This document shows, one piece after another, positions 1 to 43,062 of a stretch of DNA of 43,062 nt. The notes beneath the pieces were generated by a model. The model saw only the letters and a program-made list of their open reading frames with translations. It did no database searches and was not told the DNA's origin. A program made the translations under genes and the position numbers. Source of the stretch: Opitutia bacterium (lineage in GTDB: Bacteria > Verrucomicrobiota > Verrucomicrobiia > Opitutales > Seribacteraceae). Numbering within the stretch: the first letter of the stretch is position 1; every line of letters begins with the position of its first letter. The stretch is from positions 1-43,062 of the forward strand of contig JABGWZ010000071.1 in NCBI GenBank assembly GCA_018675995.1, in the 5' to 3' direction.

Positions 1-48
1 ATAGAAAGGCTAAAAACCTTTTAAAAAAGTTAGGGGAATCCTATAGGG

Positions 49-843
49 CTAAGAATCAATAGCCTTCTTCGCAGCAATATGGGAAAATGGAATACTAACA
101 AAATAAATACACCCTAAAGAGAAGAGAAAAATCCATGTTTCTTTCATAAATATCGATACACCCAAACAAACTGCAAGCAAGACGATCAAAGCTTTATTCG
201 AAGCAACATTGAAACGGACATTCCTAAATGAAAAAGTTGATAAATTAGATACCATTAGGACTGAAACTACAAACACCCATGAAATAATGATTAATGGGTA
301 AGAAGAAATAGGAATATCCAAACCAAATCTTTCCAGAATGAATGCAAACCCAAGAGGCATCATAACCAAGCCAGCTGCGGCTGGTGCAGGAACTCCCGTA
401 AAATAACTTTTCCGATTAGTAGAATCTGACTTTTTTAAATGCATTACATTAAACCGTGCTAATCGAAATGCATTACATGCCGCATAGAATAAAAAGGGTA
501 TCCAATACCATTCAAGTAGATAGCGACTTTCAGAAGAAATCATTGGTTCCCTAATCCAAAGAAAAGTAATAATTGCAGGTGAAACCCCAAAGCTAATCGT
601 ATCAGCAAGGCTATCTAATTCAGCACCGAAAGGAGTAAATGCTTTTAATAACCTAGCAGAAAGCCCATCGATTAAATCAAAACAAGCTGCAACTAAAATA
701 CAAAGGACAGCATATTGCCAATTACCATCAAGAGCATAACGAATTCCAGTTAACCCAGAGCAAAGTCCAATAGTTGTAAAAATATTTGGAAGTAACTTTG
801 TTAGTGAAACTTTTTTAGTTTCATTCACAGACTCTACTGTCAT
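49..843 (-). CDS. pssA: CDP-diacylglycerol--serine O-phosphatidyltransferase
   Basis: 264-aa multi-TM protein with CDP-alcohol phosphatidyltransferase-like motif (FDLIDGLSARLLKAFTPFGAELDSLADTISFGVSPA). Confidence 0.93.
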   Translation of the reverse strand: MTVESVNETKKVSLTKLLPNIFTTIGLCSGLTGIRYALDGNWQYAVLCILVAACFDLIDGLSARLLKAFTPFGAELDSLADTISFGVSPAIITFLWIREPMISSESRYLLEWYWIPFLFYAACNAFRLARFNVMHLKKSDSTNRKSYFTGVPAPAAAGLVMMPLGFAFILERFGLDIPISSYPLIIISWVFVVSVLMVSNLSTFSFRNVRFNVASNKALIVLLAVCLGVSIFMKETWIFLFSLGCIYFVSIPFSHIAAKKAIDS

Positions 844-1394
844 GCTGAAAAACTACTGGTTAGCCGTCTTGAAAATCTCCGTGGAGGAATTAATTCTGTA
901 CCATAAGACCGATTTATAATTCGCTGCCATAATTCGTCAGTCTGGCGATGAAGATGAGTAGTAGTTGCAGTAACGCAATTAAACGAGTCAGTAAAAAAGA
1001 AATAAAATAAGTCTACATCATCAATAGATGAAAAACTACTTCTTAAATCGTATATTGATTCATTTTTACACTCAAGAATCAATGATTCATTACGAGAGCA
1101 CTCAGAGGAAGAAATTTCCATAGGAATTCTAAAATTCTCAGAAATTTTTCCGTTTATTAAATCTTTCACAGATTGTCTTAATGGTTCGATAAACCTTGAT
1201 GTTGTTACGAAATATCTGTGACCAACAGATTTAATATCAATAATAGTTTCTGGTCCATCAACAGGAAGTCTAATCAACCTCATACAAAATTTACCGGATT
1301 TTGGATCAGGTAAGTGCAAAGTAGCACCTAAAGATGATGCTAGAACTTCCAGTTGAGATTGAAATTCTGTAAGCTTGTTCACTAAGAATAACAA
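840..1394 (-). CDS. hypothetical protein (184 aa)
   Basis: Intact ORF overlapping the pssA start by 4 nt (likely translationally coupled); no family recognised. Confidence 0.6.
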   Translation of the reverse strand: MLFLVNKLTEFQSQLEVLASSLGATLHLPDPKSGKFCMRLIRLPVDGPETIIDIKSVGHRYFVTTSRFIEPLRQSVKDLINGKISENFRIPMEISSSECSRNESLILECKNESIYDLRSSFSSIDDVDLFYFFFTDSFNCVTATTTHLHRQTDELWQRIINRSYGTELIPPRRFSRRLTSSFSA

Positions 1395-1484
1395 GCAACT
1401 TCAATGCCAATACATTCTTTTGTAAATAACGCCAATCATGAACATTGAGCAGTTAATTAATATTGTTTTAAAACGGGGTAAAAC

Positions 1485-1709
1485 TTATTTTATACTTCTT
1501 TGAAATGTGACTAAAAGCTTGGAGACGGATCCTTCGGAACTTACGGTTGGAACTAAAGATAATATTTGCCACCCATTCTTCGCTAATTTGTTGCTTTCTA
1601 CTTCAAGCTTTTGTGCAATTTTTTCCGTCAAATCATCCCCTTTGACCCTAATACCTTCGGGTGAAAAAATCCTAACTTTATATTCAAAATTCTGATATAA
1701 GCCATTCAT
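1485..1709 (-). CDS. small DUF4177-like protein
   Basis: 74-aa ORF; YKVRIF...LAKNGWQILSLVPT resembles DUF4177-type small proteins; sits directly downstream of the wzc-like gene on the same strand. Confidence 0.55.
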   Translation of the reverse strand: MNGLYQNFEYKVRIFSPEGIRVKGDDLTEKIAQKLEVESNKLAKNGWQILSLVPTVSSEGSVSKLLVTFQRSIK

Positions 1710-1719
1710 TTCAGTTAAG

Positions 1720-3999
1720 TTAGCTGGATATATTTTTGCTTTCTTGAATCGAATCTACAAATTTTTCTTTACCGTAATACTTATTGTAATATTTATATCT
1801 AAAATATCCATAACCATAGTAACCTGAGTAATAATATCCGGGTGTTTTCTTATGAGGCAAATCGTTCAATACTACACCAAGAACATTTACCCCAGTCTCC
1901 TCAAGGTCCTCAACTAAACTCTTTGCAACTTTTCTAGAAACTTTTCCGAAACGGGTAACGAATAAAACTTCATCAACCTTTCGAGCAATTGCTAGAGAAT
2001 CAGGAAACAATCCAATTGGAGGACTATCAATAATTACCACATCGAATTCTCTGCGTAGTTCATCTTGTACTAAATCGTAAGCTCTTTGTTCTAGCATTTC
2101 AGTTGCTGCTCTGGTCTTCCCTCCAGATGGCAAAATAAAAAGATTAGGGTGAATTTCAACGACTGTTTTAATAACTTCAGCGTTTAGCGCACTAGGGTCA
2201 ACTGCCGCTTTATTTACAAGAGTAACTAACCCTTGGCGATTTTCTAAATCACAAATTTTGTGCAATCCAGGACGCCTCAAATCAAAGTCAACTAAAACAG
2301 TTTTTCTACCGTGATTTGCACAACAGTAAGCAAGATTTGCAGAAATAAGACTCTTTCCCTCGCTGGGTATAGCAGATGTAATTAAAATACACTTCGGGTG
2401 ATCAACGGTAGAATTCATCTGAATTTTGCTGTACATACTACGAAAAGATTCGGTTAATCCATCGTCCAAATCATTACCAACTATTAAAGGTCTTTGATTT
2501 TCAACTACATCTGATATTTTTGGAATGCCAGCTATTAAGTCTTTTCCTATAAAAACCTCTACATCGAAGGGAGATTTAACACGATTATCAACAAATTCTA
2601 AACAAATAGGTATAGCCAAAAAACAGGCAATAAATATAAGAAATCCAGTGTTTTTGATATTTTCTTTATTGGGAGTAAAAGGCCCACCCGGTAAGTATGC
2701 AAAACTTTCTTTACGTAGTGGTTCTTCTTGCTCCGAAGGAAGTGCTTGTTCTATTTTGACCTCGTTTAATCTACTCTGTATTTGGTCTGTACTTTTCCTA
2801 ACAACAGTTAACTCCCTTTGCTTGTTTGCCAACCACTCTTCCATATCACTAAGTAACATGCTTTCTGACTGAACCTTATTCATTGCGACCTGAAATTCGC
2901 GCTCTTGCGAGATATATTGCATTCTTTTGTCTTTCAAATCTTCAATTGCTGCTGCAACTTCCAAAATAAGCGATTTTTTTATATCAAGCACTTGTCTCGC
3001 ATTTTCTAACATTTTTGGATGCCTCTCAAGATATCCATTGCTACCCTCTTCATAAACCCTTCGGTTATTTTCTAATTCGTAAAGCGTTGAACGTAAATTC
3101 GGAATATTTCCAAAAGCTTCAATTGCATCTATCTCAAAAAAATCTTTTATCAATTCTATATCATTATCTATATCTTTTGATTTACTCGAACTTTCGCGTG
3201 ATCCAATTCTTGCCTGAATCGCAAGAACTTGTCGCAATAAAGAATCTATTTTAATTTGTTGAAGTTTTGCTGATGTTACCTCACTTGAATATTGACTCTT
3301 ACGAACGGCTGTATCCTTTTTCTCGTCGTCAAGGAAAGGAAGCTCATATTTCTTTTTATATTTAGACATTTCGTCTGCCAGTTTTGCCTCACTTTCCAAA
3401 CTTTGTTTGAGTAAATTCTCAAGCAAGTTTCTTACGGATTCAACGCGCAAGCTCTTAGTACTTTTATGTAACTTTTCGTATTCTATTTGAGCAACATCTG
3501 CAATTAACTTTGCACCTTGAGCACTCCTTGAAACACTATTTATTGTAAAACTGGGCCTTGTTGTTCCAGTTGGGGATACACCAATAGAGTAGTTAACAGC
3601 GGAACTTACAGAAACTGGGACACCATCTCTCATAAATGGGGCAAGAATAATTGCTTTTGATTTTGGATCATCATCAATATTTTGGATAACTCGATCTCTT
3701 AAATCTTGGCTATTAAGTCCCTCCAAGTGTTTCGATACAAGAGATTGCAATCGAGTGTCTCGATCAACTTTTTGAAGATTTAAAACAGCTGGTGGAGGTA
3801 CTAATCTGAATGATGAACTAGATTGAAAAAATTCAGTGTCTTGAAATTTTACATACACATAGCTCAAGGATATTGGTAATGATAAAGCTAATGATAGCAA
3901 CCACCTGTCGCGTATAATCAATAAAAAATCGAATATTCCCCTTGTTTTCGATTTTGATGAAGAAGTGCTTTGACCATTATTATCAAATTCCTCTTCCAT
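1720..3999 (-). CDS. polysaccharide biosynthesis tyrosine autokinase (Wzc/BY-kinase type)
   Basis: Wzz-like N-terminus, coiled-coil middle, Walker A ITSAIPSEGKSLISANLA, Walker A' VLVDFDLRRPGLHK, Walker B VVIIDSPP, Tyr-rich C-terminal cluster YYYSGYYGYGYFRYKYYNKYYG. Confidence 0.92.
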   Translation of the reverse strand: MEEEFDNNGQSTSSSKSKTRGIFDFLLIIRDRWLLSLALSLPISLSYVYVKFQDTEFFQSSSSFRLVPPPAVLNLQKVDRDTRLQSLVSKHLEGLNSQDLRDRVIQNIDDDPKSKAIILAPFMRDGVPVSVSSAVNYSIGVSPTGTTRPSFTINSVSRSAQGAKLIADVAQIEYEKLHKSTKSLRVESVRNLLENLLKQSLESEAKLADEMSKYKKKYELPFLDDEKKDTAVRKSQYSSEVTSAKLQQIKIDSLLRQVLAIQARIGSRESSSKSKDIDNDIELIKDFFEIDAIEAFGNIPNLRSTLYELENNRRVYEEGSNGYLERHPKMLENARQVLDIKKSLILEVAAAIEDLKDKRMQYISQEREFQVAMNKVQSESMLLSDMEEWLANKQRELTVVRKSTDQIQSRLNEVKIEQALPSEQEEPLRKESFAYLPGGPFTPNKENIKNTGFLIFIACFLAIPICLEFVDNRVKSPFDVEVFIGKDLIAGIPKISDVVENQRPLIVGNDLDDGLTESFRSMYSKIQMNSTVDHPKCILITSAIPSEGKSLISANLAYCCANHGRKTVLVDFDLRRPGLHKICDLENRQGLVTLVNKAAVDPSALNAEVIKTVVEIHPNLFILPSGGKTRAATEMLEQRAYDLVQDELRREFDVVIIDSPPIGLFPDSLAIARKVDEVLFVTRFGKVSRKVAKSLVEDLEETGVNVLGVVLNDLPHKKTPGYYYSGYYGYGYFRYKYYNKYYGKEKFVDSIQESKNISS

Positions 4000-4655
4000 T
4001 ATATAAGCCTTTCAGGAACATCTATTCTATCACCCGGATAAATCCAGAATTTTCTTGATGAAGTATTCTCAATAGAACCTTGGCTTAAAGCTTCAACATT
4101 TACTTCATATGTTTTGGTGTCTTTGGTTTGCCCTTCTGCATCATAAAAAGTGCGGGTAACATATACCTTACTTTTTTTAGCAATAACGCTGAAGCCCCCA
4201 GATCTAGAAATAACCTCGACTATATTCATAGCCTCTACTTCTGGAGGGAAGATATATGGACCTTTAGAATTTACGCTTCCAGTTAGATAAACCGCTCTTT
4301 CTGAGTAGTTTTTTATGTAAACTTTAACAATTGGTGTTTTAAATATTAATTGATTTTTGTATTCATTGGTAAGTAGGCTTTCAATCTCTTTAACACTTAA
4401 GCCAGAAACCCTTATTTCATTCAAATATACCGGTTTGATAAGTCCATCACCGTCAATTTTGGCATCTAGATTAGTTTCTGTTTGACCACGAACAAAAAGA
4501 GAAATTTGATCTCCAGATCGAACTTTGTATCCAGTTGGATCTCTTAATACCGATGGATCATTCGAATACTTGGATTGAGAGAAAGATGATTCCCAAGAAA
4601 ATGCTGTAAAAATAATTAACCAAAATATCTTTAAAAATAAATGCTCCTTCAGCAT
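3999..4655 (-). CDS. polysaccharide export outer-membrane protein (Wza/SLBB family)
   Basis: Signal peptide; YKVRSGDQISLFVRGQTETNLDAKIDGDGLIKPVYLNEIRVSGLSVKEIESLL is typical of Poly_export; SLBB-like VYLTGSVNSKGPYIFPPE. Confidence 0.88.
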   Translation of the reverse strand: MLKEHLFLKIFWLIIFTAFSWESSFSQSKYSNDPSVLRDPTGYKVRSGDQISLFVRGQTETNLDAKIDGDGLIKPVYLNEIRVSGLSVKEIESLLTNEYKNQLIFKTPIVKVYIKNYSERAVYLTGSVNSKGPYIFPPEVEAMNIVEVISRSGGFSVIAKKSKVYVTRTFYDAEGQTKDTKTYEVNVEALSQGSIENTSSRKFWIYPGDRIDVPERLI

Positions 4656-4659
4656 GTCA

Positions 4660-5898
4660 CTAAAATCTTCCTGTTACAGATGCATTTAATACATGACGGC
4701 CATAGGTTTCAAGTGCCCTGTCAATGTAAGAATAACTATAACCACTACTTGCCGAAAAAATATCCGAGAACTTTTTAGAAACAGTAAACCCAAGTCCGTA
4801 ATTATTGAGTGAGGAAGAATCACTTTTTACATTTGGGGCATATGTAAATTCAGAACTACTTGCACTGATATAACCGACACCTGATATGTCCTCCGTAAAG
4901 CGATGGTTTACACTAAACCGCCCCATCGTACTAAAGACGGAGTAGCCAGCTGCTGAAGGCGAAAATGATCTACTAGCATCAAACCCAAAATTAGTTTTTG
5001 AGTTAAGCTTCCAATTAAGACCAATACCAGTAATTAAATTATCTTGTGTGTCTGTAGAAACATTATCAAAATTTTGCACTGAATAACCAATGCTTGCATC
5101 ACCCGAAAGTTTTGAAGAATAAACACCTTGAGCACCAAATGAAATAGAGTGGGAACTACTATCATTAAGGCTATCAGTTGATCCGGCACGATCATCTTTG
5201 GTACGTTGAAATGTGTAATTTGAGTAGAAATCAAGTTTTTCAGAATATATGTAAAATGCCCGGGCACTTAATGGGAGAGTTTCAATATCATTGTATGCTT
5301 GGTCAGATGTTTGCGAACCAGATTGGTAATACTTTGCATTGTAAGATGTACCTGCACCAACGCCAAACTTCGGGCTGTGATTGTAGCGTACATTTATACC
5401 AGAAGTGAAATAAGTGTAAGAAGTAAGGTCTTGATCAATGACGCTAGCACCTACAGATTGACCAACATCGAAAGTAGCATCAAAACGAATTTTTGCATTA
5501 TTAGAAAGTCTTTTGTTTTTCGATAAAGTATCGTCAAAATCTATAGAAAATGTTGTTGTGGGGCGAGTGTAACTTTGGTCGTCATTTTTTACGAAATGAG
5601 CAATTTCAATGCCTGCAGATCCACTGAAAGAAAACCATTTTACTTTTTTTGAAAAATGCAATGCAGGAGAAAATTTAAGGATAAAATCATCTTCGCTCTT
5701 TAAGTTTTTGGAGGATGTCTGGTTAGCTGCCGTAAAAGTTGGAGATGATATTCCAAATATTCTGGAATCGTATGTGGTATCAATTGTTGCAGATGCGTCT
5801 ATTCTACCAATTGAGCCCTCATATAACGCAAATGAATATGTTGCAGTTAGGATATAAATCAGCGAAAGAGATGCGTGTAATGGTGCGAAAAATCTCAT
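4660..5898 (-). CDS. predicted outer-membrane beta-barrel protein of the EPS locus
   Basis: Signal peptide plus alternating polar/hydrophobic beta-strand pattern ending in ...ASVTGRF (C-terminal Phe); position beside wza/wzc. Confidence 0.7.
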   Translation of the reverse strand: MRFFAPLHASLSLIYILTATYSFALYEGSIGRIDASATIDTTYDSRIFGISSPTFTAANQTSSKNLKSEDDFILKFSPALHFSKKVKWFSFSGSAGIEIAHFVKNDDQSYTRPTTTFSIDFDDTLSKNKRLSNNAKIRFDATFDVGQSVGASVIDQDLTSYTYFTSGINVRYNHSPKFGVGAGTSYNAKYYQSGSQTSDQAYNDIETLPLSARAFYIYSEKLDFYSNYTFQRTKDDRAGSTDSLNDSSSHSISFGAQGVYSSKLSGDASIGYSVQNFDNVSTDTQDNLITGIGLNWKLNSKTNFGFDASRSFSPSAAGYSVFSTMGRFSVNHRFTEDISGVGYISASSSEFTYAPNVKSDSSSLNNYGLGFTVSKKFSDIFSASSGYSYSYIDRALETYGRHVLNASVTGRF

Positions 5899-5958
5899 TT
5901 TGAATTAGATGTCTTAAATCTATCTTATTAAGAAAGATGTTGTCAATAATTACCTCAT

Positions 5959-7590
5959 TTGCAGATAATTTATGATTTTAATAAAATGCAAAGAATTTCA
6001 AAGTACATAATACCAACTCTTTTGATCGTAGTCACTTGGGCTAAAGCGGGTTTAGCCGGAGATTGGATTTTCTACACAATTAGTACTGTAACAATTTATA
6101 TTTTGTTCCGAACCCATAACTCACAAACCATTAAGAAATCAACTTTTATTCTGTATATTCCGATAATAATTATTTGCATTCTTTTTTCGGCATCATACTT
6201 TAACCCATCATTTAAAAAATTGACTAATAAAGAATGGGCTGAATTAGGTGTACAGGAATCTATTTCAAATGAAATAAATATTGCAAAGGCTCAAATGGCC
6301 TTAAAAGGATTTGATAAGATATATAAATATTCAGAATCAAATCCCAAACTTTCAATCGCTCTTTTCTACCATTTAAAAAATGAATATTATGATAAATTTA
6401 ATGTAAATAATTCTCCAGTTGATAATTTGATTATTAAATATCAAAAATTCATAGAATTAAAAATTATAGATTTCCTCCCTACTTTGCCATTGAAAAGTAA
6501 TAAATTCATTACTGAATTTGTACATTTTGTTTTTCAAATCTTATTTGGAGTTGCAGTTTTTTATCACATAAAAACATTAAAGCATATTCGAAATATTATT
6601 CTTATCATTTCATATAATGGTGGACTAATTGCACTTTTGGGAATACTTCAAAAACTGAATTATACTCCTGGCGAAAACCTTAAAGAGATCTGGGGTATTT
6701 GGGATACTCCTGAACCACGGTATTTTTTTGCGAGCTTCACTTACAAAAATCATTGGGCTTGTTATGCAATTATAACAATTTATATGGCTATAGCATTACT
6801 ATTTCATGAATACAGGAAAGATTCATATAGCTACTTCAGAAAACCTAGAGTAATATTTCTTTTTTTAACGGTAATTAACTTACTTATTTCCATCCCATTA
6901 TCTGGCTCAAGATCTGGCACTTTTATAATTTTTTCTTCATTGATACTTTTTGTCTTATATTTCTCTTTTAAAAAATACCGTGGAAATTATAAGATGTTAA
7001 CTATTCCTGCCTTAAGTATAATATTTTCTTTAATCTGTACTATTTGGGTTGTATCAAAATTTCACAAAAAAACCACTGATGAGATGGTTAACAATACCAA
7101 AATCCAAATCGACTCAACACTATTGGGTAAATATCCCCTTAGGCTAATGCTATGGGATGACATTTTAGATCAGATATTAGAAAAACCAATTCTTGGATAT
7201 GGTTTCAATTCATACCAAGCAATAAACCCTAAATATCAGTCAAAAGAGGTTCGTGACCAAAGAAATATTGTGCTTAACAACGCTCATCACGAATTCACAC
7301 CATTAATTGGTTATGCGCACAATGATTGGCTGGAAAAACTTTCGGAATTTGGTCTTATTGGATTTGGACCCTTTATCATTTATTTATACATGATCATTTC
7401 AGTTCTTACGAAGGGTAAATCAGAAACTTCTAGAATTCTGATCATCGGTTCAATTTGTTATCTCGTTTATTCCTTTATTGATTTTCCATCAAGAACACCT
7501 TGTAACTTACTAATATTTTCTTTAAATGTGGGGGTCGCATTAAAATACAATTATTTGGTTTTAAATAATTATAGTTCTTTAAAGTTGTAA
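5959..7590 (+). CDS. O-antigen ligase/polymerase-like membrane protein (Wzy/WaaL family)
   Basis: Multi-TM; SGSRSGTFIIFSSLILFVLYF and GYGFNSY...AHNDWLEKLSEFGLIGFGPFIIYL motifs of O-antigen ligase-type proteins. An alternative start exists at the internal Met at about 5986. Confidence 0.8.
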   Translation: MQIIYDFNKMQRISKYIIPTLLIVVTWAKAGLAGDWIFYTISTVTIYILFRTHNSQTIKKSTFILYIPIIIICILFSASYFNPSFKKLTNKEWAELGVQESISNEINIAKAQMALKGFDKIYKYSESNPKLSIALFYHLKNEYYDKFNVNNSPVDNLIIKYQKFIELKIIDFLPTLPLKSNKFITEFVHFVFQILFGVAVFYHIKTLKHIRNIILIISYNGGLIALLGILQKLNYTPGENLKEIWGIWDTPEPRYFFASFTYKNHWACYAIITIYMAIALLFHEYRKDSYSYFRKPRVIFLFLTVINLLISIPLSGSRSGTFIIFSSLILFVLYFSFKKYRGNYKMLTIPALSIIFSLICTIWVVSKFHKKTTDEMVNNTKIQIDSTLLGKYPLRLMLWDDILDQILEKPILGYGFNSYQAINPKYQSKEVRDQRNIVLNNAHHEFTPLIGYAHNDWLEKLSEFGLIGFGPFIIYLYMIISVLTKGKSETSRILIIGSICYLVYSFIDFPSRTPCNLLIFSLNVGVALKYNYLVLNNYSSLKL

Positions 7591-7622
7591 TGCCACAAAA
7601 CAAAATGTAGATTTTAATATTC

Positions 7623-9722
7623 ATGTGTCGTGAGCATTTACACTATCTGAAACAATCATTTTGTTGGCTATTTTCGTTAGCTAGCTCTTTTTTTGCCTTT
7701 TATTCCTATGGTAGTGTAAACAAAACACTAATAGAGTCGTCGATTTTAATTAATAGCAAGGAATTATCAGAAGCAGAATTTCATAGTTTCGCGACTAATA
7801 GAGAAAGGAGGTTAAGTACTGATGATCAGATATTTATAGAGACTGAAATTGAAAAAGTAAGTCCTAATATTCTCCCTATATCTAATTTAACACAATCATT
7901 GACTAGTACATTTTCAAGCTTTCCTGATCAAGATTTATACGATTCAACAATTTACGCGATAAATTATATTTTACAGAGCGAACAAGCATTCGGTAGTTCA
8001 GAAGTTGATATTCTTGAGGGTATAAAATCTGTTTTGATTTCATTTTTAATTGTTAGTGAAGATAAAAATCTAAACCTTAATGATACATATCCAACCCTTG
8101 TTAATGGAATTTATGAAGATCTTATACCCGAAAAAGTTTCTACCAAAGGTTTCAGCATTCCAAATTGGGCTAAAAATCTCTCAAAGATCTTTATCGAATC
8201 AATTTCTGAATCTGGTATCGAGGGTGATCATAATTCTATTTATACCTCAGTCAGCAGAACAATTACCCAAAGCACCCTTGATATATTAAATAACTCAACT
8301 TATTCTGCTCCAAATTTCATCCCTTCAATATCCTCAGTTGAAACTTCTAGAAAACTTGAAAACGATGAAATGAAATTTGGAGGCGTTAACAAGTTTATGA
8401 AATTTGACCCTTCCAAAACAGCTATTATACAATTCGCATCAAGAGGTTTAGCTGAAGGACTTTTTGGCAATTCCAAAAACCTAACCGTAAACGATGTTGA
8501 GTCATATTCTATTCTTCTTGGAAGTGAAGTTTCATCTTCGTTAATAAATTATTTCAATGGTTTAGGCGGAGAAAATAGTCTGTTTGCTTATGAAACAACT
8601 AAGGCGATCTCAACAGGTTTAACCCTTGGTTCGGTCTACAATACTTCAAGCAACAGTTTGTATCGCGAGCTCGAATTGCCTTACATCACTGCAGAATCAA
8701 TCTCAAAAGCAATTGCCTCACAAATTATCACCTCATCTATCAATCTCGAGACTGATTTTGAGTTACATCGATTATCCGAATCTGTCGCTTTTGGTACATC
8801 AATGGGTGCTCAACTGTCAACAGTTTTAGACAGGGCACTAGACTATGAAAATAGCAATAGTTTCGAACTATACTCAAGAACTTCACTAGCTGAAGCAACA
8901 TCTAAAGGAAGTGCAAATGGAGCGCTAAACGCTGCAAGTCAATTTATAGAAAATGATGCAAATATTGCGGATACATCAGGCAAAGTGTCTAGATTAGAAT
9001 TACTGCAGATAGCTAGTGGTTCAGCTCTTGGTTCCCTTTTAGGCAGTACTGGTCTTGCAATTTATTATCCAACTACAATGGAAATTATTTCGAGTGCAGC
9101 TCAGGGCTCTACTAATGGAGGTATAACAGCACAAAATCTCTCAATGGTTGATAAACCAAAGGGGGTAACCGAAGAGTTTGAGGTGGAAATTGCACGTGCC
9201 CTTGCTTTTGGGGCATCTGAAGGTGCATTATTTCAGATCGTTGCGTTACAAAATAAATCAAACCCTGAAAGTCCCACTTTTGAGAGCCAAACCGTAGCAG
9301 CAGCTGAATCAGTAAGTTACGGAGCTGCCTTTGGTGCTGTTTCCGGAGGGATTAATTCAGGTGAAGACCCCTTAATTGTAAAACAGGCGATCAATCAAGG
9401 TGTTACAGAAGGCTCAACCGTTGGTATTTCATTGGCTCTCGGTTATGATGCCACGGTTGCGAATTCTGTTGAAACAAAATCCTCAATTGCCATCAAGTCA
9501 GCCATTCAAAAAAAAGTTAATGAAGCTGCAAGTAAAGCTAACGACTCAATGGCGGTAAAATCTATTCAAACCAACTCACGAGACATGCTCTTACTTATGA
9601 GGAAATTTAATATAAACCCACTTTTCACCAACCCGACTAAAATTTTCTCAAATCCGGCTAAAAAAGAAGAGGAAGCACCTAAGCCTTTAAAAGATGAATT
9701 TCCAGTAGCATCCCCTATCTAG
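7623..9722 (+). CDS. large Ala/Ser/Gly-rich protein with degenerate internal repeats, unknown function
   Basis: 699-aa ORF with a hydrophobic N-terminal segment; recurrent A-x-A/S-x-G-x(3)-G/A motifs roughly every 40-50 aa. Confidence 0.75.
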   Translation: MCREHLHYLKQSFCWLFSLASSFFAFYSYGSVNKTLIESSILINSKELSEAEFHSFATNRERRLSTDDQIFIETEIEKVSPNILPISNLTQSLTSTFSSFPDQDLYDSTIYAINYILQSEQAFGSSEVDILEGIKSVLISFLIVSEDKNLNLNDTYPTLVNGIYEDLIPEKVSTKGFSIPNWAKNLSKIFIESISESGIEGDHNSIYTSVSRTITQSTLDILNNSTYSAPNFIPSISSVETSRKLENDEMKFGGVNKFMKFDPSKTAIIQFASRGLAEGLFGNSKNLTVNDVESYSILLGSEVSSSLINYFNGLGGENSLFAYETTKAISTGLTLGSVYNTSSNSLYRELELPYITAESISKAIASQIITSSINLETDFELHRLSESVAFGTSMGAQLSTVLDRALDYENSNSFELYSRTSLAEATSKGSANGALNAASQFIENDANIADTSGKVSRLELLQIASGSALGSLLGSTGLAIYYPTTMEIISSAAQGSTNGGITAQNLSMVDKPKGVTEEFEVEIARALAFGASEGALFQIVALQNKSNPESPTFESQTVAAAESVSYGAAFGAVSGGINSGEDPLIVKQAINQGVTEGSTVGISLALGYDATVANSVETKSSIAIKSAIQKKVNEAASKANDSMAVKSIQTNSRDMLLLMRKFNINPLFTNPTKIFSNPAKKEEEAPKPLKDEFPVASPI

Positions 9723-9819
9723 GAAATTTTAGAACCCAACTACTTTAATTTGGTGAATCAAGAGCATTGAATTAAGTTGTACTAGCAAACTTTTTAAAAA
9801 TCAAAATATATAATCATAC

Positions 9820-11325
9820 ATGATTGAAAACACTTCAGATATTGGACTTATAGGCTTAGCAGTAATGGGTCAGAATTTAGCACTCAACATTGCAGATCAT
9901 AACTTTGGAATTTCTGTATATAACAGAACATATTCTAAGACCACTGATTTTATTGATAGAAATCAGACTTCAACTCCTAATTTGCATGGATTTGAAACTC
10001 TTGAGTCTTTTATAGATTCACTTAAAAGCCCAAAAAAGGTCGTCATCATGGTCCAGGCAGGTAAACCCACTGATGCGGTAATAGATTCTTTGGTTCATTT
10101 GTTAGATCCGGGTGATATTATCATAGATGGAGGAAATGCAAAATGGACCGATACAATTGCACGTGAGAAAAACCTCAAAGATAATGGTTTACACTTTATT
10201 GGCTCTGGTGTGAGCGGAGGCGAGGAAGGAGCTAGGTTTGGTCCTTCCTTAATGCCTGGTGGGTCATTGGAAGCATGGCAAGCGGTAGAACCTATCTGGA
10301 ATTCGATTTCAGCAAAAGTTGACCCAAATACCGGAAAACCAATTGAAGGTGCCCTACCCGGAAAACCAATAATTGGAGGAATTCCGTGCTCTACCTATAT
10401 TGGCGAGAACGGATCCGGACATTATGTGAAAATGGTTCACAATGGAATCGAGTATGGTGACATGCAAATGATCTGTGAAGCTTATGATCTGATGCATTCT
10501 ATATTAAAGTTATCACCTCATGAAATGGGTGTTATATTTGATGACTGGAACACCGGAGAATTAGATTCCTTTCTAATAGAAATTACAGGAGATATTCTTA
10601 AGCAAACTGATCCTAGAACAAGAAAGCCATTTGTAGATATTGTCCTAGATACAGCAGGACAGAAAGGCACTGGCAAATGGACTTCTATAAATGCATTAGA
10701 TATGGGAGTCCCTGCCCCAACTGTTGCTGAGGCTGTATTTGCAAGGTGCCTCAGTGCAATTAAGGAGGAGCGAGAAGTAGCTTCAGGAATTTTAAAGGGA
10801 CCAAAAAAGTCTGAAACTGCCATAAACAAAACCGATTTAATCTCTGCGATCAGAGATGCTCTATATTGTTCTAAAATTTGTTCCTACGCTCAAGGGTTTC
10901 AGTTAATGAACGAGGCACAAAAAGAATACGGATGGAATCTTAAATTTGGAGAAATTGCCAAAATTTGGCGTGGTGGTTGTATTATCAGAGCAGCATTTCT
11001 TCAAAAAATCACCGAGGCTTATGAAAAAAACCCTGAGCTTTCGAACCTTCTCCTTGATGATTATTTTAAAAATTGTATCGATAAGTATCAGTCTAGCTGG
11101 AGAAGAGTAATTAGTATAGCAGTTGAATTTGGAATACCCGTTCCTACATTTGCTTCAGCTATTTCTTATTATGATAGTTATCGTGCTGACAGACTTCCGC
11201 AAAACCTACTCCAAGCACAGAGAGATTATTTCGGAGCCCATACCTATGAAAGGACTGATGAAACTAGGGGAAAGTCCTTTCACCTAGATTGGTTAAACCC
11301 ACGAAGGCCTGAAATAAAAATATAA
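9820..11325 (+). CDS. gnd: 6-phosphogluconate dehydrogenase, decarboxylating
   Basis: [31 protein letters not shown]-terminus; [46 protein letters not shown]; 501 aa. Confidence 0.96.
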
Positions 11326-11329
11326 ATAG

Positions 11330-11923
11330 CTAATTCTTAGCTAATTTGGAATGTTTTAAATAAAAATCATTAAGTTCTTTGTAATCCTCATCTTTAGTTT
11401 TAGATAAAATAATCCGATCAAAGGATTCACTGAACTTAATTTCCTTTTCTGCAGTTTTCATCCTATTTTCAATATTTTCAAAGGTATCTTGCCCCCTCTT
11501 GGTCAACCGCTGTTTCAGCTCGTTCAGCGAAGGTGGCATAATAAAGACACTGTGAAATTTACCACAAAGAAAAGATCCGTTTTTTTCCAAATCTTTGAGA
11601 GCAGATGCACCTTGAACATCAATATTCAAAAGTACATCAAAATTGTTTTGAAATTTATCTTGGACAGACTGCCTATAACTACCATACCAGTTTCCGTGAA
11701 TTTCGGCATATTCTAAAAATGCATTACACTTAATATTTTCTAAAAACTTCTTACGATTGACAAAAATATAGTCGCTTCCATCTCGCTCAGTATCTCTTGG
11801 CTTTCGAGTGGTAACAGTGATGACACGTGTTAGAGTTAGATTATGATTTAATAACAAACGATCACATAAAGTAGTTTTTCCCACACCGGCAGGTCCAGAA
11901 ATTACTAAAGCAATGCCTTTCAT
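11330..11923 (-). CDS. gmk: guanylate kinase
   Basis: MKGIALVISGPAGVGKTTLCDRLL...RVITVTTRKPRDTERDGSDYIFV. ORF-track start at 12076 overlaps the upstream ORF; ATG at 11923 immediately precedes the P-loop and is preferred. Confidence 0.92.
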   Translation of the reverse strand: MKGIALVISGPAGVGKTTLCDRLLLNHNLTLTRVITVTTRKPRDTERDGSDYIFVNRKKFLENIKCNAFLEYAEIHGNWYGSYRQSVQDKFQNNFDVLLNIDVQGASALKDLEKNGSFLCGKFHSVFIMPPSLNELKQRLTKRGQDTFENIENRMKTAEKEIKFSESFDRIILSKTKDEDYKELNDFYLKHSKLAKN

Positions 11924-11934
11924 GATACTACAGG

Positions 11935-12474
11935 TCAGTATGTTATGGCAACCCCCACAAGTAACAGTCCATAAAAAAGAAAGGCATACCCTAAGACAAT
12001 TGATCTTATTCTTTCTCTGAACAGCCATGAAAGAAGTTCTCTCGTTCGGTATGGCCATGCGCCAAAGTATAGACATACAACAATTATAGCATAAATTGCT
12101 GAAACGAGAAAAAGTCTCGCAGTTGGTTCTTGAAGAAACGCAGAATCTAAAGCTTCTCTAGAGTAAAATAACATGATTATACAAAATGCTCGAACTGATA
12201 AAAAGTCATTGATGTAAAAATACGAAGCAACTGCTATGAAAATGCCTATCAGACCAATTATTAATTTGTATTCACCAAAATCAGCTTCTCCTAAATTTCT
12301 AACATGGTGATATTGAAACCAAAATAAGCCTATTGATAAAAGGATAATTGATGCTTTATTTGACCTTAAAAGCTCTTTTAATAAACATTTAACCTTGATT
12401 GAATTAATGATTAAAATACAGCCTGAAAAGCACGCAATAATTCCAGTTAAAACAGTGTATAATGTGAGATTCAC
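11935..12474 (-). CDS. hypothetical integral membrane protein
   Basis: 179 aa with several hydrophobic helices; tightly packed between miaB and gmk on the same strand. Confidence 0.65.
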   Translation of the reverse strand: MNLTLYTVLTGIIACFSGCILIINSIKVKCLLKELLRSNKASIILLSIGLFWFQYHHVRNLGEADFGEYKLIIGLIGIFIAVASYFYINDFLSVRAFCIIMLFYSREALDSAFLQEPTARLFLVSAIYAIIVVCLYFGAWPYRTRELLSWLFRERIRSIVLGYAFLFYGLLLVGVAITY

Positions 12475-12477
12475 TTT

Positions 12478-13818
12478 TTAAACTGATACACCAGTTAAGG
12501 TAGTTGCTGAAGTTTCTTTTATTGTAACATATTTCAGAGTACCAATTTCTGTAATGTCTCCCTCAAATACAACCTTACGATTACAGCGAGTCCTTCCCAT
12601 AAACATGTTAATCCCTTTTTTTGCTTTTGCCTCCACAAGAATTTCAAACTTCCTGCCAAGACTTTTAGAATTTGATTCTTCAGACTGAGTTCTGAGCAAA
12701 GAAAGAAGCTCTTGATTTCTTCTTTCCTTAATTTCTGTTGGAACAATATTACTCAAACTAACAGCTTTAGTCCCAGATCTTTCACTGTACTTAAAAATAA
12801 ATGCCATTTCAAAAGCAGATTGTTGAAATGCACTTTTAGTCAATTCAAAATCTTTCTCTGTTTCACCAGGGAATCCAACAATTACATCTGTGCTAATTCT
12901 CATAGCCGGTTGAGTAGATCGTAATCTGTTTACAATTTCAAGGAACCGTGCACTAGAGTATGGCCGATTCATTGTTTTAAGAATTTTATCCGAGCCACTT
13001 TGCATCGGAAGATGTGCATGTTCACAAAGTTTGGGCAAATATTTATAACATTCAATTAAATCATCACCAAAACTGATTGGGTGAGGTGAAGTGAATCTAA
13101 TTCTCTCCAAGCCCTTTACATCATTTAGTTTTTCGAGTAATTGAACAAACGGCGTTTTGTTACTTATTTTTGAAAGCGAACCACGCCCATAAGCATTTAC
13201 TATCTGTCCGAGTAAAGTGACTTCTTTTGTTCCTCGCTCTACTAATTCGATCGTTTCGTCAATAATACTCTCTATACTCCTGTATCTTTCTTTACCGCGG
13301 GTCTTAGGTACAATGCAAAATGAACATTTCATGTTACACCCCTGCATTATAGAAACAAATGCGGATGCTTGAACTAGTTGTCCCGAATTATGATTGCGAA
13401 TTTGGTTTTGCGACCCCAATTCTTCGCCTAAATCTAAAATAATTGGATTCTCGGTGTTTTTTCCTTCCGAAATTTTATCTAAATAATCAGGTACATGATG
13501 AAATTTTTGTGTACCTACGATTAAATCCAAATCCGGTAGCGTATCAAGAATTTCAGAGCCTCTGTTTTGGGCCATACAACCCATAATTCCGACAAGAAAT
13601 TTGGGATTCTTTTTTTTGCGTTTAATTAAATGACCAGCTTTCCCCAAAGCTTTATTTTCAGCCTGCTCTCGCACACTACATGTATTTAATAATACAACAT
13701 CAGCTTTATCTTCATTATCAACGATTACATATCCCCTATTTTTTAATTTGTATGCCACATCATCTGAATCTCTTTCATTCATTTGGCATCCATAGGTCTT
13801 GATAAATACTCGGTTCAT
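12478..13818 (-). CDS. miaB: tRNA (N6-isopentenyl adenosine(37)-C2)-methylthiotransferase MiaB
   Basis: KTYGCQMNERDSD N-terminus; radical-SAM motif CNMKCSFCIVPKTRGKERYRS; DVIVGFPGETEKDF; C-terminal TRAM-like region. Confidence 0.93.
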   Translation of the reverse strand: MNRVFIKTYGCQMNERDSDDVAYKLKNRGYVIVDNEDKADVVLLNTCSVREQAENKALGKAGHLIKRKKKNPKFLVGIMGCMAQNRGSEILDTLPDLDLIVGTQKFHHVPDYLDKISEGKNTENPIILDLGEELGSQNQIRNHNSGQLVQASAFVSIMQGCNMKCSFCIVPKTRGKERYRSIESIIDETIELVERGTKEVTLLGQIVNAYGRGSLSKISNKTPFVQLLEKLNDVKGLERIRFTSPHPISFGDDLIECYKYLPKLCEHAHLPMQSGSDKILKTMNRPYSSARFLEIVNRLRSTQPAMRISTDVIVGFPGETEKDFELTKSAFQQSAFEMAFIFKYSERSGTKAVSLSNIVPTEIKERRNQELLSLLRTQSEESNSKSLGRKFEILVEAKAKKGINMFMGRTRCNRKVVFEGDITEIGTLKYVTIKETSATTLTGVSV

Positions 13819-13853
13819 TCAGATCGTCTAAGATACCAATCCCAATTTTACGG

Positions 13854-14495
13854 TCAACTGCTAATAAAATCTGGAAGTTCAAAAGCTGAATCAAGGATAG
13901 AGGAAGTTACTTCGCTTAATAATTCGTTTGAATTATGCCCCGAATTTAAAAGGACTGAAGAAACTCCAAGCGAATCAGCAACCTCGTGATCGTGACATGT
14001 GTCACCTATTAAAAGAATATCGTCTTTAGCAATTCCAAGAAAATCAAAATGATTTCTTGCTATTAAATCCTTACCGTTTGCAAAAATGTTATCAACTCCA
14101 GAAGTTAGATCAAAATAGGATTCTAAACTAAAATGAGAAACAAATTTAGATAAATCAACCTGAGATGCTGCTGAAAGAACGGATTGAGAAATTCCTAAAT
14201 TACTGAACTGTTTTAATACCTCAAGAATACCCTTTTGTAACTCGCATTGATAAAATCGTTCTCTATAATTAGTAATGAAATAATCAGAAAGAAATCTATA
14301 ACTTTCACTTGTAATAGGAAGTCCAATTAACTTGTAGTATTCTTTAACAGGAAATTTAAAATTATTTTTATAATAATTAAGCGTAACCTCTTTCAAATGA
14401 TGTTGATGTAAAAGTTCATTAACAATTTCGACACAGAGTGCAGCATCATCAACGATTGTTCCATTCCAATCCCAAATTATGTGTGAATATTTCAA
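13854..14495 (-). CDS. HAD-superfamily phosphohydrolase (phosphoglycolate phosphatase-like)
   Basis: IIWDWNGTIVDDAALCVEIVN motif I; SVLSAASQ; ILLIGDTCHDHEVADSLG motif III/IV. Confidence 0.85.
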   Translation of the reverse strand: MKYSHIIWDWNGTIVDDAALCVEIVNELLHQHHLKEVTLNYYKNNFKFPVKEYYKLIGLPITSESYRFLSDYFITNYRERFYQCELQKGILEVLKQFSNLGISQSVLSAASQVDLSKFVSHFSLESYFDLTSGVDNIFANGKDLIARNHFDFLGIAKDDILLIGDTCHDHEVADSLGVSSVLLNSGHNSNELLSEVTSSILDSAFELPDFISS

Positions 14496-14639
14496 ACCTT
14501 TAAATTAAATAAAGATGAATTACTTGGACGAAATAATATAGCAGAGACATAAAAATTTCAGTATTTAACAATTTTAATTAAAAATACTTGATTATACTAA
14601 ACATGAATTCATTGTGAATCTTTAATCTAACTTTATATT

Positions 14640-15692
14640 ATGGCGAAGAATACAACAGAAAAAAAGAAACATAAAAACCCGGACCTGGAACTTGCATTCC
14701 AAGGTATTAATAAAAAATTTGGAGAGGGTGCGTTGATGAGACTAGGGGATGCGACCAAGATGAATGTTTCAGTAATTTCAACGGGATCCCTCGCTGTTGA
14801 TTTATCTTTAGGGGCAGGCGGGCTGCCGAGAGGACGAATTGTCGAGATTTATGGACCAGAGTCTTCGGGGAAAACAACATTTTGCTTAAGTGTAATAGCT
14901 GAAGCACAAAGGAATGGTGGGAATGCGGTCTTTGTAGATGTTGAGCATGCACTTGATCCCAAATATGCTAAGATAGTTGGAGTTGATTTAGATAATTTAA
15001 TGGTTTCACAACCTGAAAGTGGTGAAGATGCACTTAATATTACTGAAACTTTAATAAGATCAGGTGCGATTGATGTAATCGTGTTAGATTCAGTTGCTGC
15101 CCTCGTTTCGAGGCAAGAACTTGATGGTCAAATGGGGGATACAACAGTTGGACTTCAAGCGAGAATGATGAGCCAAGCAATGAGAAGATTAACGGCAGCA
15201 ATTTCAAAAACGAATTGTGTATGTATTTTTACAAATCAAATTCGCGAAAAAATAGGCGTAATGTTCGGAAGCCCTGAAACAACTCCAGGTGGAAGAGCGT
15301 TAAAATTCTTTTGTTCGATCCGAATGGACATCCGTAGAATTGGTCAAATTAAAGAATCAAATGGTACAGTAACAGGAAATAGAACTAGGCTTAAAATAGT
15401 TAAAAATAAAATAGCACCACCTTTTACAGCCTGTGAATTTGATATTATGTATGATGAAGGAATTTCGAGAACAGGTTCTGTATTAGATCTTGGTATCGAA
15501 CACGGAATACTAATTAAAAAAGGAGCGTGGATTTCGTACGATGGTAATTTAGTTGGACAAGGTCGCGAAGCAGCAAAGCAAGTACTCTCAGAAGATGTAG
15601 AACTAATGAATAAAATAACTGATGCAATTTTAGAGAAAGTTGAGGTTAGCGTAGGTTCTGTACTTGCTCAAAATAAGGATGATGAGTCCTAA
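14640..15692 (+). CDS. recA: recombinase RecA
   Basis: [19 protein letters not shown] Walker [42 protein letters not shown]. Confidence 0.98.
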
Positions 15693-15706
15693 AATTGTAA
15701 TTAATT

Positions 15707-17065
15707 GTGTATAATGCAGATACAATTATTTCACTTGCAACACCACCCGCGGAATCAGCACTTGGAATAATTAGAATTAGTGGACCATTATCAGCAGCAC
15801 TTTGTAATTCAATTTTTAGTCTAGAATCCCCTACCCCAAGGAAGTCTATACTTAAATATTATAAAGATACCGAAAACAATATTATTGACCATGTGATTTT
15901 CGTTTATTTTAAAAAAAATAATTCATTTACAGGAGAAGATATGATTGAAATTTCTTTTCATGGTAACATGATAATTGCTAATCAAATTCTAGATGATTTA
16001 ATTTTAAGGAAGTGTCGCTTAGCAGAGCCGGGTGAATATTCAAAACGTGCATTCTTAAATGGTAAATTTGATCTTACACAAGCTGAAGCAATTGCAGAAC
16101 TCATTTCATCAAAAAGCGAGGCTGAAATTCAAATTGCAAAACAAAAACTTCTTGGAAGATTCAAAAACGAATTGTTAAAACATAGAAGCAAAATCTTACA
16201 ATTACAAACTGCATTTGAAGCCGCAATAGACTTTCCTGAGGACGATATTAAGATAGAAAGTTATGATAATAAAATATTAGTTTTAAACGATGTAACAAAG
16301 GAGATAAAAAAATTAATTAATTCATCTCGAATTAAGACATCATTAAATAATGGAATTAAGATTGTTATAATTGGACCCCCAAATGCAGGGAAAAGTAGTT
16401 TATTTAACAAACTACTTCATGAAAAACGATCAATTGTTAACGATAAACCAGGCACGACAAGAGATTACATTTCAGAGTATATTAAAATTGGGAAATTCAA
16501 CATACAACTGTTTGATACTGCTGGAATTAGATCCGGTAAATCCTTAAACGAAGATCTGGGAGTAGAATTATCATTAGAAATGATCGAAGAAGCTACCATA
16601 CTGTTATTGGTTTTGGATTCTTCAACGCCCTACCCTTCTGATTTTAAATCTAAAACTAAAGAGGCATTATTAAATAAAAATATTATTATAATAGAAAATA
16701 AATCAGATCTAGAAAAAAAGATATGCCCCAATGAATATCCCCCAAGCAACTCTACACTTTCTGCATCCATACATCATGAAAGATGCTCTGAAATGATTTG
16801 TGATCAAATATTAGAAGAACTAGATAAACTATATCCCAATGATAACTTTAATGATATTATAGTAAATAAAAGACAAATGATACATTTGGTTGAAGCATCA
16901 AAATTTTTAGATGATTCTTTAGATCTAATTAAGTCTAATGAACCCGAGGAATTTATCCTACAAAAATTAAGATTAAGCATTGAAGCGATTAACTTAATAA
17001 TCGGGGAAAGTACAAATGAAGATATGCTAGATATGTTATTTAAGAATTTCTGCATAGGTAAATGA
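15707..17065 (+). CDS. mnmE: tRNA uridine-5-carboxymethylaminomethyl(34) synthesis GTPase MnmE
   Basis: [23 protein letters not shown]-terminus; GTPase motifs [14 protein letters not shown] and DTAGIR; C-terminal FCIGK. Confidence 0.96.
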
Positions 17066-18939
17066 TGGAAGGTTTAAGAACTAATAAGGATCATCCTTAT
17101 GATGTAATAATTTGTGGTGCAGGTCATGCTGGGTGCGAAGCTGCATTATCAGCCTCGAGGTTGGGAGCGGATGTCTTAATTCTGACAGGTAATTTAGATA
17201 CAATTGCACAAATGAGCTGTAATCCGGCTATAGGTGGGCAAGCAAAAGGACAAATGGTTAGAGAAATTGATGCCCTGGGGGGCGAAATGGGATTGAATGC
17301 AGATTTTAGTGCAATCCAATATAAATTACTAAATTCATCTAAAGGACCTGCCGTACAAGCACCAAGAGCTCAATGCGACAAGAAAGCATACCAGTTGAGA
17401 ATGAAATTTGTTCTAGAACAAAATGAAAAAATTACAATTTTTCAAGGTTTAGTCGATGGATTAATTTTAAAAAAAGATCAATGTATAGGTGTTAAAACAG
17501 CACTTGGGCAACAATTCTTTGCTAAATCTATTGTAGTCACAACTGGAACTTTTCTTAAGGCTCTAATGCATGTTGGCCAAAATCAAGCTGAGGGTGGCCG
17601 CCTAGGAGATCATGTCTCTAAAGGTTTATCTTCAGATTTCGAGAAAGTTGGAATTAAACTCAAAAGATTTAAAACAGGAACGCCACCTAGAATTTTAGGA
17701 AGGACAATTAATTTTGCAAAAACAACAATTCAAAAAGGAGACCTACTACCCACGAGATTTGCTTTCTATGACACAAGATCAGCAGATGAAACGTTCCATG
17801 TGGAACGTAAATCAAGATGGTTCCATGTGGAACATGACATTGACGCTGATCCAAACAAGGTTGATTGTTTTGTAACTCACACTACGGATCAAACCTCACA
17901 TATAGTAAATCAGAATTTGCACCTTTCTCCACTTTTTAAAGGGGATATTGAGGGTACTGGGCCTCGGTACTGTCCAAGTATTGAAGATAAGATTGTTCGT
18001 TTTTCTGAAAAGGATAATCATAGGATATACCTTGAGCCTGAAGGTACAAATACAGACGAATGGTACATAAATGGTTTTTCTACAAGTTTACCTTTTGATA
18101 TTCAAAACCAAATCATTAAAACAATTCCCGGGCTTGAGAAAGCTATCATAATTCGGCCAGCATACGCGGTGGAGTATGATTATGCTCTACCTACTCAATT
18201 ATATTCCACCTTAGAATCGAATAAAGTAAAATCGTTATTTTTTGCTGGCCAGATTAATGGAACTTCAGGGTATGAAGAGGCCGCATCCCAAGGACTTATT
18301 GCCGGAATTAATAGTGCTCTTAATGCTTTCGACATACCCCAAGTAACATTTGGTCGAGACGAAGGGTATTTAGGTGTTATGATTGATGATTTAGTTACTA
18401 AGGGTACAAACGAACCCTACAGAATGTTTACCAGTAGAGCTGAGTATCGACTTTTATTCAATCATGGAAGTTCGGAATTAAGATATTTAGATAAATTAGA
18501 AAGCCTAAACCTTGTCTCCAAGCATCGCTTAAATGCCATAAAGGAAAAGAAAAGTGTCATAATTAAATTAATTGAAAGATTTAACTCAGAAAGGACATCA
18601 ACAGGCTCAACTTTTTCCGATGAAATTAAGAAAAGTAACGAGTTTGAATTCTTACCTATGGAATTTCATTCATTACATAAAGAAGTAAAAAATGAAATAA
18701 TTTATCAGATAAAATACAAAGGTTACCTTGACCGGGAATTACGAAATATCAGTAAACTCAAAGAAATAGAATCTATTAAGATACCTAAAGGGTTTTCTTA
18801 CATTGACATACCTGGTCTCCGTAAAGAAAGTGCTGAAAAACTTTCTCAAGTTCGCCCTGAGAATTTAGCCCAAGCAGATCGTATCTCTGGCGTAAATCCC
18901 TCTGACATTAGTGTCCTTATGGTTATGCTCTCTAAGTAA
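17062..18939 (+). CDS. mnmG: tRNA uridine-5-carboxymethylaminomethyl(34) synthesis enzyme MnmG
   Basis: [72 protein letters not shown]; overlaps the mnmE stop by 4 nt. Confidence 0.96.
17793..17806. promoter_or_regulatory. parS-like near-palindrome GTTCCATGTGGAAC (site 1, extends to ACGTTCCATGTGGAACGT)
   Basis: 18-nt inverted repeat at 17791-17808 with one central mismatched pair; resembles ParB parS (GTTTCACGTGAAAC / GTTCCACGTGGAAC). Confidence 0.55.
17820..17833. promoter_or_regulatory. parS-like near-palindrome GTTCCATGTGGAAC (site 2)
   Basis: Identical 14-mer 27 bp downstream of site 1, also within mnmG, encoding a repeated FHVE tetrapeptide. Confidence 0.55.
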
Positions 18940-19543
18940 TTCTGTGGATATTTTTCTAAGGAAATTTCAAGATAAAGAAAATCGAAAGGGTAGGGTTGAA
19001 CAATTTTTCAAGTCGGACCTTTTTTCCAGTTTTAAAGATGAAACAGTTATATTTGATTTGGAAATTGGGTGTGGTCATGGTCATTGGTTAAACGCATATT
19101 CAGATTCTAACACCGATATAATTTGCGTAGGTATAGATCTAATTTCTAAAAGAATATTGAGATCAAATAATAAAAAATTAAATAATAAACGAAAAAATGT
19201 GTCATTCTTTAAGGCAGAAGCTAACGAGTTCCTTTTGTACAAACCTTCAAATTTCAAAATTAGAAACACTTTTATTCTTTTTCCAGATCCATGGCCAAAA
19301 AAAAAGCATCACAAGAGGAGACTCATACAAGAAAGTTTTCTCTCTTTACTTAGAGAAAACACATTACCGGATAGTTTGATATTTTTTCGCACTGACCATC
19401 TCGACTACCACGATTGGACCATACAAAAATTAGGAGATTCCAAATCATGGGGAATTATAGATACAATTTGGCCCTTTGAACATGAGTCGTATTTTCAGAA
19501 TTTATTACCAAATTACAAAAGCATTATCTCGCAGGCATTATAA
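18911..19543 (+). CDS. trmB: tRNA (guanosine(46)-N7)-methyltransferase
   Basis: [19 protein letters not shown] motif; [20 protein letters not shown] is diagnostic for TrmB. An alternative GTG start at 18944 ([11 protein letters not shown]) avoids the overlap with mnmG. Confidence 0.9.
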
Positions 19544-19625
19544 GATAACCTTATGATAAAAGTTCTGGGCCTACCTTAGTTTCAATGATTCAAATTTGGT
19601 AACTTCTAAAATATCAAGATCTTCA

Positions 19626-19653
19626 TTGACCTAAGTTAACCTATACTTATAGT
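19626..19653 (+). promoter_or_regulatory. candidate sigma70-type promoter upstream of atpB
   Basis: TTGACC (19626-19631), 16-bp spacer, TATAGT (19648-19653). Confidence 0.45.
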
Positions 19654-19661
19654 GATAAGTT

Positions 19662-20549
19662 TTGAAAATTTTAGTCACATTCTTATTATACCTAGTATTT
19701 TCTTGCTGTGCTTTTGCAGCAGGTGATGGAGTCAGTCTCACTTCAGACGAATTATTTCGCTTAGGCCCACTTCCAGTCACTAATTCAATGGTTACAAGTT
19801 GGGTTGTTTCACTTTTTATAATTTTTTTAGTCAAACTTATGGTTGGAACCCCTCAGTTAATTCCAACTAAAGGACAACTCATTGTAGAATCTTCGATCAG
19901 TAGTCTCCGCTCAATTATTGAACCTATTGTTGGAAAAAAAGTTTTCTTTCCGTCCTTTTGGTTGTTATCCGGTCTTTTTCTTTTTATCCTGTTTCACAAC
20001 TGGAGCGGTCTTTTGCCAGGGGTTGGTACAATTGGACACGGATATTATGCAGACGGTCACTTTAATATTTTAAAACCATTAATACGCCCCGGTAATGCAG
20101 ACCTTAACATGACACTTGCACTCGCTCTTGTTGCAAATCTCTGTTGGGCTTATTTTATTGTCAAATATGCCGGAATTAAAATGATCGCAAAAGATCTGTT
20201 TGGTAATAAGGCAGATAGAACCCAAGTGAATTTTGGTGTTTTCGCATTTCTTGGAGTGCTTTTCATTGCCGTTGGTCTTATAGAAATTCTGTCCATAATT
20301 TTTCGCCCAATTTCACTCACTTTCAGGTTATTTGGAAATGTATTTGGCGGGGAAAGTCTCCTCCATAGTATGTTTAATCTAGGAAATAAATTGGGATTAC
20401 CTGAATTAGCTACCAAAATTTCTATGGTAATTGCTCCAATTCCATTTTATTTTATGGAAGTCCTCATAGGTTTTGTTCAGGCACTAGTTTTCATGCTTCT
20501 TATTTCTGTTTACATCGGTCTTATATGCAATCATGAAGAAGAACATTAA
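19662..20549 (+). CDS. atpB: F1Fo ATP synthase subunit a
   Basis: FRPISLTFRLFGNVFGGESLLHSMF and PFYFMEVLIGFVQALVFMLLISVYIGL; TTG start. Confidence 0.93.
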   Translation: MKILVTFLLYLVFSCCAFAAGDGVSLTSDELFRLGPLPVTNSMVTSWVVSLFIIFLVKLMVGTPQLIPTKGQLIVESSISSLRSIIEPIVGKKVFFPSFWLLSGLFLFILFHNWSGLLPGVGTIGHGYYADGHFNILKPLIRPGNADLNMTLALALVANLCWAYFIVKYAGIKMIAKDLFGNKADRTQVNFGVFAFLGVLFIAVGLIEILSIIFRPISLTFRLFGNVFGGESLLHSMFNLGNKLGLPELATKISMVIAPIPFYFMEVLIGFVQALVFMLLISVYIGLICNHEEEH

Positions 20550-20614
20550 TTTCAAGGTCGGGACCATCCGTGAGCGTGGACGATCTAAACTAAAACATTA
20601 AAAAAATTATTATT

Positions 20615-20860
20615 ATGATAGAAGTATTAGCACAAGCAACGGAACAAGCAACGGATTTGAGTCAGCAAGCATCAGGAATAAGCGGTAGTATACAAGGTGG
20701 ACTCGGGTGCCTAGGGGCAGCAATTGGAGTTGGAATTGTCGGAATGAAAGGTGCTGAAGCAGTTGGTAGGAATCCAGACGCATCTGGTCCAATTTTAGTT
20801 CAGTCTATCATCGGAATGGCTTTGGCTGAAGCAGTCGCTTTCTATTCCCTTTTCCTCTAG
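20615..20860 (+). CDS. atpE: F1Fo ATP synthase subunit c
   Basis: 81 aa, two hairpin helices: GAAIGVGIVGMKGAEAVGRNPDA...IIGMALAEAVAFYSLFL with the essential Glu in helix 2. Confidence 0.93.
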   Translation: MIEVLAQATEQATDLSQQASGISGSIQGGLGCLGAAIGVGIVGMKGAEAVGRNPDASGPILVQSIIGMALAEAVAFYSLFL

Positions 20861-20890
20861 TCTGCAGAACTTTAAACCGGCACTTTAACT

Positions 20891-21427
20891 ATGATCATAC
20901 TTGCAAGCTTAACGGATATCCCAGCGGGCATCATTGAAAAGTTTGGTGTCGACTTACCCCTTCTTATTGCACAAGCGATAAACTTTTTGTTGGTTGCTTT
21001 TTTAATCTGGAAATTTGCGTTTAAGAAAATTCTTTCAACCATCAAAGAACGGGAAAAGAAAATTGCTGATTCTCTGAAGAATGCTGATCGAATTAAACTG
21101 GAACTCGATGAAACAGAAAAAAAGCAAAGAGAAACCCTAGAGCAAGCATCAATAAAAGCTAAAAACACTGTTACTGTTGCACAGGAACAGGCCAAATCCT
21201 ATATTGAGGCTCAAAAAGAGGAGGCTAGGAAGCAGTCCGAGGACATTATCAATAAAGCTCTTTCCAGCATGGAACTGGAAAGACAGAGAGTTTTAAAAGA
21301 TGCCAAAGATGAAATCGCTTCTCTTGTGGTTTTAGCAACTTCCAAAGTACTCGAAAGAGAACTCGAAGAAGAAGAAAAGTCCCGGTTCACTGAAACTGCA
21401 GTAAAAGAAATAAATCTTTTATCCTGA
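20891..21427 (+). CDS. atpF: F1Fo ATP synthase subunit b
   Basis: N-terminal TM (AQAINFLLVAFLIWKFAFKKIL) followed by a long charged helix; operon position. Confidence 0.9.
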   Translation: MIILASLTDIPAGIIEKFGVDLPLLIAQAINFLLVAFLIWKFAFKKILSTIKEREKKIADSLKNADRIKLELDETEKKQRETLEQASIKAKNTVTVAQEQAKSYIEAQKEEARKQSEDIINKALSSMELERQRVLKDAKDEIASLVVLATSKVLERELEEEEKSRFTETAVKEINLLS

Positions 21428-21442
21428 TTTTTAAAATTCTTC

Positions 21443-21841
21443 ATGGCCAAGAATGCAAAGAGTTTAAAAGTAGCTAAATCACTTTTGCTTGCCTCAATTG
21501 ACGGCGAAGGGAGGGTTGATGAACAAAAAATCAAAGAGATATTAAATGAATTAAAGAACCAACCTCGTTCTAAAACTTTACCTGTTCTTAAAAATCTTCT
21601 TTCTCTCGTTCGACAAAAAATTAATAGTTACGAGGGTCAATTGGAAATAGCTTCATCTAACATTGAGAATATTTCAGATACTCTATCTATAAATCTGAGC
21701 GATACATTTAACAGAAAAATTGATCTCCTAGCATCAACTAACAACTCACTTCTCTCCGGGTTTCGCCTTCGTATTGGAGACAATGTTTACGAAGATTCTC
21801 TACGCCAGCGAATTAACAGCCTTCAAAAAGCACTTACTTAA
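21443..21841 (+). CDS. atpH: F1Fo ATP synthase subunit delta (short form, 132 aa)
   Basis: Operon position; C-terminal SGFRLRIGDNVYEDSLRQRINSLQKAL matches the conserved delta C-terminus. Confidence 0.82.
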   Translation: MAKNAKSLKVAKSLLLASIDGEGRVDEQKIKEILNELKNQPRSKTLPVLKNLLSLVRQKINSYEGQLEIASSNIENISDTLSINLSDTFNRKIDLLASTNNSLLSGFRLRIGDNVYEDSLRQRINSLQKALT

Positions 21842-21850
21842 TAACAATTT

Positions 21851-23383
21851 ATGAGCTCTATCACAGATCTAATCCGAAAGGAAATAGAAGACCTTTCTAT
21901 TGACGCAACCCGTACGAATGTAGGGACGATTATTACGCTCGCTGATGGCGTTGCCCGAGTAGAAGGCTTGTCCAATGTAATGTTTAACGAAATGGTTGAA
22001 TTTCCAAATAATGTATTGGGAATTGCCTTAAACCTTGAAGAAGACTCTGTTGGTTGCGTTATACTTGGAGAAACAAGTTCCCTCAAAGAAGGTGATGAAG
22101 TAAAAACCACTGGTAAACTTTTATCAGTCCCTGTAGGCAAAGCTTTACTTGGAAGAGTGGTTGATGCAGTTGGAAGACCAATAGATGAAAAAGGTGCTAT
22201 TGAGAGTGACATAACCTACCCAGTTGAACGAATTGCCCCTGGGATAATTCCGAGAAAATCTGTTTCTCAACCACTTCAGACTGGCATCATGGCGGTTGAT
22301 TCTATGATTCCCATTGGAAGAGGGCAGCGAGAACTAATTATCGGCGATCGATCTACTGGGAAAACTACAATCGCAATTGATACAATTATCAATCAAGCAA
22401 AGATTAATAAAAAGGGTATAGAATCTGGAGATAAAGATTTCAGGCCTGTTTACTGCATATATGTCGCAGTTGGTCAAAAAAACTCAAATATCGCTCGCAC
22501 CATAAAGGTGTTGGATAAAGTGGGGGCATTGGAATATGTCACGATTGTTTCAGCACCCGCGGCTGATAATCCGGCTAACCAATACCTCGCTCCTTATTCG
22601 GGTTGTGCCATGGGTGAATGGTTTATGGAGAATGGCATGGACGCACTTATTGTTTATGACGACTTATCCAAGCATGCGGTTGCTTACCGACAAATTTCAT
22701 TAATTCTTAAACGACCATCGGGTCGAGAAGCATACCCAGGTGATGTTTTTTATCTTCACTCGCGCCTGCTCGAACGTTCCGCTAGGTTAAATGAAAACAA
22801 TGGTAATGGTTCACTAACTGCTCTCCCCATTATTGAAACACAAATGGGTGATGTCTCTGGTTACATTCCCACGAATGTTATTTCCATCACAGATGGTCAA
22901 ATATTCCTAGAAACTGATCTTTTTAATAAAGGTATAAGACCAGCGGTTTCAGTTGGTCTTTCTGTTTCTCGAGTTGGTTCAGCAGCACAGATAAAAGCCT
23001 ACAAGAAAGTTGCTGGAAAAGTTAAATTAGAACTAGCACAATTTAGGGAACTAGCTGCATTTTCTCAATTTGAGTCAGATTTGGATGCAGCGACAAAAGC
23101 TCGCTTAGAAAGAGGTGCAAGAATTGTTGAAATGTTCAAACAGTCTGCTTACAACCCTATATTAGTCGAGGTTCAAACTGCTATTATGTGGGCTATGCAA
23201 AACGACTTTTTCGATTCAATTGAGGTATCTAAAATAACTGAATCTGTTGAGAGTCTTAAAGATTACCTTGCAACGCAAGCTGCTGAAATTTGCGACGAAA
23301 TTTACCTGAGCGGGAAACTTGAGAAAGAAAATGAAGATAAACTTCGCTCTGCAATGGAAGATTGGAAAAGAACTCTATCATAG
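21851..23383 (+). CDS. atpA: F1Fo ATP synthase subunit alpha
   Basis: [47 protein letters not shown]-type motif ([22 protein letters not shown]). Confidence 0.97.
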
Positions 23384-23404
23384 CATTATTCTTGCACATA
23401 TATT

Positions 23405-25736
<2,332 letters not shown>

Positions 25737-25743
25737 TTTTAAA

Positions 25744-26157
25744 ATGTCTCTTTTTCTTGAAATCGTAACACCGGATTCCATAGCTTTTGCTAAGGAGATC
25801 AAAAGTGTTGTGTTACCGACTGCCAATGGAAGAATTCACATCCTTCCACACCATATTCCTATAATCGATCGTGTTGTGCCTGGATATGTTAAAGTTTCAC
25901 TTCAAGGAGAAGATGATTACTTTTCTATTAACCGCGGCTTTGTTGAAGTGTATGGAGAAAAAGTGTCAATAATAACAGATGGGGCATCTAAGGCGAAAGA
26001 AGAAGATGAAGCAGCTATCGAAGAAGCAATAAGTAAAGCTCAGACAGCATTAGCTGAGGCAAAGAATAGTAACTTTGATCAAGCAAAAGTAGATCAACTC
26101 GAGGCGGCTGCCCGTTTCGAAATGGCTAAGAAAATTGCCCGAAATAAATCCCGTTAA
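25744..26157 (+). CDS. atpC: F1Fo ATP synthase subunit epsilon
   Basis: LEIVTPDSIAFAKEIKSVVLPTANGRIHILPHHIPII. ORF-track start 25711 overlaps atpD; ATG at 25744 preferred. Confidence 0.93.
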   Translation: MSLFLEIVTPDSIAFAKEIKSVVLPTANGRIHILPHHIPIIDRVVPGYVKVSLQGEDDYFSINRGFVEVYGEKVSIITDGASKAKEEDEAAIEEAISKAQTALAEAKNSNFDQAKVDQLEAAARFEMAKKIARNKSR

Positions 26158-26227
26158 ATCTATTTAACACACATTGTTTTGAAATATTAGGATACCCCGA
26201 TATTACATAACAATTTCATTTAATTAA

Positions 26228-26304
26228 TGGTGGGCCCTGTCGGGCTCGAACCGACGACCTGGCGATTATGAGTCGCATGCTCTAACCAACTGAGCTAAGG
26301 GCCC
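26228..26304 (-). tRNA. tRNA with CAT anticodon, probably tRNA-Ile2 (CAU, lysidine-modified)
   Basis: GGGCCCTTAGCTCAGTTGGTTAGAGCATGCGACTCATAATCGCCAGGTCGTCGGTTCGAGCCCGACAGGGCCCACCA; full cloverleaf with encoded CCA. Anticodon arm GCGACTCATAATCGC is as in E. coli ileX rather than elongator Met. Confidence 0.93.
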
Positions 26305-26315
26305 GTGTTATTTTG

Positions 26316-26344
26316 TTTATCGCATGATTCATTAATTTATTCAA
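26316..26344 (-). promoter_or_regulatory. candidate promoter for the tRNA
   Basis: Minus strand TTGAAT (26344-26339), 17-bp spacer, GATAAA (26321-26316), about 11 nt upstream of the tRNA 5' end. Confidence 0.4.
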
Positions 26345-26519
26345 GCATGTATATAAAAATTAACAGATCCATTTTTTACCCTTTATTCTCAATAATTTGA
26401 TTTCGTTCTAAAAATGGTTATCAAAATTTAAAAATGTGGTAAATTTTACCCCTTTTTGCTACTTTTTATCAATTAGGCATGGGTTTTTCTTTAATTTTAC
26501 TACTAACATAACCACTATT

Positions 26520-29500
26520 ATGAAAACTATATTTCCCGAAGAAAAATCTAAACAACTTGGCATTGGTGAAGGATATGATTTAGGTTCACCTCACTATCAA
26601 GAATTAGTCAATTACACTAACCTTAAACTCGCTACCCTGGGTCTTCCCACAGTAGGAGACCAATCTGACAACCCAACACTTCGACTTAGTGGCTCCTTAG
26701 TAAAGGAATACCGCGAAAAAGTTAGACTCTTGCGAGGTTACCTATGTCCTGCTGACAGACGAATCCAGGATTTCCTTTCTCGAATTCTTGGAACTGACCG
26801 GCCAAGCCTTCCGACAGAATCCTTTGTTTTAGACCGTCATGGGTTGGCAAGGATCACTTCATTGCCTCGGGATGGCTATAATTTTTCTTCTTCTATAATG
26901 GAATCTAGACGCATTGCTCAGGGCGTCCTACACAACCCCTCAAGCGATCGCCGAACTACCTCTGGGGTATTTCATGTTGCTGATGTAGGTTTACCAGCCG
27001 CAGATGACAAGAAGGTTGTTCCGCTAAATGCAGCAAAGGAATTACTACGTTTGGCCCTCAATCCTCCTCCCCAAGATATGGTTTTCCCTTTTTCATCGAA
27101 TGAAGATGATCCAGCAAAATGCTGGGTATCCCTTCTTTTAAGACCAGTTGTGTGTCCAGCCGTAGAGGGATTTATTCGCGAAAAATCTATGGAAGTTCGT
27201 TTTTTTGCTCCTGGAGGATGCGTTGCTAATCTTGATTTTGTGGAAAGTATTTTTGGTAATGGTGGAGATCCGTTCTTAGCTGAAAATGATGCTGGTTTAG
27301 ACATCGAGAACTGGACCGGGCACACAGGGTGCGTAATTGTGGCTCCACATCTAGCAGGAACGCCAAAACAAATTCTCAACCTTCCTACTAAAGCTGAGGC
27401 CACAGACAGAGAGATTCGGGATGGAATGTATTATGAAAATAACCCCGAAGAGCTTTACAACGATGGGAGAGCCTTCAAACTTACTTTTCGCGACACATCG
27501 GGTCTAGTAGTTACGGTTATAGCCGATAATTATTTTGGCTACTGTAAGAAGGAAGTAAAGACACAAGTCAGTTTTGCCGCTAATTTATCTGGTTTATCAG
27601 AAGAGGAACATGCGGGTGGAGCAGTCGTCTTCCCAAGTTATGATTTAGGAGAACAATTTGATCCGTTAGAGATTCTACCTAAGACACCTCATACCTTTAA
27701 AGACTCGATCAAATCACTTGGGATAACTGAAAATAGTGTGCCAGAAGGAGTCTACTGTGATCCATTATTCCCATCGATATTCTTTTTACCGGAAAATGCT
27801 AAATTTAGTCTTAGAGATCAAAAGATTTCATGGACGTTCCAAAAGGATGAGAAAACTTTAGCATTAATTCCCGGAAATTCCTATATCTTACCTTCAGGCT
27901 ACAAGGTAGAAATGAAAAGAACCGAAAATGATGGTCCTTGGAAATTAGTTGGTACCGTTGGGGAGGGTTTTCTTTGTCATAAGCCTTGCACTGTTTCAGG
28001 TGGTGGAAAGTCCGAAATATCGAAACCACTAACGGATGCTATTGTGTGCGGCCCAGTTTTTATAGCCGATTGGGAAAAAGATATGAACTTGGCAAAGGAA
28101 GTAATTGAGAAAGATTATTCCACAAGATTTCGAAATCCGGAAAAAAGCAATATTCGAAATAGAAAGGTTCTAGATTCTAACCGATCCTTGGGATCTGTGA
28201 TTAAACTCCTCACACCCTCTCAGTCTCTCTACACTGATGAATTTAACACCTGGTTAGAATCAATTCCGCAGCGAGTGAAAGACTTAGTTCTCATTATTAA
28301 GCGAAGGTACCTTGATGATTGGGGAGATGATTGGAGAAAATACTTCAGCGTAGATTCAGTAAACGGACAACCAGCTAATGAACTGCGGTTTAAGGGTGAA
28401 AAATTAATTACCAGACTTTTACGGGTTGGGTTTGCTGAAAATGGTTCCTGGAGACTTTTTGCCCTTCGAAAAGATTTTATACCAGCGGAGAAAATATTAG
28501 CTGAAGATGACATTACTGTTTCCACAGTAGCTCCTTTGAGCCTGCTTAAGGAAATTGGCCCTGGTACTTTTAAGGAATCTGCCAAATTCGTTCATAATTG
28601 TGAATACCGGCTATTTCAAAGACCAGATGACGCCATTCATCGTGGTTTCGATAAGCAAACAGAGAAAGATCTTTCGAGACCAGGTAATTTTATCAGTAAT
28701 TTTGAATGCTTAAATGGAGATGAAGCCCAACAACAAATGGCTCAAACACTGACTTTTGAAAATTATACGGAACCAATGCAGAAACTCATAGAGTATGCGG
28801 CTGAAAAATCTGGAGATGAAAGTCAATTTGTATCATCTGCTAATCCACGAATTGTTGATGGTAAGCCAACTAAAAACCCTCGGTATTTACAAACTCGTCC
28901 AGATTTATTTAATCCTAAATCAGTACACTTAGCAATCGAAGGCACCAGGCTGAGAAGAAAATTGAGTCACGATTCCTCGGTCCTTTATCCAGTAAGGTCT
29001 GTTTTGCCGGGCCGAAGAAACAATCCAGCCGAAGAAAACGGGAAAGTCCGACCTCTCTGTTGCTTTGCACCTATACATTATCTGGAATTACCAGAGTTAT
29101 TTATCGATTTTATTGTTTCGGTCACTGGAAAATCACCATCCACAACAGGGGCAGGTTCTGAAGGAGCCCTTACAAAAGGACCTTTCAATGCTCTCCTTCC
29201 CATCCATGACTTAAACGCAGCCCTAGTTTCCTACGCTTCTACTGGGCAAGGTGCTTTTGTTACATCTGCTGGTTTTATTGGTCCCAAATATAAAGTCTCG
29301 CATGATGTCAGCCTCTTGATTCCAGAAATATGGAGCAGGCTGAGGGATTACGAAAATGATCCACAGGAAATGATTGCTAAAGGTCTTCTTGAAAAAGTTC
29401 CTGCCTTCGAACTAAACGGAGATAAATTGCCCACCGAGTATCTTGGTTATCGAATTACGAGACGATTTGCTCATGAGTTTCTTGGACGAATCTTTACCGA

Positions 29501-29996
29501 TCCAGTATCTGTCTTTCCAGACGATATGCTCAGACCAGAATTACAAGACGGAAAAGAATATGCAGACAGTATTAAAAACCTTGTGGGAACAGGTCAAATT
29601 GTAGCAGAAAGATACTTTAACGATGGTTGTGCCGAAAAAGCATGCCCACCACTAAGAGCACTCTTAGAAATTATGGCGAAAGGTAATTGGGAAAACAAGG
29701 GCTTGCTCGATCAAGAATTTCGAGATCTTTTTAATTCTGAATCGATTCTTTCTAGTGATTGGTACAACGAACGTCTGGCAACAAGAATTGAGGTTACTAA
29801 GGACTACTGGTCCACAAGAATTAATTATTTGGAAGAATTCCTCAAAGATCATGTCAATCGGGAAGCTTCAGAAAGATTGGGCATTCAAAAAAGACTCGAT
29901 TTCTCAAAAGATGCTTTTTCAAAGCTAAATGACAAAAAAGATGCTATTAGCCGTATTCATGGGTGCCTAGGAACTGATCCCAGTATCTACCAATAA
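26520..29996 (+). CDS. large (~1158 aa) protein of unknown function
   Basis: Long intact ORF, no signal peptide from the preferred ATG at 26520 (MKTIFPEEKSKQLGIGEGYDLG). Contains GKSPSTTGAGSEGALTKGPFNALLPIHDLNAALVSY and CCFAPIHYLELPELFIDFIVSVTG. Confidence 0.85.
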   Translation: MKTIFPEEKSKQLGIGEGYDLGSPHYQELVNYTNLKLATLGLPTVGDQSDNPTLRLSGSLVKEYREKVRLLRGYLCPADRRIQDFLSRILGTDRPSLPTESFVLDRHGLARITSLPRDGYNFSSSIMESRRIAQGVLHNPSSDRRTTSGVFHVADVGLPAADDKKVVPLNAAKELLRLALNPPPQDMVFPFSSNEDDPAKCWVSLLLRPVVCPAVEGFIREKSMEVRFFAPGGCVANLDFVESIFGNGGDPFLAENDAGLDIENWTGHTGCVIVAPHLAGTPKQILNLPTKAEATDREIRDGMYYENNPEELYNDGRAFKLTFRDTSGLVVTVIADNYFGYCKKEVKTQVSFAANLSGLSEEEHAGGAVVFPSYDLGEQFDPLEILPKTPHTFKDSIKSLGITENSVPEGVYCDPLFPSIFFLPENAKFSLRDQKISWTFQKDEKTLALIPGNSYILPSGYKVEMKRTENDGPWKLVGTVGEGFLCHKPCTVSGGGKSEISKPLTDAIVCGPVFIADWEKDMNLAKEVIEKDYSTRFRNPEKSNIRNRKVLDSNRSLGSVIKLLTPSQSLYTDEFNTWLESIPQRVKDLVLIIKRRYLDDWGDDWRKYFSVDSVNGQPANELRFKGEKLITRLLRVGFAENGSWRLFALRKDFIPAEKILAEDDITVSTVAPLSLLKEIGPGTFKESAKFVHNCEYRLFQRPDDAIHRGFDKQTEKDLSRPGNFISNFECLNGDEAQQQMAQTLTFENYTEPMQKLIEYAAEKSGDESQFVSSANPRIVDGKPTKNPRYLQTRPDLFNPKSVHLAIEGTRLRRKLSHDSSVLYPVRSVLPGRRNNPAEENGKVRPLCCFAPIHYLELPELFIDFIVSVTGKSPSTTGAGSEGALTKGPFNALLPIHDLNAALVSYASTGQGAFVTSAGFIGPKYKVSHDVSLLIPEIWSRLRDYENDPQEMIAKGLLEKVPAFELNGDKLPTEYLGYRITRRFAHEFLGRIFTDPVSVFPDDMLRPELQDGKEYADSIKNLVGTGQIVAERYFNDGCAEKACPPLRALLEIMAKGNWENKGLLDQEFRDLFNSESILSSDWYNERLATRIEVTKDYWSTRINYLEEFLKDHVNREASERLGIQKRLDFSKDAFSKLNDKKDAISRIHGCLGTDPSIYQ

Positions 29997-30012
29997 TCCT
30001 ATTGATCTGCTT

Positions 30013-31041
30013 TTAAAATATCTCTAGCTCGTATTCCATTACAGTATTCCCTGTAATATCTCTTATACTAGTGCTAACTTTAGGACCATTGGGTAGCCAT
30101 TCTATCTTCAAAAGTCCAAAGTTCTCTTCAAAATAACGATTTCCCAATCGGTGAATATTTTCTTCTAATTTAGGCCTTTGTCTTTGGTTCATCGGACTAG
30201 ATGTTATGTCATATAGGGGGTAGGGGAGAGCACCTTCAAGTCTTGAAATCTCAGCCGAATGCCTATCACCACTTAAAATGATCGTTCCTTTTGTCTTTTT
30301 TTCTTTGAGTAAGTTAATGAAACGTTTTCTTTCATTTGGAAAGTTTCCCCAGGTTTCCCAACCATGCGTTGTTGAAACTACTTGTATGCTGCTGGCAATA
30401 ATTCTAATCTCTGCCGGTTTACTAAGGACCTCCTCCAACCATGCCCACTGAATGTCTCCGAGGATTTTAGCTTCCTTAGATTCATTAGGCACATAGGGCC
30501 CTTTCCCGTTTTCTCTTTTATCGGGTCTTTTTAAGGGTGTTCGAAAATAGCGGGTATCAAGCAAAATGAATTGTATACGTTTATCTGGCGGACCGATGAT
30601 TACACTATCATAAGTACCTGGAGTTTTGCGTCTTTCAGAATCATTCGGATCGTGCAGGAAATCCAAGAAGATTTTTTGCGATTCTGCTTTTTTAGGAAAT
30701 TCGATCCCTGCATCATTTTCGCCGTAGTCATGATCATCCCAAACGGCAAGTAGGCGGCAATTTTGACGAAGTTTCTTGAAACCGGATATCGATGAAAAAT
30801 CATCCCATTTACCTTTGAGTTTTTTCATATCTTGGGTATCCCCATAAATGTTGTCACCGAGAAGAATGAAAACATCAGGCCTTTTTTCTAAAACACTTTC
30901 CCAAATTGGCTGCGGTCGAGTTTGCTTAAGACATGAGCCAAACCCTATCGTTTCAATGGGTTGCTGTACAGCTGGTATCGAAACCATTAAAAGAAAGTAA
31001 GTGAGCCAAGCAAAAATGGACTGTACGGAAAAAGAGATCAT
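30013..31041 (-). CDS. PhoD-like alkaline phosphatase / metallophosphoesterase
   Basis: Signal peptide; IGFGSCLKQTRPQPIWESVLEKRPDVFILLGDNIYGDT; AVWDDHDYGENDAG; IILSGDRHSAEISRL. Confidence 0.88.
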   Translation of the reverse strand: MISFSVQSIFAWLTYFLLMVSIPAVQQPIETIGFGSCLKQTRPQPIWESVLEKRPDVFILLGDNIYGDTQDMKKLKGKWDDFSSISGFKKLRQNCRLLAVWDDHDYGENDAGIEFPKKAESQKIFLDFLHDPNDSERRKTPGTYDSVIIGPPDKRIQFILLDTRYFRTPLKRPDKRENGKGPYVPNESKEAKILGDIQWAWLEEVLSKPAEIRIIASSIQVVSTTHGWETWGNFPNERKRFINLLKEKKTKGTIILSGDRHSAEISRLEGALPYPLYDITSSPMNQRQRPKLEENIHRLGNRYFEENFGLLKIEWLPNGPKVSTSIRDITGNTVMEYELEIF

Positions 31042-32324
31042 TTTAAATACTTATCAGCAAAATTAAGATATTGTTCCCAATCATAAGCAGTCACATCATG
31101 CTTACCCTTTCTTACATGGTAACCAATTCTTCCATGCACGGGTTGGTTAGCAGGTGGTTTCCTAGTTGCTCCGAAGGCATAACCAAATAATTTGTAGACG
31201 GGCTCTGCGTTCAAAGACGCAAGGAATTCTCCAGTAGGATCCGCCCAAAGATCTTCCTCCGCTGAAGCTATGTAAACTGGTCGGGGTGCGGAAAGTGCTA
31301 TAAGCATATGCTGGTCGACGGGACAATTTCCTTCATTGTCGTTATATTTCTTATAATTATCACAAAACCAATGAGGAAACGAAGTGTTGATTCTATTTAC
31401 GGTTTCACCAAAACGGCGTCGGCTAATTGCTGCCCCACCACATCCCGAGTTATTAGAAATTACCATAGCAAACCGTTCATCAGTTGCTCCTGCCCAAAGA
31501 GATGTTTTCCCAAGACGAGAATGCCCCATGACCGCAACTCGTTTTCCATCTATCAGAGAATCTTTTTCCAGGTAATCCAAGCAACGACTCAGCCCCCATG
31601 CCCATCCTGCAATCGAAGCCCAGTCAGATGGTTTCCTTCCACTCGGATCTTGTGGTGGAAATAGAGCGTGTGGCCCATTATTAAAACCATCATGAAAATC
31701 TGGATCAATATCTCCATAATAAACGGTCGCAAATGCATAGCCTCGATTTATGATTTCATCAATGTCCCATCGAGATGCAGCAGCCCCCCTATCTTTTTCT
31801 CTCGCCCGGTTATCTTTTATTCCATTGCGATTACGAACCCAACTAGTTGGCATAAGGATACCAGATTCTGAAAGAACCGTGTGATTTCCATGAAAGTTAA
31901 TCGTTAGAAATCCAGGTGCAGGCCCTTTCCCGTTTTGAGGTGAATATACAAGAAGATTGACCGCAAGTGCTTGCTCACCTTTTCCCAAGTGAATAATTAC
32001 TTGCTTGCGGATGGCTTTCCCACCCAAAGCTCCTTTTTCTTCTTCCACTACCTCGAACCTTATTGGTATGGTATTAGAAGGAGATTGACCATATACCTCT
32101 TGCTCGAAAAGGTTTATGATTTCAGGACGGCGTTTACTTAACCATAATTTTGAATTAACAACCTTTGTGCCATCAAGACAAATCAAAGGATCTGGCAATT
32201 TATAGTTATTAACCTTTAGCTCATCGTAAAGAAATCCTTTGGGTTGAGCATTCAAAATAATGAAAGACAAAAGAAAAGAACTACAAATCTGAGCAGGTTT
32301 CATTATTTCAGTAACTAAACCCAT
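31038..32324 (-). CDS. CE15-like glucuronoyl/acetyl esterase (alpha/beta hydrolase)
   Basis: Signal peptide; VAVMGHSRLGKTSLWAGATDERFAMVISNNSGCGGAAISRR nucleophile region; VDQHMLIALSAPRPVYIASAEEDLWADPTGEF; His near C-terminus (GKHDVTAYDW). Confidence 0.85.
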   Translation of the reverse strand: MGLVTEIMKPAQICSSFLLSFIILNAQPKGFLYDELKVNNYKLPDPLICLDGTKVVNSKLWLSKRRPEIINLFEQEVYGQSPSNTIPIRFEVVEEEKGALGGKAIRKQVIIHLGKGEQALAVNLLVYSPQNGKGPAPGFLTINFHGNHTVLSESGILMPTSWVRNRNGIKDNRAREKDRGAAASRWDIDEIINRGYAFATVYYGDIDPDFHDGFNNGPHALFPPQDPSGRKPSDWASIAGWAWGLSRCLDYLEKDSLIDGKRVAVMGHSRLGKTSLWAGATDERFAMVISNNSGCGGAAISRRRFGETVNRINTSFPHWFCDNYKKYNDNEGNCPVDQHMLIALSAPRPVYIASAEEDLWADPTGEFLASLNAEPVYKLFGYAFGATRKPPANQPVHGRIGYHVRKGKHDVTAYDWEQYLNFADKYLK

Positions 32325-32363
32325 CCATCAAGGACGCAAGTCACAAAGAAATATTTAAATAAA

Positions 32364-32606
32364 TCAAGCAGCCAACTTGGGTGTTGCATTAAGTAGCTTG
32401 TGAAAAAGATCATCCCTTCGTTTTCTGGCTTCCGATAAAATTCGTGTTTTCAAAGATTGCCTTTTTCGCTCAGCAGTTACCGGGGTTGGGTAGATGGTGT
32501 AATGTATCCACCAAGTCCCATTATTATTCCACAGGTGGTGATTCAGGTTATCCTTGTCTATTCGAAGAGCTAACTCTTCAAATTCATTGTATGTACTTAT
32601 TTTCAT
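32364..32606 (-). CDS. 80-aa protein resembling the N-terminal arm-type DNA-binding domain of tyrosine recombinases
   Basis: NNGTWWIHYTIYPTPVTAERKRQSLKTRILSEARKRRDDLFHKLL follows the W-x-hydrophobic...R-x-SL-x-T...EA-x-x-R pattern of integrase arm-binding domains; AAGGA ribosome-binding sequence upstream. Confidence 0.65.
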   Translation of the reverse strand: MKISTYNEFEELALRIDKDNLNHHLWNNNGTWWIHYTIYPTPVTAERKRQSLKTRILSEARKRRDDLFHKLLNATPKLAA

Positions 32607-32772
32607 GGAGCGTTTTCCTTTCGGTTAACGCACTTTCCCTAGCATTGGTAGGGGAGTGCTTATTTTCGGTTGTGCCAAAACCGCGCATCCCGGTTAAATC
32701 GACCTTGTACCACCGTAGCAGCTCTCCTGCTCGGTTGGTAACCTACATTAGGTTGTCTTTGGATACGGTAAG
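32607..32772 (-). ncRNA. structured 5' leader / candidate cis-regulatory RNA
   Basis: Four inverted repeats in ~125 nt: 32740-32754 (AACCTA-ATG-TAGGTT on the minus strand), 32709-32739, 32667-32683 or alternatively 32679-32695, and 32630-32659; preceded by a promoter-like sequence. Confidence 0.5.
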
Positions 32773-32778
32773 TGGCTA

Positions 32779-32806
32779 AATATAAAAGAACAGAAATTTT
32801 ATTCAA
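32779..32806 (-). promoter_or_regulatory. candidate promoter for the structured leader and 80-aa gene
   Basis: Minus strand TTGAAT (32806-32801), 16-bp spacer, TATATT (32784-32779). Confidence 0.5.
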
Positions 32807-32859
32807 AGGATTTTACATTATTTTGGCAAACTTTCTTTGTGTCATAAAATAGCGACCTT

Positions 32860-33855
32860 TTACCAAGTATTTTCCAGAGATATTTTTCCAATCACTCCTC
32901 CCTCTTCCCAACATTGATGAGCTTGTCCTACATCCTCGAAAGAAAATCTCTCTTCATGTAATAACGGCTTAATTTTCCCATCATCTACCAGACTACTAAT
33001 CTTACTCAGGATTTCTCCATGTTTTTCACGGAATTGATTTTTCAAAATAGGTAAAAGCATAAAAACAACATGTAAACTTAAACTCTTAACATGAACCTGA
33101 CTTAGGTCGTGGTTAGCTCGGGCCGCTATGGATACGACCGTTCCATATTCCTTGGCTGCTTCAAAGGATTGATCAAGGCAAATTCCTCCAACTGTATCAA
33201 ACACAAGGTCATACCCCATACCCTCGGTAAATTCCTTAACATATTGTTCAGGTGTAATCTGTGAGTAATTGATTGCACAGTCAGCCCCCATCTGCAAAGC
33301 CAAATCTTCTTTTACAGGACTAGAGATCGTGGTGTGGACTTCGGCACCCATTGCCTTTGCCAATTGCAGAGCAAAATGACCGACACCACCTGTTCCTGCA
33401 TGAACCAAAACTCTTTTCCCTTCTGATAATTGGCCACGATCTATTAACGCATTCCACGCAGTAATTCCAATTAGTGGTAAAACGGCCGCCTCCTTCATTG
33501 AGAGAGAAATAGGCTTTTTAGAGAGTAGCCTAGCATCAGCTAAAGCATATTCGCAAAGTACACCGGGCATTCCTTTAAATCCACCAATGCAGCCATACAC
33601 TTCGTCATCCACCTGAAAATCTTCAACGCCTTCCCCGACTTCCGAAATAACCCCGGCGACATCTCCATGAAGTACGCCAGGTAATTCAGGTCCGATGCCA
33701 GCAAGCATACCATTACGAATTTTACAATCTACTGGGTTAACGCTGGATGCACAGACTTTTAAAATTACATGTCCGGGAAGAACGATGGGGTTTGGAATTT
33801 CTGATAATTTAAATCCGTCAACAGTTCCGTGCTCATCTAATATGATTGTCTTCAT
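32860..33855 (-). CDS. zinc-independent quinone oxidoreductase-like MDR-family alcohol dehydrogenase
   Basis: KVCASSVNPVDCKIRNG; LPGVLHGDVAGVISEVGEGVEDFQVDDEVYG; VLVHAGTGGVGHFALQLAKAMGA. Confidence 0.88.
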   Translation of the reverse strand: MKTIILDEHGTVDGFKLSEIPNPIVLPGHVILKVCASSVNPVDCKIRNGMLAGIGPELPGVLHGDVAGVISEVGEGVEDFQVDDEVYGCIGGFKGMPGVLCEYALADARLLSKKPISLSMKEAAVLPLIGITAWNALIDRGQLSEGKRVLVHAGTGGVGHFALQLAKAMGAEVHTTISSPVKEDLALQMGADCAINYSQITPEQYVKEFTEGMGYDLVFDTVGGICLDQSFEAAKEYGTVVSIAARANHDLSQVHVKSLSLHVVFMLLPILKNQFREKHGEILSKISSLVDDGKIKPLLHEERFSFEDVGQAHQCWEEGGVIGKISLENTW

Positions 33856-33861
33856 AATGGT

Positions 33862-35274
33862 TTATGAAAATAGATCATAAACTACGCGACCTGCAACATC
33901 CGTTAACCGAAAATCCCGACCCGAATAACGATAGGTCAATTCTTTATGATCAAGACCCAGTGCATAAAGAATAGTGGCATGTAAATCATGCATATGTACC
34001 CTATTATCAACCGCAATTCCCCCAATTTCATCCGTTGCACCGTATGAAATTCCAGGCTTTATTCCACCACCTGCGAGAAATACTGTAAATCCTCTGGGGT
34101 TATGATCCCGACCATTCTTATTCTGAGAAAATGGTGTTCTTCCAAATTCTCCTCCCCACCATACAAGGGTATCTTCTAGTAGACCTCTCGCCTTTAAATC
34201 CTGAAGCAGACCTGCAACCGGTTTATCGGTTGCCCTTGCATGGTCTGCATGCTTAGGCATATTTCCATGTTGGTCCCATCTTGGGTTAGCTGATTCATCC
34301 GAATAATTAATACTAACAAACCTGACTCCACGCTCGACCATTCTTCTTGCAAGTAAACATTGTTTACCAAAATCATCGGTGTATTTTTCATCTATTCCAT
34401 AAATCGATTTGGTGGCAGCAGTCTCTTTGGAAAGATCAGTAAGCTCAGGAGCTTCCATTTGCATTCTCCATGCCAGCTCATAATTGGAAATAGTTGCCTC
34501 GAGGTTGTCATCCAAAGAAGATCCTGCCTGCACCCGATTCAAGCTTTGCAGCAGACCAAAGCGATTTTCTCTCTGGGCATCGCTCAACATTGCATTATCA
34601 ATGTTTTTAATTTTGGCACCGCTTACATTTCCTGAATGCCCAATTGCCGTGCCCTGATGAATGGATGGTAAAAATGCATTGCTATAATTTCGTGGGCCAC
34701 CCTTACTTGCAGATGGAGAAATGGTAACAAAAGCAGGGAGGTTTTGATTCTCAGTTCCAAGCCCGTAAGAAATCCAACTACCCATCGATGGCCGTACTAG
34801 GTTGGTGGCTCCGGTATGCATAAACAAGGTGGACGGGCCATGGGCTACTCCCTCTGTGTGCATGGAATGAATAAATGCCAAATCATCGACATGCTTGGCA
34901 ATATTCGGAAATAAGGAAGATACAAATTGTCCGCACTCGCCATACCTCTTGAACTCCCATAGAGGTTTCATCAATATCCGCTTGCTTGCTTTTCCAAATG
35001 TGTTTGTTCGTACACCTACGAAATCAATTTGCTTTCCATCTTTTGCAAACAATTCTGGTTTATAATCAAAGGTGTCGACATGGCTAGGGCCACCTGCCAT
35101 AAAAATAAAAATTACTCTTTTGGCACGCTGAGGAAACAGAGAGGTTTTAGGAACTAGAGAAGCGGGAGAAGCGGCTTCCCCAAAATGCATACCAGTTAAT
35201 GCAAGCCCTCCAAACCCACATGTTGCGGTCTTAAGCATCTCTCTGCGAGTAAGATTATGAAGAATTTGATCCAT
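33862..35274 (-). CDS. DUF1501 domain-containing protein (Tat signal)
   Basis: LTRREMLKTATCGFGGLAL Tat-type N-terminus; RVIFIFMAGGPSHVDTFDYKPEL; WGGEFGRTPFSQNKNGRDHNPRGFTVFLAGGGIKPG. Confidence 0.92.
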   Translation of the reverse strand: MDQILHNLTRREMLKTATCGFGGLALTGMHFGEAASPASLVPKTSLFPQRAKRVIFIFMAGGPSHVDTFDYKPELFAKDGKQIDFVGVRTNTFGKASKRILMKPLWEFKRYGECGQFVSSLFPNIAKHVDDLAFIHSMHTEGVAHGPSTLFMHTGATNLVRPSMGSWISYGLGTENQNLPAFVTISPSASKGGPRNYSNAFLPSIHQGTAIGHSGNVSGAKIKNIDNAMLSDAQRENRFGLLQSLNRVQAGSSLDDNLEATISNYELAWRMQMEAPELTDLSKETAATKSIYGIDEKYTDDFGKQCLLARRMVERGVRFVSINYSDESANPRWDQHGNMPKHADHARATDKPVAGLLQDLKARGLLEDTLVWWGGEFGRTPFSQNKNGRDHNPRGFTVFLAGGGIKPGISYGATDEIGGIAVDNRVHMHDLHATILYALGLDHKELTYRYSGRDFRLTDVAGRVVYDLFS

Positions 35275-38120
35275 TAATTTAGGTACCTAAAATCTAAGCA
35301 CGCAAATAGAGAGTGTACAAGCCCTTCCAAGTTTACTTTTTGAGATTTTTTTTCAAGAAAAAGAAGAGACGCTTTCATTTCTGCTTCATTAGGGAGTCGA
35401 CCTAAACATTTTATAAATGCCAAAGTGATATTTTGGCTCAGATCATTAGCTTCCTGTTTTTCTATGTTTTTGGATACAAGGCGTGCCTGCTTGATTACGA
35501 AATCGTTGTTCATCATGTATAATGCCTGAGTTGGCACGGAACTGGTGTTTCGTTTACCAGAAACTAGGCCCGGGTTTGGGTAATCAAATACTTCGAAAAG
35601 TTCTGAGAGTTTATTGCGGTTTAGTTTTTGAAAGCTGAATCTTTTCTTTTCCAGAGAAGGATGTTTAGCTGAAATTTGCCCTCCCGCAAGAAGCATAGCA
35701 TCTCCTATCGCTTCAGCTTCCAACCGTTTACGGTTCTGCCTAGAGAATAGATTATTTTCGGGGTCAAGCTTGGCTGCGATGTCAGATATATCCGTGGACA
35801 TCTGATAAGTATTGGAAAGCACGATCTTGCGGATAAGGGATTTGGTCGACCAATTTTTCTCAATCAAATAATTGGCCAAATAATCCAGAAGTTCGGGATG
35901 GGTGGGGCGGTTCCCCATTTCACCAAAATTATCGGTACTTGCCACAATCCCTCTGCCAAAAAGATGATGCCACATACGATTTGCATAAACTCTTGCCGGT
36001 AATGGATTGTCGGGAGAAGCAATCCATTCAGCTAATTGAAGTCGGCCGCTTGCTCCATCCGGAATCTCAGCAACCGATGAAGCCCCATCAGGCATTGCTA
36101 CTTTTAAGAAACCTCTTTGTACAACGGGTCCTAGGTTGCGAATTTCGCCCCGCAGATGAATATGCCAGTCACCTGTCTGATCTTGTTCGCGAACTGACAT
36201 TACCTTGGCAACCTTGTTCGGTTGAGTCTTCTTGTGTGTTTCAATTTCACTTTTGATCTTCTCAACCCTTTTTCTGACCTCAACTAATTTCTTTTGGGTG
36301 ACTAAAACATGTTCAGGTGTTTTCGACTCGCCTGCAAAACTTGGAGGGCGATCTTTGCTTTCGATAGCAACCAATCTAATCGCATCGGCAATAACATGTC
36401 CTTCAGTCCCTTCAGTAGTAATCTGAACTACATCCCGTTCGATCTCCTCAAATCTAAAAACTCCCACTGAGGTAAAGATCCCAAGTATACTTGGAGGCTT
36501 TGTTTGATCTATGTAAATTTTCTGTTCACCATCGGCATGCATAACCGTGACAGGAGTTTTCTTCGAACGATTTGAACTATCCGTATATGATACCTGAACA
36601 TCATACTCTCCACCTTTTTTAATCTTGGCTTTGTAGGTAATAGATTTGTTTCCTTTGCCACTATTATCATCATGATGATATCCGCTCCCTACATAACCAG
36701 GAGTGTGAGTGGAAGAAAGCCATTTACCCTTTTTGGTGGTATCCAAATCATCCACAACAATTCCTTCCAAAGTTATAGGATCTAATGATATTAGGTTTTT
36801 CTTCTTTGATTCGTCACCCCCCAAAGATTTAACTAAATCTAATGCATCTTTCAGCCTTTTTTCAAGAGAAGCTAAAGTTTGTTCATACTGATTGCGTTGG
36901 CCGCCAAGTTCATCCCGCAAATCTCTCTCATGAAATCCTGCTACACTCCCGAGTACAAGACTATTGGTACTGCGAAAAATTCCCGCCATCGAATAATAAT
37001 CCTGTATCGGGATCGGATCAAATGGATGGTCATGACAACGAGCACAATCCATTGTTAACCCCATAAAGGCTTTTCCAACTGCAGTGAGTTGCTCATCTAC
37101 CACTTCCATCCGTAAAAGTTCTTTATCCTGAAGTTCGTAATTATGAGGTCCAAGAGCAAGGAAACCGATTCCCGTTAATTTTTCATTATATTCATCATCT
37201 GATGTAGAAGACATTAAATCACCGGCAATTTGTTCCATGATGAATTGATCGAAAGGCTTATCCTTATTGAAGCCATTAATCACATAATCTCTGTACCTAT
37301 GAGCATTTGGAAAAGGGTTATTTCTCCCTCCACCAGTCGTGTCTGCATACCGTGCCACATCCAGCCAGTGCCGCCCCCATCTTTCCCCAAAACGTGGAGA
37401 CTCAAGCAGATTATCCACTACATCTTCGAAGGAGTTCTCTGATGAACTCTCTTGAAAATCTTTAATATCTTCCGGACTAGGAGGCAGACCAGTTAGATCA
37501 AAAAAGATTCTGCGGAGTAATGTTAAGGGGTCAGTCTTAGTAGCAGGTTGTAATTTTTTGTTCTCTATCCCTCTCAAGATAAAGCGGTCAATTTCATCTT
37601 TGATCCATTCATCTTTTTGGACATCAGGCAACGGTGGCAGCTTAATTGGTTTGAATGCCCAGAATTTTTTCCCCTCTTCTAGGCTCTTTGCTCTCAGCCC
37701 GCCTACTGCGAAGACTTCCTCAAGAGGTGAATTTCTCGGATCTTGTGCCCCCATAGAGATCCACTTCTCAAAATCAGCTAAAACGGGTTCAGATAATTTA
37801 CCAGATGGAGGCATCTGTAGATCATGGTTACCATATCTCAATGCATTAATCAGAATACTTTTAGCTGGTTCACCCGGGATAATAACCGATCCATTCTTTC
37901 CGCCCCTTTCCCAACCAGCCTTACGATCAAGAAGAAGTCCTGCCTTCAATGATTTTGATTTAGCTGAATGGCATTCATAGCAATTCTTTGAGAGAACGGG
38001 GCGAATCTTTTTCTCAAAAAAATTGATGTTCTGATTGGCAGCTACAGTTAGTTGAACGGAAAGAAAAAAAAGAACACTTCTGTAAAGTAGTTTATTTCGA
38101 TGTGTTTTTCTAATGAACAT
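35274..38120 (-). CDS. PSCyt1 / DUF1549 / DUF1553 (PSD1) protein with inserted golvesin/CBD-like domain
   Basis: NCYECHSAKSKSLKAGLLLDRKAGWERGG haem motif; FILRGIENKKLQPATKTDPLTLLRRIFFDLTGLPPSPEDI; RVYANRMWHHLFGRGIVASTDNFG; central WLSSTHTPGYVGSGYHHDDNSGKG...DAIRLV. Confidence 0.92.
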   Translation of the reverse strand: MFIRKTHRNKLLYRSVLFFLSVQLTVAANQNINFFEKKIRPVLSKNCYECHSAKSKSLKAGLLLDRKAGWERGGKNGSVIIPGEPAKSILINALRYGNHDLQMPPSGKLSEPVLADFEKWISMGAQDPRNSPLEEVFAVGGLRAKSLEEGKKFWAFKPIKLPPLPDVQKDEWIKDEIDRFILRGIENKKLQPATKTDPLTLLRRIFFDLTGLPPSPEDIKDFQESSSENSFEDVVDNLLESPRFGERWGRHWLDVARYADTTGGGRNNPFPNAHRYRDYVINGFNKDKPFDQFIMEQIAGDLMSSTSDDEYNEKLTGIGFLALGPHNYELQDKELLRMEVVDEQLTAVGKAFMGLTMDCARCHDHPFDPIPIQDYYSMAGIFRSTNSLVLGSVAGFHERDLRDELGGQRNQYEQTLASLEKRLKDALDLVKSLGGDESKKKNLISLDPITLEGIVVDDLDTTKKGKWLSSTHTPGYVGSGYHHDDNSGKGNKSITYKAKIKKGGEYDVQVSYTDSSNRSKKTPVTVMHADGEQKIYIDQTKPPSILGIFTSVGVFRFEEIERDVVQITTEGTEGHVIADAIRLVAIESKDRPPSFAGESKTPEHVLVTQKKLVEVRKRVEKIKSEIETHKKTQPNKVAKVMSVREQDQTGDWHIHLRGEIRNLGPVVQRGFLKVAMPDGASSVAEIPDGASGRLQLAEWIASPDNPLPARVYANRMWHHLFGRGIVASTDNFGEMGNRPTHPELLDYLANYLIEKNWSTKSLIRKIVLSNTYQMSTDISDIAAKLDPENNLFSRQNRKRLEAEAIGDAMLLAGGQISAKHPSLEKKRFSFQKLNRNKLSELFEVFDYPNPGLVSGKRNTSSVPTQALYMMNNDFVIKQARLVSKNIEKQEANDLSQNITLAFIKCLGRLPNEAEMKASLLFLEKKSQKVNLEGLVHSLFACLDFRYLN

Positions 38121-38242
38121 AGAGTGGCGGGCTGTCTTAATAAATATATTAAAGAATTATTAAATATTCCTACAAAGAAAAAATTTTAAAAAGATATTCT
38201 TTAGATTTGATTTTTAAGGCTCATCTGTGAAAACATCACTAC

Positions 38243-39577
38243 ATGAGTCAAATTAATCTAAACCGCCGTCAATTCCTCAGCCAATCTGCATTAGGCACAA
38301 CTGCAGGAATTCTAGCATCCTCCACTTTCCCATTCATTACATCTGCAGAAGATAAATCGCCAAATGAACGCTTACGATTTGGTGCAATCGGAGTAGGTGG
38401 CAGAGGTGCAGGTATTGCCAACAGTGCACGAAGACTCTCTGATATCGTTGCCGTGTGCGACCTTGATACACAACGCATTGATCGGGTCAACAAATCCTTG
38501 GCACAAGGAAAAGCAACCGGCTATCAGGATTATCGAAAGATCCTTGACCGTAAGGACATTGATTTCGTCACGATTGGAACAACTGATCATTGGCACACCA
38601 GGATTGCCATTCATGCTATGCAGGCAGGTAAGGATGTTTACTGTGAAAAACCACTTACCCTCACCATTGAGGAAGGGAAGCAAATTTGTAAAGTTACCAA
38701 AGAAACGGGACGCGTATTTCAGGTTGGTACTCAACAACGCAGCGAAATGGGGCAGAAATTCCTTACCGCTATTGGAATTATCCGTGAAGGTAGAATCGGA
38801 AAAATCAAAAAAGTTACCTGTAATATTGGTGGGGGTCCAGAAGGTGGACCTTTCAAAAAATCAGACCCGCCCTCCAACATCGATTGGAACATGTGGCTAG
38901 GACAAGCTCCTCTTGTTGATTACATTAAAGAACGTTGTCATTACCAATTCCGCTGGTGGTATGAGTATTCTGGAGGAAAAATGACTGACTGGGGGGCTCA
39001 CCATGTCGATATTGCCCAATGGGCACTTGAACAAAATGGAGTAGGGCAGGGGGTTCTTTCCCTGGAACCCATTGTTGGAGACCATCCAATCCCTCTAAAA
39101 AATGGTATGCCTACTAAGGACAACCATTACAATACATCTCATAACTTTCACATCAAATGTATGTTCCCAAAGAAGGTGGAAATGAATATTGTGAGCAAGT
39201 CAAAAGAAGGAAATGGTATACTATTCGAAGGTTCAAAAGGGAATTTATTTGTGACACGATCCAAAATTGCCGGTCCGGCTTTTGACGAACTGAAGGAAAA
39301 GCCACTTTCCGCACAAACCGTTTTAGATATCTACAACGGAAAGAAGACAACTAATCATATGGAAAACTTCTTCGAGTGTATGAAAGATCGTTCTGATCCT
39401 ATTTCTGACGTTTACAGCCATCATAGTGCGATGACTACCTGCCACTTGGCAAACATTTCCATCCGACTTGGAAGAAAGCTCAAATGGAATCCCAAAAAGG
39501 AACAAATTATTGGGGACGATGACGCAAACCAATGGCAAGCTCGGGAGCAAAGAAAAGGTTTTGAGACAAATACATAA
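38243..39577 (+). CDS. Gfo/Idh/MocA family oxidoreductase (Tat signal)
   Basis: LNRRQFLSQSALGTTAGILAS Tat signal; LRFGAIGVGGRGAGIANSARR Rossmann motif; DVYCEKPLTLTIEEGKQI; GGKMTDWGAHHVDIAQWAL. Confidence 0.92.
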   Translation: MSQINLNRRQFLSQSALGTTAGILASSTFPFITSAEDKSPNERLRFGAIGVGGRGAGIANSARRLSDIVAVCDLDTQRIDRVNKSLAQGKATGYQDYRKILDRKDIDFVTIGTTDHWHTRIAIHAMQAGKDVYCEKPLTLTIEEGKQICKVTKETGRVFQVGTQQRSEMGQKFLTAIGIIREGRIGKIKKVTCNIGGGPEGGPFKKSDPPSNIDWNMWLGQAPLVDYIKERCHYQFRWWYEYSGGKMTDWGAHHVDIAQWALEQNGVGQGVLSLEPIVGDHPIPLKNGMPTKDNHYNTSHNFHIKCMFPKKVEMNIVSKSKEGNGILFEGSKGNLFVTRSKIAGPAFDELKEKPLSAQTVLDIYNGKKTTNHMENFFECMKDRSDPISDVYSHHSAMTTCHLANISIRLGRKLKWNPKKEQIIGDDDANQWQAREQRKGFETNT

Positions 39578-39725
39578 TTATTTATTTGAATTTAAATAAA
39601 ATTAAGAATTTTGGATTTAAACCAAAATTCTAGATAATTCACATTAAGGATATCTTGCCAAATAGGCAGAAAAAATGCCTAAAGATTAAAGTTTATTGCA
39701 CATTTTGGGTTGCCAGTATTTTTTT

Positions 39726-39789
39726 GCCTAGCATCGCGCATTAGACTTTAATATAAATGCAAAAATAGCATGCATTCATCTTGTTGATC
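39726..39789 (-). other. degenerate candidate attC site (terminal cassette)
   Basis: Minus strand GATCAAC...GCTAGGC; boxes deviate from RYYYAAC/GTTRRRY and the stem is weak. Confidence 0.2.
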
Positions 39790-39800
39790 CGTTCTGAATG

Positions 39801-40256
39801 TCAATCGATGTCAATGACAACAACGCCGTTACGGATGTGCCACTTAAGACTGCCTATATTACAAACTATACCGAGGGCATCGTACAAAGTCGTGTTCCCA
39901 ACAGAGAAAGTAATGGGAGCGACTGCCGTGGCATGACGTGCCACAATGATGCTCACTTGGCCGTCCTTTACGGTACGACTAAGGAAAGATGCGATGTCCA
40001 TAACAGCAGCATCACGAAAGTTAATCGAAGGGATTTTTGTTTCTTTTAGTATAGCGACAAGCTTCTCGTGAGCTGGGTCGGTCTTAACTACAGTCAACTC
40101 GTTGCTTTCGATTTTAACTCTTGCTCCATCCTTGAACTGGAATGGGCCATACACCTTGCCCGTGGCGTTATCCTTAAGGCTGAAACCTTCTGCCAGAGCA
40201 GAGGTCACCATTATCAATGTGAATACAGCTATTGTAATTGAAATTTCTTTTTTCAT
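39801..40256 (-). CDS. secreted STN/secretin-N-like domain protein (integron cassette 4)
   Basis: Signal peptide MKKEISITIAVFTLIMVTSALAEG; IPSINFRDAAVMDIASFLSRTVKDG...ITFSVGNTTLYDALGIVCNIGSLKWHIRNGVVVIDI resembles STN-type folds. Confidence 0.65.
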   Translation of the reverse strand: MKKEISITIAVFTLIMVTSALAEGFSLKDNATGKVYGPFQFKDGARVKIESNELTVVKTDPAHEKLVAILKETKIPSINFRDAAVMDIASFLSRTVKDGQVSIIVARHATAVAPITFSVGNTTLYDALGIVCNIGSLKWHIRNGVVVIDID

Positions 40257-40284
40257 TTGGTTTCCCTTTATTTTTTGGTTTAAT

Positions 40285-40404
40285 GTCCAGCATGAGGCAC
40301 GGCTGACCGCGAGCGAAAGCTTTATGCAAAACTAATGTTGGAACTTGGGTGGATCATTCCCACTCGGGGCGGGTCAGTCGTTGCTCTCCATGCGCTTGTT
40401 ATGC
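40285..40404 (-). other. integron attC site (attC3, 120 bp)
   Basis: Minus strand R'' GCATAAC (40404-40398) ... R' GCTGGAC (40291-40285; one change from GTTGGAC); arms GCATGGAGAGCAACGACTGACCCGC / GCGGTCAGCCGTGCCTCATGC form an imperfect stem. Confidence 0.6.
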
Positions 40405-40416
40405 GTGCTGTTCCAG

Positions 40417-40956
40417 CTAATCAGTTACTCCGGCTCCAAACGGAGAAAGGAGGGGTGGAGAACCAAAAAGAACACTCGCTTCATGGCAAGCATTGCAACT
40501 ATTGGTCATTGCCCGGAAGCTACGAGTTGCGGTGTCAAAATCCTTCTCTTTCGCTGCACGGTACAGATCAGCGCCGTGATTCCGGACTTTGCCACTGTTA
40601 GTCCTCCAATATTCTACCCCATCTCGAATTCCTCCATCGCTAGGGCGTCTAGCAGCGAGGTGGCCACCATTCTCCGCCAACAAGAGCGCCTCCGCGCGAA
40701 TTCCCTTCCAGCCTGCTACATCTCCTGGTTCCTCTTGCATCAAAGCCTTCAACCGCCGGTAGGACGGCTTGAAAATGTGTTCCATGTGGGCGCTAATACT
40801 CTCCTCGATCGGCTCTAACTGAACTGTAGTTAGTCGTGAGCTATCATCGTTCTCCTCTGCGGTTTGTTTGTTGGGCGCATCTGCCACGGCAATCTTCGCT
40901 AGGAACAGAAGAACGCCGGCGGCGCACACCACGGCGATGGTTGAAATCTGTGTCAT
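40417..40956 (-). CDS. secreted c-type cytochrome-like protein (integron cassette 3)
   Basis: Signal peptide MTQISTIAVVCAAGVLLFLAKIAVADA; SFRAMTNSCNACHEASV (single CXXCH). ORF-track ATG at 40968 lies inside the attC R' box; internal ATG at 40956 preferred. Confidence 0.68.
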   Translation of the reverse strand: MTQISTIAVVCAAGVLLFLAKIAVADAPNKQTAEENDDSSRLTTVQLEPIEESISAHMEHIFKPSYRRLKALMQEEPGDVAGWKGIRAEALLLAENGGHLAARRPSDGGIRDGVEYWRTNSGKVRNHGADLYRAAKEKDFDTATRSFRAMTNSCNACHEASVLFGSPPLLSPFGAGVTD

Positions 40957-40964
40957 ATTTCTTC

Positions 40965-41020
40965 GCATAACGCTTGAGGTGTGCGACGCGGAACGCGTTC
41001 ACACCAGCGATTTGTTATAG
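40965..41020 (-). other. integron attC site (attC2, 56 bp)
   Basis: Minus strand CTATAAC AAATCGCTGGTGTGAACGCGTTCCGCGTCGCACACCTCAAGC GTTATGC; stem CGCTGGTGTG..CGCG/CGCG..CACACC(tca)AGCG with a one-sided 3-nt bulge. Confidence 0.72.
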
Positions 41021-41183
41021 TTAATTTTGTTTACTTTATTATTTTCGATTAAGTAGTCTGACTTTATCACTTATCTTTAGAAGTGTTACTCAAAAAAATC
41101 TTATGAAAAATGAAGCTATATTTTATCATTTTATATGATAAATCATCGCTACATTTTTTAAAGATAGCAACGTCCGCTGGCAA

Positions 41184-41825
41184 CTACTTACAATCTCCTG
41201 CATCAGGGTTGTTAGATGATGATTTATTCATTCTTGATACTAAATCATTCATAAAAGTTTCATCTACTACTATACCATTGATACAGTGATCGAAGGTTAG
41301 TCCTTTCTCAAATCCTAAACCGTCCGTGTAAAACCTTTTACCATAAACTCCTGAGACCTTGAAACGTAATTTGTCAGTTTTGTATATGCTAAGCTGGTTG
41401 GGCCTGAACTTGATCCCTGATTTTGGCTTAGTTGTATTTTCCTCAGAATGTTGTCCGAAGTTGCTGGATTGAAAGAGTAAATTGTTGCCCTCTAAAAGTG
41501 AGAGTTCAACCCTAGTACTTTCATTTAGTCCTCTTCCATATTCCTGCTTAGGAAAAACCATCTCTACCCTTATATTCTTGCCACCAAGCACGTACCTTTG
41601 GATAACCTTGTTTCCTTTCGGTTTTCGGTAGAATATTCCCTTCTTTGCAAGTGCGTCTCTCTTTTCTTCATCAAGATCATTTCGATTCCATTCAGTGGTT
41701 GATATTATATGCAACGAACCTATGTCCTTGTCATGTTGTAGAGATAAAACCAGTAGCGGCCTATCAGCATATACCATGGTCATTACACAAAAAATTAGAA
41801 TTACTAAGCCGAGACGTTTTTTCAT
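41184..41825 (-). CDS. secreted hypothetical protein (integron cassette 2)
   Basis: 213 aa; signal peptide MKKRLGLVILIFCVMTMVYA; AAGGAAT ribosome-binding sequence in a short AT-rich leader; no family recognised. Confidence 0.65.
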   Translation of the reverse strand: MKKRLGLVILIFCVMTMVYADRPLLVLSLQHDKDIGSLHIISTTEWNRNDLDEEKRDALAKKGIFYRKPKGNKVIQRYVLGGKNIRVEMVFPKQEYGRGLNESTRVELSLLEGNNLLFQSSNFGQHSEENTTKPKSGIKFRPNQLSIYKTDKLRFKVSGVYGKRFYTDGLGFEKGLTFDHCINGIVVDETFMNDLVSRMNKSSSNNPDAGDCK

Positions 41826-41849
41826 ATTTTATTCCTTTTTATTTATATT

Positions 41850-41908
41850 CTATAACGCTTCGGATCACGCGCGGCTGTAAGCCGTCGCGTGCATCTGACT
41901 TGTTGGGC
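41850..41908 (-). other. integron attC site (attC1, 59 bp)
   Basis: Minus strand GCCCAAC AAGTCAGATGCACGCGACGGCTTACAGCCGCGCGTGATCCGAAGC GTTATAG; strong stem-loop GATGCACGCGACGGCT..AGCCGCGCGTGATC. Confidence 0.78.
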
Positions 41909-41920
41909 ATGGTCGACATC

Positions 41921-42922
41921 CTATTTTGTCTGCCATCTATCATTTCTTTGGAGTATTGACTTCGGTTCGTCACCATTGAGCCACTGTCTCGCGGACGAAT
42001 TATGGAGGAGGAATGCGTCCCAAAAAGCGGTGCTGAGTGCCAGAATGGCGCGATGATGATTCGGGTTTCGCGGCTTGGTATCGCCCGGCAGGGCGCTGTC
42101 TGTGAATGCGGAGTGTTCGGCTTCGAAAAGCACCAACTCGTATTTTCCACCGGGCGGCAAGGCGGGAAATACAGCCAGACGCGACTCCGCATCCGCGCCG
42201 CCAAACGGAGCAGCCGTGTCTTTCGTTCCGGTCAACAACATCCAGGGCAGCGAGACCCCCCCAAATGCCACTTGAGGCGTATCGCGCCTCGGGCTACTGG
42301 GGCTCATAATGACCGCCGCCGCAATGCGCGCGTCGGTGAACAATGCCTTTCCGTGTTTGATCTTTTGTCCGCTCACGGCCTGTGTGGTCACGGCACCAAA
42401 CGAGTGACCCGACATACCAACCTTCCGCAGATCCAGCCTTCCCGCCAACGCATGCCCATTCGTCTTGTTCCATCGATCGAGCTGATCCAAGACGACGGGA
42501 ACATCCTTTACTCGCAGCAGAAAGTTCTGTGCGCTGGCTGCCTTGCGCATGGCCTGCATGCGACGTATCGGCGCTTCGTCCTTCCATACAGCGATGTCGC
42601 TCCCGGGATGCTGCAGAAACACCGTCACGTACCCTCGCGCAGCCCAGTGCTCGCCAAGGTAGCCGTTTCCTTCGCGAGATCCGCCAAGCCCATGACTGAA
42701 AAATACTACTGGTGCGGCTTGCTTAGTCTGCGGAAGATAAATCCGGATGGGGATGTCGCGCTGCCTTTCTAGATCCTTGACGGTCAGGTCAACAATGCTG
42801 GGCGTGACCTGCGCCGGAACGGCGAGGGGATCATAGTCTGCCCCATGGGCGATTGCAGATACGAGCAATAGCAGACAGCTGGTTGCTAGAAATCCTGCCT
42901 TACGTATCGAAGTCCTTGTCAT
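41921..42922 (-). CDS. secreted alpha/beta hydrolase, PAF-acetylhydrolase/chlorophyllase-like (integron cassette 1)
   Basis: Signal peptide MTRTSIRKAGFLATSCLLLLVSAIAHGAD; PVVFFSHGLGGSREGNGYLGEHWAARGYVTVFLQHPGSD; VGMSGHSFGAVTTQAVSG nucleophile elbow. Visibly GC-richer than its surroundings. Confidence 0.8.
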   Translation of the reverse strand: MTRTSIRKAGFLATSCLLLLVSAIAHGADYDPLAVPAQVTPSIVDLTVKDLERQRDIPIRIYLPQTKQAAPVVFFSHGLGGSREGNGYLGEHWAARGYVTVFLQHPGSDIAVWKDEAPIRRMQAMRKAASAQNFLLRVKDVPVVLDQLDRWNKTNGHALAGRLDLRKVGMSGHSFGAVTTQAVSGQKIKHGKALFTDARIAAAVIMSPSSPRRDTPQVAFGGVSLPWMLLTGTKDTAAPFGGADAESRLAVFPALPPGGKYELVLFEAEHSAFTDSALPGDTKPRNPNHHRAILALSTAFWDAFLLHNSSARQWLNGDEPKSILQRNDRWQTK

Positions 42923-42939
42923 GTTTCCATTCCTCTTGT

Positions 42940-42946
42940 GCCCAAC
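42940..42946 (-). other. integron insertion junction GTTGGGC (attI-like)
   Basis: Minus strand ...ATCTAAGTTGGGCACAAGAGGAATGGAAACATG; matches GTTRRRY and is exactly complementary to R'' GCCCAAC of attC1, with no attC-like hairpin upstream. Confidence 0.5.
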
Positions 42947-43062
42947 TTAGATTATTCGTTACTTTTATCATGTATATTTTTTAATGAATCTTATATTTAA
43001 TCGTCAAGCAATCATTCTAAGCTCCCACAAATCAAAAACTGTAAAGCTTTTTTAGCTATTAA

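Follow-up and report, generated by a model that had tools for sequence, protein, structure and literature searches.

The SAM-binding pocket of SAM-I riboswitches comprises positions 6-8, 11-12, 44-47, 57-59 and 87 (PMC6890682). In comparison with SAM-IV, for which a P5 and a P5-linked pseudoknot have been described, SAM-I/IV RNAs have an undivided P2, a P4 and no first pseudoknot (PMC6890682), and SAM-I/IV variants without the internal loop of P2 have been reported (PMC2864571). Ligand changes within the SAM-I aptamer fold are documented, one example being spermidine (PMC10853860). Regulons of the transcription factors SahR and SamR have been described for Proteobacteria (PMC4239095).

Here we analyzed a stretch of 43,062 nucleotides (the window) from an Opitutia bacterium (Verrucomicrobiota, Seribacteraceae; GCA_018675995.1, contig JABGWZ010000071.1), on the minus strand of which a structured leader of about 165 nt precedes an 80-aa open reading frame (ORF; 32364..32606). 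We propose, with a probability of roughly 80%, that this leader is a riboswitch of the SAM-I/IV type (SAM clan), which, when SAM is abundant, would turn off the encoded DNA-binding-like protein of the arm type.

The leader RNA and its riboswitch class

A 191-nt fold of the leader has a predicted energy of -53.4 kcal/mol; the leader is more structured than shuffled sequence (z = -2.57) and ranks among the lowest 2% of same-length segments of the window. Its G+C content is 0.497, compared to 0.383 in the window. These values bear out an earlier reading made from the sequence alone (the sequence-only reading), which had described a G+C-rich leader dense in pairing and had placed TTGAAT-16-TATATT, four hairpin sequences, AAGGA and the ATG of the 80-aa ORF on the minus strand, where all of them are found. 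The four hairpins exist but are not independent, since they represent P2, P3, P5 and the downstream hairpin of one architecture, and P1 (CGUAUCC/GGAUGCG), which closes the whole structure, had been overlooked.

A scan with Rfam at the gathering cut-off detected no RNA family at the window leader, whereas a permissive scan placed RF01725 (SAM-I/IV) exactly there with 30.7 bits (E 0.0029), below the cut-off of 41.1 bits. The same model matches 14 further leaders of the family at 25-33 bits and Opitutaceae-type leaders at up to 39 bits, and orthologous leaders in front of the same ORF reach 41-49 bits. Within the class, 11 of the 14 RF01725 matches over the cut-off are located directly upstream of orthologues of the 80-aa ORF. 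A covariance model trained exclusively on 28 leaders from outside the family detects that of the window at E 5.9e-8, recovers each of the 18 other family leaders tested and also retrieves an over-cut-off SAM-I/IV RNA in front of a homocysteine methyltransferase gene. The over-cut-off relatives and the recovery by the outside-family model indicate orthology of the window leader with bona fide SAM-I/IV RNAs in spite of its low score. The assignment accounts for a leader that escapes Rfam at its cut-off. RF01725 has no second match in the window genome, which lacks any other SAM-I or SAM-I/IV hit, and SAM-I (RF00162) is without a match in the 38 genomes searched. Three loci (L172, L178 and L179) exhibit RF01725 matches above the cut-off without a small ORF nearby.

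The aptamer can be traced helix by helix, with all elements on the minus strand. The 5' strand of P1 (CGUAUCC, 32761..32767) pairs with the 3' strand GGAUGCG (32684..32690), with covariation that includes a compensatory change from C-G to U-A. The adjoining J1/2 (AAAGA, 32756..32760) contains a GA that is invariant in the family alignment and corresponds to G11-A12 of SAM-I in the cmscan alignment; a 2-nt insertion in J1/2 is common to the leaders of the family including that of the window. P2 (AACCU...AGGUU, 32740..32754) lacks an internal loop, and each of its five pairs shows compensatory changes. P3 (32710..32738) carries CCAACC/GGUGG on the side of the SAM pocket, both invariant in 42 leaders, and its upper helix covaries. 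GGAG in the P3 loop (32724..32727) is complementary to CUCC (32653..32656) downstream of P5, and the two form the 5' and 3' strands, respectively, of a pseudoknot of 4 bp in the window and of 5-8 bp in most relatives. Compensatory versions distinguish the lineages (GGAGA/UCUCC, GGAGU/ACUCC, GGGAGCG/CGCUCCC, AUAGG/CCUAU, GAGAGC/GCUCUC). P4 (GGU/ACC, 32692..32704) is weak in the window with about three pairs and has longer, clear stems in relatives. P5 (CGGUU...AACCG, 32667..32683) aligns to the P5 that is part of the RF01725 model. It is followed by the hairpin Px (GCACUCCCCUACC...UAGGGAAAGUGC, 32630..32659), a competitor of the pseudoknot whose covariation score is reached by 0 of 500 shuffles.

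The covariation of P1 and P3 amounts to 0.254 versus 0.128 in shuffles, none of 500 reaching the observed value, and is also well above slid controls; within the family, covariation extends to P2 and Px. In Opitutaceae and others the leader reads GCAUCAGGA...GCCAACC...GGUGG...GAUGUGC. The AUC, GA, CAAC, UG and P1 A of the SAM-I pocket are kept in every aligned leader (42 leaders; J1/2 GA after realignment). Pair 43-59, a G-C in SAM-I, is a C-G in the leaders, as in the RF01725 consensus. Judged from these alignments, the window leader retains P1, P2, P3, P5, the pseudoknot and nearly all bases of the SAM pocket. Conservation and covariation across homologous loci, which the sequence-only reading had named as its check, are both evident from the upstream alignment and the comparison with shuffles. 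The leader has the marks of a functional RNA, being conserved and covarying, and belongs to a kind already known.

The window copy shares with SAM-I/IV (RF01725) the P1, the continuous P2 without internal loop, the covarying P3 with CCAACC/GGUGG, a putative P4, a P5 after P1, the pseudoknot from the P3 loop to the sequence after P5 and the SAM-contacting bases. It differs in its score below the cut-off, its longer J1/2, its short P4 and pseudoknot and its predicted translational platform, and what it conservedly precedes is no metabolic gene but one for a tiny DNA-binding-like protein. The absence of the P2 internal loop is also common to the variants reported earlier (PMC2864571). With SAM-I (RF00162) it has the pocket bases and the P1-P4 layout in common, but P2 of the leader has neither kink-turn nor internal loop, and P5 and the P3-loop pseudoknot are additional. 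We regard the window leader as a divergent SAM-I/IV riboswitch, very likely with SAM as its ligand.

Proposed control of the small ORF

Among 86 distinct leaders, 36 have a terminator between aptamer and ORF, and in 38 a 7-mer complementary to the 5' strand of P1 recurs downstream (control 0). This 7-mer falls into the 5' arm and loop of the terminator in most terminator-bearing leaders. Such competition of a terminator with P1, predicted for these distant relatives, corresponds to the arrangement of SAM OFF switches. The window leader lacks a terminator. Here the pseudoknot shares bases with Px, and Px in turn shares bases with the hairpin GCGUU...AACGC (32610..32631), which surrounds the AAGGA ribosome-binding site and is conserved in position. 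The overlap of the three elements suggests translational OFF control in the window. It is likely that the leader acts as an OFF switch.

The conserved pocket bases let us expect that SAM binds between P1 and P3 and stabilizes P1 together with the pseudoknot between the P3 loop and CUCC. In the window genome the pseudoknot would then occupy the 5' arm of Px and free its 3' arm, the AAGGA hairpin would close and translation would stop; the closure is a step that we infer, because covariation of the ribosome-binding-site hairpin was sought in relatives and found no support. When SAM is scarce, Px would form and the ribosome-binding site would open. Most relatives in Opitutaceae appear to use this aptamer for a terminator/antiterminator switch instead, a difference visible in the sequence. 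The least certain steps concern the protein, which would be produced under a shortage of SAM or sulfur amino acids; it would probably bind DNA as a small transcription regulator, and it might also act on its own TATGACA box.

The region upstream of the leader contains three further elements on the minus strand. The TTATGACAC box (32839..32847) is conserved upstream of the promoter and is a candidate operator or activator site. It is followed after 9 nt by a TTGC (32826..32829) that is conserved in the family alignment and is likely part of the -35 element of a putative promoter. GTTCTTT (32785..32791), a boxA candidate near the probable transcript start, is found at every family locus whose sequence extends that far and also precedes many Opitutaceae and Chthoniobacter leaders. 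The TTGAAT-16-TATATT promoter of the sequence-only reading holds as a match to the consensus and only as that, with the elements conserved in relatives located further upstream. TATGACA/TGTCATA precedes the ORF in 84 of 124 homologous loci, a count of related loci rather than of independent events, compared to 1 of 121 downstream and 0 for the reversed control. The box is also found upstream of the ORF where the riboswitch is absent, and its placement fits autoregulation or a dedicated regulator. Two further assignments were rejected: TTATGACAC as a genome-wide regulon motif, with 10 sites in the genome, mostly inside genes, and 16 in the reversed control, and TGACAC-N9-TTGC as a sigma-54 promoter, which has the wrong spacing.

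The 80-aa protein and its distribution

The sequence-only reading had likened the protein to the arm-type domain of a tyrosine recombinase without its catalytic domain, and the profiles agree. Each of the 43 homologues gives a weak match to DUF6538 (best E 2.4e-6), and 10 of them match Arm-DNA-bind_3; the window protein itself scores 12.2 bits against the Pfam arm-type profile, a weak match relative to the cut-off of 27. The AlphaFold2 model (mean pLDDT 79) has a beta-beta-beta-alpha topology with three strands and a subsequent helix. Neither the catalytic domain of tyrosine recombinases nor any further domain is present in the ORF. NCBIfam has no match for the window protein, PHROGs yielded only weak integrase matches for a homologue, and a sequence search of the PDB returned nothing meaningful. 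Fold searches against the PDB and viral models were not significant, phage integrases appearing only among the weak viral matches. The three strands plus helix and the weak profile matches of all homologues are shared with the arm-type domains of tyrosine integrases; the protein differs in that it stands alone with 70-80 aa and has a nearly invariant core, NHHLWNNNGTWW...R.R.SL.T...AR..RD. The profiles and the model are best read as an orphan arm-type domain, and the protein may well serve as a DNA-binding regulator.

The ORF is present as a single copy in the window genome and has a relative in 33 of 44 genomes of the family, always one per genome, and in 155 of 385 genomes of the class. It is widespread in Verrucomicrobiota and Lentisphaerota, with loci in Opitutia, Chthoniobacter and Lentisphaera, and viral contigs, plasmids and phages contain no relative. 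Most copies have unrelated neighbors and no adjoining sulfur gene, which argues for the ORF itself as the main target of the riboswitch. An association with methionine or SAM genes is found in a few relatives and not at the window locus. Examples are the arrangements riboswitch-ORF-metK (L176) and riboswitch-ORF-metY-metX (L073, where metX was assigned by reading its sequence).

Lentisphaera and the loci L096, L108 and L110 have the ORF but not the leader. At the latter three loci, which lack the riboswitch, a short ORF for a Cys-rich peptide precedes the gene (MMMMIMCCCINQQQ..., MMMIMCCCINANS... and MCLCIIQS...; L096:5769-5834, L108:149-208 and L110:5804-5848) and is followed by a terminator-like hairpin, for which the tool scan covered L096. 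Such a combination of leader peptide and hairpin is a probable cysteine attenuator. The gene order at L096 and L110 is ORF-cysI-cysG, the small ORF being followed by the genes for sulfite reductase and siroheme synthase. The sulfur-gene operons and the Cys-rich leader peptides tie the small ORF to sulfur amino-acid status.

Alternative explanations and physiological context

Could an RNA with the SAM-I/IV fold sense another ligand, as do the spermidine-sensing SAM-I variants? Ligand changes within this fold are known (PMC10853860), the target is not a metabolic gene and J1/2 has its family-specific 2-nt insertion. However, the spermidine variants differ at the SAM-contact bases in J1/2 and in the internal loop of P3, which the leaders investigated here keep, and linkage is to metK, metY-metX and sulfite reductase genes. 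We consider a different ligand unlikely. Even less probable is the proposal of the sequence-only reading that the leader and the 80-aa protein make up a new autoregulatory module, with the leader as the binding site of the protein. Linkage of leader and ORF in most relatives and the capacity of arm-type domains to bind nucleic acid would accord with it, but the RNA matches a known small-molecule aptamer, so that a small molecule and not a protein is the expected partner; moreover, the aptamer occurs without the ORF in front of the homocysteine methyltransferase gene and the ORF without the leader in Lentisphaera, L096, L108 and L110. Autoregulation by the protein at the level of DNA, via the TATGACA box, is possible.

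The integrase-like domain invites a further explanation, close to the mobile-element remnant of the sequence-only reading: the ORF would belong, or have belonged, to a mobile element, with the leader as control region. In a few genomes copies precede genes that we read from the sequence as restriction methylase, AbiE-like or MoxR/VWA genes. Its single copy in the family, its wide distribution in the class, the lack of phage, plasmid or viral-contig relatives and the nearly invariant NHHLWNNNGTWW core speak against a mobile element, which we regard as highly improbable, whereas domestication of such an element in the distant past is possible. The loci in question (L205, L207, L208, L209, L184 and L111, with a type I restriction methylase among the downstream genes) have the appearance of defense islands.

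A SAM-I/IV riboswitch in control of the small ORF would broaden the scope of this RNA type: throughout the bacterial class it would serve one main target, in place of the metabolic enzymes that are usually controlled. Tentatively, and with less confidence than in the riboswitch itself, we envisage a domesticated integrase arm domain that functions as a tiny regulator of transcription or the chromosome across Verrucomicrobiota and Lentisphaerota. In most lineages a dedicated SAM-I/IV riboswitch would set its level, elsewhere a cysteine leader-peptide attenuator, and this level would report the status of SAM and sulfur amino acids. We found no description of such a relay from riboswitch to transcription factor in the literature. 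The connection to SAM and sulfur amino acids provides a first functional clue for an unnamed small protein family of many Verrucomicrobiota, probably including relatives of Akkermansia, and makes its role directly testable.

The methionine cycle of the window genome seems to be governed by a different operator. The palindrome TCAACATATCATGATATGTTGA is located, perfect or near-perfect, in front of metK, metH and a metF-like gene (G000:C7:2068-2089, G000:C147:5859-5880 and G000:C238:4824-4845; L223-L225), which are its three sites in the genome, with none for the reversed control. These sites resemble a SahR/SamR-like regulon in a verrucomicrobial genome: they share the ATC-N-GAT type of palindrome with the proteobacterial regulons (PMC4239095) and are separate from both the leader and the TATGACA box. 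The upstream regions of metK and metH lack the TTATGACAC box, and control of both genes by the small protein via this box was rejected on account of its absence and the SahR-like palindrome in its place. The different operator and the missing box give no support to direct action of the protein in the SAM cycle of this genome, and it is not obviously a SAM-cycle regulator.

Two minor observations concern the surroundings of the small ORF. A TPP riboswitch (55.1 bits, L132:966-1079, minus strand) is located near one of its loci. In some genomes of one family, which are probably relatives of Akkermansia, two copies of the ORF lie close together (L216, G130:C9, G307:C9 and G272:C2).
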